Positions 1 through 64,000 of a stretch of 64,000 bases of DNA are shown piece by piece. The translations under genes and the position numbers were made by a program. The notes beneath the pieces are model-generated. The model saw only the letters and a list, made by a program, of their open reading frames with translations. It was not told the DNA's origin and made no database searches. How positions within the stretch are numbered: the stretch's first letter is position 1; every line of letters starts with the position of its first letter. Source of the stretch: Actinoplanes sp. NBC_00393. GTDB lineage: Bacteria; Actinomycetota; Actinomycetes; Mycobacteriales; Micromonosporaceae. Location: the NCBI RefSeq assembly GCF_036053395.1, contig NZ_CP107942.1:8829001-8893000 (forward strand). Reading direction: 5' to 3'.

Positions 1-95
1 TCGTCTCGGCCCGGGTACAGGTGCTCGGCGGAAACCTGCCCGGCATGACCGTGCGAGCGAAGGCGGTCGCGGCCAGGGAACCGGAGGCGCTGTGA
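1..95 (+). CDS. TadE-like pilus assembly protein, C-terminal fragment
   Basis: This is the last 30 codons of a gene that begins before the window, read in the frame starting at base 3 and ending ...REPEAL and a stop at 93-95. The stop overlaps the GTG of the next gene (GTGA), so the two are translationally coupled. The tail (VSARVQVLGGNLPGMTVRAK...) has the look of the C-terminus of short actinobacterial TadE-type pseudopilins or minor pilins, which normally precede an Rv3654c-like gene. Function comes mainly from the neighbour; the fragment alone is too short to assign firmly. Confidence 0.6.
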   Translation, partial: VSARVQVLGGNLPGMTVRAKAVAAREPEAL

Positions 96-445
96 CGGCC
101 TCCGACCGCGGCGCCGCGTCGATCTTCGTGCTGGCGATCGGCCTCCTGCTCGTGGCGCTCGGCCTGGCCGGCGCGGCGGTCGGGTCCGCTCGGGTGGCCC
201 GGCACCAGGCCCGCAACGCGGCGGATCTGGGCGCGCTGGCCGGAGCGCTGCGCACGATCGAGGGCGAGGGTGCGGCCTGTGCCGAGGCCGCTCGATACGC
301 CTCCGCGAACGACGCCCGGATGACCAGCTGCACCGTGTCCGGCCTGGAGATAGTGATCCGAGTCGAGGTAGCCGTCACCCCCATGCCCGGAATGTCCGGT
401 GTAGCCATGGCGGCTGCCCGGGCCGGCCCGGTGACTGCCGGCTAG
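92..445 (+). CDS. Rv3654c-family TadE-like secreted or membrane protein
   Basis: 117 aa from a GTG start that overlaps the upstream stop. After a short N-terminus with charged residues (TASDRGAAS) comes one hydrophobic segment (about residues 10-35, FVLAIGLLLVALGLAGAA), followed by a helical stretch rich in Ala and Arg (RVARHQARNAADLGALAGA). That RNAADLAALA-type motif is typical of the actinobacterial TadE/Rv3654c family encoded at the end of tad/flp pilus clusters. It is probably a minor component of a tight-adherence pilus exposed outside the membrane. Its stop overlaps the 3' end of the convergent helicase gene by 4 bp. In M. tuberculosis the same pairing (Rv3654c region beside helicase Rv3649) is known, which supports the call. 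Confidence 0.8.
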   Translation: MTASDRGAASIFVLAIGLLLVALGLAGAAVGSARVARHQARNAADLGALAGALRTIEGEGAACAEAARYASANDARMTSCTVSGLEIVIRVEVAVTPMPGMSGVAMAAARAGPVTAG

Positions 446-2775
446 AGCGCGGCGAGGACGGTGTCGAGGACCTTCACCGCATCCGCCTTGTTCAGCGGAT
501 TGTTCCCGTTCCCGCACTTCGGCGACTGCACACAGGAGGGACAGCCGGCCTCGCACACGCACGAGGCGATCGCCTCCCGGGTGGCGCGCAGCCACTCCGC
601 CGCGGTTTCGTACGCGCGCTCCGAGAAGCCGGCGCCACCGGGATGCCCGTCGTAGACGAAGACCGTCGGCGCTTCGGTGTCCGCGTGGTTGGCCGTGGAC
701 AGGCCGCCGATGTCCCACCGGTCGCAGGTGGCGATCAGCGGGAGCAGGCCGATCCCGGCGTGCTCGGCGGCGTGCAGGGCGCCGGGGAAGTCGGCCGGCT
801 CCACCCCGGCCGCGACCAGTGCGTCCGGGGAGACGGTGAACCAGACGGCCGTCGTCCGCAGCTCGCGCACCGGGAGATCCAGCGGCCGGGTGTCGATGAT
901 CTCGCCGCTACCGATCCGCCGCCGCTGGTAGGAGACGACCTGGTTGGTGACGTCCACCTCGCCGAAGAAGAGGCCCACCGGTCCGGCGTCCACGTACGAG
1001 CGGACGCTGACCACTGAGAGGTTTGTCACATCGCGAGCGTGCGTGGACCAGTCCGGCTCCTCCTGATGCACCAGAGCGAAGCCGTCCTCCAGATCCAGTT
1101 CGTCCACCACGTACGAAATGCCCTGATGCAGGTAGACGGCTCCCTCGTGGAGCATGACGTGGGACGAGCCGGGGTCGACCGTGCCGAGCAGCCGGCCGGT
1201 GGCCGACTCGACCACGGCGACCGGCGTCCCGCCGGTGCCCCGCAGATCCACTTCGGGCCGGCCGCGATGGGTCCAGTACCAGCCGGACGGGCGCTGCCGC
1301 AGAGCGCCTTCCGCGATGAGCGCGCGAACGGCTGCTTTCGCCTCCGCGCCGCCGAAGAGTTCCAGGTCAGCCTGGGTGAGCGGGGCTTCCGAGGCGGCGC
1401 AGCAGAGTTGCGGGCCCAGGACGTACGGGTTCGACGGGTCCAGCACGGTCGCCTCGACCGGTCGGCCGAACACCGCTTCCGGGTGATGCACGAGGTAGGT
1501 GTCCAGCGGATCGTCCCGGGCGATCAACACGGCGAGCGCCTCCCCGCCGGCCCGCCCGGCCCGGCCCGCCTGCTGCCAGAGCGAGGCCCGGGTCCCGGGA
1601 TAGCCGCAGATCAGCACCGCGTCCAAGCCGACCAAGTCGACGCCGAGCTCGAGGGCGTTGGTGGAGGCCAGAGCCAGCAGATCGCCGGTGAGCAGCGCCC
1701 GTTCGATGGCGCGCCGGTCCTCCCGCAGATACCCCGCCCGGTACGCCGCGACCCGCTCGCCGAGCCCCGGCACCGCCTCGTCCAGGGCCCGCCGGGTCAT
1801 TGTGGCGACCACCTCGGCGCCACGCCGGGACCGGATGAAGGCGAGCGTCCGCGTGCCACCGACGACCGCGTCGGTGAGCAGGTCAGCGGTCTCCCGCAGC
1901 GCGGATCGCCGGATCGGCGGCAACTCGACGTCGCCGTCCTCGAGGGCGACCGTGGACGGTGGCAGCAGCGGCGGCTCCCACAACGCGAAGGTCACCGCTC
2001 CGCGCGGCGAGGCGTCCTCGGTCACCGCGGTCACCGGCAGTCCGACCAGCCGTGACGCCGTGCCGGCCGGATCGCCGGAGGTTGCCGAGGCCAGGACGAA
2101 CGTGGGGGAGTTGCCGTACCGGGCTGCCGCCCGGCGCAGCCGCCGCAGGACGTGGGCCACGTGCGAGCCGAAAACGCCGCGGTAGGTGTGGCATTCGTCG
2201 ACCACCACGTACGCGAGCCGCCGCAGAAAGGCCGCCCACCGGGCGTGCCCGGGCAGCAGCGCGTGATGCAGCATGTCCGGGTTCGTCAGGACGAACCGCG
2301 CATGCTGCCGGACCCACTCCCGTTCCTCCCGTGGAGTGTCACCGTCGTATGTCGCCGGTCGCACACCGTCCACCTCAAGGCGGACAATCCCCCGTAATTG
2401 GTCCGCCGCGAGTGCCTTGGTGGGTGACAGATAGAGCACCGTCGCCTTAGGGTCCGTGGCGAGCGCATTGAGCGCGGGCAGCTGGTACGCGAGGGACTTC
2501 CCCGAAGCGGTGCCGGTGGCCAGCACGACGTGCGTGCCCTCCTGGGCGAGGGTGGCGGCGGCCGCTTGGTGCTCCCATGGCGCGGCGATCCCCTGTGCGA
2601 CGAATGCGTCGCGCACCGCGGGATCGGTCCATGTGGGCCATGGCGCCGCGCGTCCGGCCCGGGCGGGCACCCGTTCGACATGTGTGATCGGGGACACCGC
2701 CGCCGCGGATCCGCGGGCCTGCAGCCGATGCAGCAGCTCAGCGGGACCGAAGGCGGTGGACGTCACGCATTGCAC
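442..2775 (-). CDS. DEAD/DEAH-box helicase with C-terminal DUF1998 zinc domain (MrfA/YprA/Rv3649 type)
   Basis: 777 aa from GTG at 2775 (a second GTG lies three codons later). It is a superfamily 2 ATP-dependent DNA helicase. Walker A is in ATGTASGKS (about residue 90) and motif II is DECH rather than DEAH (about residue 192). The second RecA domain holds QQAGRAGRAG (motif VI). The C-terminal DUF1998 domain carries a four-cysteine cluster, CVCEAGCPSC...C, near residues 740-755, expected to bind zinc. The family includes B. subtilis YprA/MrfA, which acts in mitomycin-damage repair. The gene converges on the pilin gene, and its 5' end faces the bldG-like gene. Length and motifs are complete. 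Confidence 0.93.
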   Translation of the reverse strand: MQCVTSTAFGPAELLHRLQARGSAAAVSPITHVERVPARAGRAAPWPTWTDPAVRDAFVAQGIAAPWEHQAAAATLAQEGTHVVLATGTASGKSLAYQLPALNALATDPKATVLYLSPTKALAADQLRGIVRLEVDGVRPATYDGDTPREEREWVRQHARFVLTNPDMLHHALLPGHARWAAFLRRLAYVVVDECHTYRGVFGSHVAHVLRRLRRAAARYGNSPTFVLASATSGDPAGTASRLVGLPVTAVTEDASPRGAVTFALWEPPLLPPSTVALEDGDVELPPIRRSALRETADLLTDAVVGGTRTLAFIRSRRGAEVVATMTRRALDEAVPGLGERVAAYRAGYLREDRRAIERALLTGDLLALASTNALELGVDLVGLDAVLICGYPGTRASLWQQAGRAGRAGGEALAVLIARDDPLDTYLVHHPEAVFGRPVEATVLDPSNPYVLGPQLCCAASEAPLTQADLELFGGAEAKAAVRALIAEGALRQRPSGWYWTHRGRPEVDLRGTGGTPVAVVESATGRLLGTVDPGSSHVMLHEGAVYLHQGISYVVDELDLEDGFALVHQEEPDWSTHARDVTNLSVVSVRSYVDAGPVGLFFGEVDVTNQVVSYQRRRIGSGEIIDTRPLDLPVRELRTTAVWFTVSPDALVAAGVEPADFPGALHAAEHAGIGLLPLIATCDRWDIGGLSTANHADTEAPTVFVYDGHPGGAGFSERAYETAAEWLRATREAIASCVCEAGCPSCVQSPKCGNGNNPLNKADAVKVLDTVLAAL

Positions 2776-2885
2776 TGTGACATCGGTATGCCCCGAACCT
2801 CAAACGGGTAGGACGACGGGTGCCACGCGTCGTGCGGTAGCCCTCGGTGGTTAGATTTCGCGGGGGAGATCAGGGAGGAGGACCG

Positions 2886-3242
2886 ATGGAGCTGTCGCTG
2901 GCGACCCGGACTGTCGCCGAGCACACCGTGCTCGAAGTCGGTGGCGAGGTGGATGTCTACACCGCCCCCAGGCTGCGCGAGCGTCTCATCGAGCTGGTGG
3001 ACGCGGGTGCCCGTGACGTCGTCGTGGATCTGGAGCGGGTCGAGTTCCTCGACTCGACGGGTCTCGGCGTGCTCGTCGGCGCCCTGAAACGGCTGCGGAC
3101 CGCGCAGGGGACCTTCGGGCTGGTCTGCGCCAAGGAGCCGTTGTTGAAGATCTTCCGGATCACCGCGCTGGACCAGGTTTTCCCGATCTTCCCGACGGTT
3201 GAAGCGGCCACCGAACGCGACGGCAGCGGTCCCGCTTCGTGA
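2886..3242 (+). CDS. bldG: STAS-domain anti-anti-sigma factor, BldG type
   Basis: 118 aa. The ATG at 2886 is chosen over an in-frame upstream start because it follows a perfect AGGGAGGAGG ribosome site and gives the family start [10 protein letters not shown]. It is a single STAS domain; the serine phosphorylated by partner kinases is in [12 protein letters not shown] (about residues 55-66). The protein closely resembles Streptomyces BldG, an anti-sigma factor antagonist that controls morphological and antibiotic development. The next gene, an ATP-binding anti-sigma-type protein, overlaps its stop codon, the same arrangement as SCO3549-SCO3548. It acts in the cytoplasm by partner switching; the cognate sigma factor is not in this window. 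Confidence 0.92.
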
Positions 3243-3679
3243 TGGCGACTGTTCGGCTCTCCTTCTCGCCGGCGCCGGTGCACGTGCGCACCGCCCGGCT
3301 CGTCGGCGTAGCGGTTGCCCGACGTGCGGGGGTGGCCGAGGAGTTGCTCGACGAGGTGCGGCTGGCCATCGGTGAGGCGTGCACCCGGGCCGTCACCCTG
3401 CACCGCCAGTACGGCCTGCCCGACCTGGTCACCGTCGAGATGTCCGACTCGGACTCGTACACCGTCCGGGTCATCGACCATGCCCCGATCGAGGCGAGTG
3501 TGGGCCTGACCAAGCTGCCGCCGGACGAGCTGGCCGACGAGTCGCTGACCGACGACGCGCTCACCACCGGCGTCGGGTTCGCTCTGCTCGCCGGCTTCGT
3601 CGAGGACCTCCAGGTGCGTCCGGTGGAGGACGGCCCGGGCACCGAGGTCCGGATGATCTGGCCCGTGACCCGCCGCTGA
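3239..3679 (+). CDS. ATP-binding anti-sigma-factor-like protein (HATPase fold), BldG partner
   Basis: 146 aa. A GTG at 3239 overlaps the TGA of the bldG gene, and an ATG directly follows at 3242; either could be used. The segment [14 protein letters not shown] resembles the N-box of RsbW-type GHKL ATPases, with E and C in place of the usual ExxxN asparagine. [16 protein letters not shown] corresponds to the G-box region. By position and fold it matches SCO3548, the protein that pairs with BldG. The missing canonical Asn suggests weak or altered ATP hydrolysis, as in other members of this subfamily (inference). It is translationally coupled to bldG and so made in near-equal amounts. Confidence 0.85.
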
Positions 3680-4028
3680 CCGCGGCGTAACCCCGGCACA
3701 GACACCCCGAAGCGGGAATACTCCGGCAAATTTCGCCGAGATCAACGATCACCCAGCAAGCTGGACGAAGCATGCCCGCCGACCTGCGGCGGGAGATCAA
3801 CCGCGCCCTATACCCGCTCGCCGTGGGACTAACACAGCGGTGAACATCACCGCGACACGGCCGGTGGCGCGTGTGACGATCGCCACGTCGGGCCTATACA
3901 GTACGCGAGTTGTCAGCTACTTCTGGTCCCGCGCCCGCGGGTCTGGTCGATCATTCCCCGGCTCCCCGGGGAGGCGCCCGGAGGTCACGTCCGCCGTCCG
4001 GGTGCGTTCGGTGTACAGGAGGACATTG
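3680..4028. promoter_or_regulatory. 349-bp intergenic region before hppA, with a terminator-like hairpin
   Basis: No convincing gene is present. Near the start, 3775-3793 forms a short GC hairpin (CCCGCC, 5-6 nt loop, GGCGGG) that could end the bldG transcript, although no T-tract follows. Further on, TATACAGTACGC around 3896 is the most AT-rich patch and a possible -10 region for hppA. The ribosome site AGGAGGA (about 4017-4023) sits six bases before the ATG at 4029. In-frame upstream codons exist from 3840, but the extra 63 residues are Arg-rich and unlike the family. Confidence 0.5.
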
Positions 4029-6443
4029 ATGTCCGGGACCTCGATAGACCTCGCCGCCGAGGGCGGCGGAGTGTCCCTCAGCGGAGAAAACGTCGTATAT
4101 ATCGTCGTCGCGCTGGCGTTCGCCCTCGTGGCGCTCGGCTTTGCGGCGATGTTCGTGCAGTCCGTGCTGCGTACCGCGCGTGGCACACCGAAGATGCAGG
4201 AGATCGCCGGCGCTGTGCAGGAGGGCGCCTCGGCCTACCTGATCCGCCAGTTCAGAACTCTGGCGATCTTCGTCGTGATCGCGGTCGTCCTGCTCTTCCT
4301 GTTGCCGGTGCACGAGACCGAGAACGAGACCTGGGTGAAGATCGGCAGGTCGCTGTTCTTCATCGTCGGTGCGATCTTCAGCTCGTTCATCGGTGGTGCC
4401 GGCATGGCACTGGCGACCCGCGCGAACCTGCGGGTGGCCGCGGCGGCCGGTGAGCCGGGTGGCCGGGAGAAGGCGATGGGCATCGCCTTCCGTACCGGTG
4501 GTGTGGTCGGCTTCCTCACCGTGGGCCTCGGCCTGTTCGGTGGCGCCCTGGTCGTCATGATCTTCCGGGGTGACGCGCCGACCGTCCTGGAGGGCTTCGG
4601 CTTCGGCGCCGCGCTGCTCGCCATGTTCATGCGGGTCGGCGGTGGCATCTTCACCAAGGCCGCGGACGTCGGCGCCGACCTGGTCGGCAAGGTCGAGCAG
4701 GGCATCCCCGAGGACGACCCGCGTAACGCCGCGACCATCGCGGACAACGTGGGCGACAACGTCGGTGACTGCGCCGGCATGGCGGCCGACCTGTTCGAGT
4801 CGTACGCGGTGACCCTGGTCGCCGCCCTGATCCTGGGCTCGGCGGCGTTCGGCCAGGACGGCCTGATCTTCCCGCTGATCGTCTCCACGATCGGTGTGGT
4901 GATCGCGATCATCGGCGTCTTCATCACCCGGCTGCGGGCGAGTGACCGCAACGGCCTCACCGCGATCAACCGGGCCTTCTACATCTCGGCCGCGATCGCC
5001 GCGATCGCCGTCGCCGTGGTCAGCTTCCTCTACCTGCCGGACACCTTCGCCGGCTTCGGCGACACCGGCATCGCCGAGGACATCCTGGCCAGCGACCGCA
5101 ACCCGCAGCTCGTCGCGATCGGCGCGGTCGTGATCGGCATCGTGCTGGCCGCCGCTATCCAGGCGCTGACCGGCTACTTCACCGAGACCAACCGCCGCCC
5201 GGTGCAGGACATCGGCAAGTCGTCGCAGACCGGCCCGGCCACCGTCATCCTGGCCGGCATCAGCGTCGGTCTGGAGTCGGCGGTCTACTCGGCGCTGCTG
5301 CTCGGCGCGGGCGTCTTCGGCGCCTTCCTGCTCGGCGGTTCCTCGCTCACCCTGTCGCTGTTCGCGGTCGCGCTGGCCGGCACCGGCCTGCTGACCACGG
5401 TCGGCGTCATCGTGGCGATGGACACCTTCGGCCCGATCTCGGACAACGCACAGGGCATCGCCGAGATGTCCGGTGACGTCGACGAGCGCGGGGCGCAGAT
5501 CCTCACCGAGCTGGACGCGGTCGGCAACACCACGAAGGCCATCACCAAGGGCATCGCGATCGCCACCGCGGTCCTCGCGGCGACGGCGCTGTTCGGTTCG
5601 TACACCAACAGCCTGGCCAGCTCGATGGCCGACGCCGGGGTGACCGACGTCGGGGCCGAGATCCTGGCCCAGCTCAACATCTCGAACCCGCGTGCGCTGG
5701 TCGGCCTGCTGGTCGGTGCGGCTGTGGTGTTCCTCTTCTCCGGGCTGGCGATCAACGCGGTCTCCCGGTCGGCGGGCGCCGTGGTGATGGAGGTCCGTCG
5801 CCAGTTCCGCGACTTCCCGGGGATCATGGACGGCACCCAGCGTCCGGAGTACGGCCGAGTGGTCGACATCTGCACCCGGGACGCGCAGCGGGAGCTGCTC
5901 ACCCCCGGTCTGCTGGCGATCCTGGCGCCGATCGCGGTGGGCTTCGGGCTCGGCCCGGGCGCGCTGGCGGCGTACCTGGCCGGTGCGATCGGCACCGGCA
6001 CGCTGATGGCGGTCTTCCTGTCCAACTCCGGCGGCGCGTGGGACAACGCGAAGAAGCTGGTCGAGGACGGGGCGTTCGGCGGCAAGGGCTCCGAGGCGCA
6101 CGCGGCGACGGTCATCGGTGACACGGTCGGTGACCCGTTCAAGGACACCGCCGGTCCGGCGATCAACCCGCTGATCAAGGTGATGAACCTGGTCTCGCTG
6201 TTGATCGCGCCGGCCGTCGTGACCCTGAGCTACGGCGTGGACGCCAGCGTCGGCGCCCGGGTCGGTGTCGCCGTCCTCGCGGTCGCGATCGTGACCGCGG
6301 CGGTGGTCTGGAGCAAGCGCAAGCCGGTCACCATGGGCGACGAACCGGCCGCGGCTGCCGCTGCCGGCGCTGCCGACACGGCCAAGGCGGCGCAGGACGC
6401 CCGCGAGGCCGAGGCCGCCCGGCTGAAGGACAACGTCAGCTGA
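4029..6443 (+). CDS. hppA: Membrane-bound proton-translocating pyrophosphatase, K+-independent type
   Basis: 804 aa. It hydrolyses pyrophosphate and pumps protons across the cytoplasmic membrane, helping set the proton gradient and clear PPi from biosynthesis. Many transmembrane helices are visible. The substrate-binding loop DVGADLVGKVEQGIPEDDPR and the following DNVGDNVGDCAGMAADLFES are intact, as is the second acidic loop near GDTVGDPFKDTAGPAINPLIK. The residue that separates subfamilies is Lys503 in GNTTKA (K+-dependent enzymes have Ala there), so this is the K+-independent class. A charged, Ala-rich cytoplasmic tail ends the protein. The start has an AGGAGGA site. A strong terminator follows at 6461. 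Gene order matches SCO3547. Confidence 0.96.
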   Translation: MSGTSIDLAAEGGGVSLSGENVVYIVVALAFALVALGFAAMFVQSVLRTARGTPKMQEIAGAVQEGASAYLIRQFRTLAIFVVIAVVLLFLLPVHETENETWVKIGRSLFFIVGAIFSSFIGGAGMALATRANLRVAAAAGEPGGREKAMGIAFRTGGVVGFLTVGLGLFGGALVVMIFRGDAPTVLEGFGFGAALLAMFMRVGGGIFTKAADVGADLVGKVEQGIPEDDPRNAATIADNVGDNVGDCAGMAADLFESYAVTLVAALILGSAAFGQDGLIFPLIVSTIGVVIAIIGVFITRLRASDRNGLTAINRAFYISAAIAAIAVAVVSFLYLPDTFAGFGDTGIAEDILASDRNPQLVAIGAVVIGIVLAAAIQALTGYFTETNRRPVQDIGKSSQTGPATVILAGISVGLESAVYSALLLGAGVFGAFLLGGSSLTLSLFAVALAGTGLLTTVGVIVAMDTFGPISDNAQGIAEMSGDVDERGAQILTELDAVGNTTKAITKGIAIATAVLAATALFGSYTNSLASSMADAGVTDVGAEILAQLNISNPRALVGLLVGAAVVFLFSGLAINAVSRSAGAVVMEVRRQFRDFPGIMDGTQRPEYGRVVDICTRDAQRELLTPGLLAILAPIAVGFGLGPGALAAYLAGAIGTGTLMAVFLSNSGGAWDNAKKLVEDGAFGGKGSEAHAATVIGDTVGDPFKDTAGPAINPLIKVMNLVSLLIAPAVVTLSYGVDASVGARVGVAVLAVAIVTAAVVWSKRKPVTMGDEPAAAAAAGAADTAKAAQDAREAEAARLKDNVS

Positions 6444-6460
6444 CACGCGTCTGAGGGCAA

Positions 6461-6492
6461 CGGAAGGGCACCCGGAAACGGGTGCCCTTCCG
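6461..6492 (+). terminator. Strong factor-independent terminator after hppA
   Basis: Perfect 13-bp inverted repeat, CGGAAGGGCACCC / GGGTGCCCTTCCG, with a 6-nt GGAAAC loop. It lies 17 bases after the hppA stop and is followed by CTTTGACTC. It separates hppA from the lipoprotein gene. Confidence 0.85.
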
Positions 6493-6546
6493 CTTTGACT
6501 CGATCGAGGCGTGTGGAGTGTCGGACCGGAGCCGTACTCTGCTCCC

Positions 6547-7077
6547 ATGCGCGCGGTCCGACTGATCTCCCTGGCTCTCGCCCTCGTGCTCGCCGTGCCG
6601 CTGAGCGCCTGCTCAGCGCAGCCCGGGCCGTCGGCCTGGGCGGCGCAGGTCTGCACCGCGCTGAGTCCGTGGCGCAGCGAGATCGACTCCCTCACCAACC
6701 GGACCCAGCAGCAGATGACCACGAAGACGACGCCCGGTCAGGCCAAGGAGAATCTGGCCCGCCTCTTCGACGGCGCCGCGACCGCGAGCGAGGAGGCCCG
6801 GGCCGGGGTGGAGCGGGCCGGCGTCCCCGACGTGACCAACGGCGACCGGATCGCGGACGGTTTCGTGGGCTCGCTCGCCGGCATCCGCGACGCCTACGGT
6901 CACGCCCGCAGCGGCATTCAGGCCCTGGCCACCAGCCCGGCGAAGACGTTCTACGACGAGGTGACCAAGGTGGTCGAGCGGCTCACCACGGAGTATGAGA
7001 AGAGCAGCCTGGACACCACGAAACTGGAGTCCGTCGAGCTGCAGCAGGCCTTCGACTCCCTGCCCGAGTGCCAATGA
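6547..7077 (+). CDS. Small secreted lipoprotein of unknown function
   Basis: 176 aa from ATG at 6547. The N-terminus is a classic lipoprotein signal: MRAVR, hydrophobic core LISLALALVLAVP, and lipobox LSAC with Cys at about residue 20. The mature part is hydrophilic and mostly helical by composition, with a conserved-looking ending ...FDSLPECQ. No enzymatic motif is recognisable. A small secreted protein gene occupies the same position between hppA and topA in Streptomyces (from memory), so this is probably a lineage-conserved envelope protein. Its stop lies one base before the ATG of the next gene, so the two are likely an operon. Confidence 0.8.
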   Translation: MRAVRLISLALALVLAVPLSACSAQPGPSAWAAQVCTALSPWRSEIDSLTNRTQQQMTTKTTPGQAKENLARLFDGAATASEEARAGVERAGVPDVTNGDRIADGFVGSLAGIRDAYGHARSGIQALATSPAKTFYDEVTKVVERLTTEYEKSSLDTTKLESVELQQAFDSLPECQ

Positions 7078-7078
7078 C

Positions 7079-7867
7079 ATGACCGAGACGGGCTGGCCGC
7101 TCATTCCGCGGGAGGTGCTTCCTCCGCCGGTTCCGGTGGCCAAGAGGCACGTGCAAAGGGGTGCGGCGGGCCCGGAGGCCGGCCGCCAGTTGTCGATGTT
7201 CGGCGCCGAGACGACCGAGCCGTCACCGGCTGATCTTGCGGGTCTGCTCGCCGGCCCCGGCCGGCTCGGCCGGATGGGCGGCACTGCGCGGGTCACGGTT
7301 CGCGTCGATGCCGCCTGGCGGGTGCATGTCCTGGTCAGCGAGCTGGTCACGCGCGGCCTGGCAGCCACCTGGGCACCCGTCGAAAACCCAGATTTGGTAC
7401 GAACGGACGAGCCCTCGGCCGAAGATGAGGCGATCGACACGTCGGAACACCAGACGACCGGGGAACCGGGCCCCACGGAGCCCGCCGACGAACCCGAGGT
7501 CGGAGCCGACCCGCCTCCGCAGATCTTCGAAGTGCGTACCGCGTACTCCCAGAGGTTGAACGGTCTGGCCCGTGCCTGGCCGGCCGCCGCTGCCCAGCTC
7601 TTCCTCAGCGGACCTCGGCTGCGTCTCTGGGTGGCCGCCGCAGGCGATCCGCGGCCCGGCGGTTACGCGCTCGGCCTCGACCCGGAGAAAGAGCGTGACC
7701 CGGTGGAAGCCGCGCTGGTCCGCGCCGGTCTGGCCGGCCGGCTGTCGGATGACGGACGCTTCTATCTGATCACCGGACGCCGGCGCCTGAGACGGCTGGC
7801 CGAGCTGGTCGGGGAGCGCCCACCTGCGGCCCCGGCAGAAGTGTGGCCGGGCGGCGCGGCTGCGTGA
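7079..7867 (+). CDS. Conserved hypothetical protein upstream of topA
   Basis: 262 aa from ATG at 7079, one base after the lipoprotein stop; the residues encoded by earlier in-frame codons overlap the lipoprotein gene and are discarded. The N-terminal third is Pro/Arg-rich with an acidic, Glu/Asp/Pro-rich middle (about residues 105-145) that looks disordered. The C-terminal part, from EVRTAYSQRLNGLARAWP to LRRLAELVGERP, looks folded and cytoplasmic. I recognise no domain. A hypothetical gene at this place before topA is common in actinobacteria, which suggests a housekeeping-linked role, but none can be stated. Confidence 0.75.
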   Translation: MTETGWPLIPREVLPPPVPVAKRHVQRGAAGPEAGRQLSMFGAETTEPSPADLAGLLAGPGRLGRMGGTARVTVRVDAAWRVHVLVSELVTRGLAATWAPVENPDLVRTDEPSAEDEAIDTSEHQTTGEPGPTEPADEPEVGADPPPQIFEVRTAYSQRLNGLARAWPAAAAQLFLSGPRLRLWVAAAGDPRPGGYALGLDPEKERDPVEAALVRAGLAGRLSDDGRFYLITGRRRLRRLAELVGERPPAAPAEVWPGGAAA

Positions 7868-8066
7868 TCTTCCTGGATTGTGTCCGACATTACAACGTCT
7901 TCCCGGTGTACGGTGTCGCGGTCGGACGCGTGCGGTGGCCGGGCCGTTACCATCCGACTGCGGGGTCTCCCGGGAATGGTTGCTTGTCCGGCGCGTTACG
8001 TTGAACATCTGTGCTCCGCCGGGCAAGACGGAGAGCGCCGAGGATCGCAACGAAATTGGGAGTGCC

Positions 8067-10880
8067 GTGCCGAGTGACACCAGGACGACCCGTCTGGTCA
8101 TCGTCGAGTCCCCGTCGAAGGCCAAGACGATCGCCGGTTACCTGGGCCCCGACTATCTGGTCGAGGCCTCCGTCGGCCATGTCCGCGATCTGCCGAGAAA
8201 CGCCGACGAGGTTCCGACCAAGTACAAGGGCGAGTCGTGGGCCCGCCTCGGCGTCGACGTCGACAACGGCTTCCACGCGCTCTACGTGGTCTCCGAGAAT
8301 CGCAAGCAGCAGGTAGCCAAGCTGCAGAAACTCGCGAAAGAGGTGGACGAGATCTTCCTCGCCACCGATGAGGACCGCGAGGGCGAGGCGATCGCCTGGC
8401 ACCTGATCGAGACGATCAAACCCAAGGTCCCGGTCAAGCGGATGGTTTTCCACGAGATCACCAAGCCGGCGATCCAGGCCGCGGTGGCGAACCCGCGGGA
8501 CATCGACCGTTCGCTGGTGGACGCGCAGGAGGCACGCCGGATCCTGGACCGGCTGTACGGCTACGAGGTCAGCCCGGTCCTGTGGAAGAAGGTGATGCGC
8601 GGCCTCTCGGCAGGCCGTGTGCAATCCGTCGCCACCCGCATCGTCGTCGAGCGTGAGCGGCAGCGGATGGCGTTCCGCTCGGCTGAGTACTGGGACATCC
8701 TGGCCCAACTGTCGGTGCAGGGCCCGGTCGAGGGCGCCCGCTCGTTCCAGGCCACGCTGATCGCCCTGGACGGCGACCGGATCGCCACCGGCAAGGACTT
8801 CGAGCCGACCACCGGTCAGCTCAAGGCCGGCTCGAGCGTCGTGCAGCTGGACGGTGACGGCGCCCGCGGGCTGGCCGCCCGCCTGGAGGGCCGGGACTTC
8901 AAGGTCACCCGGGTGGAGGAGAAGCCGTACAGGCGTCGGCCGTATGCGCCCTTCATCACCTCGACTCTGCAGCAGGAGGCGGCCCGTAAGCTGCGGTACT
9001 CCTCGCAGCAGACGATGCGTACGGCGCAGAGCCTGTACGAAAAGGGTTACATCACTTATATGCGTACGGACTCGGTGAACCTCTCCGAGACCGCCCTGGC
9101 CGCCGCGCGCCGCCAGATCGCCGAGCTGTACGGGGCGAACAACGTGCCGCCGCAGCCGCGCCGCTACACCACCAAGGCCAAGAACGCGCAGGAGGCGCAC
9201 GAGGCGATCCGGCCCGCCGGCGACAACTTCCGGACCCCGGGCGAGGTCGCCAAGGAGCTGAGCAGCGACGAGTTCAAGCTCTACGAGCTGATCTGGCGCC
9301 GGACCATCGCCTCGCAGATGACCGACGCGGTCGGTAACTCGGTGAGCGTCCGGATCCGCGCGGTCTCCACGGCGAACGAGGAGGCCGACTTCGCCGCCTC
9401 CGGCAAGACGATCACCGACCCCGGCTTCCTGCGGGCGTACGTCGAGTCCTCGGACGACGAGAACGCCGAGGCCGAGGACGCCGAGCGCCGCCTGCCGAAC
9501 CTGGTGAAGGACCAGCCACTGACCGCCGAGGAGCTGGCCGCGGTGGGTCACCACACCTCGCCGCCGGCCCGCTACACCGAGGCGTCGCTGGTCAAGGCGC
9601 TGGAGGAGCTCGGCATCGGCCGGCCGTCGACGTACTCGTCGATCATGCAGACCATCCAGGACCGTGGGTACGTGGAGAAGCGCGGCCAGGCGATGATCCC
9701 GTCGTTCCTGGCGTTCGCGGTGATCGGCCTGCTTGAGGGGCACTACCCACGGCTGGTGGACTACAACTTCACCGCCGCGATGGAGGGCCAGCTCGACGAC
9801 ATCGCCGCCGGTGACGGCACCCAGCTCGCCTTCCTCACCTCCTTCTACTTCGGCAGCCAGGCCAGCGGCGCGGACGACGAGATCGCCCGGGCCGGCGGCC
9901 TGAAGAAGATGGTCACCGAGAACCTCAGCGCGATCGACGCCCGCGAGGTCAACTCGATTCCGCTCTTCACCGACGAGGAGAACCGCAAGGTCGTCGTCCG
10001 GGTCGGCAAGTTCGGGCCGTACCTGCAGCGCCGCGCGGTCGACGCCCCGGAGGACGCACCGGACGACCGGGCCTCGATCCCGGAGGGTCTGGCGCCCGAC
10101 GAGCTCACCCCGGAAAAGGTGGCGGAGCTCTTCCTCGCCGGGAACGGCGACCGAGCGCTCGGCGACGACCCGGCCAGCGGTGAGCCGGTGGTGGTCAAGT
10201 CCGGCCGCTACGGGGCGTACGTGCAGAGCGGCGAGCGCAGCTCGTCACTGTTCAAGACCCAGAAGCCCGACTCGATCACCCTCGAGGAGGCGCTGCAACT
10301 GCTGTCGCTGCCCCGGGTGGTCGGCAAGGACGCCGAGGGCAAGGAGATCGTCGCCCGCAACGGGCGCTACGGGCCGTACATCCAGCGGGAGAAGGACTCG
10401 CGCTCGCTGGAGAGCGAGGACCGGCTCTTCACCGTCACCCTGGAGGAGGCGCTCGCCCTGCTGGCGGCGCCGAAGACCCGCCAGCGTGGCGTGGCCAAGC
10501 CGCCGCTGCGCGAGCTGGGCCTGGATCCGGCCACGCAGAAGCCGATGGTGGTCAAGGACGGCCGGTTCGGGCCGTACGTGACCGACGGCGAGACGAACGC
10601 GACGCTGCGGCGCGGTCAGACGCCTGAGGAGATCACTCCGGAGCAGGCCGCCGAGATGCTCGCCGACAAGCGGGCCAAGGGGCCGGCGACGCCACGCAAG
10701 CGGGCCGCCGCGAAGAAGGCCCCGGCCAAGAAGGCCGCCGCCGCGTCCGGCGAGGACGGCGCCACGCCGGCCAAGAAGGCTCCCGCCAAGAAGACGGCGG
10801 CCGCCAAGAAGACGACCGCCGCGAAGAAGGCTCCAGCCAAGAAGGCCGCCCCGCGCAAGGCGACGACGGCCGCGGAGTAG
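8067..10880 (+). CDS. topA: DNA topoisomerase I (type IA)
   Basis: 937 aa. It relaxes negatively supercoiled DNA by single-strand breakage. The GTG at 8067 is preferred: it yields VPSDTRTTRLVIVESPSKAKTIAGYL, the normal family start, and an upstream GGGAG is present. TOPRIM motifs include VIVESPSKA near the N-terminus and ATDEDREGEAIAWH (about residue 95). The active-site tyrosine is Tyr331 in ITYMRTDS. The C-terminus has repeated FGPY-type modules (VGKFGPYLQRR, SGRYGAYVQSG, NGRYGPYIQRE, DGRFGPYVTDG) typical of actinobacterial topA instead of zinc fingers. It ends in a Lys/Ala/Pro tail (KKAPAKKA repeats) known to bind DNA nonspecifically. It converges closely on the lactone oxidase gene. Confidence 0.97.
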   Translation: MPSDTRTTRLVIVESPSKAKTIAGYLGPDYLVEASVGHVRDLPRNADEVPTKYKGESWARLGVDVDNGFHALYVVSENRKQQVAKLQKLAKEVDEIFLATDEDREGEAIAWHLIETIKPKVPVKRMVFHEITKPAIQAAVANPRDIDRSLVDAQEARRILDRLYGYEVSPVLWKKVMRGLSAGRVQSVATRIVVERERQRMAFRSAEYWDILAQLSVQGPVEGARSFQATLIALDGDRIATGKDFEPTTGQLKAGSSVVQLDGDGARGLAARLEGRDFKVTRVEEKPYRRRPYAPFITSTLQQEAARKLRYSSQQTMRTAQSLYEKGYITYMRTDSVNLSETALAAARRQIAELYGANNVPPQPRRYTTKAKNAQEAHEAIRPAGDNFRTPGEVAKELSSDEFKLYELIWRRTIASQMTDAVGNSVSVRIRAVSTANEEADFAASGKTITDPGFLRAYVESSDDENAEAEDAERRLPNLVKDQPLTAEELAAVGHHTSPPARYTEASLVKALEELGIGRPSTYSSIMQTIQDRGYVEKRGQAMIPSFLAFAVIGLLEGHYPRLVDYNFTAAMEGQLDDIAAGDGTQLAFLTSFYFGSQASGADDEIARAGGLKKMVTENLSAIDAREVNSIPLFTDEENRKVVVRVGKFGPYLQRRAVDAPEDAPDDRASIPEGLAPDELTPEKVAELFLAGNGDRALGDDPASGEPVVVKSGRYGAYVQSGERSSSLFKTQKPDSITLEEALQLLSLPRVVGKDAEGKEIVARNGRYGPYIQREKDSRSLESEDRLFTVTLEEALALLAAPKTRQRGVAKPPLRELGLDPATQKPMVVKDGRFGPYVTDGETNATLRRGQTPEEITPEQAAEMLADKRAKGPATPRKRAAAKKAPAKKAAAASGEDGATPAKKAPAKKTAAAKKTTAAKKAPAKKAAPRKATTAAE

Positions 10881-10886
10881 CCCTTT

Positions 10887-12182
10887 CTATCCCAAGACCC
10901 GGGTCAGGTAGTCGTTGGTGAAGACCCGGCCCGGGTCCAGGCGGTCACGCACGGCGAGGAAGTCGTCGAAGCGGGGGTACGCGCTCCGCAGCGACTCCGC
11001 GTCCCGGTAGTGCAGCTTCCCCCAGTGGGGACGCCCGCCCAGCCCCGCACAGACCGCCTCGAAGGCCCGGAAGTACGGCTCGTACGGGCTGCCGAGGAAC
11101 TGGTGCACGGCAACGTAGGCGGAGTCCCGGCCGTACCCGTGCGACAGCCAGACGTCGTCCGGCCCGGTGAACCGCACCTCGACCGGGAACTGCACCCGGA
11201 ACGGCAGTTCGTCGAGGATCCGGTTCAGCGCGTGCAGGACCTCGGGCAGGGCGGCGCGCGGGATCTCGTACTCCATCTCGGTGAAACGCACCCGCCGCGG
11301 CGAACAGAAGACCTGGTCCGACCGCCCGGTGTAGGTCCGCGCGCTCAGCGCGTGGGCCGCCATGGCGCTGAGCGCCGGAACCGTGGCCGGCACCTTCTGG
11401 CCGACCTTGCATACGCCCTGCCAGAGCGTGTTGGACAGGAAGTCGTCATCCAGCCAGCCGCGGAACGCCGACAGCGGCCGATCGTTCGCCGCCACCTTCC
11501 GGTTGCGCTTGAGCGAGGTCCGATCGGTGTACGGGTACCAGAAGAACTCGACGTGGTCGAAGTCCGCGTTCCACTCGTCGATCCCGGCCAGCACGTCCGG
11601 CAGGCGCATCGGCCGTTCGTCGGCGAGCAGCGTGAAAGTCGGCACGCACCGCAACGTCACGTCGACCAGTACGCCGAGCGCGCCCAGCCCGAGCCGGACC
11701 GCCGGGAACTCCGGCGCGTCGGCGGTGAATCGCTCGACCTTGCCGCCCGCGGTCACCATCGTCACCGCTTCGACGCAGGACGCCAGGGTCGAATAGGCCG
11801 CGCCGGTGCCGTGCGTGCCGGTGGAGATCGCCCCGGAAACAGTCTGCGCGTCGATGTCACCGAGATTCGGCATGGCCAGCCCGTGTTCGGCGAGCACCGT
11901 GTTGAGAGTGGACAGCAGCATGCCGGCCTGCACGGTGACCAGCGGGCCGTCCACCGAGACCAGCTGATTGAGCCGGTGCAGGAACATCCGCTGGTCATCG
12001 GCGACCGCGATCGCGGTGAAGGAGTGTCCGGAACCCACCACTTTGATGCGCCGGCCGCTTTGCGTGGCGTGGTTCACTTGGGCCGAGACTTCATCGACGG
12101 TGCCCGGGGTCAGGACCTCCGCCACGGACTCCTGGTTACGCCCCCAGTTGGTCCAGCGACGCGAGTTAACGGGTGTAGTCAT
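10887..12182 (-). CDS. FAD-linked sugar-lactone oxidase (D-arabinono/L-gulono-1,4-lactone oxidase family)
   Basis: 431 aa from ATG at 12182 (MTTPVNSRRWTNWGRNQ); a start 12 codons upstream is possible. It has the VAO/PCMH FAD-binding fold. VVGSGHSFTAIA (about residue 50) contains the His that covalently holds FAD in this family. The C-terminal ALO domain ends with RPHWGKLHY, the HWGK motif of the active site. Such enzymes oxidise aldonolactones, related to ascorbate-like compounds, or other polyols; the substrate cannot be read from sequence. The gene is divergent from a TetR regulator and close to a PLP aldolase-like gene, a grouping also seen around M. tuberculosis Rv1769-Rv1771 (from memory). 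Confidence 0.88.
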   Translation of the reverse strand: MTTPVNSRRWTNWGRNQESVAEVLTPGTVDEVSAQVNHATQSGRRIKVVGSGHSFTAIAVADDQRMFLHRLNQLVSVDGPLVTVQAGMLLSTLNTVLAEHGLAMPNLGDIDAQTVSGAISTGTHGTGAAYSTLASCVEAVTMVTAGGKVERFTADAPEFPAVRLGLGALGVLVDVTLRCVPTFTLLADERPMRLPDVLAGIDEWNADFDHVEFFWYPYTDRTSLKRNRKVAANDRPLSAFRGWLDDDFLSNTLWQGVCKVGQKVPATVPALSAMAAHALSARTYTGRSDQVFCSPRRVRFTEMEYEIPRAALPEVLHALNRILDELPFRVQFPVEVRFTGPDDVWLSHGYGRDSAYVAVHQFLGSPYEPYFRAFEAVCAGLGGRPHWGKLHYRDAESLRSAYPRFDDFLAVRDRLDPGRVFTNDYLTRVLG

Positions 12183-12260
12183 TCGGGCTTTGTCCTCCGT
12201 CCGAGCGGACACCAGCACCTGGCGTCCCGTCGATGCGCCTCGCTCGTTGATCCGAGTAAC

Positions 12261-12292
12261 GTTCGATTTATCACTGGGATTTATTCATGAAC
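12261..12292. promoter_or_regulatory. AT-rich divergent promoter/operator region between lactone oxidase and TetR genes
   Basis: Within the 156-bp divergent spacer, this 32-bp patch stands out by its low GC. It begins with GTTC and ends with GAAC, and holds two direct copies of GATTTAT (12265-12271 and 12278-12284). Being between a TetR gene and an enzyme gene, it is the best candidate operator, but no binding motif is established. Confidence 0.4.
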
Positions 12293-12338
12293 TTCGCCGT
12301 CGTGGATGGATCTCACTGCTGAGAGGGAGTGGCGACGC

Positions 12339-12968
12339 GTGTCGACACCAACCGTCAGCACCGGCCCGCTGCGGCGGGTTCCGGTGCAGGGCAGAAGCGT
12401 TGCCCGGGTACAGCGCATGCTCGACGCCTGCGCTGAGCTGGTGGACGAGGTCGGGTATGAAGGCCTGACCACGACCCTGCTGGCCGAGCGAGCCGAAGTC
12501 GCCATCGGCTCGGTCTATCAGTTCTTCCCGGACAAACGGGCCATCGTCCAGGCCCTCGCGCTGCGCAACATGGACGCCTACCTGCAGAGTCTCTCCGATC
12601 GCTTCGCCAGCGAGACCTTCACCCATTGGTGGGACGCGGTGGACGCGGCGATCGACGCGTACATCCGCATGCACCGCAGCGTGCCGGGCTTCCGGACGCT
12701 GCACTTCGGTGACGTGGTGGACCTGCACCTGCTGGATTCGGACCGGGACAACAACGCGGTCATCGCCGAGCGTCTGGCCGAGCTGCTGGTCGAGCAGTTC
12801 CAGCTGATCGACCGGATCCGGCTGCGCTTCGCGTTGCAGATCTCGGTCGAGGCCGCGGACGCCCTGATCAAGCTGGCGTTCCGGCGGGACCCGGCCGGGG
12901 ATGAAGCGGTGCTGACCGAGGCGAAAGCCCTGATCCGGGAGTACCTGCACCGGCACGTGGACGCCTGA
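12339..12968 (+). CDS. TetR-family transcriptional regulator
   Basis: 209 aa from GTG at 12339, preceded by AGGGAG at good distance; an upstream ATG at 12306 has no visible ribosome site. The N-terminal helix-turn-helix is clear: TTTLLAERAEVAIGSVYQFFPDKRAIVQAL (about residues 40-70). The rest is a helical ligand-binding domain with no recognisable ligand signature. It is transcribed away from the lactone oxidase gene and probably controls it and possibly itself. A bidirectional terminator lies just downstream. Confidence 0.9.
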   Translation: MSTPTVSTGPLRRVPVQGRSVARVQRMLDACAELVDEVGYEGLTTTLLAERAEVAIGSVYQFFPDKRAIVQALALRNMDAYLQSLSDRFASETFTHWWDAVDAAIDAYIRMHRSVPGFRTLHFGDVVDLHLLDSDRDNNAVIAERLAELLVEQFQLIDRIRLRFALQISVEAADALIKLAFRRDPAGDEAVLTEAKALIREYLHRHVDA

Positions 12969-13021
12969 CCGGCGGCTGCGCCGCCCAGGAGCGTGGACGC
13001 CTACGGCGGCTGGCTGCTGTC

Positions 13022-13056
13022 CCGCCCAAGCAGGCCGCTTCGCGGCGCTTGGGCGG
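13022..13056. terminator. Bidirectional terminator between TetR and PLP aldolase-like genes
   Basis: Outer arms CCGCCCAAGC (13022-13031) and GCTTGGGCGG (13047-13056) pair perfectly. Inside them GCCGC-TTC-GCGGC extends the stem. It lies between convergent genes and directly abuts the stop of the minus-strand gene. Confidence 0.75.
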
Positions 13057-14262
13057 TCAGCCCAGGAACGCACGGCCTTCTCCCCGATATGTCGGGGCCG
13101 GCGTCGCTGTCTCGCCGTCGATCAGCTGCAGCTCGTTGACGTGCTCACACAGCTCGCCGGCCTTGGCATGCCGGAACCAGACCCGGTCGCCGGGACGCAG
13201 CTCCTCGGCGGCCGCGCCGAGCAGTGGCGTCTGGACCTCCCCAGCGCCCTCGTCGGCCTTGAACGCCAGCCCTTCCGGCAGGTAGGGCTCGGGCAGCCGG
13301 GACTTCTCGGCCGCGCCGGAGGCGACCCAGCCGCCGCCGAGCACGGTGGCGATCCGCGGGCCCGGGCGGCGGACCACCGAGAGCGCGAAGAACGCCGCAG
13401 GGGTGGGACGCCAGCTCCGGTACGAGTCGAACAGCGCCGGACCGTACAGCCCGGAACCGGCGGTCACCTCGGTGACGGACGGGTCGGCGCTGGTGGCGGC
13501 CACACTGCCGGTGCCGCCGCCGTTCACGAACTCCAGATCGGTGTGCTCGCGTACCGCCCGGACCGCGGCCGCGCGGCGCTCCAGCAGCTCGGGCAGGGCC
13601 CGGCTCTGCATCAGCCGGATGAGCCGGCCGCGCAGGGCCTGGCCGGGCGGGTCGTCGCCGACCCCGGCGATGTGCGCCTCGTAGGACATCATGCCGACCA
13701 GGCGAAATCCCGGCCGGGCGGCCAGCATGCGGGCCAGGGCGCCGGCCTGGGCAGCCGAGTGTACGGGCGAGCGGCGCACCCCCACGTGCAGCGGGCCGGC
13801 CGGTCGCCAGGAGGCGTCGAAGTCCAGACAGAGCCGGATGTCCGGCCGATCGTCGGGCGCGACGACCTGGTCGATCAGGTTCGGCTGGGCCGGGTGGTCG
13901 ACCATCACGGTCACGGCTGCCGCGAGCGCGGCGTCCGAGGCCAGCTCGCGCAGGGCGGCGCGATCAGCAGTGGGGTACGCGACCAGCACGTCATCGGTCA
14001 CACCGGAGCGGACCAGCCAGATCGCCTCGGGCAGCGTGTAGGCCATCACACCGTGCCAACCGGGCCGGGCCAGGACACGTTCCAGGAGCGTGCGGCAGCG
14101 TACCGACTTGCTGGCGACCCGGATCGGCTTGCCCGCGGCGCGCGCGGTCAGCTGGTCGGCGTTGTCGTCGAAAGCGGCCAGATCCACCGCGGCGACCGGG
14201 GTCTCGAGGTGGTCGGTGGCCTTGTCGAGCCGCTGGCGCAGGGCGGTGCGGTCAGTGAGCAC
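13057..14262 (-). CDS. PLP-dependent alanine-racemase-fold amino acid deaminase/aldolase-like protein
   Basis: 401 aa from GTG at 14262 (VLTDRTALRQRLD); an ATG 15 codons earlier is also in frame. The fold is the alanine racemase N-terminal TIM barrel, as in D-threonine aldolase and D-serine dehydratase-like proteins. TPVAAVDLAAFDDNA opens the barrel, and IRVASKSVRC carries the Lys expected to bind PLP. DLEFVNGGGTGS is the phosphate-binding glycine loop. The C-terminal domain resembles the metal-binding part of DSD1-like enzymes (RPGDRVWFRHAKAGELCEHVN, with His and Cys ligands). The probable substrate is a D-amino acid or beta-hydroxy amino acid; it is unproven. A similar gene lies near the gulonolactone enzyme in mycobacteria. 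Confidence 0.8.
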   Translation of the reverse strand: MLTDRTALRQRLDKATDHLETPVAAVDLAAFDDNADQLTARAAGKPIRVASKSVRCRTLLERVLARPGWHGVMAYTLPEAIWLVRSGVTDDVLVAYPTADRAALRELASDAALAAAVTVMVDHPAQPNLIDQVVAPDDRPDIRLCLDFDASWRPAGPLHVGVRRSPVHSAAQAGALARMLAARPGFRLVGMMSYEAHIAGVGDDPPGQALRGRLIRLMQSRALPELLERRAAAVRAVREHTDLEFVNGGGTGSVAATSADPSVTEVTAGSGLYGPALFDSYRSWRPTPAAFFALSVVRRPGPRIATVLGGGWVASGAAEKSRLPEPYLPEGLAFKADEGAGEVQTPLLGAAAEELRPGDRVWFRHAKAGELCEHVNELQLIDGETATPAPTYRGEGRAFLG

Positions 14263-14404
14263 GCGAGCACGGTAACCCGGCTTCCGGGCAACGCGAAAGA
14301 CATTCATTTATGCACCACCCGTACGTGCGTACCGGTAGGGACCCCCGGTGAGCTGCACCGGCCGGTTACAGTGCTCCGAGCAGTGACCACGGGAGGTAAC
14401 GGCC

Positions 14405-16585
14405 ATCAGTACCGACAAGCAACAGGACTCGGGGCCCGTCGACCTCTCCGGCATGGCGGCCCTGCGGTCGGTTCTGCGCCTGCGCGGCTTCCGCCGGCTC
14501 TGGCTGGTGCTCGGCGCCGCGTCGTTCGGTGACTGGATCGGCCTGCTCGCCACCGCCCTCTTCGCCTACGGCCAGTTCGAGAACCCGGCGGCCCAGGGTG
14601 CGGCGTTCAGTGGCACCATCGCCGTCCGGTTGCTGCCCGCACTGCTGCTCGGCCCGATCGCCGGTGTCCTCGCCGACCGGTTCGATCGCCGCTACACGAT
14701 GGTGATCACCGACCTGCTGCGGTTCGTGATCTACCTCTCGATCCCGATCGTCGCGATCGTCAGTGAGTCGGCGGCGATCACGGTCACCTGGATCACCATC
14801 GCCACCTTCCTCGGCGAGACGGTCACCCTGATCTGGATCCCGGCCAAGGAAGCCGCGGTACCGAACCTCATCCCGAAGTCGCGGATCGAGATCTCGAACC
14901 AGCTCACGCTGGTCACCACGTACGGAATCACGCCGATCATGGCCGCGCTCGTGCTCTCCGCCTTCACCGCCGGGGTGCAGCAATCCGGGGTGACAGTGCC
15001 CGACTGGGCCGAGCCGGTGCAGCTGGCGCTCTGGATCAACGCGTTCGCCCGGCTCGCCACCGCGCTGGTCGTCTTCTTCGGCATCAAGGAGATCGGCGGC
15101 AAGAGCCCGGACCGGGTGAAAGCCGCCGAGCAGAGCATGACCCGGCAGTTCCTCGACGGGTGGAAGTACATCGGCAGCACCCCGCTGGTCCGCGGTCTGG
15201 TGCTCGGCATCTTCGGGGCCTTCGCCGCCGGTGGTGTGGTGATCGGCGCCGCGCGTACCTTCGCCACCTCGCTGGGTGCCGGTGAGGCCGCCTTCTACCT
15301 GCTCTTCGGCGTCATCTTCATGGGTCTGGCGCTCGGCATCGGGCTCGGCCCGATGATCGTCAAGGACCTCTCCCGGCGCCGCTGGTTCGGCATGAGCATC
15401 GTGCTGGCCAGCGGTTCGGTGATGTTCCTCGGCTTCGCGTTCCACCTGTCCATGGCGCTGGTCGGGGCCCTGCTGGTCGGCGCCGGCGCCGGAATGGCGT
15501 TCCTGGCGGGGACCACCCTGCTCTACGGCGAGATCGCCGACGAACTGCGCGGCCGGGTCTTCGCCGTGGTGCAGATCGGCGTCCGGATGGTGCTGCTCCT
15601 CGCCATCACCCTCGCCGGCATCCTGGTCGGTCTGGGCAGCTCCCGCCGGGTCGAACTCGGCCCGGTGCACGTCGACGTCTCGTCCACCCGGGTGCTGCTG
15701 CTGGTCGCGGGCGCGATCGGGATCTGGGTCGGGATCGGCTCGTTCCGCCAGATGGACGACAAACGCGGCGTCGCGGTCCTGGCCGACCTGTGGGGGTCGC
15801 TGCGGGGCCGCCCGCTCTCCCCGGCCGAGTCATTCGTCCGGGCCGGCATCTTCGTGGTGTTCGAGGGCGGTGAGGGCGCCGGCAAGTCGACCCAGGTGAC
15901 CCGGCTCGCCGAAGCGTTGCAGGCCACCGGCCGCGACGTGGTGGTCACCCGGGAACCCGGCGCCACCCCGGTCGGCTCCCGCATCCGCGGGCTGGTCCTG
16001 GACAAGAGCGAGAGCCCGTCACCGCGAGCGGAGGCGTTGCTCTACGCGGCCGACCGGGCCCACCACGTGGCCACGGTGGTCCGGCCGGCGTTGGCCCGGG
16101 GCGCGGTGGTGATCAGCGATCGGTACGTGGACTCGTCGCTCGCTTATCAAGGTGCTGGGCGTACCCTGCCGGTCCAGGAGATCTCCTGGCTCTCCGCCTG
16201 GGCCACCGGCGGCCTCAAGCCCGACCTGGTCGTGCTCCTCGACGTGGACCCCGGCGTCGGGCTGACCCGGGTCGACTCCCGCGGCGTGGGCGCGGACCGG
16301 CTGGAGAGCGAGTCGCGCACCTTCCACGAGCGGGTCCGCTACGCCTTCCTCGACCTCGCCGCTGCCGACCCGAAGCGTTATCTGGTGCTGGACGCGGCCC
16401 GGCCGGTCGAGGAGATCACCGAGGCGGTGAGCGCACGGCTGACCGGACTGCTCAGCGCGATGGACGCGGCCCACCCGGAGAGCATGCCTCCGCCTCCACC
16501 TGCGCCGTCCGATGTTCCGGATGCGCCGCCGATCGAGGAGATGGCCGAACTGCTTGGCGACGAAGAGCCTCGCCGCCGTTCGTGA
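14405..16585 (+). CDS. tmk: MFS-like membrane domain fused to thymidylate kinase
   Basis: 727 aa if begun at the ATC at 14405, or 710 aa from the first ATG at 14453. Residues about 1-430 form a 12-helix major facilitator domain. The C-terminal part (about 445-650) is a complete thymidylate kinase that makes dTDP from dTMP: P-loop FEGGEGAGKST, TREPG, and the DRY motif SDRYVDSSLAYQG. A Pro/acidic tail follows. The same fusion exists in Streptomyces (SCO3542, from memory), so it is a lineage trait. The ATG at 14453 has no ribosome site. GGGAGGT at 14391-14397 is ideally placed for the ATC, giving ISTDKQQDSG before the conserved region; see findings. It converges on the esterase with 3 bp between stops. 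Confidence 0.9.
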   Translation: MSTDKQQDSGPVDLSGMAALRSVLRLRGFRRLWLVLGAASFGDWIGLLATALFAYGQFENPAAQGAAFSGTIAVRLLPALLLGPIAGVLADRFDRRYTMVITDLLRFVIYLSIPIVAIVSESAAITVTWITIATFLGETVTLIWIPAKEAAVPNLIPKSRIEISNQLTLVTTYGITPIMAALVLSAFTAGVQQSGVTVPDWAEPVQLALWINAFARLATALVVFFGIKEIGGKSPDRVKAAEQSMTRQFLDGWKYIGSTPLVRGLVLGIFGAFAAGGVVIGAARTFATSLGAGEAAFYLLFGVIFMGLALGIGLGPMIVKDLSRRRWFGMSIVLASGSVMFLGFAFHLSMALVGALLVGAGAGMAFLAGTTLLYGEIADELRGRVFAVVQIGVRMVLLLAITLAGILVGLGSSRRVELGPVHVDVSSTRVLLLVAGAIGIWVGIGSFRQMDDKRGVAVLADLWGSLRGRPLSPAESFVRAGIFVVFEGGEGAGKSTQVTRLAEALQATGRDVVVTREPGATPVGSRIRGLVLDKSESPSPRAEALLYAADRAHHVATVVRPALARGAVVISDRYVDSSLAYQGAGRTLPVQEISWLSAWATGGLKPDLVVLLDVDPGVGLTRVDSRGVGADRLESESRTFHERVRYAFLDLAAADPKRYLVLDAARPVEEITEAVSARLTGLLSAMDAAHPESMPPPPPAPSDVPDAPPIEEMAELLGDEEPRRRS

Positions 16586-16588
16586 CCG

Positions 16589-17875
16589 TCACTTCCTGAA
16601 CAGGCCGAGCGGCACGGCTGCGGCCATCGCGGCCATGCCGGCGTCGTTCGGGTGCAGGTGGTCGCCGCTGTCGAAGGCCGCGGCCAACCGCAGCGGATCG
16701 GCCGGGTCGCGGACCGCGCGGTCGAAGTCGATCACGCCGTCGTACTCGCCCGACGTCCGGATCCAGTGATTCAACGCGGCCCGTTTGCGCTCGTTCTCCG
16801 GGGTGTAGAAGCCGAGCGTGTCGTCCTTGAACGGCAGGACCGTCGCACCGTACGCCCGAAGCCCGGCCTGATGAGCGCGACCGATCAGCTGACGGTGCCC
16901 CCAGATCAGATCCTCCGCCGACACCACCTCGTCGGGCGGAGCGACGGTGCCCGGGTGACCGAGATCGTTCACCCCGAGCAGCACCACCAGGTACGCCGCG
17001 CCGGGTTGCGCGACCACGTCCCGGTCGAAGCGGCGCAGCGCGCTGTGCCCGAAATACGCCGCGAACGCCTCCGCGGCGCTGCCGGCCGGCGGATTCGGGT
17101 CGTGCAGCAGCCGGTTGCCGGAGATGCCGACGTTGGCGACACCGCGCTCCAGACGTGCGGCCCGCAGCCGGGCGGCCAGCAGGTCGGGCCAGCGGTGGTT
17201 GGCGTTGGTCTCGGTGTTCGCCCCGTTGGTGATCGAATCGCCGAGCGTGACGATCGAAGAAGTCCGGGCGTGAACACTCACCCCGGAGAGGAAGAGGAAC
17301 TGCCCGACGGTCTGAACCGGCGTGACCCGGCGGGCGGCGGTGACATTCCCGGTCGCGATCACGTTGTCCTGGAAGGCGAACGCGGCCAGCGTGGTGACCG
17401 GGGTGGACATCGGAAGATAGATGCTGACGACGAGATCCGCCCCGCCCTTGATCGCCAGCCGGACCGGATCGCTGACCAGCGGCGCCCCGGCCGGCGCGGT
17501 GACCGAGGTGCGACCACCGAACGTCACCCGCCGGTCGGTGCCGGGCACCGCATCGGTGCTCGCGCCCGCCCCCTCCCGGACCGCGACGCGCACTTCGCCG
17601 ATCCGCAGCGGGCCGGTGCCGAACTCGTTGGAAAGCCGGATCCTGATCTGATCGCCGCCGACGCTGGTGTGCACGACGTGCCTGACCGTTTGATCGCTGA
17701 GCGTCAGAGGCGGGCCCGGTGGAATCGTGGTGGGCGCGGCCGCCCAGGTCGCGACCCAGCGTTTGTCATTGGCGTCATCGCGCCCGGCTGCTGATGCGGC
17801 GGCGGCCTGAGGCGCGGCTGCCGCGGCGAGGGCGGCGCCGGACGCCAGAGCAAGAACTTCACGACGGGTCGACAT
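16589..17875 (-). CDS. Tat-exported SGNH/GDSL-type esterase or lipase
   Basis: 428 aa from ATG at 17875, which has a GGAG site and gives a twin-arginine signal: MSTRREVLALASGAAL then AAAAAPQAAA. Further upstream residues would be low-complexity translation of repeats. Hydrolase blocks are in order: block I TLGDSITNG (nucleophile Ser), block II VGISGNRLL (Gly), block III LLGVNDLG (Asn), block V GDHLHPND (Asp and His). An N-terminal beta-rich domain of about 150 residues precedes the catalytic part, as in many secreted actinobacterial SGNH hydrolases. Substrate is unknown; plant polymer esters or lipids are common for such enzymes. Confidence 0.9.
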   Translation of the reverse strand: MSTRREVLALASGAALAAAAAPQAAAASAAGRDDANDKRWVATWAAAPTTIPPGPPLTLSDQTVRHVVHTSVGGDQIRIRLSNEFGTGPLRIGEVRVAVREGAGASTDAVPGTDRRVTFGGRTSVTAPAGAPLVSDPVRLAIKGGADLVVSIYLPMSTPVTTLAAFAFQDNVIATGNVTAARRVTPVQTVGQFLFLSGVSVHARTSSIVTLGDSITNGANTETNANHRWPDLLAARLRAARLERGVANVGISGNRLLHDPNPPAGSAAEAFAAYFGHSALRRFDRDVVAQPGAAYLVVLLGVNDLGHPGTVAPPDEVVSAEDLIWGHRQLIGRAHQAGLRAYGATVLPFKDDTLGFYTPENERKRAALNHWIRTSGEYDGVIDFDRAVRDPADPLRLAAAFDSGDHLHPNDAGMAAMAAAVPLGLFRK

Positions 17876-18888
17876 TAGGCACTCCGAAACTTTCGCATCG
17901 GATGGTCGAACTTCCGTAACGTAGATCCGGCCGATCTCTGCCGTCAAGGCGGGATGTGGCGCAGGTAAGCGATATGGCTTCCCGTGATGTTTGTCGATGC
18001 CATGTCGTTGACTGTGCACCGTCGTTGGGCTTACTGTCTCGCTCGGAGCGCGGAAGTTTCGAGCCATCGGGATGCCGCGCTCGACCAGAAGCGTGCGGCG
18101 GTCGCTTCGAGCACGGGTTCGTCGGTGCGGGTCGTCACCCACGGCTCCGAAGCGCCGGCCCGCCCACGGCGGGCTCCACCCCGCCCGGCGGGCTTTCGCC
18201 TCGCCCGGCGGGGCTCCGCCGCGCCTGACGGGCCCAGCCCCGTCAGGCGCGGACCGGGAAGAGGGCCGCACCCCCGGCCGTGCCGGCACCGTCCGCCGGC
18301 ACGGCCGCCACCCGCCACAGCGCGCAGCCGGTCACCTCACGGCCGCCGCCTGCCTTCGGCGTAGCTGTCGCCTTGCTACATCGCGGCCGCTTGCCGCCAG
18401 CCTGATCCTCCAGCCAGCTGCCGGCCACCGCGTGGCACCGCTCCGCAGCCTCGCCCGCGGCCACCGCCTCGCCCGAGCGGCCCCACCCGCGCGGCAGCCG
18501 CCCTGCCACCTGGCTCGCCCGGCAGTTGCTCCGCTACCTCCCTGCGCGGTAATCGCCTTGCGCGCGCGGTGCCCGACTTTGCCTGCGTGGCAGCCGCCCT
18601 GCGCGATGCCCGCCCTTGCCTGCGAAGGCCGCCATTGCCTGCGCGGTGCCCGCCCTGCCTGCGAAGCCCGCCTTTGCCTGCGCGGTACCCGGCCTTGCCT
18701 GCGAAGCCCGTCTTTGCCTGCGCGGTGCCCGCCTCGCCTACGCAGCAGCCGCCTCGCCCGCGGGGCAGCCGCCCTGCCCGCTGGCCGGCGGGGCAGCCGC
18801 CCTGCCACCTAGCCCGCGGCAGCCACTCCACCGCCTCGCCCGCGAGGCCGTCGCTTGGCAGGCCGCGGCCGGTTTGTCGCGGTCTGGG
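17876..18888. repeat. 1-kb non-coding region with degenerate GC-rich repeats
   Basis: No credible gene on either strand; long frames here are compositional. The right half (about 18540-18860) consists of imperfect repeats. The clearest run has a period of 39-40 bp, with starts near 18635, 18674 and 18714. Each unit contains TTGCCTGCGCGGT and TGCCTGCGAAGCCCG, with more diverged copies on both sides (GCAGCCGCC variants at 18760-18830). The left part (18150-18215) holds several GC palindromes built on CCCGCCCGGCGGG-like words. The region follows holB and precedes the esterase promoter (both minus strand). Confidence 0.75.
18219..18252 (-). terminator. Perfect 14-bp hairpin in the holB-esterase spacer
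   Basis: Arms CCGCGCCTGACGGG (18219-18232) and CCCGTCAGGCGCGG (18239-18252) pair without mismatch around a 6-nt loop. It lies on the path of leftward transcription from holB toward the esterase gene and may insulate the two, although it is 640 bp past the holB stop. Confidence 0.5.
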
Positions 18889-20085
18889 TCAGCCGCGCCA
18901 GAGGGTGACCATCATTGCTTCGACGGCGATTTTCGGCTTGACGTTCTGCTCGATGGCGTCCCGGCAAGCAAGCACCGCCTCAAGCCTCCGAAGCGTGCTT
19001 TCCGGCGACCATTTCTGTGCGGCCGCCTCCGACTGGGAAGACACGTCTCCGTGCACGACCGCGACCGGCGCGCGCAGGTTGGTGATCAGCACGTCCCGGT
19101 AGAAGCCGGCCAGGTCGACCAGCGCCCTGTCCAGAGCATCCCGCTGGGCACGGGTGGCCCGTGACCGTTGGCGTTTCTCCAGGTCCTTGATCTGACCGGC
19201 GGCTCCGCGCATGGCCCCGGCGGCGCCCCGGCCGGTGCCACCCGCACCGAGTGCCTGCTCCAGCGCAGCGCGCTCGGCGACGTCGCTCTCAGCCACTGCG
19301 GCGGCCGCCTCGGCCTCGGCTGCCTCGATCAACGCGGCCGCCGCGTCGAAGCAGGCTCCAATACCGGTCAGCCGTCGCGGAACAGAGAGCACGGCCTCCC
19401 GCCGAGCTCGCGCCTCCGGGTCGCCGGCCAGCAGTTTCGCCCGGCCGACATGCCCCTGGGACGCCGATGCCGCCCAGGCCGCGACCTCCACCGCCACCCC
19501 GTCCCGCTTCGCCAGCACCTCGGCGACGGCGTCGGCGGGTGGCTGGCGCAGGGACACCACTCGGCACCGGGAACGGATCGTCACCGAGATGTCGTCCGGA
19601 TGCGTGGACGGCGTACAGAGAAGAAAGACCGTCCGCGGCGGCGGCTCCTCGATCGCCTTGAGCAGGGCGTTGCCGGCTGCCTCGGTGAGCCGGTCGGCGT
19701 CCTCGATGATCACGATCTGCCATCGGCCGCCGGACGGCGCGGTCGCCGCCCGCAGAACCAGCGCCCGCATCTCGTTGACCCCGATGGAAAGCCCTTCGGG
19801 CACGACGAACCGCACATCAGCATGCGTCCGGCCGAGCGCGGTGTGGCAACCGTGGCACTCACCGCAGCCCGCGCCGTCGCGCTCACACTGCAGTGCCGCC
19901 GCGAACGAGCGCGCCGCCACCGATCGACCCGACCCGGGTGGCCCGGTGAAAATCCACGCATGGGTCATCCCGCCACCGCCGGGCTCGCCCGCGACAACAC
20001 GGGCGGCCGCGCTCGCGGCCCGGCGGAGGGTCTCGACCGGCTCATCCTGGCCGACCAGCTCCGAGAAGACGTCATGCCGACTCAC
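18889..20085 (-). CDS. holB: DNA polymerase III subunit delta'
   Basis: 398 aa from GTG at 20085 (VSRHDVFSELVGQDEPVETLRRA), the usual family beginning; 26 further in-frame upstream codons look non-coding. It is a clamp-loader AAA+ subunit that helps load the sliding clamp. Visible are a modified Walker A (FTGPPGSGRS), the zinc-binding Cys cluster CERDGAGCGECHGC, and Walker B IVIIEDADRL. A sensor 1 region is in CTPSTHPDDISVTIRSRC. In Streptomyces holB follows tmk on the same strand; here it is on the opposite strand, separated by the esterase gene and a repeat region. Leaderless start is possible because no ribosome site is evident. Confidence 0.93.
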   Translation of the reverse strand: MSRHDVFSELVGQDEPVETLRRAASAAARVVAGEPGGGGMTHAWIFTGPPGSGRSVAARSFAAALQCERDGAGCGECHGCHTALGRTHADVRFVVPEGLSIGVNEMRALVLRAATAPSGGRWQIVIIEDADRLTEAAGNALLKAIEEPPPRTVFLLCTPSTHPDDISVTIRSRCRVVSLRQPPADAVAEVLAKRDGVAVEVAAWAASASQGHVGRAKLLAGDPEARARREAVLSVPRRLTGIGACFDAAAALIEAAEAEAAAAVAESDVAERAALEQALGAGGTGRGAAGAMRGAAGQIKDLEKRQRSRATRAQRDALDRALVDLAGFYRDVLITNLRAPVAVVHGDVSSQSEAAAQKWSPESTLRRLEAVLACRDAIEQNVKPKIAVEAMMVTLWRG

Positions 20086-20374
20086 CCGATGATGGTATTG
20101 CGAGGGTCCGACAGAAACCGGACCGCCTGTCCCTGCCTTAGCCCGGCCCGCCCTCTCGGCCACTCCGCTCGCCCGCCGCTCCGGCCTGGCGACAGCCTCT
20201 GAACCGGCCCGGACTGCTACTCATGGTGATCGTCGTGCGCGTCTCCGTAACAGTGTGTGCTCGCCCAAGTAGTTATCCACAAGGGACTTTCCGGCGTAGC
20301 GGGAGCATCGCCGCAGCGGGTACGGTCTGATCCCGGAACGCGACGGCTGCATGACGCGCGGTGAGGAGCCATGA

Positions 20375-20701
20375 ATGGCCCGCGAGATCGACGAGGCGTG
20401 GATCGACGAGGCGGTCGACCGATATCGGCACATCGAGAAGTTACGTGCCGAGTTCGACAGAGCGGTCGTCGCCCACTCCGTGTCGGTGCACTCGCCGGAC
20501 CAGTCGATCGAGGTGGTGGTCACCGCCGCCGGCGACATTGTGGACGTTCGGGTGCACGGCGGTCTTCGGCATCGCGACGCTGCGGAGTTCGCCCGGGAGA
20601 TGCGGGCCGTCGTCACCAGCGCCGCCGAGGCCGCTCGCTGGGCACGGGAGAAGTTGCACGACGAGGTATTCGGAACGTTCCGCAGGTTGGAGGGGCACTG
20701 A
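20375..20701 (+). CDS. YbaB/EbfC-family nucleoid-associated-like protein
   Basis: 108 aa from ATG at 20375 with GAGGAG just upstream. The pattern matches the small YbaB/EbfC family: N-terminal helix (AVDRYRHIEKLRAEFDRA), a three-strand beta sheet (SVSVHSPDQSIEVVVTAAGDIVDVRVHGG), and a C-terminal helix. Classical YbaB binds DNA as a tweezer-like dimer and lies in dnaX-ybaB-recR. This is a divergent copy at the head of a small operon with two type VII-secretion-like genes, an association common in actinobacteria. One base separates its stop from the next GTG. A DNA-binding role is plausible but not shown. Confidence 0.75.
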   Translation: MAREIDEAWIDEAVDRYRHIEKLRAEFDRAVVAHSVSVHSPDQSIEVVVTAAGDIVDVRVHGGLRHRDAAEFAREMRAVVTSAAEAARWAREKLHDEVFGTFRRLEGH

Positions 20702-20702
20702 C

Positions 20703-20999
20703 GTGGATCGACTCGCCGATCAGATCGACCAGGTGGCGGCGGCTCTGACCACGATGGACCGGCGGATGCCAAGCCTTGCGCCGAGCGCTTCCGCGTTCGG
20801 CGCCGACGATGCGGGACGGCCGGGCCGGATCGGGCGGGCCCTCTACGCGGGCTGGACAGCTGTGCTCGCTGCGCGGGCGCGGGAGGCGGCTGACGTCTCC
20901 GCGAGCCTGACCCGGACGGCTGCGGCCGTGCGGACCAACGCCCAGCAGTATGCGACCACCGACGACGCGGTTCGCCGCAGATTCCAGCGAGGGCTCTGA
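20703..20999 (+). CDS. EspC-like (DUF2580) putative type VII secretion target
   Basis: 98 aa from GTG at 20703, one base after the YbaB-like stop. It is entirely helical by composition. The C-terminal half, GRALYAGWTAVLAARAREAADVSASLTRT...TNAQQYATTDDAV, resembles EspC/DUF2580 proteins. Tyr83 and Asp87 (YATTD) form the YxxxD/E general secretion signal used by ESX systems. It probably pairs with the following gene product. No ESX ATPase or membrane component is in the window, so export depends on machinery encoded elsewhere. TGATG links it to the next gene. Confidence 0.7.
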   Translation: MDRLADQIDQVAAALTTMDRRMPSLAPSASAFGADDAGRPGRIGRALYAGWTAVLAARAREAADVSASLTRTAAAVRTNAQQYATTDDAVRRRFQRGL

Positions 21000-21610
21000 T
21001 GGCGGATCGTCTGGACCAGCTGGTGCAGGCCGCGGGTCCGCTGTTGAGCCGGGTCGACGCCGTGCTCTCCGAGCTCGGAGCGCCCGAGGGACACCATGTC
21101 TGGCCGGAGCTGCGCCGGGTCCGGCTGCTGCCCGGCGACGCGGTGCGGGCCGTGTGCGACCTGCAGCCCGAGGCGATCCGCGAGACGCTGCCGGAGCTGC
21201 GGGCCAACGCCCGCAGCTACGCGGACCTCGCCGACAGCGTCCCTTTCGCAGGCGAGTGGTCCGGCGAGGCCGCTGAAATGTACGAGCAGGCCCGCCGCCG
21301 AGCCGCCGAACACCTCGCCGGCGGCCCCGAAAGCCTTGCCCGCCGGATGGAGCTGACAGCCGACTTCGCCGAGGCCCTCACCGAGTGGATGACCCGCACT
21401 CGCGACGATCTGGCCATGACGCTGGCCGAAGCCCTGGGCGCTGCCGAAGCAGTGACCCTCTCCGCCGGCAGTGACCTCCCACCCGACGAACAGGCGAGGG
21501 CAGCAGCCGCGGTGGCAGCCCTGCTGCTGCGCACCATCGCAGACAGCTACGACCGCGGCGAGTCACTCCTCGACGAGTCCGTCCCACTGCAGAACGCGCT
21601 ACTTGTCTGA
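20999..21610 (+). CDS. WXG100-like helical protein with YxxxE motif
   Basis: 203 aa. The ATG at 20999 overlaps the preceding TGA. A WSG turn (residues 87-89, GEWSGEAAEMYEQ) joins two long helical segments, the core pattern of WXG100/ESX substrates, but the protein is twice the usual length. Near the C-terminus, Tyr184 and Glu188 (YDRGE) give a YxxxE signal after a helix. Together with the EspC-like neighbour it looks like a substrate or substrate-chaperone pair. No toxin domain is visible at the C-terminus. The function is inferred from architecture only. Confidence 0.65.
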   Translation: MADRLDQLVQAAGPLLSRVDAVLSELGAPEGHHVWPELRRVRLLPGDAVRAVCDLQPEAIRETLPELRANARSYADLADSVPFAGEWSGEAAEMYEQARRRAAEHLAGGPESLARRMELTADFAEALTEWMTRTRDDLAMTLAEALGAAEAVTLSAGSDLPPDEQARAAAAVAALLLRTIADSYDRGESLLDESVPLQNALLV

Positions 21611-21762
21611 CCCATCAACGTCCGGCCGGTCCAATGGTCTCGACGCGCCGGGTGCCTGGCGTTGGCGTGAGGCCGGCGTGCGTTGACCGTGCGGCGTTGC
21701 AGGTGCTCCTTCATCAGGCGCAGACGGGGGTCAGCCAGGCGCTTGTAGTTCCAAAGTGGTGC

Positions 21763-21794
21763 GTCCGGGCGACCGTTGCCGCGACCGCCCGGAC
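21763..21794 (-). terminator. Hairpin terminator downstream of the LPxTG protein gene
   Basis: Arms GTCCGGGCG (21763-21771) and CGCCCGGAC (21786-21794) pair perfectly around 14 nt. It lies 15 bases beyond the minus-strand stop at 21809 and may also stop rightward transcription from the YbaB operon. Confidence 0.65.
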
Positions 21795-21808
21795 GAGTTC
21801 CGTTGGCG

Positions 21809-23791
21809 TCAGGAGCTGAAACGGCGCTTCCGGGAAGTGATGATGAGGGCTGCCGCACCGCCGATCAGAAGGGCGGCGCCGGCCAGAAGCAGCGAGAATG
21901 CGCGCGGTCCGGTGATCGGCAGGCCGGCCCCGGCACCCGCGCCGGCCGAGGAGACACCCTGCCCGTATCCGGCCGGCGACGGGGCGACCGCTGCGCCCTC
22001 CAGCAAGCCGATGCCGAGGTCTGCGACCGCAGGGGACGGTCCGTAGCCGCGCTTCGTACGTCCCAGGCCCTGATCGCGGACCAGCGAGACCTTGATTGCG
22101 GTCGCCCGGGCGGCCACGGCGTTGCCCTTGGTGGCTTGACGTACGTCTCCGAGCGCGATGCGCAACCGCGTTCCCTCGCTCTTGCCGGGCGCCGGGGCGG
22201 ATTCCGGTTCGCCCGCCGCGGGCAGTCCGCCGACCGACGGCAGCGGCAGCGGTGCGATCGGCTCGATCAGCGCGGGAAGTGACTCCAGTTCACGTGCCTT
22301 ATCACGTACCGTGATCTCCATGCTGTCACCAGCAGTGACGAGACGCTTGGACTGGCCGTTCCGATCGGAGACCTGGACCACGGCCGGCCGGTAATTCACC
22401 TCGCTCTTGCCGGTCGGGGACATGCTGACCCGTAGTTCGGGCGCGCGCAGCACCTCGATGCGGACCGCGCCGTCGGCGAGACTGATCCGGCCGGCCGTGA
22501 TGGTCGCCGACGCGACCGATTCCGGTCGCCCGTCGCGCTGCCGCACCGCGGTGTCGCTTCGGCCCATGATCTTTTCCGGTACGCCGAGCAGCGAGTCGCT
22601 GCCGGCCCCGATGACCGTGATGCGGTTGAGTTCGGCGGTCGACCGGGCCGCCTCGGCGTCGGTGGATCCGCAGGTCATGTCGGCGTTCCACCGGGCGTGG
22701 GCGGTCAGTTTCCCGTCGCCGGCCCGCAGCGGCCCGAACCGCTTCTCCCCGGTACGCCGTACCGTTGGGTGCTTGCTGCTCGGCGGCGCCTGCTGCACCA
22801 CCAGGTCGTTCCGGGTGGAGGACCCGGCGACACGGCCGTCCAGGATTCGGGCGGCGGCCGCCGAGTTGACCGGGCCGTCGGCGATCAGGACGCTTCGGGC
22901 GTCACCGAGCCCGACTCCACCGATCGACTGCGGGGCGCGCTTGTCCTCGCGTACCCGGCTGATTTTGCTCTCTTGCGACCTCTCGGTGTTCGCAGCGACT
23001 GCGGTCCGCTGGCGTGTTCGCGGCGGAGTGGCTGCCCCATCGGCCGGAGCGGGGGTGACCGTCTTCGATCGGGCCGGGCTCGTTGCGACCGTGTCCGTGA
23101 TCGCAAGCACCGAGGCGGCCGCGTCGTCGCCGTCCGGGTTCAGCGAGGTGACGGCTTGCTTCGCACCGGAAAGCAGGGCTGAGTCCTTCGGGGCCGACGC
23201 ACCGGCGGCCCGGCCGGAACGCGCAGCATCGGCATCCTCGTCTGAGCCCGACGGGACGGCGCCCGGCGAGTCGGAGCCAGGCGAACCAGAACCAGAACCA
23301 GAACGTGACGAGCTAGAGCCTGTGGGGCCGGAGCCGGAGCCGGAGCCGGAGGAGCCGGAGCTGGAGCCGGAGCCTGACGAACCAGACCCCGAGGAGCCGG
23401 AGCCTGACGGATCGGCGCCCGACCGACCGGAGCCGGACCGGCCGGATCCCTGCGATCCGGAGTCCGACGGAACGGAGTCCGACGGGATGGCAGCCCGGCC
23501 TGACGGCGCTGTGTCGCCGGTCGATGGAGCGGCATCCGTGCCGCGCCGGTTGGCGGGAGATCCAGCATCCTCGCGGTTCTGGGACTCGTCGTCCCGGTGG
23601 GCGGCGCCTGCCAGCGGGCCGAGATCGAGGCGGTTGATTCTCAGCACCTCGGCTCCGGCCTGCGCGGCGAAGTGTTCGAAGCGCTCGCACGACGAGGGAG
23701 CGGGCGCGGCGAAGGCGGGCATCGGCGCAGTGAGCGTGCTCACGAATCCCAGCGCAACGACACTGGCGGCCACCGACCTGGCGGGGGTCAT
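21809..23791 (-). CDS. Secreted cell-wall-anchored protein with Ser-Gly tract and LPITG sortase signal
   Basis: 660 aa from ATG at 23791 with an AAGGAAC ribosome site. Layout: Sec signal peptide (residues 1-28, ending AFA-AP); a short Cys-containing segment; a long low-complexity tract rich in Ser, Gly and Pro (about residues 100-180, units such as SGSGSSGS and PSGSGSSG). Next is a folded, beta-rich region of about 350 residues with Cys in MTCGSTDAE. At the C-terminus is LPITG (624-628), a hydrophobic helix, and RKRR. That ending is a standard sortase sorting signal, so the protein should be linked to peptidoglycan with the Ser-Gly tract spanning the wall. No catalytic motif is seen. Its role is unknown; adhesion or sheath structure are possibilities. 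Confidence 0.85.
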   Translation of the reverse strand: MTPARSVAASVVALGFVSTLTAPMPAFAAPAPSSCERFEHFAAQAGAEVLRINRLDLGPLAGAAHRDDESQNREDAGSPANRRGTDAAPSTGDTAPSGRAAIPSDSVPSDSGSQGSGRSGSGRSGADPSGSGSSGSGSSGSGSSSGSSGSGSGSGPTGSSSSRSGSGSGSPGSDSPGAVPSGSDEDADAARSGRAAGASAPKDSALLSGAKQAVTSLNPDGDDAAASVLAITDTVATSPARSKTVTPAPADGAATPPRTRQRTAVAANTERSQESKISRVREDKRAPQSIGGVGLGDARSVLIADGPVNSAAAARILDGRVAGSSTRNDLVVQQAPPSSKHPTVRRTGEKRFGPLRAGDGKLTAHARWNADMTCGSTDAEAARSTAELNRITVIGAGSDSLLGVPEKIMGRSDTAVRQRDGRPESVASATITAGRISLADGAVRIEVLRAPELRVSMSPTGKSEVNYRPAVVQVSDRNGQSKRLVTAGDSMEITVRDKARELESLPALIEPIAPLPLPSVGGLPAAGEPESAPAPGKSEGTRLRIALGDVRQATKGNAVAARATAIKVSLVRDQGLGRTKRGYGPSPAVADLGIGLLEGAAVAPSPAGYGQGVSSAGAGAGAGLPITGPRAFSLLLAGAALLIGGAAALIITSRKRRFSS

Positions 23792-23960
23792 AGCAGTTCC
23801 TTTCCAGGCGTGCCGCCGCGGCGGCGTCAACTGACGGCTTCTACGGGACTGGCCAACGAAGGTCGATTGGGGCGGTTGCGCCACATCTATGCGACAACCC
23901 GCGCGGGTAGTTCAAATCCGGCATTTGGTACGGCTTGCTGGCCGCCGTAGGGTTGACCTC

Positions 23961-24803
23961 ATGGGCATGCTGTGCGCGGTCAGTTTCAACCGGTATGGCC
24001 GCCTCTACTACCTCGACCCGAATGGGTTCACGCCGTCCGTCGGAGACCGTGTGCTGGTGCCGACCGACGACGGACCCGAGGTGGCGGAGTGCGTCTGGGC
24101 GCCGCAATGGGTCGACGAGGAGACGTCCGGTTTCCCCAAGGTGATCGGACTCGCCGACGACCAGGATCTGCGGCGCGACGAGCTGCTGCGCAAACGCAAG
24201 GCGGAGGCGAAAGTCGCCGCCAAGAAACTGATCAAGGCGCACGAGCTGCCGATGAAGGTGGTCGCGGTCGATCACGTCCTGGACCAGGGCGGCACCGGCA
24301 GCGCGCGGACCACGATCTACTTCACCGCGCCGCACCGGGTCGACTTCCGGTCGCTGGTCCGGGACCTCGGCGCGACCCTGCACTGCCGGGTCGAGCTGCG
24401 TCAGCTCTCAGCCCGTGACTCCGCGCGGGTGCAGGGCGGCATCGGCTCCTGCGGGCGGGACCTGTGCTGCGCCACGTTCCTGACCGACTTCGAGCCGGTC
24501 ACCATCCGGATGGCCAAGGATCAGGATCTGCCGCTCAACCCGCTACGCATCTCCGGTGCGTGTGGTCGGCTGATGTGCTGCCTGAAGTATGAGCACCCGC
24601 TCTACCAGCAGTTCCAAGCCTCGGCGCCGGCCGTCGGCAGCCGGGTGACCACGCCGGAGGGCGACGGTCGTGTGGTCGCGCACAGCGTCCCGAAGGACTC
24701 GGTCGTGGTCCGCCTCGACGCTGACGGCTCCCGCTGCTCCTGCAGCCGGGCGTCGGTCTGCGCCCCGCGCCAGGCCCACGACGCCCACTACGGCGAGAGC
24801 TGA
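23961..24803 (+). CDS. PSP1-domain protein (RicT/YaaT family)
   Basis: 280 aa from ATG at 23961 (MGMLCAVSFNRYGRLYYL). It is a PSP1 C-terminal domain protein like B. subtilis RicT/YaaT, part of the Y-complex that affects RNase Y-dependent RNA processing and phosphorelay. The family cysteines are intact: GSCGRDLCCATFLTDF and GACGRLMCCLKYEH, which in RicT contribute to Fe-S cluster binding. A C-terminal extension carries CSCSRASVC. In many bacteria this gene is next to holB; here it is 3.9 kb away on the opposite strand, beyond the secretion module and the wall protein. The actinobacterial role is not established. Confidence 0.88.
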   Translation: MGMLCAVSFNRYGRLYYLDPNGFTPSVGDRVLVPTDDGPEVAECVWAPQWVDEETSGFPKVIGLADDQDLRRDELLRKRKAEAKVAAKKLIKAHELPMKVVAVDHVLDQGGTGSARTTIYFTAPHRVDFRSLVRDLGATLHCRVELRQLSARDSARVQGGIGSCGRDLCCATFLTDFEPVTIRMAKDQDLPLNPLRISGACGRLMCCLKYEHPLYQQFQASAPAVGSRVTTPEGDGRVVAHSVPKDSVVVRLDADGSRCSCSRASVCAPRQAHDAHYGES

Positions 24804-25020
24804 GCGCGGCGAGGGCTGAGCGCGGCGAAACGGCGGGGCTGAGCGCGGCGAGGATTGAGCGCGGCGGAAACGGCGAGGGAAGAGCGCGGCGAGGGCTGAG
24901 CGCGGCGAGGATTGAGCGCGGCGGAAACGGCGAGGGAAGAGCGAGGCGAGGGCTGAGCGCGCCGAAAGCGGAGGGCAGCGCGGCGAAGGCAGAACGCCGG
25001 CCCGGTGAAGACCGGTGGCC
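24804..25020. repeat. 57-bp tandem duplication and TGAGCGCGGCGA repeats after the PSP1 gene
   Basis: Directly behind the stop, the word GAGCGCGGCGA recurs about eight times in 200 bp. The core is a 57-bp unit present twice (24840-24896 and 24897-24953), differing at one base. Each unit contains GATTGAGCGCGGCGGAAACG, and partial copies flank both ends. Unlike neighbouring sequence the strand is strongly purine-rich. No gene is present; it may form part of the 3' untranslated region. Confidence 0.85.
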
Positions 25021-25026
25021 GCCGCC

Positions 25027-25458
25027 TCAGGGCGACTCGGCGAGCTTGTCGATCTGCTCGCGCAGCACTCGAATCGTGTTGTCGAGGTAGTCGGTGATCA
25101 CGGCCATCTCGCGCTCGTCGTACTTCCCCATGAACTCGCCCATGGACCGACCCAGATCAGCGAAGATGCTGCCCACGTCCGGCGATTTGTCCGGGTTCGC
25201 AATCAGCAGCACCCGCCGCCGGTCCGTTGGATCGGGTTGACGTAGCACGTACCCAGCACGCTCTAACCGATCAACAATCGCGGTCAGCGCGGTGACGCCG
25301 ACCCCCAACTCGGGCGCGAGTGCGCCGATCGGCATCGGCGCCCCGCGCAGGATCGCGCCGAGCGCCTTGTGCTCGGCCGCGCTGAGGCCGAGCCGGCGAG
25401 CGATCGCCTCATGGAACAGCACGATCGCCGTGCTCAACTCCCAGCCGTAGTCCCGCAT
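25027..25458 (-). CDS. MarR-family transcriptional regulator
   Basis: 143 aa. The winged helix is clear: MPIGALAPELGVGVTALTAIVDRLERAGYV (HTH) followed by RQPDPTDRRRVLL (wing, with the conserved DxRR). A long C-terminal dimerisation helix follows. It is transcribed away from a small membrane protein gene with only 64 bp between the starts, so it likely controls that gene. The ligand is unknown. Confidence 0.9.
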   Translation of the reverse strand: MRDYGWELSTAIVLFHEAIARRLGLSAAEHKALGAILRGAPMPIGALAPELGVGVTALTAIVDRLERAGYVLRQPDPTDRRRVLLIANPDKSPDVGSIFADLGRSMGEFMGKYDEREMAVITDYLDNTIRVLREQIDKLAESP

Positions 25459-25485
25459 CGCCCCGACCCCTTTACTTCACAACCT

Positions 25486-25506
25486 TGGATAGTCCATCGT
25501 AGTGGA
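25486..25506. promoter_or_regulatory. Candidate MarR operator in the divergent spacer
   Basis: TGGATAGTCCA (25486-25496) is a short palindrome, and a further TGGA follows at 25503-25506, giving alternating TGGA/TCCA half-sites. It is the most AT-rich part of the 64-bp spacer between the MarR gene and the membrane protein gene. Assigned by position only. Confidence 0.35.
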
Positions 25507-25522
25507 ATATCTGGAGGTTGCC

Positions 25523-26031
25523 ATGAACGACGTGCTACGCCTCGGCCGCGACGCCGCAGTCTGGGCCGCCCGGTCCTACCGTCATCACTTCCCGCTCGTC
25601 TTCGGCCTATCGATCATCCCCACCGTGCAGCGCTTCGCGGTGGTCTACTGGAAGCCGCCCGCGCTGATCTCCATCACCACCGAAGTGCTGGTGACCGGCA
25701 CCCGCATCCTGCTCGCCGTCCTGATCGTCCGAATCATGCTGGCCGAGATCGGCGTCGACCGGCGCACCGCCTGGTCCCGGCTGAAAGCGGCAATCGACAG
25801 CCGAAGGCGCGCCTTCTGGGCCAGTGGGCGCTGCTCGCGATCGCCTTCCTGATTTTCGACGTCCTGCTGAACGCCTTGGTCGCCACGACCGTCCCCGCCG
25901 ACCAGCAGGCTGCCGTGACCGCAGTGATCGTCGCCGTCAAGAACCCGACCATCATCGCCTTCACCCTGCTCTGGATGGCCGGCATCGGCCGAACCCTGAT
26001 CGCCGACCAGAGATCGCTGCAGCCGATCTAG
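25523..26031 (+). pseudogene. Small membrane protein gene interrupted by a frameshift
   Basis: The frame opened by ATG 25523 (ribosome site GGAGG) reads MNDVLRLGRDAAVWAARSYRHH... with two hydrophobic segments. It is good up to about 25800 (...RLKAAIDSR), then turns into RRRAFWASGRCSRSPS and stops at 25852. In the -1 frame the sequence from about 25803 continues sensibly: KARLLGQWALLAIAFLIFDVLLNALV... with two more membrane helices, to the stop at 26031. Together they would make a four-helix protein of about 169 aa. One missing base (or a -1 slip) around 25795-25815 explains the break. A sequencing error, a true pseudogene or programmed frameshifting cannot be told apart here. No function is recognised. 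Confidence 0.75.
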
Positions 26032-27803
26032 GGCCGGACCGCCCGTGGCCCGGCCACGACGATCGGCTCCTCGATCCGGCGGACGGCGAGTGGCTCCTCG
26101 GGCCGGACCCAGGGAGCCTCCGGACCGCCCGCCGGATCGGCGGCCCAGCGATGACAGACCCGGTCCACCCCGAGCGCGTGAATGGTCAGCGTGCCATCGG
26201 CATCGATGTGCATGCGCAGAAAGCTCTTGCCGTCCTCGATGCTTTGGCCGGCGAACAACTCGTTCAGATTCACCCCGAACCGGCCGGAAATCAGCAGGTA
26301 CAGCGCGCAGAGCTGGGTGGAGAGGATCGCGATCAGCGGCCCGTAGCCGACCGCGGCGATCACCAGCGGCCCTGGCCAGTGCCAATCCCGGAACGGCAAC
26401 TGCAGCCACACCCAGGTGCCGCCGACGGCGAGCCCGATCTGGGCCAGACCATGCGCCACGCCGAGAATCCAGTGCCGCGCATGCTTGGCGGACGCCGCTT
26501 CCGGCGGCTTAGCGAACAGAATCGTGCCAGCCATGATCAGTACGAGCATGAGCACCAACGGGATACTGAAGAGCCGCTGGATGTTCCCGCCCTGACTGGC
26601 CGCCCCCGCCATCGCCAGCATCGTCAACGTCTGGATGATCCCGAGCATCGTGGCGAACCCGGCGTTACGGCGCGGCAGGCGGTGGAAGACACCCCAACCC
26701 CAACGGCGCGAGGTGGGCTCGTCGGGGAAACGGGCCACCAAATCGTACGCCCGGCTGCGGCTCTTACTCCGGGTCAGCGTCTCTTTCGGCGGAACGGTGA
26801 TCTGCCCCGGAAGATTCTGGGTGCCCAGCGTGTACGCCCCGCCGCCCCCGCAGGTGATCAACTCCCGGTCGTCCCCGGTGTACCGCGCGTAGTGGTGCAG
26901 ATCGCCGGAGACCAGCACCCGCACGTGCGCCTGAGTCGGGGCCAGGATGGTCCGGATGAAGTAGTCGACCGCGTCATACGCCTCTGGCTCGTCGACAGCC
27001 TTCACCCAGGTCGGCGACGGGGTCATCAGGATGATCCGGTCGTCCGGCCCGACCTCCCGGGCCGCCTTCTCGAAGTACAGCAGTTGTGGATCGTCGATGT
27101 ACGCCCCGAACTGCTCGTCCACCGCGAACAGCCACCAGTCCGCCGGCAGTTTCACCGCGAAATACGACCGCCGCTGCTCGGTGCGCCACCCGCCGATGTG
27201 CCCGTCCTTCCGCCGCGCGAAAAGCCGGAGGAACGCGGTCAGCCCGTCGTACCAATCATGGTTTCCCGGAAGCGCGAAGAGCGTGGGCCGCGGCGCCCCG
27301 GCCGGCGCCTCCGGCAAGGCCGCGCGGTACGGGCCCTTCATCCTGTTCTCATAGCCGTCGCCGCTGGCCAGGGGATAGACCTGGTCACCGCCCATCAGCA
27401 GCAGGCGCCCGCGTGGCAGCTGGTCGCCGTCGACGGTCAGCTCAGGCTGGGCCAACAGGTACGCCACCGAATAGGTCGCGTCGAACCCGTCCCCGAGGTC
27501 GGCGACGTAATCCAGCCAGATGTCGCCGTCGGCCGTCGCGGAGTGATCGAAGAACTCGCCATCCAGCGCATTCTGCAGCTCACGCTTGTCCAGATAGGCG
27601 CCGAACAGGATCGCGAGCAGGGCTCGCAGCCCGGTGTTGAGCAGCAGCAACGGCGCCAGCCAGCCGATCGGGCCTTTGGGCGTGAAGCCGAGCTCCTGAG
27701 GATCCAGGGTGCGCGGTCGGTTGGGCACGGTCTGTTCAGACTCAACGGGGCGCTGCCGGGGAGCGATTGCCACGCCCTGCACATTAGTCAGGGGGTACGA
27801 CAT
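26028..27803 (-). CDS. Membrane-anchored metallophosphoesterase
   Basis: 591 aa from ATG at 27803. A hydrophobic helix (about residues 45-70) precedes a calcineurin-like phosphoesterase domain with its metal-ligand motifs in order: DLGDGFD (about 102), GGDQVYP (about 138), GNHDWYDG (about 182) and SGDLHHYARY (about 292). The C-terminal 220 residues contain about five transmembrane helices and a short soluble tail. Substrate is unknown; the large membrane portion suggests a lipid-linked or periplasmic phosphate. The stop shares CTAG (26028-26031) with the stop of the convergent frameshifted gene. Confidence 0.88.
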   Translation of the reverse strand: MSYPLTNVQGVAIAPRQRPVESEQTVPNRPRTLDPQELGFTPKGPIGWLAPLLLLNTGLRALLAILFGAYLDKRELQNALDGEFFDHSATADGDIWLDYVADLGDGFDATYSVAYLLAQPELTVDGDQLPRGRLLLMGGDQVYPLASGDGYENRMKGPYRAALPEAPAGAPRPTLFALPGNHDWYDGLTAFLRLFARRKDGHIGGWRTEQRRSYFAVKLPADWWLFAVDEQFGAYIDDPQLLYFEKAAREVGPDDRIILMTPSPTWVKAVDEPEAYDAVDYFIRTILAPTQAHVRVLVSGDLHHYARYTGDDRELITCGGGGAYTLGTQNLPGQITVPPKETLTRSKSRSRAYDLVARFPDEPTSRRWGWGVFHRLPRRNAGFATMLGIIQTLTMLAMAGAASQGGNIQRLFSIPLVLMLVLIMAGTILFAKPPEAASAKHARHWILGVAHGLAQIGLAVGGTWVWLQLPFRDWHWPGPLVIAAVGYGPLIAILSTQLCALYLLISGRFGVNLNELFAGQSIEDGKSFLRMHIDADGTLTIHALGVDRVCHRWAADPAGGPEAPWVRPEEPLAVRRIEEPIVVAGPRAVRP

Positions 27804-27854
27804 CAGACGTCCCTGCGAGGCGTGGATCGTCGATGTCGTACACTGGCTCTCGTT

Positions 27855-27931
27855 GCCGCCTTAGCTCAGTCGGCTAGAGCGACGCACTCGTAATGCGTAG
27901 GTCGACGGTTCGATTCCGTCAGGCGGCTCCA
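27855..27931 (+). tRNA. tRNA-Thr (anticodon CGT), CCA encoded
   Basis: The acceptor stem GCCGCCT/AGGCGGC closes the cloverleaf. The D-loop has TTAGCTCAGTCGG, the anticodon stem ACGCA/TGCGT holds loop CTCGTAA with anticodon CGT at 27889-27891, and the T-arm has GGTTCGATTCC. Discriminator T and CCA (27929-27931) are encoded. It reads ACG. TACACT at 27839-27844 is a likely -10 box. A perfect terminator follows at once. Confidence 0.97.
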
Positions 27932-27932
27932 T

Positions 27933-27966
27933 ACGAAAGCCCAGGCCAAATGGCCTGGGCTTTCGT
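27933..27966. terminator. Perfect 15-bp terminator after tRNA-Thr
   Basis: ACGAAAGCCCAGGCC (27933-27947) and GGCCTGGGCTTTCGT (27952-27966) pair fully around AAAT. It starts two bases after the tRNA CCA and also lies 17 bases from the stop of the convergent metallopeptidase gene, so it can serve both directions. Confidence 0.9.
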
Positions 27967-27982
27967 CATCTACCGGTCCCGG

Positions 27983-30900
27983 TCACTTCACCTTGAGCTT
28001 GATCGCCGCGCTGGTCACGGTCGCGTTGTAGGCGCTACCCGCGACCACCACCCGCAGCGTCCAGGTGCCGCGCTTGAAGGTCCGCGTGAACGAGTAGGCC
28101 CCACCGGCCACCGTCTTGCCCGTCGTGACCGTCACCCAGCGGGTGCCCGCCTTGCGCTGCAGTGTCACCTTGACGCCGGAACGACCGGGCTTCGCCGTAC
28201 CGGAGAGTTTGACCTTGGTTTTGGTCTTGTTCGCCTTCAGCGTGACCGTGTAGCGGACAGTGACCGCCGCCGCGGCCGATGTGGCCGGCCACATGCCGGC
28301 CGAACCGGTGTACCGAACCCGGTACGCCGTGGTGGTGGACGGTTTCACCGCGGCCCGCCACACTCCCTTGGCGTCGGTCCGCGTCGACAGGACGTAACTC
28401 CAGGTGGTCTTCCCGGCCGGCCGCTGCTCCAGGACCACCGCGGTGTTGGTGACCGCGGTTCGGCCGCCGCGCAGGATTCTGCCGCTGAGGGTGGCGGGTT
28501 TGCCGGAACTGACTGCGATCGGTGACGCGGTCAGGGGGAGCGCGGTCGGGGTGAGGGTGGTCGTGAGTTCCGCGCTGTCGCCCAGTGCGCTGGTCGCGCG
28601 CACCCCGATGGTGTACGCCCGGCGGATGTCCAACTTCGTCAACTCGAGCGACCGAGCTGTCGCGGGCAGCGTCGTCTCGGTGCCCGGCGTGACCCGGACG
28701 ATCCAGCCGGTGACCGGCGTCTCCCCGGTCTTGCCGCGCCGTTCCCACACCAGCTTCGCGGTGCCGTTGCCGCCCGCCGCCGAGACGCCGACCGGTGCCG
28801 ACGGCCGGTTCGCCGGCAGCACCTGCCAGGGGATGGTGGCCGTGACCGTCTCACCGTCGGCGTCGGTAACCGTCACCAGTGTGGTGCCTGATCCTTCGGT
28901 GGTGGGGATCCCGGAGATGGATGCGACGTAGGTGCCGGTGGCCGGCTGCCGCACCGAGACGGTCAGGCCGTCGGGCACCCCGGTGACGGTCACCTTCAAC
29001 GAGTTGTAAGGGTCGGCCATGTGGTCCGACATGTCGTTGACGGTGACGCTGTAGTTGCCGAGGGCTCCGGCACCCAGCTGCATGTTCATCGCGGCCGGCG
29101 CCGACTGGATGACCGGCGGGCCCTTGACCACCCACCACATCAGTTCCCGGTCGGTGTTGCCGTCCGGGTCGGTCACGATGATGTTGCTCGGGTAGTCGCC
29201 CCTGGTCGTGGGGGCGCCGGTGATGAGGCCGTTCGCGTCGATCGTCACGCCGGGCGGCAGGTTGATGGCGCTGAAGGTCATCGGCTGGCCCTGCGGCTCC
29301 CGGGCACTGACCTGGATGCGGACGGTCTCGCCGAGGCGCGGGCTCGGCATGCTGTCACCGAAATTGTCGAGCTGTGGCGCGCCGAACGCTCCGGTGGAGC
29401 CGTCGACCCCGGCGGCGAGCCAGGCAGCGTTCACCGCACGGCGTTCCGCGCTGTCCGGGCCGTACAGATCGGCGGCCGCGAGCATGGTGGCGTCCCGCGC
29501 GCCGGCGAAGTCGGTGTTCGACACCATGTAGATGTTGAGCGCGCGGTACCAGATCTGGGCGGCACGGTCGTTGCCGATCCCGGTGACGGGTGCGGCGCCG
29601 TTGCACGGCGTGCTGTCTCCCCACTGCGAGTCGCCGCTGCCCACGGCCAGGTTGTAGAAGAACTTGTTGCCGATTCCGGCCGAGTGGTGGACGTCGAGGT
29701 CCTTGACCGTCGGTGACCAGCAAGAGGCCGACTTGCCGTCCCGGTCCGGTTCGTCCATCCGGCGCAGTGCTGGGTCGCGGGCTCCGGTCCCTTCGCCCAC
29801 CAGGTAGTCCGGTGCGTCGGCCGGGTTGTTCACCCAGAACTCGACCAGGGTGCCGAAGATGTCGCCGGTGGCCTCGTTCAGGCCGCCGGACTCGCCGCTG
29901 GAGACCAGGTTGGCGGTGTGCTGGACGAGCCCATGCGCCGTCTCGTGCGCGACCAGGTCGACGGTCGTGAACGGCCGGCCCGCGGGGGTGCCGTCACCGA
30001 AGTACATGCAGCCGCAGGCTCGGCTCCAGGAGGCGTTGGCCCAGTCGATGCCGTGATGCACGTACGCGGTCAGGCCCTTGCCGTCGTTGCCGACACCCGA
30101 GCGGCCGAACGTCTCCTTCAGGTAGTCCCAGGTCTTGGCCAGGCCGTAGTGCACGTCGACGGCGGCCGTGGCTCGGTCGCCGCGGGTGCCGTCGCCCCAC
30201 ACGTTGTCCGCGTCGGTGAACTCCCCGAACTCCTTCGGAGCGAGGTGCGAGTAGTTCCGGTTCTGAGCGTCACGCACGGTGGTGCCGCCGCGTGCCGGGT
30301 CGACCAGCCGGTACGTCCCGTCGGCCTGCCGAGTGGTGCCCAGCGGCACCTGACCGGCATGCAGGCCGTGCCCGCGGCCCTCGTCGGCGTGGTGCACCTC
30401 GTCCCAGGTGCGCCGGATCGCCCCGGTGGTGGCGTCGACGATCACCACTTTCCCGCCGGACGTCACCTCCCACGCGAGCACCGGCTTCCCGTCGAAGGCG
30501 TCGATGACCTTCCGCGCCTTCCCACCGGAGGCCACCGAGATCGCCTTCTGCCGACCGATCTTGGCCGTGATCGGAACGTCGATCACCTGTGATTGCGCCA
30601 CGGTGGCGCCACTGAATCGGCCGGCCGCACTCGTGTGAACCACGAAGTCGCCGCCGAGCACCGGAAGGCCCGCGTGCGTGCGCTCGAACCGGACATGCCG
30701 GGCCCCACTCGCCTCCAGCACGGTGTCGACCGGGCGGTACTGCTCGTTCGGTGCCGACCGGATCGCTGCGCCGTTGCGGCGAATCGCCGTCCGGGCCTCA
30801 GCGGTCAACCGGGTCGGGCTGATCGATCTATCCGGAGGAACGGACGCGGCCGGCGATGGTTCCAGCGACGCGGGGACGGCCGGGGCCGTCTCGGTCCAAC

Positions 30901-31015
30901 TGGCCCGCGTTTCGTCTGCAGTGCCCTCCCGGGTCACCGCGACTGCCACTCCGGTCCCGGTCAGGACCACCATGGCGGTAAATGCGATCAGGGCACGGCG
31001 ACGCCGGACTGCCAT
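27983..31015 (-). CDS. Secreted M4 (thermolysin-family) metallopeptidase with C-terminal Ig-like and FnIII-like domains
   Basis: 1010 aa. The N-terminus MAVRRRRALIAFTAMVVLTGT is a signal peptide. The propeptide (about 60-230) has FTP/PepSY character. The catalytic domain (about 270-560) has zinc motif HETAHG (HExxH), the third ligand in GGLNEATGDIFG, and the proton-donor His in DVHHSAGIGNKFF. After it come a He_PIG-like domain (MTFSAINLPPGVTIDANGLITG), another Ig-like unit, a fibronectin III-like unit (SAPVGVSAAGGNGTAKLVWERR) and a C-terminal region rich in Lys and Thr with beta repeats. Proteases of this layout are exported and self-processed. The multi-domain tail probably mediates substrate or wall binding (inference). 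Confidence 0.93.
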   Translation of the reverse strand: MAVRRRRALIAFTAMVVLTGTGVAVAVTREGTADETRASWTETAPAVPASLEPSPAASVPPDRSISPTRLTAEARTAIRRNGAAIRSAPNEQYRPVDTVLEASGARHVRFERTHAGLPVLGGDFVVHTSAAGRFSGATVAQSQVIDVPITAKIGRQKAISVASGGKARKVIDAFDGKPVLAWEVTSGGKVVIVDATTGAIRRTWDEVHHADEGRGHGLHAGQVPLGTTRQADGTYRLVDPARGGTTVRDAQNRNYSHLAPKEFGEFTDADNVWGDGTRGDRATAAVDVHYGLAKTWDYLKETFGRSGVGNDGKGLTAYVHHGIDWANASWSRACGCMYFGDGTPAGRPFTTVDLVAHETAHGLVQHTANLVSSGESGGLNEATGDIFGTLVEFWVNNPADAPDYLVGEGTGARDPALRRMDEPDRDGKSASCWSPTVKDLDVHHSAGIGNKFFYNLAVGSGDSQWGDSTPCNGAAPVTGIGNDRAAQIWYRALNIYMVSNTDFAGARDATMLAAADLYGPDSAERRAVNAAWLAAGVDGSTGAFGAPQLDNFGDSMPSPRLGETVRIQVSAREPQGQPMTFSAINLPPGVTIDANGLITGAPTTRGDYPSNIIVTDPDGNTDRELMWWVVKGPPVIQSAPAAMNMQLGAGALGNYSVTVNDMSDHMADPYNSLKVTVTGVPDGLTVSVRQPATGTYVASISGIPTTEGSGTTLVTVTDADGETVTATIPWQVLPANRPSAPVGVSAAGGNGTAKLVWERRGKTGETPVTGWIVRVTPGTETTLPATARSLELTKLDIRRAYTIGVRATSALGDSAELTTTLTPTALPLTASPIAVSSGKPATLSGRILRGGRTAVTNTAVVLEQRPAGKTTWSYVLSTRTDAKGVWRAAVKPSTTTAYRVRYTGSAGMWPATSAAAAVTVRYTVTLKANKTKTKVKLSGTAKPGRSGVKVTLQRKAGTRWVTVTTGKTVAGGAYSFTRTFKRGTWTLRVVVAGSAYNATVTSAAIKLKVK

Positions 31016-31081
31016 CCTCTGTTCCCCCGTCGATCATCGATAGCGGTGGAACGATACCGGATCGACGGGGGTTGTGCCTGT

Positions 31082-32260
31082 CTACACAGGACGCTTCAGA
31101 GCCGGCGACAGAGCGATCGACACGATCAGCAGCACCGCCACGGCGAGCAGGCCCCGCAGAACCGTGACGTGGTCACCGAGGAGCCCGATCAGCGGCGGCC
31201 CGCCGAGGAACGCGCAGTATCCGATCGACGCGACCACACTGACCCGGGCGGATGCTTTGGCCGGCTCGTCCGCGGCGGCGCTCATCCCGACCGGGAAGCC
31301 CAGCGAGGCGCCGAGACCCCAGAGCAGGGCGCCGGCGAACGCCAGCGGGGTCGCCGCACCGAACACGAACAGCACCAGGCCGGCCAGCGCCGTCACCGCC
31401 AGCACGCGGAGCACCGGGACCCGGCCGTAGCGGTCGAGCAGTGCCGGGCCGAACCAGCGGCCGATCGTCATGGCGGCCAGGAAGACCGCGAACGCCAGCG
31501 TGCCGACCGCGGCCGAGGTGTCGTAGTCGTCGATCATCGCGACGCTGATCCAGTCGATGCCGGCGCCCTCGGTGAACGCGAAGGCCAGCACGAACACGCC
31601 GATCAGCAGGGTGCGCGGCTCACGCCAGGACGCGAGCGCACCGCCGAGCCCGCCATCCGCCCCGGACGGCGACGAGGGCTCCTCGTCGTCCGGCAGGAAC
31701 CCGCGCACGGCGGTGACCACGGCGACCGTGACCAGGATGCAGGCGATGGTCACGTGCGCGGTGACCGACAGGCCCACCGCCACCGCGCCCGCCCCGATCA
31801 GCGCGCCCGCGACCGTGCCGACGCTGTACCCGGCGTGGAACCGCGGCATGATCGACCGTTCGATCCGCCGTTCCACCAGCGCACCCTGCACGTTCATCGC
31901 CACGTCCCAGGCGCCGGTGGCGAATCCGTACAGGTAGAGGCCGATGATGACCGGCACGACCCCGAACTGGTAGCCGACGGCCACCACGGCGAGCGCCACG
32001 CCGAGCAGCACGGCCATCACGCCGACCGTCCGCCGCGACCCGAACCGCCCGACGATGTGCCCGGCCAGCGGAAGCGAGGTGATCGAGCCGACCGCGATGG
32101 CCAGCAGCACCAGCCCGAGCCGGGACGGACTGAGCTCGAGTTCGTCGCGGATCTGCGGGATGCGGGCGGCGAAGCTGGCCATGGCCACGCCGAGGAAGGT
32201 GAAAACGACATAGACCGCGCGCGTGGAGGCCCGCAGGTCGGTCGCGACGACTGTGCTCAA
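31082..32260 (-). CDS. MFS transporter, YbjJ-like
   Basis: 392 aa from a TTG start at 32260 (MSTVVATDLRASTRAVYVVF). Twelve hydrophobic segments in two halves are visible, split by an acidic loop (PDDEEPSSPSGADGG). The loop motif GRFGSRRTVGV after helix 2 is the MFS signature. The FHAGYSVGTVAGALIGAG segment is typical of the YbjJ/FucP-like group. Substrate unknown. Divergent from the FAD oxidoreductase with 56 bp between them and 66 bp upstream of the metallopeptidase stop. Confidence 0.88.
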   Translation of the reverse strand: MSTVVATDLRASTRAVYVVFTFLGVAMASFAARIPQIRDELELSPSRLGLVLLAIAVGSITSLPLAGHIVGRFGSRRTVGVMAVLLGVALAVVAVGYQFGVVPVIIGLYLYGFATGAWDVAMNVQGALVERRIERSIMPRFHAGYSVGTVAGALIGAGAVAVGLSVTAHVTIACILVTVAVVTAVRGFLPDDEEPSSPSGADGGLGGALASWREPRTLLIGVFVLAFAFTEGAGIDWISVAMIDDYDTSAAVGTLAFAVFLAAMTIGRWFGPALLDRYGRVPVLRVLAVTALAGLVLFVFGAATPLAFAGALLWGLGASLGFPVGMSAAADEPAKASARVSVVASIGYCAFLGGPPLIGLLGDHVTVLRGLLAVAVLLIVSIALSPALKRPV

Positions 32261-32316
32261 GTGCGCCCCGTTAATCGTGAGGAAGGTTCGCAGAAGACGG
32301 TATCTAAACTTCAGGC

Positions 32317-33477
32317 GTGCTGGAGGAGCCGGAGTGGGACGTCGCGGTGATCGGGGCGGGGCCGGCCGGACTGTCGGCGGCGCACGCGGCGGCCTCGGCC
32401 GGGGCCCGGGTGGTGGTTCTGGAACGCGCCGAGCACCCCCGCTACAAGACCTGCGGCGGCGGATTGCTCGGGACGTCGCTGCGGATCAGCGCGGAGCGCC
32501 TCGCCGTGCCCGCCCGCGACACGATCAACGCGGTCACCTTCACCCATGACGGCCGGCGCGAGTTCACCCGCCGATCGCCGGGCGAGCCGGTGGTCACCAT
32601 GGTGCGGCGGGCCGATTTCGATCACGCCTGGTATCAGGCCGTGGTTGCGCTGGGCGCGACAGTCCGGCAGAACAGCCTGGTCCGGGCCGTTTCCCAGAGC
32701 GAGCGTACGGCTACCGTCAGCCTGGCCGACGGCAGCGACGTGACCGCCCGGGTGGTGATCGGCGCCGACGGTTCGGCCGGGGTGAGCACCCGGCACGTCG
32801 GCGTCACCTTCGACCAGCAGGACCTCGGCCTGGAGGTGGAACTGGCCGCCTCCCCGGCGGACCGGTCCGGCTGGCGTGGCCGTCTCCTGCTCGACTGGGG
32901 CCCGGTCCCCGGCTCGTACGGCTGGGTCTTCCCGAAGGACGACCAGCTCACCGTCGGCGTGATCATGGAAAAGGGCCGCGGTGCCGACACCCGCCGGTAC
33001 CTGAGCGATCTCGTCGCCCGGCTTGGTCTCACCGAGCACCCGGTGCTGCGCGAGTCGGGCCACTTGACCCGCTGCCGTACCGCGAACGCCCCGCTGCGCC
33101 GCGGCCGTGTCCTGCTCGCCGGCGATGCGGCCGGTCTGCTCGAGCCGTGGACCCGCGAGGGGATCAGCTACGCCCTGCGCTCCGGCGCCTGGGCCGGTAC
33201 GGTCGCCGCGAACGGCGGTGACCTGAGCGCGTACGACCGGATGGTGACCGAGCGACTGGCGCCGGAGATGGCCGCGGGCCGCCGGCTGCTGGGACTCTTC
33301 GGCAGGCATCCCGCGCTGGTGCACGCGGCGTTCGCGAGCCCGCTCGGGTGGCGCGCGTTCACCGGCTTCTGTCGTGGGGAGATCTCGATGGCGCGGGTGC
33401 TTCAGGCTCGTACGCTGCGGGTGGCCGTGAGTGTGCTGGGCGGCCGGCGCGCTCCTGCGCGGCCGGCCACCGACTAG
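32317..33477 (+). CDS. FAD-dependent oxidoreductase, geranylgeranyl-reductase family
   Basis: 386 aa from GTG at 32317. The dinucleotide fold opens with VAVIGAGPAGLSAAHAAA and ends strand 2 with LER. PRYKTCGGGLLG is the conserved Cys-Gly segment of the geranylgeranyl reductase group. GRVLLAGDAAGLLEPWTREGISYALRSG is the second FAD motif (GD box). Such enzymes reduce isoprenoid double bonds in lipids, quinones or chlorophyll side chains. Here menaquinone side-chain saturation is a possible role but not established by sequence. It stands alone on its strand. Confidence 0.88.
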   Translation: MLEEPEWDVAVIGAGPAGLSAAHAAASAGARVVVLERAEHPRYKTCGGGLLGTSLRISAERLAVPARDTINAVTFTHDGRREFTRRSPGEPVVTMVRRADFDHAWYQAVVALGATVRQNSLVRAVSQSERTATVSLADGSDVTARVVIGADGSAGVSTRHVGVTFDQQDLGLEVELAASPADRSGWRGRLLLDWGPVPGSYGWVFPKDDQLTVGVIMEKGRGADTRRYLSDLVARLGLTEHPVLRESGHLTRCRTANAPLRRGRVLLAGDAAGLLEPWTREGISYALRSGAWAGTVAANGGDLSAYDRMVTERLAPEMAAGRRLLGLFGRHPALVHAAFASPLGWRAFTGFCRGEISMARVLQARTLRVAVSVLGGRRAPARPATD

Positions 33478-33484
33478 CTGCTTC

Positions 33485-34063
33485 TCAGGAGCGCAGTTGC
33501 CACGGCGCCCATTGCACCGGAGCGGCGAATCCGCCGCGCCGGGCGTCCCGGGCCCCGGCCGCGGAGAGCGGCCCCTCCCGGTCCGACTTGACTCCGGTGC
33601 CGATCAGCCTGGTCTCGAACCAGGATCCACTCATCCCACGACGGACACGTTCCCAGAGCCCGCCCTCGATCAACGCGGCGACGTGGGTCTGCAACATACT
33701 CGTCAGTTCTCTCGGATCCTCACCGCAGACGTCACAGGCACAGGCCGGCAGGGATTCCTCCCACCACCGGCCGAGACGCAGGATCAGTCCGGGATCGGTG
33801 AAATGGATCGCCAGCGGTGCCGCGGTGGGCACGCGGGGGATGAGCCGGACGGTCCGCACGAGCGCGTCATCGAGCCCGAGCGGTTCTTTGCTTTCCCGGC
33901 GCTCCACCTGGTAGCGCTCGGTGAGCTCGTCCAGCAGGTCGTCGGCCGCATCGTGCAGGATCGCGAAGCGGTCGGTGTCGGTGGCGTGCGCGTAGCCGTC
34001 CACCAGTGCAGTATGCCGCGCTCGGCCCGCGACACCCTGCTCCTCCGGAACTATCGGAATCAT
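33485..34063 (-). CDS. DUF6226 family protein
   Basis: 192 aa from ATG at 34063, which overlaps the stop of the upstream DUF397 gene (ATGA), implying coupling. The order of conserved blocks (TDRFAILHDAADDLLDELTERYQVER, VRLIPRVPTAAPLAIHFT, PGLILRLGRWWEE, CACDVCGED) fits what I recall of DUF6226 proteins from actinobacteria. CACDVC could bind a metal. The function is unknown. Being coupled to a DUF397 gene behind an XRE regulator is noteworthy. Confidence 0.75.
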   Translation of the reverse strand: MIPIVPEEQGVAGRARHTALVDGYAHATDTDRFAILHDAADDLLDELTERYQVERRESKEPLGLDDALVRTVRLIPRVPTAAPLAIHFTDPGLILRLGRWWEESLPACACDVCGEDPRELTSMLQTHVAALIEGGLWERVRRGMSGSWFETRLIGTGVKSDREGPLSAAGARDARRGGFAAPVQWAPWQLRS

Positions 34064-34260
34064 TCGAAACCGAAGTCCCCGGCTTTGACTCCGGCGACGA
34101 ACGCGTCCCACTCGCCCTTGGTGAAGGTCAGTGGCGTGCCCCCGGGCTGCTTGGAATCGCGGACGAGGTACCGGTCTCCGACCTTGGCAACCTCGACACA
34201 GGCCCCGCTTGAACACTGACCGCTACGACGCCAACCTGGCCCATCCGTCGGTTTGATCAT
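34060..34260 (-). CDS. DUF397 protein (second copy)
   Basis: 66 aa from ATG at 34260 with a CGGAGG site. It has the DUF397 pattern: GWRRSGQCSSGACVEVA, then VRDSKQPGGTPLTFTKGEWDAFVAGVKAGDF. These small proteins accompany XRE/DUF5753 regulators of the WhiJ type and are thought to bind and modulate them. It is about 60% identical by eye to the upstream paralogue. Its stop overlaps the DUF6226 start. Confidence 0.88.
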   Translation of the reverse strand: MIKPTDGPGWRRSGQCSSGACVEVAKVGDRYLVRDSKQPGGTPLTFTKGEWDAFVAGVKAGDFGFE

Positions 34261-34336
34261 GTGTGTGCACCTCCGTGACGGTTCGGTTACACGGTAAGCG
34301 AATGTGACGAACCAGTCGGATGAGTGAAAACGAAAC

Positions 34337-34375
34337 GGCGCCGCTTATCACCTCAAATGTGAGGTATGCGGCGCC
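34337..34375 (-). terminator. Imperfect hairpin between the two DUF397 genes
   Basis: GGCGCCGC (34337-34344) pairs with GCGGCGCC (34368-34375), and CCTCA...TGAGG extends the stem around a short AAATG-like loop. It would weaken or end read-through from the first DUF397 gene into the second pair. Confidence 0.55.
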
Positions 34376-34463
34376 CGTTCGGCATGGTGCACGAATTTTG
34401 TGAGTATTTTTGACCGGCCCGCTCTGCCGAAATATGAATGCGCAGAGCGGGCGGCTGACGACG

Positions 34464-34658
34464 TCAGAAGCGGAACTCGCCCGCGGTGACACCCTCGACG
34501 AACGCGTCCCACTCAGCCTTGGTGAAGCTGAGTGTGGCGGCGTCGGGGTTCTTCGAATCGCGAACCAGGTACTGGTCGTCGACCTTGGCAACCTCGACGC
34601 AGGTTGACGTTCCGCAGCGGCTGCTCTTTCGCCATGCGGGCACGTTCATCTCTCCCAT
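34464..34658 (-). CDS. DUF397 protein (first copy)
   Basis: 64 aa from ATG at 34658 with GGAAGG six bases before it. MNVPAWRKSSRCGTSTCVEVA and VRDSKNPDAATLSFTKAEWDAFVEGVTAGEF give the full DUF397 pattern, with the usual Trp and two Cys. It follows the XRE regulator on the same strand with 57 bp between them. The likely partner is that regulator. Confidence 0.9.
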   Translation of the reverse strand: MGEMNVPAWRKSSRCGTSTCVEVAKVDDQYLVRDSKNPDAATLSFTKAEWDAFVEGVTAGEFRF

Positions 34659-34715
34659 TGTGGACCTTCCACGGTTTTAGGCGCCGCGCCGGCCAAGGCC
34701 GCCACGGCCTTGGTT

Positions 34716-35624
34716 TTATCGGGTGTCCCTGGGCGGCACATCGGTTGCGCCGCCTTCCAGGATCTCTATCTGCCGCCGGATGAATTCGATCGTGTCTGCC
34801 TCATCGGCGACCTCTTTCCAGACTCTGTCGTAGCGAGCCCGGTGCTTCGCCGTAATGTCATGATCTTCGATCATTTCGTCGCTCAGTCCGGTTTCCCGGT
34901 AGAGCACTTCGCCCTCGCCCAGTACGAGGAGGTCGAAACTCGCGTTGTTGGTCACCGAGGCTTCCAGCGAGAACGGCACCATCCGGATCCGGATCGTCCC
35001 GGCCTCGGCCCGTTCCACGAGGTCACGCAACTGCTCGGCGAACACCGCTGGTCCACCGATGGTGCGCCGCAGCACCGACTCGTCGACCATCAGCAGGAAC
35101 GGCACGCCCTCGTCGAGGCGGGCGCGCATCGCATCGCGGCGCAGGGTCCGGGCCCGCAGGCGCGCCTCGCGCTGGTCCTCGCCGAGCTCGTCCTCGAACA
35201 ATGCCATCAAGGCGTTCGAGTAGCCGGTGGTCTGCAAGGGCCCCGGAATGTAGTAGATCGAGTACGACCGGATCTCCGCGGCCTCATTCTCGTATTCGAT
35301 CAGCTTACGAGAGGCGTCGGTGAGATATTCGCGGAATTCCGGTGCCTGATACCAGGCCTGCCGCTGCCGGGTGCGGGCGATGCGGGTGTCGGCGAGCAGT
35401 GAGGCGACGGTCGCCCGGTCCTTGATCCCGAGGAAATTGAGCAGCGGCTTCAGATCATTCGGGGAGATGCTGACATCCCCGTTCTCGATCCGGATCACCT
35501 TGCTGAGCGACCACTCCATCTCCTCGGCGACCTGCATCTGCGTGAGGTCGGCCCGCTCTCGCGCTTCACGAAGCGCGAGTCGCACCCGTCGGCGCGCGAT
35601 GGTAGGCGAGTCGCCCTCAGCCAT
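34716..35624 (-). CDS. XRE-family regulator with DUF5753 domain (WhiJ-like)
   Basis: 302 aa. The N-terminal HTH_31/XRE domain (about residues 18-75) reads RERADLTQMQVAEEMEWSLSKVIRIENG. The rest is DUF5753: YYIPGPLQTTGYSNALMAL is the hallmark segment, followed by IGGPAVFAEQLRDLVERA and the conserved VPFSLEASVTNNASFDLL. WhiJ-type regulators of this class work with small DUF397 proteins in developmental control. Two DUF397 genes follow directly. The 5' region carries inverted repeats (35702-35735) that may be operator or leader structure. Confidence 0.9.
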   Translation of the reverse strand: MAEGDSPTIARRRVRLALREARERADLTQMQVAEEMEWSLSKVIRIENGDVSISPNDLKPLLNFLGIKDRATVASLLADTRIARTRQRQAWYQAPEFREYLTDASRKLIEYENEAAEIRSYSIYYIPGPLQTTGYSNALMALFEDELGEDQREARLRARTLRRDAMRARLDEGVPFLLMVDESVLRRTIGGPAVFAEQLRDLVERAEAGTIRIRMVPFSLEASVTNNASFDLLVLGEGEVLYRETGLSDEMIEDHDITAKHRARYDRVWKEVADEADTIEFIRRQIEILEGGATDVPPRDTR

Positions 35625-35701
35625 GAGTCCTTCATCGTCGAAGTTCGTGGTTACGTCGAGTAGCTTGATTACCGGGAGTAGCAGTGATCCTGCTATCTGC
35701 T

Positions 35702-35735
35702 ACCTCGCTGACTGCTAGTTGGCAGGCAGCGAGGT
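35702..35735. promoter_or_regulatory. Inverted repeat upstream of the XRE/DUF5753 gene
   Basis: ACCTCGCTG (35702-35710) and CAGCGAGGT (35727-35735) are a perfect 9-bp inverted repeat. A second one, GTAGCAG...CTGCTAC, overlaps its left edge (about 35679-35704). They lie 80-110 bp before the ATG in an otherwise unremarkable spacer. Candidate operator for autoregulation or a leader hairpin. Confidence 0.4.
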
Positions 35736-35836
35736 CGCCGACATCTTAGATTACTGTCCTATCAGAACGACAGGTGCAAGGTAGTGGTTTTGATCGAATA
35801 GAGACTTCACCCGAGAGGTCTTCGCGTATGAGCAGG

Positions 35837-36274
35837 TCAGACGGCGGCTTGCGGAATGCGGAACGGGGTGCCTCGGGCGTCCTCCATGGCCCGGCGCAGA
35901 GCGCGGCTCACTTGGTTGAAGACACGCTCATCGGCTGACGAGAAGAGCACCACAGCCTCGCCCCGGTGCTGCGCGTGCAGCTCCCAGTGCCGGGGCTGCC
36001 GCCAGGTGGCGGCTACAGCGGGTGTGGCGAGCGCCAGAAAGGCGACGACGTACAGAGCCGGGTCGGCGAGCAGGGTCCAGCCGGCGACCGCGGCGAACAG
36101 GGTGCATCCGGCGAGAGCCGGAGCGAAGGGGCGCACGCGCGCCGGCGCCTGAACCCGGCCGACATTGCGCAGATGCTGAACGTGAAAAACCAAACGCCCT
36201 GAGGCGGTGTGCCAGACGAACTGGTCGTTGGTCACCATGGCGTCGGCCGCGTCGTAATAGGTGCGTGTGCGCAT
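35837..36274 (-). CDS. DUF6232 family membrane protein
   Basis: 145 aa from ATG at 36274 with GAGGAG seven bases upstream; longer in-frame starts overlap non-coding DNA. RTYYDAADAMVTNDQFVWHTASGRLVFHVQHLRNVGRV is the N-terminal pattern I associate with DUF6232. Two adjacent hydrophobic helices follow (LAGCTLFAAVAGWTLL, LYVVAFLALATPAVAA), then a soluble C-terminal part. Function unknown. Confidence 0.75.
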   Translation of the reverse strand: MRTRTYYDAADAMVTNDQFVWHTASGRLVFHVQHLRNVGRVQAPARVRPFAPALAGCTLFAAVAGWTLLADPALYVVAFLALATPAVAATWRQPRHWELHAQHRGEAVVLFSSADERVFNQVSRALRRAMEDARGTPFRIPQAAV

Positions 36275-36669
36275 GGCGAACTCCTCTTCACTTTTCCTTG
36301 CGAGGAGGAGAAGAGCGGGCCACCATTGGCGCGAGAGACCACCCCGCCTCGCTCGAGCGGCAACGACCGGAGACAGTGAAGCCGGGAGCCGCCAGAGGCG
36401 GACAACGGCACCCGTTTGCCGCCGGGTGCCGTTGTTTGTCTCTCCCTCCAACTCCGCCCTTTTGTTGCTCTACCGTTAGTAGAGCACGCCACCCTGCTGA
36501 CCGCCACCACTCAATCTGCCATGTTGCAGACTGCGTACAAGCTCCTAGGTCAGGCCGCAGGTGACCGGTCTTACCCGCGAGGTCGCGTTTCGGGCTCGAC
36601 GGCACCGGGTAGGCCATCTGCGGAACCGCGACGAACCTGTATTTCCGCAGGTAGGAGGGCGAGAAGCGG
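36275..36669. other. 395-bp spacer with structured elements
   Basis: No gene seen. It holds a strong hairpin (36403-36434), and a 7-bp palindrome GCTCTAC-CGTTA-GTAGAGC at 36467-36485 that looks like an operator. The last part contains the promoter and ribosome site (GTAGGAGG) of the DUF2231 gene. Confidence 0.6.
36403..36434 (+). terminator. Orphan factor-independent terminator-like hairpin
   Basis: CAACGGCACCC (36403-36413) and GGGTGCCGTTG (36424-36434) pair perfectly across a 10-nt loop, followed by TTTGTCTCTCC on the plus strand. No plus-strand gene ends nearby, so it may terminate an unannotated short transcript or act as a leader structure on the minus strand. Confidence 0.6.
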
Positions 36670-37128
36670 ATGGAGAGCCGATTGAGTGTCGCGGGCCAGG
36701 CGGTGCAGCCGATATTGGTGATGTTCCCGCTCGGTCTCTTCGCTATGGCCGTAATGTTCGATATGGCGGACTTGCTGGGTGGCCCTAGCATTCTTGGCGC
36801 ACTGGCCTACTGGAACCTCGTTGCCGGCCTGTTCGGCGGCGTGCTGGCTACCCTGGCCGGTGCCGTCGACGTGATGTTCGTGCGCCATTCCGGCGCGCGT
36901 CGCCTCGGCGTATTGCGAGGCCTGCTCAACATGGGCGTACTGGTGATCTTCACGGTCATCCTGATGCTCCGGGTCCGTGATCCGGAGCGGGTTGTGAGCG
37001 GCGGATTGTTCTTCGTCGAATTGCTCGCCCTCGCGGTCGCCGGATACGGCGCCTGGTTCGGCGGCAAAATCGCGACCGGTCACGTGCCGGCGTTTGCCCG
37101 CGCCGCTGCCGGGAACCGGAACTACTGA
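36670..37128 (+). CDS. DUF2231-like membrane protein
   Basis: 152 aa from ATG at 36670 behind TAGGAGG. Four hydrophobic helices fill the protein: ILVMFPLGLFAMAVMFDMAD, YWNLVAGLFGGVLATLAGAVD, LLNMGVLVIFTVILML and FFVELLALAVAGYGAWFGG. The pattern of small four-helix proteins with FPLGL and WNLVAGLFGG resembles DUF2231. Function unknown; it is probably cotranscribed with the PfpI-type gene 42 bp downstream. Confidence 0.75.
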   Translation: MESRLSVAGQAVQPILVMFPLGLFAMAVMFDMADLLGGPSILGALAYWNLVAGLFGGVLATLAGAVDVMFVRHSGARRLGVLRGLLNMGVLVIFTVILMLRVRDPERVVSGGLFFVELLALAVAGYGAWFGGKIATGHVPAFARAAAGNRNY

Positions 37129-37170
37129 CGGCGTTGAATGCCGGGTAGAAATCCGGAAGGAGCACACACG

Positions 37171-37722
37171 ATGACCGCATCGATCAAGGGGAAGCGCGTG
37201 GCTTTCCTGGCGACCGACGGCGTGGAAGAGGTCGAGTACACCGAGCCGCGCAAGGCCGTCGAGGCGGCCGGTGGAACGGCGGAACTCGTCTCGATCAAGA
37301 CCGGTGAGATCCAGGCCGTCAACCACATGGACAAGGCCGGCACGTACCGCGTGGAGAAGAGCGTGCAGGAGGCCGACGCGGGCGAATACGACGCGCTCGT
37401 CCTGCCCGGCGGCGTCGCGAACCCCGACTTCCTGCGCATGGACTCGGACGCGGTCCGCTTCGTCCGCGACTTCTTCAACGCGGGCAAACCGGTCGCCGCG
37501 ATCTGCCACGGCCCGTGGACGCTGGTCGAGGCCGGCGTCGTCGACGGCCGCACGCTGACGAGTTGGCCCAGCCTGCGCACCGACCTGGTCAACGCCGGCG
37601 CCACCTGGGTGGACGAGACCGTCTACGTCGACGAGGGCCTGATCACCAGCCGTAACCCCGACGACCTGCCGGCCTTCTGCGAGGCGGTCGTCGAACGCAT
37701 CGCGGCCCGTCAGCCCGCCTAA
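37171..37722 (+). CDS. DJ-1/PfpI-family protein (type 1 glutamine amidotransferase-like)
   Basis: 183 aa from ATG at 37171 with GAAGGAG. The nucleophile elbow AICHGPW carries the Cys and the adjacent His, and Glu of the ATDGVEEVEY loop completes the PfpI active site. LVLPGG is the conserved glycine turn. Length is typical of PfpI/YhbO-type proteins, which act in stress protection as deglycase- or protease-like enzymes; the true substrate is disputed. A perfect 32-bp palindrome lies 36 bases after the stop. Confidence 0.9.
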   Translation: MTASIKGKRVAFLATDGVEEVEYTEPRKAVEAAGGTAELVSIKTGEIQAVNHMDKAGTYRVEKSVQEADAGEYDALVLPGGVANPDFLRMDSDAVRFVRDFFNAGKPVAAICHGPWTLVEAGVVDGRTLTSWPSLRTDLVNAGATWVDETVYVDEGLITSRNPDDLPAFCEAVVERIAARQPA

Positions 37723-37758
37723 AATCAAAACACTTCGGGGTACGCCTACGAAGAAGTC

Positions 37759-37790
37759 TTGTGGCGCACGGCCCGGGCCGTGCGCCACAA
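37759..37790. terminator. Perfect 32-bp palindrome between convergent genes
   Basis: TTGTGGCGCACGGCCC (37759-37774) is directly followed by its exact reverse complement (37775-37790), with no spacer. It lies between the PfpI gene and the convergent MFS gene and most simply acts as a bidirectional terminator; the lack of a loop means the central bases open on folding. Confidence 0.75.
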
Positions 37791-37828
37791 CCATGTCCCG
37801 CCGCCGCCGGGCATAAGCACGGGGTCTT

Positions 37829-37860
37829 CCGGGCTCGCGGGCTCCGCCCGCTTCGCCCGG
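37829..37860 (-). terminator. Two-tier hairpin at the MFS gene stop
   Basis: CCGGGC (37829-37834) pairs with GCCCGG (37855-37860), and inside GCGGGC-TCC-GCCCGC (37837-37851) forms a second stem. It directly abuts the minus-strand stop at 37861. Confidence 0.6.
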
Positions 37861-39165
37861 TCAGCTTGTCCTGGAGGCGGCCGCGGCGGCCCACTCCTCG
37901 TCGGCGGCCTTCTTCAGGGCCATGCCGTCCTTGCCGTTGTAGCGGACCAGCTTGGGCAGAGCGGCGGCCAGGACCGCGGTGCCGGCCACGCAGAGGACAC
38001 CGCCCAGCCAGATGGCGCCGGGCACGCCGAGCGACGTACGCGCCATGGCGCCGGCCCGGAGTTGACCCAGCAGCGGGCCGGTCGTGTAGGACAGCATCTC
38101 GATCCCGGCCAGACGTCCGCGCAGGTGGTCGGGGATGGTCTGGTTCCAAATGATCATCCGGAAGATGCCGGAGATCATGTCCGCGGCGCCGGCGAAGGCC
38201 AGGCAGAACAGGGTCAGCCAGAGCGTGCCGGACAGGCCGACACCGATGATGCCGACTCCCCAGAGTCCGGCGGCGACCAGGACCATCAGGCCGTGCCGGT
38301 GGACCCGTGCGGTCCACCCCGACCCGACCGTGGCCAACAGCGAACCGACGGCGGGCGCCGCGTAGAGCAGACCCAGGACGCTGGGGCCGCCGAGTTTGTC
38401 GGCGAGGAACGGGTACAGCGCGGAGGGCATGCCGAAGAACATCGCGTTGATGTCCACCAGGTACGTGCCGAGCAGCTCGGGGCGGGACTTCGCGTACTTC
38501 AGGCCGGTGACCACGCTCTTCAGCGAGGGACGGTCGGCGGCGGGGGGCGGCGGGACGGCTCGCACCAGGCTCAGGCAGATCAGCGAGACGGCGAAGGTGA
38601 TCAGGTCGAACGCGTACACCCAGGCCAGGTCGAAGTTGGCGAGCAGGATGCCGGCCAGTGGCATGCCGAAGAGCTGGGCGAACTGCATGCCGAGCGACTG
38701 CAGCGACATGGTGGCCGGCAGCTGCTCCGGTTTCACCAGGCGCGGGATCATCGCGTCGAGCGCCGGGCGCTGCAACCCGGCCACCGCGGCGGTGAGAAAC
38801 GCCGCGACGTAGAGCAGCCAGAGGTGCGGCTCCTCGGAGAGCGAGTTGAACAGCAGGATGCCGCAGATCAGCGCCAGCGCCGCCTCACTGCCCCGGACCA
38901 GTAGCCGGCGGTCGATGTAGTCGGCGAGCGCACCGCCGACGAACGACATGATCAGCAGTGGGGCGAGCTCACAGACGCCGATCAGGCCGACCATCAGCGG
39001 GTCGTCGGTCAGCTTCGCCACCTGGAACGGGATGGTGACGTAGCTGATGAACGAGCCGAAGGCCGTGACCACACCGCCGATGAACACGAGCCGGAAGTCC
39101 CGGGACGTGCGCAACGGGGTCAGGTCCAGCGCGAACCGGCGTCTGCGGGATGTCACGTCGGGCAA
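37861..39165 (-). CDS. MFS transporter, EntS-like
   Basis: 434 aa from TTG at 39165 (MPDVTSRRRRFALDLTPLR); a GTG three codons later is the alternative. Twelve membrane helices. LRTSRDFRLVFIGGVVTAFGSFISYV and GGALADYIDRRLL fit the EntS/enterobactin-exporter type MFS group (MFS_3). The C-terminus is a short charged tail. The substrate is not evident. It is last of a minus-strand set Ku-Nudix-MFS with short gaps, so it may be cotranscribed with them. Confidence 0.88.
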   Translation of the reverse strand: MPDVTSRRRRFALDLTPLRTSRDFRLVFIGGVVTAFGSFISYVTIPFQVAKLTDDPLMVGLIGVCELAPLLIMSFVGGALADYIDRRLLVRGSEAALALICGILLFNSLSEEPHLWLLYVAAFLTAAVAGLQRPALDAMIPRLVKPEQLPATMSLQSLGMQFAQLFGMPLAGILLANFDLAWVYAFDLITFAVSLICLSLVRAVPPPPAADRPSLKSVVTGLKYAKSRPELLGTYLVDINAMFFGMPSALYPFLADKLGGPSVLGLLYAAPAVGSLLATVGSGWTARVHRHGLMVLVAAGLWGVGIIGVGLSGTLWLTLFCLAFAGAADMISGIFRMIIWNQTIPDHLRGRLAGIEMLSYTTGPLLGQLRAGAMARTSLGVPGAIWLGGVLCVAGTAVLAAALPKLVRYNGKDGMALKKAADEEWAAAAASRTS

Positions 39166-39214
39166 TCCTGCCTGAGGGCACCCTTACCCGCATCGGGATT
39201 TTCGTCTCGCCCGG

Positions 39215-39703
39215 TTACTTCATGACGAGCCGGCCGGTCTCCCGGAACGTCGCGAGGTCGGCCAGCGCCTCGTCGATGATGAAGGACTTGCCGCTGGGCA
39301 GGGCGTCGAGCGGGAAGAAGCCGGCGTCCACGCTCTCCTCGGTCTGCCGGACCAGTTCGCCCTCCCATGAGTGCACCACGAACGTCATCAGCACCTGCTG
39401 GTACGTGTGCCGGTACTCATTCGTGTAGGTGTACGCCGTGTAGAACGCGTACGGCGTGAGCGAGGTGGCCCGCAGCCCGGTCTCCTCCCACAGCTCCCGG
39501 ACCGCGCACGCCTCCATGCTCTCGCCGAGCTCCATGGCACCGGCCGGGATCGCCCAGCGCAGGTTGTCGGACCGCTGAATCAGCAGCAACCGGCCCTGCT
39601 CGTCGAGCACGACGGTGCGTGCCCCGACGAAGAAGATCGTGTCGGTGTCCCCGACACTCGCCCGAACCCGGCCCAGGTAAGACTCAGCCCACGTCAACGC
39701 CAC
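39215..39703 (-). CDS. Nudix hydrolase
   Basis: 162 aa from GTG at 39703. The Nudix box is complete: GAMELGESMEACAVRELWEETGL (Gx5Ex7REUxEExGU). The protein is a single Nudix fold that should cleave a nucleoside diphosphate derivative; the substrate is unknown. It begins 13 bp after the Ku stop on the same strand, so a link to DNA end-joining or nucleotide-pool cleaning is plausible. Confidence 0.92.
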   Translation of the reverse strand: MALTWAESYLGRVRASVGDTDTIFFVGARTVVLDEQGRLLLIQRSDNLRWAIPAGAMELGESMEACAVRELWEETGLRATSLTPYAFYTAYTYTNEYRHTYQQVLMTFVVHSWEGELVRQTEESVDAGFFPLDALPSGKSFIIDEALADLATFRETGRLVMK

Positions 39704-39716
39704 ACGACGACATTAG

Positions 39717-40664
39717 TCAAGCAGACTTCTTGGCGGGCCTCTTGGCGGGCGTGGTTTTGCTCGCGGCAGCGGTCTTCGTCGATTTGGCGGCGGTCGTCTT
39801 CTTCGCCGCGGTGGCCTTCTTGGCGGGAGCCGACTTCTTGGCCGGCGCCGCCTTCTTCGCCGGCTTGGCGTCCGAGTCGTCCTCGCCGCGTGCCTTGCGG
39901 GCCCGTTCCACCGAGGCCTTGAGCGCCGCCATCAGGTCGATCGCCGCGGCCGGCTCCTCGTCGGCCTCCTCCGGCTGGACCACCTCGCGGCCCTCGACCT
40001 TGGCGTCGATGACCTCCTGGAGCGCGGCCCGGTAGTTGTCGGTGAAGTCGTCGGCCTTGAAACTGCCGGCCATCGAGTCGATCAGCGAGCTCGCCATGGC
40101 CAGCTCGGCCGGGCGGGTCTCGATGTCCTCGTCCAGGAAACCGAAATCCGGGGTACGCACCTCGTCGGGCCACATCATCGTGTTGAGCACCAGAACGTCG
40201 TCGCGGACCCGCAGGGTGGCCAGCTGCTCCCGCTGCCGGATCGCGATCTTGACGATGGCCACCCGGTCGGCGTCGCGCAGGGCGTCGCGGAGCAGCACGT
40301 ACGGCTTGGCGGCCTGACCCTCGGGCTCGAGGTAGTAGGCCTTGGCGAAGAGGATCGGATCGATCTGTTCGGCCGGGACGAATTCCAGCACGTCGATCGC
40401 GCGGGACGTGCTCAACGGCAGATCGGCGAAATCCTCATCCGTCAAGATCACCATTTCGCCGCCGCCGATGTCGTATCCCTTGGCGATGTCGTCGTAGCTG
40501 ACCACCTCGCCATCGACCGAGCAGGTGCGCTGGTACTTGATCCGGCCACCGTCGGTGCGGTGCACCTGGTGGAAGCGGATGTCCTTCTCCTCGGTGGCCG
40601 AATACAGCTTCACGGCGATCGACACCAGGCCGAACGAGACCGCACCCTTCCAGATCGCACGCAT
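39717..40664 (-). CDS. ku: Bacterial Ku protein for non-homologous end joining
   Basis: 315 aa. MRAIWKGAVSFGLVSIAVKLYSATE is the conserved Ku N-terminus, and the core beta-barrel runs to about residue 250. It binds DNA double-strand ends as a dimer and recruits the ligase. The last 60 residues are a Lys/Ala/Pro-rich extension (AKKAAPAKKSAPAKK), which in other actinobacteria binds DNA and aids threading. It stands opposite the ligase and polymerase genes with 88 bp between divergent starts, forming a complete minimal NHEJ locus. Confidence 0.96.
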   Translation of the reverse strand: MRAIWKGAVSFGLVSIAVKLYSATEEKDIRFHQVHRTDGGRIKYQRTCSVDGEVVSYDDIAKGYDIGGGEMVILTDEDFADLPLSTSRAIDVLEFVPAEQIDPILFAKAYYLEPEGQAAKPYVLLRDALRDADRVAIVKIAIRQREQLATLRVRDDVLVLNTMMWPDEVRTPDFGFLDEDIETRPAELAMASSLIDSMAGSFKADDFTDNYRAALQEVIDAKVEGREVVQPEEADEEPAAAIDLMAALKASVERARKARGEDDSDAKPAKKAAPAKKSAPAKKATAAKKTTAAKSTKTAAASKTTPAKRPAKKSA

Positions 40665-40752
40665 GGTCGCACCCTCCGTGTCAGGACCCCTGATCAGAAT
40701 GGCATTACTGAGACGCCTGCGTAAGGTGAACGCTTCTGCCTATGGTGATCGG

Positions 40753-41700
40753 GTGCCGGGTCCACCCCTGTCCCCGATGCTCGCCACGGCGGGCTCGTTG
40801 CCGACCGGAGACGGCTGGACCTACGAGTTCAAGTGGGACGGCGTACGCGTACTCGCGCTGTTCGGCGGTGGTGCCCCGGAGCTGTTCGCGCGTTCCGGAG
40901 CACTCGTCACCGCGGCGTACCCGGAGATCGCCGGCCTGCATCTGCCCGAGGGGACCCTGCTCGACGGCGAGATGGTCGTCTTCGACGCCGAGGGGCGGCC
41001 GTCGTTCACCGCGCTGGCCGAGCGGATGCACGTCCGCGACAAGAACCGGGCGGCCCGGCTGGCGGTCACGGCGCCGGTGACGTACCTGATCTTCGATCTG
41101 CTCTTCCTGGACGGCATGGATTACACCGGCCTGCCCTACCTGGCCCGCCGCGAGCGGTTGGAGGAACTCGACCTGGGCGGCGGCAGTTGGATGGTGCCGC
41201 CGTCGTTCGGGGACGGCCCGGCCACCGCGGCGGCCGCCCGGGAGAACCGGTTGGAAGGCGTGATGGCCAAGCGCACCGACTCGGTCTATCTGCCGGGGCG
41301 GCGTTCGCCGGACTGGGTCAAGGTGAAGTTCGACCGGACCGGGGACTACGTGATCGGCGGCTGGCGTCCGGGCGCACGGAAGCTCGGCGGGCTGCTGGTG
41401 GGCGTGCCGACACCGGACGGGCTGGCGTTCCGCGGGCGGGTCGGCGGTGGGATCGGTGCGGCGGCGGAGCAGGAACTGCTGTCCCGGCTGGGGCCGCTGG
41501 CGGCCGGTGATTCGCCGTTCGTGCCGGGCGCGGTGCCGCGGGAGGATTCCCGCGGGGCGCACTGGGTACGCCCGGAACTGGTGGCCGAGATCCGCTACGG
41601 CAACCGCACGCCGGACAAGCGACTGCGGTTCCCCCGGTTCCTCCGGCTGCGCGACGACAAAGCGGCCGACGAGTGCGCGGAGGAGGGCGACGATGGCTGA
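40753..41700 (+). CDS. ATP-dependent DNA ligase (LigD ligase-domain type)
   Basis: 315 aa from GTG at 40753 (VPGPPLSPMLATAG), which is where homologous ligase domains begin. The adenylated Lys is in YEFKWDGVR (KxDG, about residue 30). LLDGEMVVFD, YLIFDLLFLDG and EGVMAKRTDSVYLPGRRSPDWVKVK give nucleotidyltransferase motifs III to V. An OB-fold follows (YVIGGWRPG). It seals DNA nicks and joins broken ends with Ku. Here the ligase is a separate protein rather than part of a three-domain LigD. The next gene starts inside its last codons (ATG 41693). Confidence 0.93.
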   Translation: MPGPPLSPMLATAGSLPTGDGWTYEFKWDGVRVLALFGGGAPELFARSGALVTAAYPEIAGLHLPEGTLLDGEMVVFDAEGRPSFTALAERMHVRDKNRAARLAVTAPVTYLIFDLLFLDGMDYTGLPYLARRERLEELDLGGGSWMVPPSFGDGPATAAAARENRLEGVMAKRTDSVYLPGRRSPDWVKVKFDRTGDYVIGGWRPGARKLGGLLVGVPTPDGLAFRGRVGGGIGAAAEQELLSRLGPLAAGDSPFVPGAVPREDSRGAHWVRPELVAEIRYGNRTPDKRLRFPRFLRLRDDKAADECAEEGDDG

Positions 41701-42631
41701 GCCGGCCCGCGGCGGAAGACCGAAGAGGGAGCGCTTCACCGTCACCGTCGACGGTCGCGATCTGGAGGTGTCCAACCTCGACAAGCTGATGTATCCGGCG
41801 GCCGGATTCACCAAGGGCGAGGTGATCGATTACTACACCAGGATCGCCCCGGTGCTGCTGCCGCACCTGCGCGACCGGGCGGTCACCCGGATCCGCTTTC
41901 CCAACGGCGTCGAGGGCGCCCACTTCTTCGAGAAGAACAAGCCGGGGGGTACGCCGGACTGGGTCCGCCTCGAGACGCTTCCGGTGCCCGGCTCGACGAA
42001 GAGCCGGGAAACCATCGACTTCGTGGTCGTCGACGACCTGCCCACCCTGGTCTGGCTCGCCAACCTCGCGGCGATCGAGCTGCACACCCCGCAGTGGCGG
42101 ATCGGCGCCGACCCGGACCTGATGGTCGTCGACCTCGACCCGGGCGCGCCGGCCGGGCTCAAGGAGTGCTGCGCGGTGGCGACCCTGATGCGGGACCGGC
42201 TCGCCGAGGACGGGATCGACGCCTACCCCAAGACGTCCGGGAAGAAGGGGATGCAACTGTGCTGCCCCGTCTCCGGCACGCAGAACGCCGAGGTCGTCTC
42301 GGCGTACGCCAAAAAGGTCGCGGACGAGCTGGCGGCGCTCGTGCCCGGCTCGATCACCGCGAAGATGGCGAAAGCCATTCGCCCCGGCAAGATCTTCATC
42401 GACTGGAGCCAGAACAACGCGGCGAAGACGACCGTGACGCCGTATTCGTTGCGGGCGGGCGAACGGCCGACCGGTTCCGCGCCGCTGACCTGGGACGAGG
42501 TCATCGCGATGGCGACCGGCGAGATGGCGGCCCGCCAGTTCGGGGCCGGTGAGGTGCTGGAACGCGCCGAGCAGCACGGTGACCTGCTCGCCGATCTTCT
42601 TCACCACGGACCAGCGGTACCCACAGTTTGA
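41693..42631 (+). CDS. NHEJ polymerase/primase (LigD polymerase-domain type)
   Basis: 312 aa from ATG at 41693, overlapping the ligase stop by 8 bp. It is a stand-alone PolDom of the archaeo-eukaryotic primase fold that fills gaps during end joining. LEVSNLDKLMYPAAG opens the domain and DLMVVDLDPG carries the DxD metal ligands. The following motif reads TSGKKGMQL: Gln188 stands where P. aeruginosa and M. tuberculosis LigD have a His. FIDWSQNNAAKTTVTPYSLRA is the conserved C-terminal block. It is translationally coupled to the ligase, so the two probably act as a pair. Confidence 0.93.
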   Translation: MAEPARGGRPKRERFTVTVDGRDLEVSNLDKLMYPAAGFTKGEVIDYYTRIAPVLLPHLRDRAVTRIRFPNGVEGAHFFEKNKPGGTPDWVRLETLPVPGSTKSRETIDFVVVDDLPTLVWLANLAAIELHTPQWRIGADPDLMVVDLDPGAPAGLKECCAVATLMRDRLAEDGIDAYPKTSGKKGMQLCCPVSGTQNAEVVSAYAKKVADELAALVPGSITAKMAKAIRPGKIFIDWSQNNAAKTTVTPYSLRAGERPTGSAPLTWDEVIAMATGEMAARQFGAGEVLERAEQHGDLLADLLHHGPAVPTV

Positions 42632-42680
42632 TCGACTCCGATACAGTGCCGTCGCATCCTTCTCAAGCGGGGGTTCCACT

Positions 42681-43568
42681 GTGGGCGTTCTCCGTGGCGC
42701 CGCGATCGCGGCGTTCTCCATCTCTCTGGTCCTCGGGACCGCGGCTCTGGCCTCGGCAGACGAAGCCGACACGCAGGGCCCGACCGTCCAGATCCGCTGG
42801 GGCGTGCCGGCGGCGCCGAACGTGATCGGCAAGGGTTTTCAGACCCTGCAGACCGACATCTCGGACCCGTCCGGGGTCGACCAGGTCAGCTGGTTCGTCG
42901 ACGGCGCGTTGCGCTCCCACGATCGGTACCTGCACTACGACTTCGGTGCCACCCAGCGCACCGCCGAGATCGAACTCTGGGCCACCGACGTCGAGGGCAA
43001 TCAGACCGTGACGAAATTCCCGGTCACCGTCGACGCGACCCCGCCCAAGCTCACCGCGGTCAAGCCGGCGGCCAACAGCCGGGTCCGGGGCAAGCCGGTG
43101 ACTGCGACGATCACCCTCAGCGATCTCTCCCGGGACATGTACGTCATACCCGAGAGCAACCTGGCGAAGCCGCTGCGTGCCGCGCCGTGGACGGCGAAGT
43201 TCCCGATCTACGACGACGGCCGGTACCGGCTCGGCTGGTGGGTCTACGACGCCTGGGGCAACCAGGCGGTGGTCTACCAGAGCCTCGTCGCCGACAACAC
43301 CGGGCCGAAGCTCACGGTGACCAAGGCTCCGAAGAACAAGGCCAAGGTCAAGGGCACCGTCAAGGTCACCGCGACGGCGAGCGACGCGGCCGGGGTCGCC
43401 CGGGTCGAGCTGCTGATCAACGGCAAGGTGGTGGCCAGGGACGTGAAGTCGGCCTACCAGTTCTCGATCAACACCAAGAAGTACGGGAAGACGATCAAGG
43501 TGCGGCTCCGGGCGTACGACCGGCTCGGGAACGTGACCGCGACCAGCGTGCGCACCTGGCACCGCTGA
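42681..43568 (+). CDS. Secreted Ig-like repeat protein
   Basis: 295 aa from GTG at 42681. VGVLRGAAIAAFSISLVLGTAALASA is a Sec signal peptide. The mature protein has two or three bacterial Ig-like domains, recognisable by DISDPSGVDQVSWFVDGA, VTVDATPPKLTAVKPA and TASDAAGVARVELLINGKVV. These units commonly serve in surface attachment or as spacers. No catalytic domain exists, so it is probably a binding or structural exoprotein. It follows the ligase-polymerase pair by 49 bp but has its own GC-rich leader. Confidence 0.8.
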   Translation: MGVLRGAAIAAFSISLVLGTAALASADEADTQGPTVQIRWGVPAAPNVIGKGFQTLQTDISDPSGVDQVSWFVDGALRSHDRYLHYDFGATQRTAEIELWATDVEGNQTVTKFPVTVDATPPKLTAVKPAANSRVRGKPVTATITLSDLSRDMYVIPESNLAKPLRAAPWTAKFPIYDDGRYRLGWWVYDAWGNQAVVYQSLVADNTGPKLTVTKAPKNKAKVKGTVKVTATASDAAGVARVELLINGKVVARDVKSAYQFSINTKKYGKTIKVRLRAYDRLGNVTATSVRTWHR

Positions 43569-43636
43569 CCCGATCGCGGGTCGCCGCTTGCTGATGGGCC
43601 AGACTGGGTCGGTCAGCAGGCGGCGACGGGAGAAGC

Positions 43637-44356
43637 ATGGCTGAGCGGGTGCCCGCCTACCGACGGATCGCCGTCGACCTGGCCGGCCGGATCCGGGACG
43701 GGGAGTATCGGCCGGGCGACGCGCTGCCGCCGCAGCGGGAGCTCAGTACGCGATACGGCGTGACGCTGATGACCCTGCGCCAGGCCCTCCAGGAGCTGCG
43801 CGACGACGGCCTGATCGTGCAGCAGCCGGGCCGCGGGACGTACGTCGCACCGGCTCAGGCCGCTTACCGGGTGGACACCCTGCGCAGCTTCGTCGACGAC
43901 CTGCGCGAGCAGGGCCACGAGGTGTCCACCGAGGTGCTGGCCGCCGCGGTGGAGTCGGTGCCCGAGCCCGGCCTGCGCCTGACCCGTCTGCGCCGCCTCG
44001 GCGGGCAGCCGGCGATCCACCAGACGTCCTGGGTCCCATCGCCCCACGCGGATGCAGTGAGCAGCGCGGACTTCAGCACGAAGTCGCTGTACGCCGCGCT
44101 CGCCGAGGCCGGCGTGACGATCGTGCGCGCCTCCGAACGGATCGTCCCGGGGCTGCTCGACGAGTCCGTCGCTGCCCATCTGGAACGGCCGGTGGGCAGC
44201 CCGATCTTCGTCAGCGAGCGCACCACGTACGCCCTGGACGGCCGCCCGGTGGTCGTCGACCGGGCGGTCATCCTCGGCGATCTCCTGGAGATCCGAGCGG
44301 AGCGGGCCGCGACCCGCCTCTCCCTGCAGTGGGGCCGCTCAGTCGACCTGCGGTAG
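43637..44356 (+). CDS. GntR-family regulator (HutC/UTRA type)
   Basis: 239 aa from ATG at 43637 with GGGAG. The winged helix is clear: PAYRRIAVDLAGRIRDGEYRPGDALPPQRELSTRYGV, TLMTLRQALQELRDDGLIVQQPGRGTYV. The C-terminal UTRA-like ligand domain begins at about residue 85 (FVDDLREQGHEVSTEV) and contains RLRRLGGQPAIHQTSWVP. HutC-type regulators sense small metabolites. Its stop overlaps the XPB gene tail by 18 bp (convergent). The target is unknown. Confidence 0.9.
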   Translation: MAERVPAYRRIAVDLAGRIRDGEYRPGDALPPQRELSTRYGVTLMTLRQALQELRDDGLIVQQPGRGTYVAPAQAAYRVDTLRSFVDDLREQGHEVSTEVLAAAVESVPEPGLRLTRLRRLGGQPAIHQTSWVPSPHADAVSSADFSTKSLYAALAEAGVTIVRASERIVPGLLDESVAAHLERPVGSPIFVSERTTYALDGRPVVVDRAVILGDLLEIRAERAATRLSLQWGRSVDLR

Positions 44357-46000
44357 CGGCGGGCCGAGAACATCGTCGGCGTCGACGATGGTGTATGCGT
44401 AGCCCTGCTCGGCGAGGAAGCGCTGGCGGTGCGCCGCGTACTCGGTGTCGATGGTGTCCCGGGAGACGACCGTGTAGAAGTGCGCCTGCCGGCCGTCACC
44501 CTTGGGCCGCAGGACCCGGCCGAGACGCTGTGCCTCCTCCTGGCGGGAGCCGAAGGTACCGGAGACCTGGATCGCCACCGCTGCCTCGGGCAGATCGATG
44601 GAGAAGTTGCCGACCTTCGACAGCACCAGCGTCCGCAGTGATCCGTCGCGGAACGCGTCGAAGAGCCGCTCCCGCTCCTTGTTCGTGGTGGAGCCCTCGA
44701 CGATCGGGGCGTCCAGATATTCGCCCAGCTGGTGCAGCTGGTCCAGGAAGCCGCCGATGACCAGCACCTGCTCGTCCGGGTGCTTCTCGACCAGGGCCTT
44801 GACCACCGGCAGTTTGGTCCGTGCGGTGGCCGCCATCCGGTAGCGTTCCTCGGCTTCGGCCACCGCGTACGACATGCGTTCGGCGTCGGTGAGGGTGACC
44901 CGGACCTCGACGCACTCGGCCGGGGCGATCCAGCCCTGTGCCTCGATGTCCTTCCACGGGGCGTCGTAGCGTTTCGGGCCGATCAGCGAGAAGACGTCGC
45001 CTTCCCGGCCGTCCTCGCGTACCAGGGTGGCGGTCAGGCCGAGCCGGCGCCGGGCCTGCAGGTCCGCGGTGAAGCGGAAGATCGGCGCGGGCAGCAGGTG
45101 CACCTCGTCGTAGACGACCAGGCCCCAGTCGCGGGCGCCGAACAGGTCCAGGTGGGTGAAGGCGCCGCCGCGACGGGAGGTGAGCACCTGGTACGTCGCG
45201 ATGGTGACCGGGCGGATCTCCTTGCGCTCGCCGCTGTACTCCCCGATCTCCTCCTCGGTGAGCGTGGTCCGGGCGAGCAGCTCCCGCTTCCACTGCCGGC
45301 CCGCGACGGTGTTGGTCACCAGGATCAGCGTCGTCGCTTTCGCCGTCGCCATGGCCGCGGCGCCGACCAGCGTCTTACCGGCGCCGCAGGGCAGCACCAC
45401 GACGCCGGAACCACCGGCCCAGAAGCCGTCCACGGCCTCCTGCTGGTACGACCGCAGCGTCCAGCCGTCCTGCTTCAGCTCGATTGCGTGGGCCTCACCG
45501 TCGACGTAACCGGCCAGGTCCTCGGCCGGCCAGCCGAGCTTGAGCAGGGCCTGCTTCAGCCGGCCACGCTCGGAGCCGTGCACCGCGATCGTCTCGTCGT
45601 CGATCCGGGCGCCGAGCATCCCGGCCAGCTTCTTCGACTTCGCCACCTCGATCAGCACGATCTTGTCGAGGCCGCGCAGGACCAGGCCGTGCACCGGGTC
45701 GTTGAGCAGCTGCAACCGGCCGTAGCGGTCCATCGTCTCGGCGACGTCGACCAGCAGCGCGTGCGGCACCGGATAGCGGGAGAACTTGATCAGCGCGTCG
45801 ACCACGCTCTCCGCGTCGTGCCCGGCGGCCCGCGAGTTCCACAGGCCCAGTGGGGTCAACCTGTACGTGTGGACGTGCTCCGGCGACCGCTCCAGCTCCG
45901 CGAACGGCGCGATCGCCATCCGGCAGGCATGCGCGTCCGGATGGTCCACCTCCAGGAGCAGGGTCTTGTCCGACTGCACGATCAGTGGTCCGCCGCTCAC
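44339..46000 (-). CDS. DNA repair helicase XPB
   Basis: 553 aa from GTG at 46000 (VSGGPLIVQSDKTLLLEVDHP), matching the start of M. tuberculosis XPB (Rv0861c). It is a 3'-5' SF2 helicase. The damage-recognition-like N-terminal domain comes first. Walker A is VLPCGAGKTLV (about residue 205), motif II is YDEVH, the RED motif lies in LVREDGREGD, and motif VI is QRLGRVLRPKG. The thumb-like region is present. Upstream on the same strand is the WYL helicase-associated gene, as in mycobacteria, but with a hairpin terminator between them. Presumed role is nucleotide excision or other DNA repair. Confidence 0.95.
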   Translation of the reverse strand: MSGGPLIVQSDKTLLLEVDHPDAHACRMAIAPFAELERSPEHVHTYRLTPLGLWNSRAAGHDAESVVDALIKFSRYPVPHALLVDVAETMDRYGRLQLLNDPVHGLVLRGLDKIVLIEVAKSKKLAGMLGARIDDETIAVHGSERGRLKQALLKLGWPAEDLAGYVDGEAHAIELKQDGWTLRSYQQEAVDGFWAGGSGVVVLPCGAGKTLVGAAAMATAKATTLILVTNTVAGRQWKRELLARTTLTEEEIGEYSGERKEIRPVTIATYQVLTSRRGGAFTHLDLFGARDWGLVVYDEVHLLPAPIFRFTADLQARRRLGLTATLVREDGREGDVFSLIGPKRYDAPWKDIEAQGWIAPAECVEVRVTLTDAERMSYAVAEAEERYRMAATARTKLPVVKALVEKHPDEQVLVIGGFLDQLHQLGEYLDAPIVEGSTTNKERERLFDAFRDGSLRTLVLSKVGNFSIDLPEAAVAIQVSGTFGSRQEEAQRLGRVLRPKGDGRQAHFYTVVSRDTIDTEYAAHRQRFLAEQGYAYTIVDADDVLGPPLPQVD

Positions 46001-46022
46001 GCGTACACCCTTCGCCTTCGTC

Positions 46023-46046
46023 TGGTCAGGCCGAAAAGGCCGACCA
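46023..46046 (-). promoter_or_regulatory. Leader hairpin before the XPB gene
   Basis: TGGTC-A-GGCC, loop, GGCC-GACCA with a single bulged base. It lies 23-46 bases upstream of the XPB start codon on the transcribed strand, so it would fold in the 5' leader. A regulatory role is only a possibility. Confidence 0.35.
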
Positions 46047-46104
46047 TCCAGTCTGCCACGGAAATCGGATGCAACATTTCCGGTCGCCGGGGCGTGTATA
46101 GGAG

Positions 46105-46140
46105 GCCGGGTCGTGCCACAACGGGGGTGCACGACCCGGC
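46105..46140 (-). terminator. 12-bp hairpin terminator after the helicase-associated gene
   Basis: GCCGGGTCGTGC (46105-46116) pairs exactly with GCACGACCCGGC (46129-46140). It is 6 bases beyond the minus-strand stop at 46147 and suggests that the XPB gene has its own promoter. Confidence 0.8.
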
Positions 46141-46146
46141 AAAAAC

Positions 46147-48537
46147 CTATTCCTCGGTCACCGCGGCGGTGATCCGGTGCAGGGCGAAGGTGTGCAGCGA
46201 CTCGCCACGCTCGTCCTCCGCACGCAGGTAACCGGCGCTCAGCGACACCGGGCGGACCAGCCGGGAGAGCGTGGCGCCGTGCGAGTCCACGTACCCCACC
46301 CAGACCTTGGCCTTGTCCCGCACGGCCTGCTGAAGCACCGCCATGGCCTGCGAATGCTGCTGTACCGCGGTCAGGCCCGGCCCGGCCTGGCCGTGCGCGG
46401 CGCGCACGGTGACCGGCGCGCGACGTGCGGCCCGGGTGGCGATGTCACCGCGCCGCAGCTGTTCCACCACGCCGGCCAGACGGGGGCCGGCCAACATCGG
46501 CGGTCCCGGTGGTTCGGCGATTCTCGGGGTACGCGTAGGCGCGCGCCGAGCCTTCGGCCGGGACAGCATGGTCGCGCCGCCGACGTCCTCGGCGACCGGG
46601 GCGTACCCTGCCTCCCGCAGCGCGCCCAGCAACCGTGCCACCGGGCGCGGGCTGACCAGCACCGTCGGTGCGATCCGGCGCAGGTCCACGGTGCTCAGCC
46701 GCTTGTCCGCCAGCACCTCGGTGAGCAGCGCCTCGTCGTCGCTGCGCAGGTAGGAGCCGGCCGAGCCGCTGCGCAACCCGCCGTGCTTACGGGCGGTGTC
46801 GTCGATCAGGTAGGTCAGCGTCTGCGGCACCGGCGTGCGGGACCGGCGGCGGAAGAGCCGGTGCAGGTCATCGGCGCTATAGCCGACGTCCAGCGCGCGC
46901 CGCACACTCGCCGGCGTCACCCGGAACACGCTTGCGCCACCCGCCGACTCCGGCTCCGCCACGTCGTCCAGCTCGGCGCCGAGCTCCGGCTCCGGCGGGC
47001 CGGGCACGACCACGGTGAGGTCGGCCTGGACCAGGAAATGATCGACCGGCACGGGCAGCAGGTGGTCCAGCGCGCGGACGGCGTCGGGCGGGGCATCCTC
47101 CGGATGCACCCCCAGCGGGTCACCCTCGTCCGGGTCGGGCCCGGCCAGCAACAACCGGGCGTACGAGGTGAGCGCTCCCAGCCCGGTGATGCCGAGGAGG
47201 ACCGCTCCGGCGTACGCATCCCGGTGGGCCATCTCCCGGCCGCGGGCCCGCCGTGGCGCCTGCCAGGCCAGCAACGCCATCAGGTCGTCGACGGACGGGG
47301 CGGCGCCCGGCTCCAGGTCGGCCAGCGCGTTCAGCGCCTCCCGGCGGGCCTGCGGCGCACCGGCCCGCTCGGCGTCCGGTGCGAGCGCGTTGATCGGGCG
47401 GTCCCGGTCGTCGCGGCGGCCGATCAGGCCGGTCTGCCGGGTCATCATCAGCCAGGCCCGGGTCAGCGCGGTCCAGCGGTGCGCGACGCTGGAGGCGCGC
47501 CACAGGTCGTACGCCCCGGTGGGCAGGAAGACGTCCTGCGCGGCCCCGGTGGCGGAGCGGCCCGCGCTCACCTCGGACTCGCCGAGCAGGCCGGCCGTGT
47601 ACGCCGTCTCGACCAGCAGGGCGGCGCCGGCCTCGTCCACCCCGGCGGCGCGGGCCAGCCGCTTCAGGTCGCGGACGCCCAGGCCGCCGGCGCGCAGGAC
47701 CGGGGCGGCCTCGGCGGCCAGGGCCTCGAGGATCGCCTCGGTGGCGCGTACCGCCTCCATCGCCTGCCCGGCGCCGGCCGAGTCGGCGGCCTTGCGGTCG
47801 CGGACCGTGGCCTCCGGGATCGGCGGGAACGGGCGCAGCGGGCCGAGCGGGCCGGTGTCGCGGCGCAGCAGCATGCCCACCTCGCGGGGCAGCTCGACCA
47901 GCTCGCCGTCCGGGCGCGGGGCCCGGCCGGCCTCCGAGACCGGGACCAGGACGTGCTCGTCGACCAGCCAGCGGATGGGCTCGGCCACCGCCTCCCGGTT
48001 CAGTGCCCCGATCGGGGGACCCGCGGCCAGCCGGTCGAGGACCGCGCGGGCGCCGGCGGGCGCGGCGAGGATGGTGCGGCGCAGCTTGGCCGGGTCCGCG
48101 CAGAGCACGGCGGCCTGCGGATCGAGATAGTCGGCGGGGCGGCCGAGGCCGGCCGGGTAGGGCGACGTGACCTCGTCGACCGCGCCGACGACCTGCAGCG
48201 CCTCCGGCGGGCCGTGCAGCAGGAAGCGGACCCGGAGACGGTCGATCGCCACCCGGACGTCGTCGGCGGACACCTCCGAGGTGAGCTCGAGGATCGCGTC
48301 GACCGAGGTCAGCGCGGTGTCGGCGGCCCGGCTGAGGCGGGCCGCGTCCAGGATCAGCAGGGTGAACTCGTCCAGGCCGTCCAGGCAGCGGGCGACCGAG
48401 TTACGGGACTGGGCGCGTACGGCTAGTGCCGAGATGTCGGCCGGCACCGGGACGACCAGATCAGGGCGCAGCTGTATCAGCGCGCCCAACGCCTCGTCGG
48501 GCAGCGACCGGAGTTGATCGGCGAATGTGGTGGCCAT
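46147..48537 (-). CDS. Helicase-associated protein with C-terminal WYL-like domain (Rv0862c type)
   Basis: 796 aa from ATG at 48537 (MATTFADQLRSLPDEALGALIQLRPDL); three codons further upstream is another ATG. This long protein always neighbours XPB in actinobacteria (Rv0862c beside Rv0861c). The N-terminal half is helical with winged-helix-like parts, and the middle is annotated elsewhere as XPB/Ssl2-like helicase C-terminal domain. The last 90 residues form a WYL-like domain (KVWVGYVDSHGATLSRLVRPVSL, LRAEDERGE). It lacks Walker motifs. WYL domains bind nucleic acid or ligands, so it may guide or regulate the repair helicase. Confidence 0.88.
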   Translation of the reverse strand: MATTFADQLRSLPDEALGALIQLRPDLVVPVPADISALAVRAQSRNSVARCLDGLDEFTLLILDAARLSRAADTALTSVDAILELTSEVSADDVRVAIDRLRVRFLLHGPPEALQVVGAVDEVTSPYPAGLGRPADYLDPQAAVLCADPAKLRRTILAAPAGARAVLDRLAAGPPIGALNREAVAEPIRWLVDEHVLVPVSEAGRAPRPDGELVELPREVGMLLRRDTGPLGPLRPFPPIPEATVRDRKAADSAGAGQAMEAVRATEAILEALAAEAAPVLRAGGLGVRDLKRLARAAGVDEAGAALLVETAYTAGLLGESEVSAGRSATGAAQDVFLPTGAYDLWRASSVAHRWTALTRAWLMMTRQTGLIGRRDDRDRPINALAPDAERAGAPQARREALNALADLEPGAAPSVDDLMALLAWQAPRRARGREMAHRDAYAGAVLLGITGLGALTSYARLLLAGPDPDEGDPLGVHPEDAPPDAVRALDHLLPVPVDHFLVQADLTVVVPGPPEPELGAELDDVAEPESAGGASVFRVTPASVRRALDVGYSADDLHRLFRRRSRTPVPQTLTYLIDDTARKHGGLRSGSAGSYLRSDDEALLTEVLADKRLSTVDLRRIAPTVLVSPRPVARLLGALREAGYAPVAEDVGGATMLSRPKARRAPTRTPRIAEPPGPPMLAGPRLAGVVEQLRRGDIATRAARRAPVTVRAAHGQAGPGLTAVQQHSQAMAVLQQAVRDKAKVWVGYVDSHGATLSRLVRPVSLSAGYLRAEDERGESLHTFALHRITAAVTEE

Positions 48538-48616
48538 CGTCTTCAACGCTAACGTTCATGGGACGATGGTGGTGGGTCCGGGCGTGGCCGGACCGCTATG
48601 GCGAGGAGGAGCGAAC

Positions 48617-48820
48617 GTGGCGTCAAAGGCCAAGATGCCGGGCACCCAGGTGTCTGTCAGCGCGAAGAGCAGCCCGCGTGGCGTGGACATGAAGGGCCAG
48701 ATGCACGTCTCCGAGCTGATCTCCGATCGGGCCGCTGCTCCGTCCCCGTTCGGTGACGACATCACCTTCCCGCTGCCGGTGGACCGCCTGACCTACACGC
48801 CGACCTTCACCCAGGAATGA
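48617..48820 (+). CDS. Small conserved-looking hypothetical protein
   Basis: 67 aa from GTG at 48617 with GAGGAGGAGC directly upstream, a strong reason to accept it. Sequence features: a basic, Ser-rich start (ASKAKMPGTQVSVSAKSSPRG) and an ending TFPLPVDRLTYTPTFTQE with no membrane segment. Its stop overlaps the ATG of the HAD gene (ATGA), so the two are coupled. I do not recognise the family. Confidence 0.75.
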   Translation: MASKAKMPGTQVSVSAKSSPRGVDMKGQMHVSELISDRAAAPSPFGDDITFPLPVDRLTYTPTFTQE

Positions 48821-49443
48821 CGCCTGCGGTCGGGTTCGACCTGGACATGACCTTGATCGACTCCCGGCCGGGGATCGCGGCGGCCTATCGGGCGCTCACC
48901 GACCGGACGGGTGTGCATGTCGACGCCGACCTCGCGGTGACCCGGCTCGGCCCGCCGCTGCGAACCGAGCTGGGGTACTGGTTCCCGGCCGAGGAGATCG
49001 AGGAAGCCGTCGTCACCTACCGGGCGCTCTACCCGGAGTACGCGATCCGGCCGACCGTGCCGACCCCCGGCGCCGTCGAGGCGCTGGACGCGGTTCGGGC
49101 GGCCGGTCTGCGTACCGTCGTGGTGACCTCGAAACTCGGCCGGCTGGCCCATCTGCACCTCGACCACCTGGGCATGCACGCCGACGAGCTGGCCGGCGAC
49201 CTGTTCGCCGAGGGCAAGGCGACCGCGCTGGTGGAACACGGTGTGCGGTGGTACGTGGGAGACCACGTGGCAGACATGGTGGCCGCTCGTACCGCCGGGA
49301 TCCCGGGCATCGGGGTGACCACCGGTCCGTGCTCCGAGCAGGACCTTCTGGACGCCGGAGCGTCGTACGTTCTGCCGGATCTCACGGGGTTCCCCGCACT
49401 GCTGGGTGAGATTGCGGTTGGGTCCCGGCCAACGTCTGGATAG
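48817..49443 (+). CDS. HAD-superfamily phosphatase
   Basis: 208 aa from ATG at 48817. Motif I GFDLDMTLID holds the nucleophilic Asp. A helical cap follows (residues about 17-85). Motif II is VVVTSK, motif III Lys is EGKATAL, and motif IV is WYVGDHVADM. Similar to phosphoglycolate phosphatase-like HADs; the physiological substrate is unknown. It is coupled to the preceding small gene and followed by the cold-shock gene. Confidence 0.92.
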   Translation: MTPAVGFDLDMTLIDSRPGIAAAYRALTDRTGVHVDADLAVTRLGPPLRTELGYWFPAEEIEEAVVTYRALYPEYAIRPTVPTPGAVEALDAVRAAGLRTVVVTSKLGRLAHLHLDHLGMHADELAGDLFAEGKATALVEHGVRWYVGDHVADMVAARTAGIPGIGVTTGPCSEQDLLDAGASYVLPDLTGFPALLGEIAVGSRPTSG

Positions 49444-49489
49444 CCTTGCCGTGAGCAGTTGTGTCCATTGAGTGAAGTTGAGGTCAGCG

Positions 49490-49876
49490 GTGCCCACGGG
49501 TCGAGTGAAGTGGTACGACGCTACGAAGGGATTCGGGTTCGTCACCAGCGATGAGGGCGGTGACGTGTTCCTGCCCAAGGGCGCGCTGCCGGCGGGGGTC
49601 ACCGAGCTGAAGAACGGTCAGCGGATCGAGTTCGGCGTCGTGGACAGCCGTAAGGGCGCCCAGGCGCTCGGCGTGAAACTGCTGGACGCTCCGCCGTCAC
49701 TGGCCGAGTTGCGCCGCCGCCCGGCGGACGAGCTGGCCAGCATGATCGAAGACATGATCAAGGTGCTGGAGAGCCAGGTGCAGCCGGCGTTGCAGCGCGG
49801 CCGCTACCCCGACAAGAAGACCGCGCAGAAGATCGCGCAGCTCGTCCACGCGGTCGCCCGCGAGTTCGAGATCTAG
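49490..49876 (+). CDS. Cold-shock domain protein with C-terminal extension
   Basis: 128 aa from GTG at 49490 (VPTGRVKWYDATKGFGFVTSDEG). RNP1-like KGFGFV and RNP2-like DVFLPKGAL are present, so it binds single-stranded nucleic acid. A helical extension of about 60 residues follows (SLAELRRRPADELASMIEDMIKVLES), as in M. tuberculosis Rv0871 (CspB) and SCO4325. Its likely terminator hairpin lies inside the 3' end of the convergent mqnD gene, whose stop is 4 bases away. Confidence 0.92.
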   Translation: MPTGRVKWYDATKGFGFVTSDEGGDVFLPKGALPAGVTELKNGQRIEFGVVDSRKGAQALGVKLLDAPPSLAELRRRPADELASMIEDMIKVLESQVQPALQRGRYPDKKTAQKIAQLVHAVAREFEI

Positions 49877-49880
49877 AGCT

Positions 49881-50732
49881 TCACTGAGCTTGCCGGCTCC
49901 GCTTCGCTCCGCGTCGATTGCCTTGTAACCGGCAATCGACCGGAGGTGTCAGACCCGCCGCCGCGGCGCGTCCCAGCAGGGCGTGCGCGGCGGCGAGTCC
50001 GTCTTCGCCCAGGTCGAGGGTGAATTCGTTGACGTACAGCTCGATGTGCTGCTTCACCACCGCGGGCTCCATCTCCTGCGCGTTCGCGAGGATGAACTCC
50101 TGGCTGGCGGTCGGGTCGAGCCAGCCCTGGCGCAGCGACTCGCGGATCCACTCGGTGGCCGCGGCCGGGTCGACGGTGCCCTTCTTCGCCAGGATGGCGC
50201 CGAGCGGGATCGGCAGGCCGGTGTCCTTCTCCCACCACTCGCCGAGGTCGGCGAGGGCGGTCAGGCCGTAGCGCTGGTAGGTGAAGCGGGCCTCGTGGAT
50301 GACCAGACCGGCGTCGTACCGCCCGTCGGCGACGCCCGGCATGATCTGGTGGAACGGGACCACCTCGATCCGGGCCGGCGGCTGGCCGGCCGCCCAGAGG
50401 CGGAACAACAGGTACGCCGTGGTGCGGTCACCGGGGACGGCCACGGTCGCACCGGTCAGATCCCGCGGCTCCCGGCTCAGCACCAGCGGCCCGCAGCCCC
50501 GGCCGAGCGCACCGCCGCAGGGCAGCAGCTCGTAGTCGTCGAGCAGCCACGGCAGCGCCGCGTAACTCACCTTGACCAGGTCGAACGCGCCGTTCTCCGC
50601 AGCCGTGTTCGTCACGTCCACATCCGCGAAGGTCAGATCGACCGGCGGCGCGCCGGGCACCAGCCCGTGGATCAGCGCGTGGAAGACGAAGGTGTCGTTC
50701 GGGCAGGGGGAGACCGCCAGGGAAAGCGCCAC
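49881..50732 (-). CDS. mqnD: 1,4-dihydroxy-6-naphthoate synthase (futalosine menaquinone pathway)
   Basis: 283 aa from GTG at 50732. It converts cyclic dehypoxanthine futalosine to 1,4-dihydroxy-6-naphthoate. LAVSPCPNDTFVFHALIHG is the family N-terminus, and DVDVTNTAAENGAFDLVKVSYAA and IHEARFTYQRYGL are characteristic. A solute-binding-like fold. The last dozen residues (NRRGAKRSRQAQ) look like an added tail. In Streptomyces mqnD is followed by mqnB; here mqnB is 8.7 kb away on the same strand beyond inserted genes and repeats. Confidence 0.93.
   Translation of the reverse strand: MALSLAVSPCPNDTFVFHALIHGLVPGAPPVDLTFADVDVTNTAAENGAFDLVKVSYAALPWLLDDYELLPCGGALGRGCGPLVLSREPRDLTGATVAVPGDRTTAYLLFRLWAAGQPPARIEVVPFHQIMPGVADGRYDAGLVIHEARFTYQRYGLTALADLGEWWEKDTGLPIPLGAILAKKGTVDPAAATEWIRESLRQGWLDPTASQEFILANAQEMEPAVVKQHIELYVNEFTLDLGEDGLAAAHALLGRAAAAGLTPPVDCRLQGNRRGAKRSRQAQ
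49913..49940 (+). terminator. Terminator hairpin for the cold-shock gene inside the mqnD 3' end
   Basis: GTCGATTGCC (49913-49922) and GGCAATCGAC (49931-49940) pair perfectly across 8 nt. It is 37 bases after the cold-shock stop and within the last 20 codons of convergent mqnD, encoding part of its unusual tail. Confidence 0.65.
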
Positions 50733-50891
50733 GGTCTCACGCTAGCCCGGCACGCCGGGGATCGCTCTGTCTAGCTCCCCACACCTCGCGGTGCATCCTG
50801 GAAAAAGATTCATCTTTGTGTCTGGATCTCTGGTGTGACGCTTCTTACACTCCGTTTGTTGGATCACTTGATCGATCAAAGGGGGTGTCCC

Positions 50892-52913
50892 GTGGCGCGA
50901 CTACGCACGCTCGTCGCGGGCGTCCTGGTGCTCGGCCTCATCGGTGGGCTGCCCGCGCCCGCCGCCATGGCCGCGGCCTGGACGTCTGCGAATGATCTGG
51001 AAGGTGCATGTGTCACCCTCCAGGCTTCCAACGGTTACGTCTTCAAGGACAGCGTCGGGTACGGGTACACGAGCAACTCGGCACGCGCCGAGAAGTTCCG
51101 GTTCGAGGCGACCCAGCTCGGCCGGTACGCGATCCGGGACTCCACCGGCGCCCCGATCTACCAGAGCGTGGTCGGCTGGGTCTGGGCCGGCGCCGACTAC
51201 GGCGACCGGGCGGACTGGACGGCCACCGTCGCCGACGGCCGCTACAAGTTCGTCTCCACCGCCACCGGCCAGCAGATGGGCGTCTACCTGGGCGGGCTCG
51301 GGGCGGGGAATGCGACGTACGCGCTCGCACCGGCCAGTGGCTGCGCCGCGAACCCGGACATCGCGACCGGTGTGAGCGGCACCCCGGCCCCGGGAGTGGA
51401 CGCCAACGGCAAGCTGGTCGGCTGGATCGACGCGCACTCGCACATCACCGCTGCAGAAGCGTTCGGCGGGTCGATGCACTGCGGTGAGGCGTACGCGCCG
51501 GGCGGCGTGACCGTGGCGCTGAAGGGGTGCCCCTCACACGCCACGCTCGGCTGGGGCGCCCTGCTCGAGGCGATCATCGCGGGCACCGACCCGATCGACT
51601 CGGCCGAGGACGGCTGGCCGACCTTCAGTGACTGGCCGCAGCACGACACGATGCTGCACGAGGCGTCCTACTTCCGCAGCATCGAGCGCGCGTGGCGGTC
51701 CGGCCAGCGGGTGCACAACGCCCTCCTGGTGGCGAACCGGGTGATCTGCGGCCTCACCCTCCAGCACACCTCCTGCGACGAGATGGACCAGATCCGTGCG
51801 CAGGCGACCTACCTGCGCAAGATGCAGGACTATGTGGACGCACGCAGCGGCGGGCCCGGCAAGGGCTGGTTCCGGCTGGCCACCACCCCTGCGCAGGTAC
51901 GCCAGATCGCCGCCCAGGGCAAACTCGCGGTGACCATCGGCGTGGAGAACTCCGAGATCTTCGGCTGCCGGGAGATCAAGGACGTGCCGCAGTGCACCAC
52001 CGCCGACATCGACCGCGGGCTCGACGAGCTGGCGAGCATGGGTGTCAGTGGCATCTACCCGGTGCACAAGTTCGACAACGCGTTCGGCGGCACCCGGTTC
52101 GACGAGGGCGTCACCGGCGCGGCGGTGAACGTCGGCAACCTGATCTCCACCGGCCACTGGTGGCAGGCGACCAGCTGCACCGGACCGTCCGACAACGAGC
52201 AGCCGCTGGTCAGTGACGACATCGCCAAGCTGCTGCAACTCGGCGTCGGCCTGCCGGCCGGGACCGTCCTGCCGGTCTACCCGAGCGGCAAGATCTGCAA
52301 CGTCCGCGGGCTCACCGACCTCGGCAAGTACCTGATCCAGAAGATGATGGACCGCGGCATGATCATCCACCTGGACCACATGAGCGTGAAGACCGCGACC
52401 GCGGTGCTCGACATGGCCGAGCAGGCCGGCTACCCGGGCGTCACCTCGGTGCACAGCTGGTCCGACCCGACCATCATGAACCGGCTCCTCGGGGTCGGCG
52501 GCTTCCTCGCCGGCTATGCCTTCTCGGCGACCCCCGACGGCCAGGACACGCCCACCTTCCTGGAGGAGTGGCGGGCCAACAAGGGTCTGGCCAACGGTTC
52601 GAAGATCACCGGGTACGGGGTGGGCACCGACGTGAACGGGCTCGGCCCGCAGGCCGCTCCCCGGCAGAACGCCGGATCCAGTCCGCTCACCTACCCGTTC
52701 ACCGCGACCAACGGGACCACGGTGAACAGGCACGTCTACGGCTCGCGGACGTTCGACCTGAACACCGACGGCGTCGCCCAGTACGGCCTCTACGCCGACT
52801 GGATCGTCGACCTGCTCAACCAGTCCGGTTCGGACGCCGCGCAACTGCGCAAGCACCTGCTCAACGGGGCCGAGGCCTACACGGTGATGTGGGAGAGGGC
52901 CCGGGCGGCATGA
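50892..52913 (+). CDS. Secreted M19-like (membrane dipeptidase superfamily) hydrolase with N-terminal beta-trefoil-like domain
   Basis: 673 aa from GTG at 50892 with AAGGGGG upstream. Signal peptide: VARLRTLVAGVLVLGLIGGLPAPAAMA. Residues about 30-150 are a fascin/ricin-like beta-rich region (GACVTLQASNGYVFKDSVG). The catalytic part follows. WIDAHSHI supplies the first metal His pair. VTIGVENSEIF, GIYPVHKFDNAF, GMIIHLDHMS, VTSVHSWSD and GYGVGTDVNGL line up with the M19 dipeptidase motifs (bridging Glu, DHMS for DxSH, SHS, GSDFDG), with variations. It probably hydrolyses an amide or peptide outside the cell. The substrate is unknown. It is coupled by ATGA to a 30-codon ORF. Confidence 0.8.
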   Translation: MARLRTLVAGVLVLGLIGGLPAPAAMAAAWTSANDLEGACVTLQASNGYVFKDSVGYGYTSNSARAEKFRFEATQLGRYAIRDSTGAPIYQSVVGWVWAGADYGDRADWTATVADGRYKFVSTATGQQMGVYLGGLGAGNATYALAPASGCAANPDIATGVSGTPAPGVDANGKLVGWIDAHSHITAAEAFGGSMHCGEAYAPGGVTVALKGCPSHATLGWGALLEAIIAGTDPIDSAEDGWPTFSDWPQHDTMLHEASYFRSIERAWRSGQRVHNALLVANRVICGLTLQHTSCDEMDQIRAQATYLRKMQDYVDARSGGPGKGWFRLATTPAQVRQIAAQGKLAVTIGVENSEIFGCREIKDVPQCTTADIDRGLDELASMGVSGIYPVHKFDNAFGGTRFDEGVTGAAVNVGNLISTGHWWQATSCTGPSDNEQPLVSDDIAKLLQLGVGLPAGTVLPVYPSGKICNVRGLTDLGKYLIQKMMDRGMIIHLDHMSVKTATAVLDMAEQAGYPGVTSVHSWSDPTIMNRLLGVGGFLAGYAFSATPDGQDTPTFLEEWRANKGLANGSKITGYGVGTDVNGLGPQAAPRQNAGSSPLTYPFTATNGTTVNRHVYGSRTFDLNTDGVAQYGLYADWIVDLLNQSGSDAAQLRKHLLNGAEAYTVMWERARAA

Positions 52914-53002
52914 CCGACTGCACCGAGCGGCACCCAGCCGCAGTGCGCTATGGCCTCGCAGGCGAGGGCCACGAGGGCATGCCGAAGGCAGACACAGCAT
53001 GA
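52910..53002 (+). CDS. 30-codon linker ORF between hydrolase and MFS genes
   Basis: ATG at 52910 overlaps the hydrolase TGA, and its own TGA (53000-53002) overlaps the ATG of the MFS gene at 52999. It would encode MTDCTERHPAAVRYGLAGEG and ten more residues. Both junctions are ATGA. No ribosome site is needed if ribosomes restart. It could be a coupling device rather than a functional peptide; expression is unproven. Confidence 0.45.
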   Translation: MTDCTERHPAAVRYGLAGEGHEGMPKADTA

Positions 53003-54189
53003 CGCTCGTCGAAGCACCGGTCCGTCGCCGCTGGATGACCGCCTATGGCCTGGCCATGGTCGGGGTGGCGGCGGGCTGGTTCGGCCCGATCCAGATCCTG
53101 CTTCCGGAGCAGGCGGCACGTCTCGCCGGCGAGGGCGGCAAGGAGGCGCTGCTTGCGCTGGTCACCGCATGGGGCGCGGCAGTGTCCATGGTGGCCAACC
53201 CGCTCTGGGGTGCGCTCTCCGACCGGATCGGGTCCCGGCGGCTGCCGATCTTCATTGCCGGCACCGTGGTCGGCGTCGCCGGGTTGCTCATCCTCGCCGG
53301 GGCCGACTCCACGCCGGGCATGGTGCTCGGCTGGGTGCTGGTCCAGGCCGGGTTGAACGGGCCGCTCGCGGCGCTGGCCGCGATGATCGGCGACCGGGTG
53401 CCGGAGCAGCAACGCGGCACGGTCGGCGCGCTGTTCGGGGTGGCCCAGATCGTCGGCGTGGTACTCGGCACGGCCGTCGCGGTCGCGGTCGGGCAGGGCG
53501 CGCCGGGGTACGTCGCGGTGGCGATAGCGGTGCCGGCGCTCGGCGCCGCGTTGCTGATCATCCACCGGGACGAGCCCGTCGCCGCAGTCGAGAGACGGCG
53601 GATCCACTGGGCCGTACTGATGCGGCCGGGCGGCCAGTTCGCCTGGGCCTGGCTGATCCGCTTCCTGCTGAACCTGGTCAACGCCCTGGTCCTGGTCTAC
53701 CTCTTCTACTACCTGTCGGACCGGGTCGGTGTCGGCGACGCGGCGCTCTGGGTGCTGATCGTGACCGTGGTGAACGTGCTGGTCGCGGGCGTGGTCGGGT
53801 TCGCCGGGGGAGTGCTGTCGGACCGCTGGGAGAAGCGCAAGGTCTTCGTGGCGGTCGCGGCGGTCCTCCTCGCGGCCGGCACGGTGCTGATGGCGCTGAT
53901 CCCGGTCGTGCCGGTGGTCATCGCGGCGTCGGTGCTGGTCGGGGCCGGCTGGGGGGCGTACATCGCGGTCGACATGGCGGTGATCACGCACGTCCTGCCG
54001 GATGCCGAGACCCGGGCCACCATGCTCGGCGTCGCCAACATCGCCGGCACGCTCCCGCAGCTGCTCGCGCCGGTGCTCGCCGCGCCGATCGTCACCGCGC
54101 TCGGCGGATACCAGACCCTCTACCTGCTCACCGCCGCCTTCGCGCTGGCGGCGCTGGCTGCCCTGCCCCGCCTGCGGGCACTGTACTGA
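52999..54189 (+). CDS. MFS transporter, sugar-type
   Basis: 396 aa from ATG at 52999. Twelve helices. WGALSDRIGSRRLP (loop 2-3) and GVLSDRWEKRKVF (loop 8-9) are both MFS signature loops. It lies 8 bases before the GH1 glycosidase gene, so a glycoside or oligosaccharide is a reasonable guess for the substrate. Part of an apparent operon hydrolase-linker-MFS-GH1. Confidence 0.88.
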   Translation: MTLVEAPVRRRWMTAYGLAMVGVAAGWFGPIQILLPEQAARLAGEGGKEALLALVTAWGAAVSMVANPLWGALSDRIGSRRLPIFIAGTVVGVAGLLILAGADSTPGMVLGWVLVQAGLNGPLAALAAMIGDRVPEQQRGTVGALFGVAQIVGVVLGTAVAVAVGQGAPGYVAVAIAVPALGAALLIIHRDEPVAAVERRRIHWAVLMRPGGQFAWAWLIRFLLNLVNALVLVYLFYYLSDRVGVGDAALWVLIVTVVNVLVAGVVGFAGGVLSDRWEKRKVFVAVAAVLLAAGTVLMALIPVVPVVIAASVLVGAGWGAYIAVDMAVITHVLPDAETRATMLGVANIAGTLPQLLAPVLAAPIVTALGGYQTLYLLTAAFALAALAALPRLRALY

Positions 54190-54197
54190 AAGGACAG

Positions 54198-55529
54198 ATG
54201 TTGTATCCCCAGTTCCCACCGGGTTTCCGGTTCGGCATGGCGACCTCGGCCTACCAGATCGAGGGGGCGGCCGACGGCAAGAGCTCGAGCATCTGGGACA
54301 CCTTCACGGCGCGTCCGGGGACGGTTCGGCACGGCGAGGACGGGCGGGTGGCGATCGATCACTATCACCGGTACGCCGAGGACGTCGAACACATCGCCGC
54401 CGCCGGGGTCCACGACTACCGGTTCTCGTTCTCCTGGACCCGGGTGCAGTCCGATCCCGCCTTCTACGACCGGCTGGTCGACGCGATCCTCGAGGCCGGG
54501 GTGCGGCCGGTCCCGACGCTTTACCACTGGGATCTGCCGCAGGACCTGGAGGACGCCGGCGGCTGGATGAACCGGGACACCGCGTACCGGCTGGCCGACT
54601 ACGCCGGCACGCTGGTGTCGCGGCTCGGTGACCGGGTCCGGGACTGGATCACCATGAACGAGATGAGCGTCCACACCCTGTACGGCTACGCGCTCACCGA
54701 CCACGCCCCGGGCCGCGGTCTCGGGTTGGCGGCGCTGCCGGCCGCCCATCACCAGTTGCTCGCGCACGGGCTGGCCGTCCAGGCACTGCGGGCGGGCGGG
54801 GCCGGCTCGGTGGGCGTGGCGAACCAGCACTTCCCCGTCTCGCCGGCCAGTGACGATCCGGCGGACGTGGCCGCGGCCGGGCTCTTCGCCGACCTCACCA
54901 ACTGGATGTTCTCCGATCCGCTGCTGCGCGGTGAATACCCGAACGAGATGATCCAGGCCGAGATCGGCGATCCCCGGGATCTCGAGGTGATCAGTGCGCC
55001 GCTCGACTTCTACGGGGTCAACTACTACGAGCCGACGATGATCGAGGCGCCGCGGGCCGGCAAGGACTACTCCGGTGTGCTCGAAGTGGACATTCCCGAG
55101 GGGCTGCCGTTCTCGCCCGTGCCGGTGAAGAGCGACGAGCGCACCGACTTCGGCTGGGCGATCGTGCCGTCCGGGCTCACCGAGATCCTGACGACGCTGC
55201 GGGACCGCTATCCGAATCTGCCGCCGGTGCTGATCACCGAGAACGGGGCGTCGTTCCACGACGCCGGGCCCGGCCCGGACGGCCGGATCCGCGATCACCA
55301 GCGGATCGCCTTCCTGGAGGCGCATCTGCAGGCAGTCGCGGCAGCTCAAGAAGCCGGGGTACGCGTAGACGGCTACTACGTGTGGTCGGCGCTCGACAAC
55401 TTCGAGTGGGCCGCCGGGTTCGACGAGAGGTTCGGGCTGGTGCACGTGGACCGGGAAACCCTCGCCCGGACCCGCAAGGACTCCTGGTACTGGTACCGCG
55501 ACCTGATCGCGGCTCAGCGCCGGAGCTGA
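54198..55529 (+). CDS. GH1 family beta-glucosidase
   Basis: 443 aa from ATG at 54198 with GAAAGGA. FPPGFRFGMATSAYQIEGA is the GH1 N-terminal signature. The nucleophile is Glu348 in LITENGAS. The acid/base Glu155 lies in TMNEM, where most GH1 enzymes have NEP. Further GH1 blocks: YHWDLPQDLEDAGGW, DFYGVNYYEP, YVWSALDNFEWAAGFDERFGLVHVD and the terminal KDSWYWYRDLI. No signal peptide, so it works on imported disaccharides or glycosides. A TetR gene overlaps its 3' end (convergent, 16 bp) and may regulate the operon. Confidence 0.94.
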   Translation: MLYPQFPPGFRFGMATSAYQIEGAADGKSSSIWDTFTARPGTVRHGEDGRVAIDHYHRYAEDVEHIAAAGVHDYRFSFSWTRVQSDPAFYDRLVDAILEAGVRPVPTLYHWDLPQDLEDAGGWMNRDTAYRLADYAGTLVSRLGDRVRDWITMNEMSVHTLYGYALTDHAPGRGLGLAALPAAHHQLLAHGLAVQALRAGGAGSVGVANQHFPVSPASDDPADVAAAGLFADLTNWMFSDPLLRGEYPNEMIQAEIGDPRDLEVISAPLDFYGVNYYEPTMIEAPRAGKDYSGVLEVDIPEGLPFSPVPVKSDERTDFGWAIVPSGLTEILTTLRDRYPNLPPVLITENGASFHDAGPGPDGRIRDHQRIAFLEAHLQAVAAAQEAGVRVDGYYVWSALDNFEWAAGFDERFGLVHVDRETLARTRKDSWYWYRDLIAAQRRS

Positions 55530-56125
55530 TCGACCCTGAGCTGATCTACAAACGTGGTGGCGAGGCGGGACAGCCGTTCGGCGCGTCCCTCCTCGGCCCA
55601 GCCGTCCACCAGGCTGAGCAGGGTGCTGCCCTCGACCAGGATGATGAAGTCGTCGATCACCGCCTCGTCGTCGACCTCGGTCCGCAGCTCGTCGAGCTCG
55701 CGGGCCTCGCGCAGGCAGTTGCGCAGGTGACCGCGGATCTCCTGGTGCGAGCGCCGCCGGGACTCGGCCAGCCGGGGATGCGACAGGGCGGCACCGGCGA
55801 ATGCCACGTTGACGTGCGCGTCGGCGGCGCGTTCCTCGTCGATCGGCAGCACCGCCTCGAGTGCGGCGCGCAGACCGGCCAGGCCGTCCAGGTTCTTGCC
55901 GATCTGGAAGGCGCGTTCGACGATCCGGTCGTACACCGCCTTCTGCGCGGCGACCAGAATGTCGTCCTTGCCGCCCAGGAAGTGGGCCAGCACGCTCAGC
56001 GAACAGCCGGCCTCGTCGGCGATGGCGCGCGTGGTCGTGCCCTCGACGCCCCGGGCCCGGACCACGCGCCAGGCGGCTGCGAGCAGCTCCGCTCTTCTCC
56101 GCTCGTGGTCCACCAGCCTTGGCAC
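55514..56125 (-). CDS. TetR-family regulator
   Basis: 203 aa. N-terminal HTH: RRAELLAAAWRVVRARGVEGTTTRAIADEAGCSLSVLAHFLGGKDDIL. The remaining helical domain has the ELRTEVDDEAVIDDFIILVEGSTLLSLVDGWAEEG pattern of TetR_C groups. It is convergent with the GH1 gene and upstream of an MFS gene on the same strand read in the other direction, so it may control either. Ligand unknown. Confidence 0.9.
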   Translation of the reverse strand: MPRLVDHERRRAELLAAAWRVVRARGVEGTTTRAIADEAGCSLSVLAHFLGGKDDILVAAQKAVYDRIVERAFQIGKNLDGLAGLRAALEAVLPIDEERAADAHVNVAFAGAALSHPRLAESRRRSHQEIRGHLRNCLREARELDELRTEVDDEAVIDDFIILVEGSTLLSLVDGWAEEGRAERLSRLATTFVDQLRVDQLRR

Positions 56126-56236
56126 GCGGCCAGCTTAGCCACCTGCCGTTTCCCGGCGGCCGCGCTGCGGCCTCGGGTGATGCCCGGCTCGCGCGGTAGC
56201 CGATAGACCTTTGGTAGCCCGTACCGATAAAAAGGG

Positions 56237-57415
56237 TTAAACCGGGGCCGAGACGCCCAGCGTGCGCAGGCGGCGTGCCAGCGGGAGGGTGGCTATGACC
56301 GCGACCACCGGGATCAGGAAGGCGGCCTGCAGGCCGACCGGTTCGGAAAGGGCGCCGAGCAGGACCGCGCCGAGCAGCGCGCCGCCGTAGTTGAAGAGGT
56401 TGACCTTGGCGATCACCTCGTCGCTGCTCTGCGCGGCGGCCTCGCCGGCGGCGCTGAAAGCCAGCGGGACCAGCACGCCGACGCCGATGCCGGCGATCGC
56501 GAACCCGGTCACCGCGGCGCCGATCGACGGCAGAATCGAGACGAGAGCGCAGCCCAGGCCGCAGACGGCGAGAGCGCCGAGAGCAATCGGGGTACGGCCG
56601 GCGCGCGGCACCACGTGGTCGGCGACAAGGCGGCTGACGAGTACGGCAGCCTGGTACGCGGCGTAGCCGAGCGGAGCCACCGAAGCGGCTGCGGTGAGCG
56701 AATCCTGCAGGTAGACGGTGCTCCACGTGCTCACCGCGGAATCGACCAGGAACGCTGTGAAGATCAACATGCCGCAGATCCAGACGACCGGGCGCACGCT
56801 CGGGCCGCCTTCGGCGTGGACGGCGGCCACCCGCTCGGTGCGGCCCGGTTCGAAGGTGCGCCAGCCGACCAGGCCGATCGTCGCAGCGAACGCGGCGGCC
56901 ACACCCACCGCGATGGCGGCGCCGGCACCGCTGGCCAGCATCCCCGACATGAGCAGCGCGGCGGCGATCGCGGCCGCGGTGTAGGCGGCGAAGAGCCGGC
57001 TCATCACACTGCGACCGAGCCGGGCCTGAACCAGCACACCCTGCATGCTCAGCGAGGCGTCGACCGCGCCGAGGCCGACACCGTACGCCAGCAGGATGGC
57101 CGTGAAGACCACGTTGGGCGTGCCGACCGTGGCGCCCGCCAGCCCCGCCGCCACCAGCAGCAGGCCGGACGCCAGCGCATACCGGCTGCCCCACCGGGCG
57201 GCGACCCGGTCGGCCAGCATCGACCCACCGGCCGCAGCGACACAGACCAGAAGCAGGATCGCGGAGACGAACGTGTCATCGATGCCCTGCCGATCCTTGA
57301 AGGTCGGCAGCGCAGTGACCACCGCGGCGTACCCGAGCCCCTGCGCGGCATACCCGGCCCCGATCAGCCGGGCCCGCGCGGCAGCCGGCATCACAGCCCC
57401 GCTCACGTCGGTCAT
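56237..57415 (-). CDS. MFS transporter, YbjJ-like
   Basis: 392 aa from ATG at 57415 with GAGG. Longer in-frame starts reach into the repeat region and are rejected. Twelve helices; ADRVAARWGSRYAL is the loop signature, and DASLSMQGVLVQARLGRSVMSRLFAAYTAAAI parallels the other YbjJ-like transporter in this window (31082-32260), which has the same length. Substrate unknown. Its promoter must lie in or near the start of the minisatellite region. Confidence 0.88.
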   Translation of the reverse strand: MTDVSGAVMPAAARARLIGAGYAAQGLGYAAVVTALPTFKDRQGIDDTFVSAILLLVCVAAAGGSMLADRVAARWGSRYALASGLLLVAAGLAGATVGTPNVVFTAILLAYGVGLGAVDASLSMQGVLVQARLGRSVMSRLFAAYTAAAIAAALLMSGMLASGAGAAIAVGVAAAFAATIGLVGWRTFEPGRTERVAAVHAEGGPSVRPVVWICGMLIFTAFLVDSAVSTWSTVYLQDSLTAAASVAPLGYAAYQAAVLVSRLVADHVVPRAGRTPIALGALAVCGLGCALVSILPSIGAAVTGFAIAGIGVGVLVPLAFSAAGEAAAQSSDEVIAKVNLFNYGGALLGAVLLGALSEPVGLQAAFLIPVVAVIATLPLARRLRTLGVSAPV

Positions 57416-57650
57416 CGTGCCTCGCTTCGAAGTCGGCGGCGATGGTGCTCGCAGCATGCCGCTCTCGATCGACAACAGCAACAGCTTGCCGGTTACGGTT
57501 CCGGCTTGCCTTCCCTTCATGCGTACGGGGCCCGCAGCCGCCGGTCGTGCGGGCAGCCTGTCCCGTCGCTCGCGTGAGCTTCTCGGCCCAGCCTCCAGAG
57601 CCACCAACGAGGGTCGCGTCGCCGCTACCGCCGAGTCGCCCGCCACCCGC

Positions 57651-58136
57651 GCCGATCGCGCGTTCCTTGCCGTCCGCGCCGATCGCGCGTTCCGTGCCGT
57701 CCGCGCCGATCGCGGGTTCCGTGCCGTCCGCGCCGATCGCGGGTTCCGTGCCGTCCGCGCCGATCGCGGGTTCCGTGCCGTCCGCGCCGATCGCGGGTTC
57801 CGTGCCGTCCGCGCCGATCGCGGGTTCCGTGCCGTCCGCGCCGATCGCGGGTTCCGTGCCGTCCGCGCCGATCGCGGGTTCCGTGCCGTCCGCGCCGATC
57901 GCGGGTTCCGTGCCGTCCGCGCCGATCGCGGGTTCCGTGCCGTCCGCGCCGATCGCGGGTTCCGTGCCGTCCGCGCCGATCGCGGGTTCCGTGCCGTCCG
58001 CGCCGATCGCGGGTTCCGTGCCGTCCGCGCCGATCGCGCGTTCCGTGCCGTCCGCGCCGATCGCGGGTTCCGTGCCGTCCGCGCCGATCGCGGGTTCCGT
58101 GCCGTCCGCGCCGATCGCGCGTTCCGTGCCGTCCGC
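57651..58136. repeat. 27-bp minisatellite, 18 tandem copies
   Basis: Unit GCCGATCGCGGGTTCCGTGC plus CGTCCGC repeats head to tail 18 times with almost no variation. Copies 1, 2, 15 and 18 carry C for G in GCG(G/C)GTTCC, and copy 1 also has TTCCTT for TTCCGT. The near identity points to recent expansion or ongoing gene conversion. It would read ADRGFRAVR in one phase, APIAGSVPS in another and ADGTEPAIG on the other strand. Confidence 0.95.
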
Positions 58137-58659
58137 GCTGCTGGTGCTGTGCCTGCCTGCGCCGTCTGCGCTGCCGGTGCCGTCTCCGCCTGCGCCGTCC
58201 GCGCCGCCGGTGCCGTCCCCGCCCGTGCCGTCCGCGCCGCCCGTGCCGTCCCCGCCTGCGCCGCCCGTGCCGTGCCTGCCTGCGCAGGTCCGCGCAGCCT
58301 GTGCCGTTCCGCGCAGCCCGTGCCGTCCCCGCCTATGCCGCCCGTGCCGTTCGCCGCCTATGCCGCCTGCGTCGCCCGTGCCGCCTGCGCGGCGCGTGCC
58401 GACGGCACGGCCACCACGACCGGCGCCGCCCGGCGAGGCCGCATGCCGATCGTTTGCCAAAATCTCGCCTTCGCAGGACCTATCACCATGCTGCTGTTTC
58501 GCCCCGCCACGCCGTTGCGCCGCCCGCTACGCAGCCGTGTGGCCGCCGTGCCGTCGCACCGCCCGCTGCGCCGCAGTCAGGCCGCCGTGCCATTGCGCGT
58601 GGTGCGCGCGCGGCTCTGTGGTGGCGCGCTGCGCCGCCGTGCCGTCGTGAGCGGCCGTG

Positions 58660-58736
58660 GCCCGCTCTTCCGCCTGGTGGCGCCGCTCTTCCGCTGGGTG
58701 GCGCCGCTCTTCCGCCGGGTGGCACCGCTCTTCGCC
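58660..58736. repeat. 21-bp tandem repeat, three copies plus partial
   Basis: GCCGCTCTTCCGCYTGGTGG-type units of 21 bp follow one another three times, then a shorter partial copy (CACCGCTCTTCGCC). It lies in a stretch without recognisable genes. Confidence 0.75.
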
Positions 58737-58951
58737 GCACCGCACCGACCCGCTGCGCTGCCGTTCCATTGCGTGGCGCTGCGCGGCTGTGTGGTGGCCC
58801 ACCGTTCCGTCGGTAGCAGCCGTGGCCTGCTCTCCCGCCGGCTTGAGCCGCTCTTTCGCCGCACCCCCGCCGACCTCAGCCGAGCTGATCTTGGCGGGCC
58901 CGGCGCGGCCGTCGCGCTCTCGCCCCGAGGGACTACTGATGACCCGCAACT

Positions 58952-59097
58952 GGCATAACTCACAGCCGACCCCTCCTTTTCGGCCTTATTGATCAATCAG
59001 CTGTGCGATATGGCTGCCTCACAGCTCGGGAGACAGCCATAACGCACAGCCGGAGTCCGGAAACCGCCCTAGTGGATCAGCGAGCTGTGCGTTATGG
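58952..59097. repeat. Four alternately oriented copies of a GCTGTGCGTTATGGC motif
   Basis: Copies: 58952-58966 (reverse, two mismatches), 59000-59016 (forward, one mismatch), 59034-59050 (reverse), 59084-59097 (forward). The two forward copies are also preceded by GATCA at the same 4-base distance. The pair 59000-59050 could fold into a hairpin with 16 of 17 bases paired. Confidence 0.85.
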
Positions 59098-59175
59098 ACG
59101 TGGGCCGACCCACGACCTTCCTCCCGACACGGCAGGCGGCACGCTGCTCTCCCATCCGCTTGGCCACGCTCCCTC

Positions 59176-59340
59176 GGTGCGGGGTGCGGGGTGCGGGGTG
59201 CGGGGTGCGGGGTGCGGGGTGCGGGGTGCGGGGTGCGGGGTGCGGGGTGCGGGGTGCGGGGTGCGGGGTGCGGGGTGCGGGGTGCGGGGTGCGGGGTGCG
59301 GGGTGCGGGGTGCGGGGTGCGGGGTGCGGGGTGCGGGGTG
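59176..59340. repeat. Heptanucleotide array (GGTGCGG), about 23.6 copies
   Basis: 165 bp of perfect 7-bp repeat on the plus strand, that is GGGG runs separated by TGC. It ends 52 bp after mqnB's stop on the minus strand (59393). Such spacing of G-runs satisfies the G-quadruplex pattern many times over. Confidence 0.97.
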
Positions 59341-59392
59341 GCCCGGGTTTCGCGGTTGGCAAGGCGAGCCCCCGGGTAGGGATACCGCGCGC

Positions 59393-60025
59393 TCAGGGGA
59401 GTGTGGTCAGTGCGGGCGCGGCAGCGCGTAAGGCCGCGAACGCATCGGCCAGGCGCCAGGCTGCGCGGTCTCGGGGGCCGATCGGGTTGGAGATGGTGCG
59501 CAGCTCAGCGAACGGAACGCCGGCACCGGCGGCGGCGCTGGCCACGCCGTACCCCTCCATGGCCTCGGCGACAGCCTGCGGGAAACGAGCCGCGAGCCGA
59601 TCGGTGGTCGCGGCCGTGCCGGTGACCGTGCTGAGCGTGAGGACATCGCCGACGATGGCCTCGGGCAAGGCGCTGCGCAAGGCTTTGACCAGCATCGGAT
59701 CGCATTCCAGGACGCTGGTGCCGAATCCGAGTTCCTCGACCGGCAGGAAGCCGTCGGGGGTTTCGGCGCCCAGGTCGGCTGCGATGCTGCGGACAGCGAG
59801 CACAGTGCCGCCGACCGGGGCCCGGCCAGGGAAGCCGCCTGCGATGCCGGCGCTGAGCACCGCGCGGTACTGGCGGGTTGCGAGAAGCCGCGCGGTTCCG
59901 GCGGCCGCGGCGGCTGGGCCGACGTCTACGGCCTCGACCGCGATCAAAGCCGGGTCGATCTCCGCACGAAGGGCGTCAGCCTCGGCATCCACCGCGGTCA
60001 CCACCAGGATGGGGTACGCGTTCAC
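59393..60025 (-). CDS. mqnB: Futalosine hydrolase
   Basis: 210 aa from GTG at 60025, overlapping the stop of the upstream MFS gene (GTGA). It removes hypoxanthine from futalosine in the alternative menaquinone pathway. The nucleosidase fold shows ILVVTAVDAEADAL, VLSAGIAGGFPG, AEAMEGYGVASAA (with the Met-Glu-Gly binding motif) and ELRTISNPIGPRD. With mqnD it shows the organism uses the futalosine route. The two genes are contiguous in Streptomyces but split here. Confidence 0.93.
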   Translation of the reverse strand: MNAYPILVVTAVDAEADALRAEIDPALIAVEAVDVGPAAAAAGTARLLATRQYRAVLSAGIAGGFPGRAPVGGTVLAVRSIAADLGAETPDGFLPVEELGFGTSVLECDPMLVKALRSALPEAIVGDVLTLSTVTGTAATTDRLAARFPQAVAEAMEGYGVASAAAGAGVPFAELRTISNPIGPRDRAAWRLADAFAALRAAAPALTTLP

Positions 60026-62280
60026 GACTCCTCGCCGCTCCCCGGCTCACCGTTGCGGGTACCCGAACCAGCGCTGGACGGCCGGTACACGTGGTATCCC
60101 GGCGGCGCGGATCCCCCAGCCCGCTGCTCGCTGTCACCCGGTGCCCGTTCCTCGCTCCCACCCAGGTCGGCATGGGCCGGCCGCTGCTCGCTCGCGCTCC
60201 GTTCCGCGCGGCTCAGCCGTTCGTCGCGAGGGCCTCGTTCCGAACGGGCTGTCCGTTCGTCGTCCGGCGGGCTTCCCACCTGCGGGCGGCTGTCGGCGGG
60301 CTTGTCCTCGCGCCACCCGCGCCACCACTTCCGGACGGCCGGTGGCTCCACCAACGTCGGATCCAGCCCTCGGGACTCCGCTGATTCGGCGCCGACTCCC
60401 TGACTGGTCTGAACAGAGCGGCCCCGGCGACCCGATTCGGCGCCTGGGTTGGCCTCGACAGAACGGTCCGGAGCGCGGCGGTCCCCGATCCCGCCGGCTT
60501 TGCTGGGCTCGCCGTTGGTGCGCGATCCGCGGCCCTGCGATGTGCTGTCGGTGTGGCGCGGGTCGGATCCGCCCGTGGTTCCGCGGGTGGCGGGGGAGCG
60601 ACGCTGCGGTGGTGCGCTGCTCGGCCCCGGCACGGTGGGCGCGTCCGGCCACGGGTCAGCGGGCAGTGCCGAATCCGGGCCGTCCCCCGGATCGAAGCCG
60701 GCGCCGGAACGAGGGCCAGCGCCAGCGCCGGAACGAGGGCCAGCGCCAACGCCGGATCGAGGGCCGGAATGAAGGCCAGAGCCGGGTCCGGCATGAGAGC
60801 CAAGACCGGAGTGAGGATCGACGCCAGGACCGTACTCCGGAGGGTCTTCCAAGTCTTTGAGCTCGACCACAGCATCGTCATCGCGACGGTTCGGGTCGGT
60901 GGCTGCCTCGGCGTCGGGACGCCCGGCCAGGCGTTCGTTGTGCATGCGGGCGGCAGCCCACGCCGCGCGACCCGCGCCGAGCACCGCCAGCACCGCGGCG
61001 AGTGCGATGCCGAACCGGCCGGTCAGCGGGATCAGGCCGATGCCGCCGCCGGCCACCCAGGCGAGCATGAGCACCGTCTCGGAATGGGCGAACGCGGTGG
61101 CCCGCAGTTTCTCCGGTACCCGTTCCTGGATGCTGGCGTCCACCGCCAGCTTGGCGATCCCGCTGAAGATCGCGGTGAACAGCGCCAGCAGGGTGACCGT
61201 CGCGAGGTTGTAGAAGATCGTGGCCAGCACGGCCACGCCGGCGGTGAGCACCAGGCCGCTGGACTGCAGGGCCAGCGGGCGGCGGATGGTCAGGCCGGTG
61301 CCGGCTGCGGTGGACAGGAAGGTGCCCAGGGCCAGGGCCGCGCCGACCACGCCGACGGCGGCGCCGCGGCTGAGTTCGGCGCCGAAGACGGTGGTGTTCA
61401 GGTCGTTGCCCATGATCGCGAAGGTCAGGAAGAGCAGCAGGAAGCCGTAGAGCAGCCGCAGGCTGGCGCTGCCGATCAGGGTGGCCAGGACGAGCCGGTT
61501 GGCGAGCGGGCGATCGGCGCCGCGGCCCACCCGGAGCACCGCGCGCCAGGGGCGGGGCATGGCCTCGGGCGGGTCGGAGTCGGCGCGGGGTGGCAGGCGC
61601 AGCGAGACGACGACGCCGATCATGAAGATGACGGTGGCGACCCGCAGCGGCCACTGTGGCCCGAACTTGAAGGCGAGCAGGCCGATCGGGGCGACCAGGA
61701 TGCCGGCGAACGTCCCGTACACGCTGGCCCGGGCACCCACCTGGGACAGTCCGACGCCGGCCGGGAGCAGGCGGGGCACGGCTGCGGAGCGGGCCACCCC
61801 GTACGCCCGGGAGAGCGCCAGCACCCCGAAAGCGGCCGGGTAGAGGCCCCAGCCCAGCAGGTTGTCGGCCATGACGTAGGCCAGGAACGCGCGGCCCAGC
61901 ATGGTGGTGGCCAGCGCATATCGCCGGCCGTGCCGGAAGTGGTCGAGCAGCGGGCCGACGACCGGTGCCAGCAGCGCGAACGGCACCATCGTGATGAGCA
62001 GGTAGAGGGCCACCTTGCTGCGGGCCTCGCCGAGCGGGACGCTGAAGATGGTCCCGGCCAGGCCGATCGCGATGAGCGCGTCGCCGGCGCAGGAGATCGC
62101 GTGCAGGTCGAAGAGCCGGATCATGCCGACCTCGTTGGCCGCGCCGCGGGCCCGGGCCGAGCCGACCCGGCGGGTGGCCCAGGCGCTGCCGCGCACCGAA
62201 CCGCGCACCACCATCCGCACCGCCCTGATGCCGGTGCCGACGGTGCGTCCGAGTGTGGGAAGCAACGGCATGGGAACCAT
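60022..62280 (-). CDS. MFS transporter with a long disordered C-terminal tail (Rv0876c-like)
   Basis: 752 aa from ATG at 62280 (MVPMPLLPTLGRTV; a second ATG three codons on is possible). A basic N-terminal stretch (about residues 1-45) is followed by an MFS domain of twelve helices up to about residue 440. The last 300 residues are charged and low complexity: Gly/Pro/Ser units (GPRSGVGAGPRSGAGAGPRSG), then Arg/Glu/Ser-rich sequence. Such a cytoplasmic tail is rare for MFS proteins. Position beside DUF3027 matches Rv0876c-Rv0877. Its stop is coupled to the mqnB start, so menaquinone-related transport is an idea only. Confidence 0.82.
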   Translation of the reverse strand: MVPMPLLPTLGRTVGTGIRAVRMVVRGSVRGSAWATRRVGSARARGAANEVGMIRLFDLHAISCAGDALIAIGLAGTIFSVPLGEARSKVALYLLITMVPFALLAPVVGPLLDHFRHGRRYALATTMLGRAFLAYVMADNLLGWGLYPAAFGVLALSRAYGVARSAAVPRLLPAGVGLSQVGARASVYGTFAGILVAPIGLLAFKFGPQWPLRVATVIFMIGVVVSLRLPPRADSDPPEAMPRPWRAVLRVGRGADRPLANRLVLATLIGSASLRLLYGFLLLFLTFAIMGNDLNTTVFGAELSRGAAVGVVGAALALGTFLSTAAGTGLTIRRPLALQSSGLVLTAGVAVLATIFYNLATVTLLALFTAIFSGIAKLAVDASIQERVPEKLRATAFAHSETVLMLAWVAGGGIGLIPLTGRFGIALAAVLAVLGAGRAAWAAARMHNERLAGRPDAEAATDPNRRDDDAVVELKDLEDPPEYGPGVDPHSGLGSHAGPGSGLHSGPRSGVGAGPRSGAGAGPRSGAGFDPGDGPDSALPADPWPDAPTVPGPSSAPPQRRSPATRGTTGGSDPRHTDSTSQGRGSRTNGEPSKAGGIGDRRAPDRSVEANPGAESGRRGRSVQTSQGVGAESAESRGLDPTLVEPPAVRKWWRGWREDKPADSRPQVGSPPDDERTARSERGPRDERLSRAERSASEQRPAHADLGGSEERAPGDSEQRAGGSAPPGYHVYRPSSAGSGTRNGEPGSGEES

Positions 62281-62373
62281 CCTGACTGATGTGGGCGAGC
62301 CTTGCCCCCTACCACGCCCCGGTATCTGGGGACTCGTTGCGGGCCACCGGGTTCGGTAGGCAACAATGGGCGG

Positions 62374-63195
62374 GTGACCTCCAGGACCGCATCCCGCGCT
62401 GCCCGCCTCGACCAGGTCTGTGCCGATGCCGTCGGGGTGGCTCGTGGTGCCATCACCGATGTGGACCCGAGCGACGTCGGTGAGCACCTCGAAGCGATCG
62501 CCGAGGGCGACCGCGTCGTGACCCACTTCTTCGAGAGCCACCTGGACGGCTACAAGGGCTGGCGGTGGGCGGTCACGGTGACCCGGGTCCCCCGCAGCCG
62601 GCACGTCACGGTCTGCGAGACGGTGCTGCTGCCCGGCCCCGACGCGCTGCTCGCGCCCGGCTGGGTGCCGTGGAACGAGCGGGTGCAGCCCGGCGACCTC
62701 GGTGTGGGCGACCTGATGCCGACCGCTCCGGACGACGACCGGCTCACCCCGGGCTATGTGCTCAGTGACGACGCGGCGGTCGAGGAGGTCTCCTGGGAGC
62801 TCGGCCTGGGCCGGTCCCGGGTGATGTCCCGCGAGGGCCGGATGGAGACCGCCCAGCGGTGGTATGACGGGGAGTCCGGTCCGGAGGCGCCGATCTCGGC
62901 CGCCGCCCCGCGCAACGCGCGCTGCGGGACCTGTGGCTTCTACCTGCCGCTCGCCGGGCGGCTGCGGCAGATGTTCGGCGTCTGCGGCAACCTGTACGCG
63001 CCGGACGACGGCCGCGCGGTCAGCGCCGACCACGGGTGCGGTGCGCACTCGGAGGCCCTGCTCAGCACCCCTGAGCAGGCGGTCGACGAGCTGCCGACGG
63101 TCTACGACGACAGCGAGGTCGAGTCGGTGGCGGTCAGCCGCGGGCACGGCTCGGTCGAATCGGGCGAGCCGGCCGAGGACTACGGGCACAGCTAG
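62374..63195 (+). CDS. DUF3027 family protein
   Basis: 273 aa from GTG at 62374. The family pattern is clear: EGDRVVTHFFESHLDGYKGWRWAVTVTRVPRSRHVTVCE, LLPGPDALLAPGWVPWNERV and the Cys-rich block CGTCGFYLPL...FGVCGNLYAPDDGRAVSADHGCGAHSE, which looks like a zinc site. No signal peptide. M. tuberculosis Rv0877 is the homologue I recall. Function unknown. Divergent from the MFS gene; probably leaderless or with a very short leader. Confidence 0.88.
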   Translation: MTSRTASRAARLDQVCADAVGVARGAITDVDPSDVGEHLEAIAEGDRVVTHFFESHLDGYKGWRWAVTVTRVPRSRHVTVCETVLLPGPDALLAPGWVPWNERVQPGDLGVGDLMPTAPDDDRLTPGYVLSDDAAVEEVSWELGLGRSRVMSREGRMETAQRWYDGESGPEAPISAAAPRNARCGTCGFYLPLAGRLRQMFGVCGNLYAPDDGRAVSADHGCGAHSEALLSTPEQAVDELPTVYDDSEVESVAVSRGHGSVESGEPAEDYGHS

Positions 63196-63215
63196 GTCCA
63201 GGCTTACGGGCACTG

Positions 63216-63524
63216 TTAGCCCGTTACGCGGAACTCCGGGTGGGTCAGCGCCCGGCGCCGTTTCCTCTCCCGATCGTGGACGACCATGGTCAGGGTGCCC
63301 GGGATACCCCAGAGGAGCCCGGCGAGGCAGATCATCACCCACTCGTGCGGCGCACCGGCCAGCCAGGTGATCAGCAGGGCGATCGCGAAGGCGGCGTCGC
63401 CGGCCAGCGCGAACGGGACCATCGGCGGATCCAGTGGTTCGGGCCGCGGTTTCGTCCCGGTCACCACGGCGAGGGCCGCCGGCAGGGGTTCGCCGGTGTG
63501 CGTGGCGGGAGACAGGTCACTCAC
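63216..63524 (-). CDS. DUF2530 membrane protein
   Basis: 102 aa from GTG at 63524. Two hydrophobic helices (FALAGDAAFAIALLITWLAG and WVMICLAGLLWGIPGTLTMVV) are followed by HDRERKRRRA, so it is a small inner-membrane protein with a basic cytoplasmic end. The pattern fits DUF2530 (Rv0879c-like). It converges on the DUF3027 gene with a 20-bp gap. Function unknown. Confidence 0.82.
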   Translation of the reverse strand: MSDLSPATHTGEPLPAALAVVTGTKPRPEPLDPPMVPFALAGDAAFAIALLITWLAGAPHEWVMICLAGLLWGIPGTLTMVVHDRERKRRRALTHPEFRVTG

Positions 63525-63546
63525 TCCGACAGGGTAAGGCCATTAC

Positions 63547-63602
63547 GCACCGCATCGGTGCAGCGCGTGAGAGTTGTAACATCACTTCGCTTTTACCGAA
63601 GT
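63547..63602. promoter_or_regulatory. Two small palindromes upstream of the permease gene
   Basis: GCACCG-CAT-CGGTGC (63547-63561) and ACTTCG-CTTTTAC-CGAAGT (63584-63602) lie in the divergent spacer between the DUF2530 and permease genes. They may be operators or leader hairpins. I looked for, and did not see, a purine riboswitch core. Confidence 0.35.
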
Positions 63603-63659
63603 AGTTGCATCTGAAAGCATGCGCGCGTCCCCTCATGAGGTGTTGCCTGGGAAGGTCAC

Positions 63660-64000
63660 ATGTCTACAGATACCGAATCACCCTCATATACGCCTAAAAA
63701 TGGCTTTGATCGGTACTTCGAGATAACCAAGCGCGGATCCACGCTCAGCCGTGAGATCCGCGGTGGTGTCGTCACGTTCTTCACGATGGCGTACATCGTG
63801 GTGCTGAACCCGCTGATCCTGGCCGGCGGCGCCGACAAGACCGGCGCGCACCTGCCCCTCGCCGCGCTCGCCGCCGGAACCGCGCTGGTCGCCGGCCTGA
63901 TGACGATCCTGATGGGTGTGGTCGCCCGCTTCCCGCTGGCGCTGGCCGCGGGTCTGGGCGTGAACGCGCTGGTCGCGTACGAGATCGCGCCGGAGATGAC
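63660..64000 (+). CDS. NCS2-family purine/uracil-type permease, N-terminal part
   Basis: The first 113 codons are in the window; the gene runs off the end. ATG at 63660 follows GGAAGG. FDRYFEITKRGSTLSREIRGGVVTFFTMAYIVVLNPLIL is the AzgA-like NCS2 signature (adenine/guanine/hypoxanthine permeases), followed by LPLAALAAGTALVAGLMTILMGVVARFPLALAAGLGVNA. It imports a nucleobase by proton symport. Which one cannot be told from this part. Confidence 0.92.
   Translation, partial: MSTDTESPSYTPKNGFDRYFEITKRGSTLSREIRGGVVTFFTMAYIVVLNPLILAGGADKTGAHLPLAALAAGTALVAGLMTILMGVVARFPLALAAGLGVNALVAYEIAPEM

Follow-up and report, generated by a model that had tools for sequence, protein, structure and literature searches.

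In the literature consulted, accounts of REP and BIME repeats concern Proteobacteria and a small number of further phyla, and repeats of the GTAG kind are usually mobilised by a RAYT. In a REPIN, inverted palindromes are dispersed as a unit, and a MITE is a non-coding element with inverted arms that occurs in many copies. REPs have been sorted into a GTAG and a CGTC superfamily, the latter with a list of five phyla among which Actinobacteria do not figure, and the word Actino- is absent from the main text of that source (PMC3733652); Actinobacteria are likewise unmentioned in the main text of two further accounts (PMC6006769; PMC2817692). For the genus Actinoplanes, many stable GC-rich secondary structures are reported to have hampered sequencing of the SE50/110 genome, and short repetitive elements are noted there, with no hairpin family mentioned in the accessible part of that paper (PMC3364876). 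A search of the open-access literature returned no description of repeats such as those reported here for Actinoplanes or Micromonosporaceae.

The element under study lies in a window of 64,000 nucleotides from the genome of Actinoplanes sp. NBC_00393. It is composed of four alternating arms of GCTGTGCGTTATGGC at 58952-59098, with 2, 1, 0, and 1 mismatches in order (Table 1). Mismatch-tolerant mapping of the motif in the window bears out the reverse, forward, reverse, forward order given in the first-pass annotation, as well as the GATCA box four bases upstream of both forward copies. The two outer spacings of 33 bases stand; the middle one, put at 17, is counted as 21. The middle pair does form a stem as had been proposed, but the 16/17-bp extent assigned to it covers only the core of a longer stem at 58998-59052, in which 20 of 23 pairs are Watson-Crick. 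With up to three mismatches the motif is found nine times in the window against 1.75 expected, a count reached in 0 of 100 shuffles; with up to two, there are six matches, four of them in the element, compared with a mean of 0.17 and a maximum of 2 in 40 random 64 kb sequences of equal base make-up. The element was also rightly described as AT-richer than the rest of the repeat field, its GC content over two 150-bp intervals being 0.59-0.61 versus 0.70-0.85, with the exception of 0.66 at the gene edge 57400-57549.

Table 1: Features at and around the four-armed element (window positions).
Feature	Position	Strand	Remarks
MFS transporter, neighbouring gene	56237-57415	-	PF07690
Lineage-specific intergenic stretch, about 1.9 kb, holding the element	57506-59389		BLAST blocks end at 57505 and restart at 59390
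27-bp tandem array, 18 copies	57647-58138		inside the lineage-specific stretch
Four-armed family member (arm 1 -, arm 2 +, arm 3 -, arm 4 +)	58949-59100	+	model R1, 131.5 bits, E 3.4e-38 over the window
Arm 1, GCTGTGAGTTATGCC	58952-58966	-	2 mismatches
GATCA box ahead of arm 2	58991-58995	+	four bases upstream of the arm
Central hairpin, 55 nt, 23-bp stem (20 Watson-Crick), 9-nt loop	58998-59052		model R2, 58.9 bits, E 1.9e-14
Arm 2, GCTGTGCGATATGGC	59000-59014	+	1 mismatch
Arm 3, GCTGTGCGTTATGGC	59036-59050	-	0 mismatches
GATCA box ahead of arm 4	59075-59079	+	four bases upstream of the arm
Arm 4, GCTGTGCGTTATGGA	59084-59098	+	1 mismatch
7-bp tandem array GGTGCGG, 23.6 copies	59176-59340		inside the lineage-specific gap
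PNP_UDP_1 family protein, neighbouring gene	59393-60025	-	PF01048

The exact 14-mer GCTGTGCGNTATGG recurs in the 11.43 Mb genome at one other locus, C1:867450-867547, which holds three copies in an order and at spacings that match those of the window element. Because the exact 14-mer is confined to two loci, wider patterns were used. The pattern TTGATCANYCGGCTG around the GATCA box, with at most one mismatch, gives 82 matches in the genome versus 6 for the reversed control. An alignment of 16 members (A1), one of which is the window element, yielded a 152-nt model (R1) that recovers at least 34 places in the genome at E ≤ 1e-17, 18 of them outside the training set; this number is a lower bound, 150 of 13,980 candidates having been scored. 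Each of the four copies in the window is an arm of a single member of a family of hairpin repeats that is dispersed in Actinoplanes. That the motif might occur nowhere else, which the first-pass annotation had named as counting against its own reading, is nearly true of the exact 14-mer and false for this much larger family of variants. A second subfamily, with CGGCCG...AGCGCTGTC arms and a mirrored GATCA spacer, is seen in the same genome (L049, L054, L057, L061), three of its four members having a four-arm element no more than about 700 bp away. The window element is probably a REP/BIME-like, non-autonomous mobile element, and its mover would be a putative trans-acting enzyme.

The core of the family is a 55-nt hairpin that reads CGGCTG, eight variable bases, GGCTG, YCTC, a loop of nine bases, and then the complement. 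The frames of the hairpin are constant; its 8-bp middle varies between and within species and yet remains complementary, and its flanks have almost no conserved bases. In an alignment of 61 hairpins from the own genome, eight relatives, A. utahensis, A. palleronii, and A. aureus, 92.7% of the cells over the whole stem are paired, a value partly given by design, because the frames were prescribed by the search pattern and the regular expression. No search pattern constrains the eight middle pairs; these are paired in 85.0% of cells, compared with 60.5% after shuffling and at most 46.1% in a slid control. They hold 135 double changes versus 52.4 in shuffles, 0 of 500 shuffles being as high; the slid control is the safer measure, since related sequences inflate double-change counts.

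In the own genome, likeness between arms of the same element was determined for 29 of 34 elements. It is most marked for arms 2 and 3 (0.66 within elements versus 0.58 ± 0.02 between elements, p ≤ 0.0005), less so for arms 2 and 4 (p 0.008), and weak for arms 3 and 4 (p 0.06); arm 1 has no within-element likeness to arms 2, 3, and 4 (p 0.20 for arms 1 and 2), and a misplaced arm 3 in L074, L084, and L092 added noise to these values. In the 14 elements of A. aureus, the corresponding figures for arms 2 and 3 are 0.874 and 0.833 (p 0.006; p 0.039 if the outlier L311 is omitted), and one copy, L308, carries an identical changed block on both arms. The making and mending of hairpins by template switching has been described (PMC8794818). 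The pattern of the arms suits template switching between them, and selection for pairing is also possible. Some hairpins, as seen in A. utahensis (L121, 5548-5622), gain a palindromic flank of 8-10 bp that is private to the copy.

Pairing of this kind might also be expected of a structured small RNA encoded by the element, an idea raised in the first-pass annotation. In addition to the covariation, the stable fold of 58945-59105 (-62.1 kcal/mol, z -2.75 as RNA) would speak for it; the fold is, however, equally unusual when calculated as DNA (z -2.61). A covariance-model search of 57000-61000 gives no Rfam match up to E 5, the five weak Rfam matches at ten other loci are all below the gathering score, and a scan covering the sigma-70 type finds no promoter-like site at the element. 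Both strands match models R1 and R2, since the family is near-palindromic. A structured regulatory RNA is, consequently, considered most unlikely.

The distribution of the family was followed in 38 genomes with the half-site pattern CGGCTGN8GGSTGYYTC, read on both strands, so that a full hairpin counts twice. There are 94 half-sites in the own genome, 626 in A. palleronii (G014), 385 in G010, 92 in A. utahensis (G231), 33 in G019, 30 in G016, 14 each in G015 and G209, 12 in G007, and 0-10 in the others, which makes a range of 0 to 626 over 35 Actinoplanes genomes; the reversed control gives 0-1 per strand in each of the 38. Exact half-site counts are not copy numbers: the sisters G010 and G216 differ by 385 versus 1, yet G216 has at least 16 matches to the hairpin model R2, whose underlying alignment includes the window hairpin, so that part of the differences would reflect sequence change rather than copy number. 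Model R1 matches 9 of 35 other Actinoplanes genomes and 0 of 24 genomes of other families in the order. In A. aureus (G015), 14 full-length R1 copies are present at E ≤ 1e-19, 13 of which resemble one another along most of a length of about 180 bp; by eye, the left end of the element is bordered in most copies by short tandem repeats of the CGGCN type (L298-L310). Model R2 finds matches in at least 25 of 200 genomes of the bacterial family, 14 from Actinoplanes including the own genome and 11 from other genera, these counts being lower bounds with at most 28 candidates scored per genome; the 11 have at most nine weak matches each, with a best E of 3.4e-8, and these matches may come from hairpins outside the repeat family. 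In a search of 84,980 species, which may omit records very near the own genome, the exact 53-nt pattern occurs in A. utahensis, A. palleronii, and A. aureus only.

On a midpoint-rooted tree of 50 genomes, 44 were scored (18 with the family, that is with an R2 or R1 match, and 26 without, 6 of these negatives from R1 only) and 6 were left unscored; the labels change 4 times versus 14 in shuffles, and one group of 23 genomes is without the family. As presence follows the tree, any movement between species would be hypothetical. The exact pattern has 0 matches in viral contigs, blastn with the window element against plasmids and phages returned none, and a named-genome scan with a 21-mer gave 0. 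On the zero counts for viral contigs, plasmids, and phages, a phage or plasmid origin was set aside.

Placement relative to genes was examined at 69 loci for hairpins with at most four frame mismatches, on the basis of own gene calling and not of curated annotation. None of 119 hairpins lies inside a called gene, and 5 are without a neighbour on one side. The 60 gaps with a hairpin comprise 37 convergent, 18 tandem, and 5 divergent ones; the corresponding numbers for the 210 gaps without a hairpin at the same loci, among which are counted own gaps with a four-arm element in which the hairpin is more degenerate, are 31, 101, and 78. The excess of convergent gaps (37 of 60 versus 31 of 210) has a p value of 3.6e-12. 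The four-arm element is found in 12 convergent, 7 tandem, and 1 divergent gap at 20 own loci; the window gap belongs to the tandem class, as both of its neighbours are on the minus strand. A Pfam scan of 27 of the 40 flanking genes (18 of the 20 loci) and of three window genes found unrelated families; 7 of the 27 are without a Pfam match, 0 belong to transposase families, and two have regulator domains.

These data bear on the regulator-site cluster considered in the first-pass annotation, according to which the motif copies would be binding sites for a regulator or a nucleoid protein. The alternating, spaced 14-mers at two loci would agree with it, as would the GATCA box, which is invariant across the 16 aligned members, most of them, though, found by a pattern containing GATCA. 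A middle of 8 bp that varies while pairing is kept, gaps that are mostly convergent and hence not promoter gaps, and the unrelated neighbours all argue against such sites, and this explanation is regarded as very unlikely.

The preference for convergent gaps would fit functional 3'-end structures, that is, bidirectional terminators or mRNA stabilisers lacking a T-run, which are kept by selection at convergent ends and owe their likeness to shared function and local copying instead of mobility. In line with this, some hairpins nearly fill the space between two stop codons, as in A. utahensis L123 (55 of 69 bp), and at one orthologous site pairing is kept despite sequence divergence (L249-L252). 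The window hairpin itself has no T-run, and no terminator-like site is found within 57300-59500, in accordance with the earlier remark that the element is unlike a terminator. Moreover, in G010 nine hairpins with a 107-bp period are arrayed in a single gap (L247), which is beyond any need for termination, and the group of 23 genomes manages without the family. The gap between sigA and nlpC, matched in 67 of 67 genomes, is instructive in this respect: a terminator-like repeat, GGCCGG...CCGGCC, is present in all 30 loci read, 25 of which have no R2 match. The five loci with an R2 match are that of A. utahensis, where it is strong (E 1.2e-19), and the diverged ones of G254, G029, G250, and G088 (E 1.7e-7 to 2.4e-12). 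Taken together, a role as 3'-end structure is deemed unlikely. By eye, two of the 25 sigA-nlpC loci lacking an R2 match, L260 and L261, have a second terminator-like hairpin at the place.

A non-autonomous mobile element, the preferred reading, would be expected to be present or absent at orthologous sites. The stretch of about 1.9 kb holding the window element is absent at the matching site in 17 of 17 relatives, in which the flanking gene order is kept; the distance is 2042 bp here versus 139-779 bp in these relatives, and the flanking BLAST blocks are separated by 30 bp in the nearest relative, A. aureus (G015). Model R1 finds no full-length element at the window site in the 17 relatives, only partial matches to the hairpin part. 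G019 (L381) has two R2 hairpins in this gap; its sister G021 has none. One R2 hairpin each is seen in G231 (L390), G014 (L392), G209 (L394), and G007 (L391) in the adjoining gap on the far side of the MFS gene, for which the own genome gives no R2 match (window, about 56114-56236). Similarly, the hairpin that G010 carries in L228 is without an R2 match in the corresponding gap of 9 of 9 relatives, the two matches in L366 lying elsewhere. The extra DNA in comparison with close sisters amounts to about 1.9 kb in the window, about 257 bp in G010, and, with two hairpins included, 138 bp in G019; as this is far longer than one hairpin, the gain may be an expansion of intergenic DNA. No target-site duplication or sharp insertion boundary is seen in the hairpins and loci compared. 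A different dispersed repeat of about 160 bp adjoins a hairpin array in G010 (L228:2420-2582), with many copies in G216 and G247 at about 80-96% identity among the matches listed.

Alternatively, the repeats might be left behind by replication slippage and template switching where intergenic DNA grows fast, with palindromes that arise and are copied locally and need no dedicated enzyme to move them. Tandem arrays adjoin the window element, and in the own genome they occur in 14 of 21 gaps with a four-arm element versus 13 of 50 without. The matched multi-base changes on both arms and the hairpin making and mending described in PMC8794818 would be compatible with such an origin. So would the sigA-nlpC gap of G026 (L253) and G243 (L254): at the position that family hairpins occupy in relatives, these two show, by eye, palindromes of unrelated sequence, which one mobile family alone leaves unexplained. 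On the other hand, the frames CGGCTG and GGCTG recur at widely separated chromosomal places and in numerous species, and local processes carry no sequence to distant sites. Tandem-repeat density is also only modestly higher in element gaps (3359 of 20381 bp versus 1960 of 17545 bp in the others), and arrays are about equally frequent in the two sets of gaps in G010, A. utahensis, and A. palleronii. Slippage as sole source of the family is therefore judged improbable. An association of the element with tandem repeats was itself tried and found to be weak after gap length is considered, the four-arm elements of the own genome sitting in long gaps that are generally rich in tandem repeats. Both window arrays are nearly perfect and open in several reading frames; the 7-bp array (59176-59338) has counterparts among arrays at unrelated positions of other Actinoplanes genomes, the identity being 99% over 163 bp in G029, 81% in G007, and 100% in both G019 (93 bp) and G197 (68 bp).

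For the mobile element favoured here, the following scenario can be envisaged. The hairpin would form in single-stranded DNA, where recognition would lead to its being copied, or moved, into further intergenic positions. Insertions would survive mainly at the 3' ends of genes, since promoters and coding sequence are left uncut there. The stem arms would stay complementary via template switching during replication, as suggested by single copies that show the same multi-change block on both arms. In the window element, it looks as if an arm-1-like sequence had been copied onto the other arms, so that four near-identical copies are visible.

What moves the hairpins is the question posed by the family. 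The Y1_Tnp domain (PF01797) has two matches in the own genome, one with an inner stop, and neither has a hairpin half-site in the surrounding 3 kb. Nine of 27 other genomes have a match, namely 6 of 14 hairpin-bearing ones, 2 of 12 others, and G254, which is unscored for the family label and has a diverged hairpin at one site; G231, with its 92 half-sites, has none. Among 20 fetched PF01797 loci of 31 listed, one has hairpins near, a 26-position match at a contig edge, and five have a neighbouring ORF with OrfB_IS605 or TNB domains, as in IS605. The check for a REP-associated transposase proposed in the first-pass annotation thus revealed no RAYT beside the repeats with PF01797, the one domain model used, which more diverged RAYTs could escape. 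Its suggestion of a REP-like mobile element holds insofar as the family is dispersed, intergenic, hairpin-forming, arranged in arrays, and present or absent at orthologous sites; the transposase that would go with it is not found by this domain. Sites of presence and absence, together with matched arm changes, offer a natural test of template switching versus selection for palindrome pairing.

In comparison with known systems, the family resembles the CGTC repeats of the RPE type in being high-copy hairpins without a known dedicated transposase, but their stem, as given in the part of the source consulted, is 8-9 bp long versus 23 bp here (PMC3733652), and a CGTC tag lies within 12 bp of 10.1% of the hairpin ends versus 5.9% in the background. 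The dispersal of inverted palindromes together is reminiscent of REPINs, with the difference that here one central hairpin is accompanied by outlying half-hairpins and no RAYT is found (PF01797). With MITEs, the family shares a non-coding nature, a length of about 150-190 bp, inverted arms, and many copies (13 of 14 alike in A. aureus); unlike in MITEs, the inverted repeats are central and not terminal. Neither a target duplication nor a cognate transposase was identified, the latter with PF01797. Traits are also shared with the GTAG-type REP/BIME repeats, which in the consulted parts of two sources are short palindromes outside genes that occur in high copy number, alone or in groups, and fall into subfamilies set apart by complementary changes in the stem (PMC3733652; PMC2817692). 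The present family is extragenic (0 of 119 in genes) and of high copy number (up to 626 half-sites), and BIME-like alternation at regular spacing and tandem arrays are found in the four arms and in the nine-hairpin array of G010. It differs in size, the stems being 6-13 bp and the repeats 20-40 nt there (PMC3733652, in part) versus 23 bp and 55 nt here, and in the tag, GT[AG]G being present at a distance of at most 12 bp in 3.4% of 238 hairpin flanks versus 6.7% of the background. With no tag, no RAYT found, and copies that number in the hundreds in some genomes, such an actinomycete family would broaden the class. It is conceivable, albeit rather doubtful, that it represents a third bacterial REP class in Actinobacteria, with constant frames, a species-specific self-complementary 8-bp middle that drifts in each lineage to its own form and is possibly read by a cognate protein, RAYT-free spread, and stem renewal by template switching. 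Since tag, size, and RAYT association were tested and depart from those of REPs proper, the family is filed as REP/BIME-like and not as REP, and it is placed outside the described GTAG and CGTC superfamilies.
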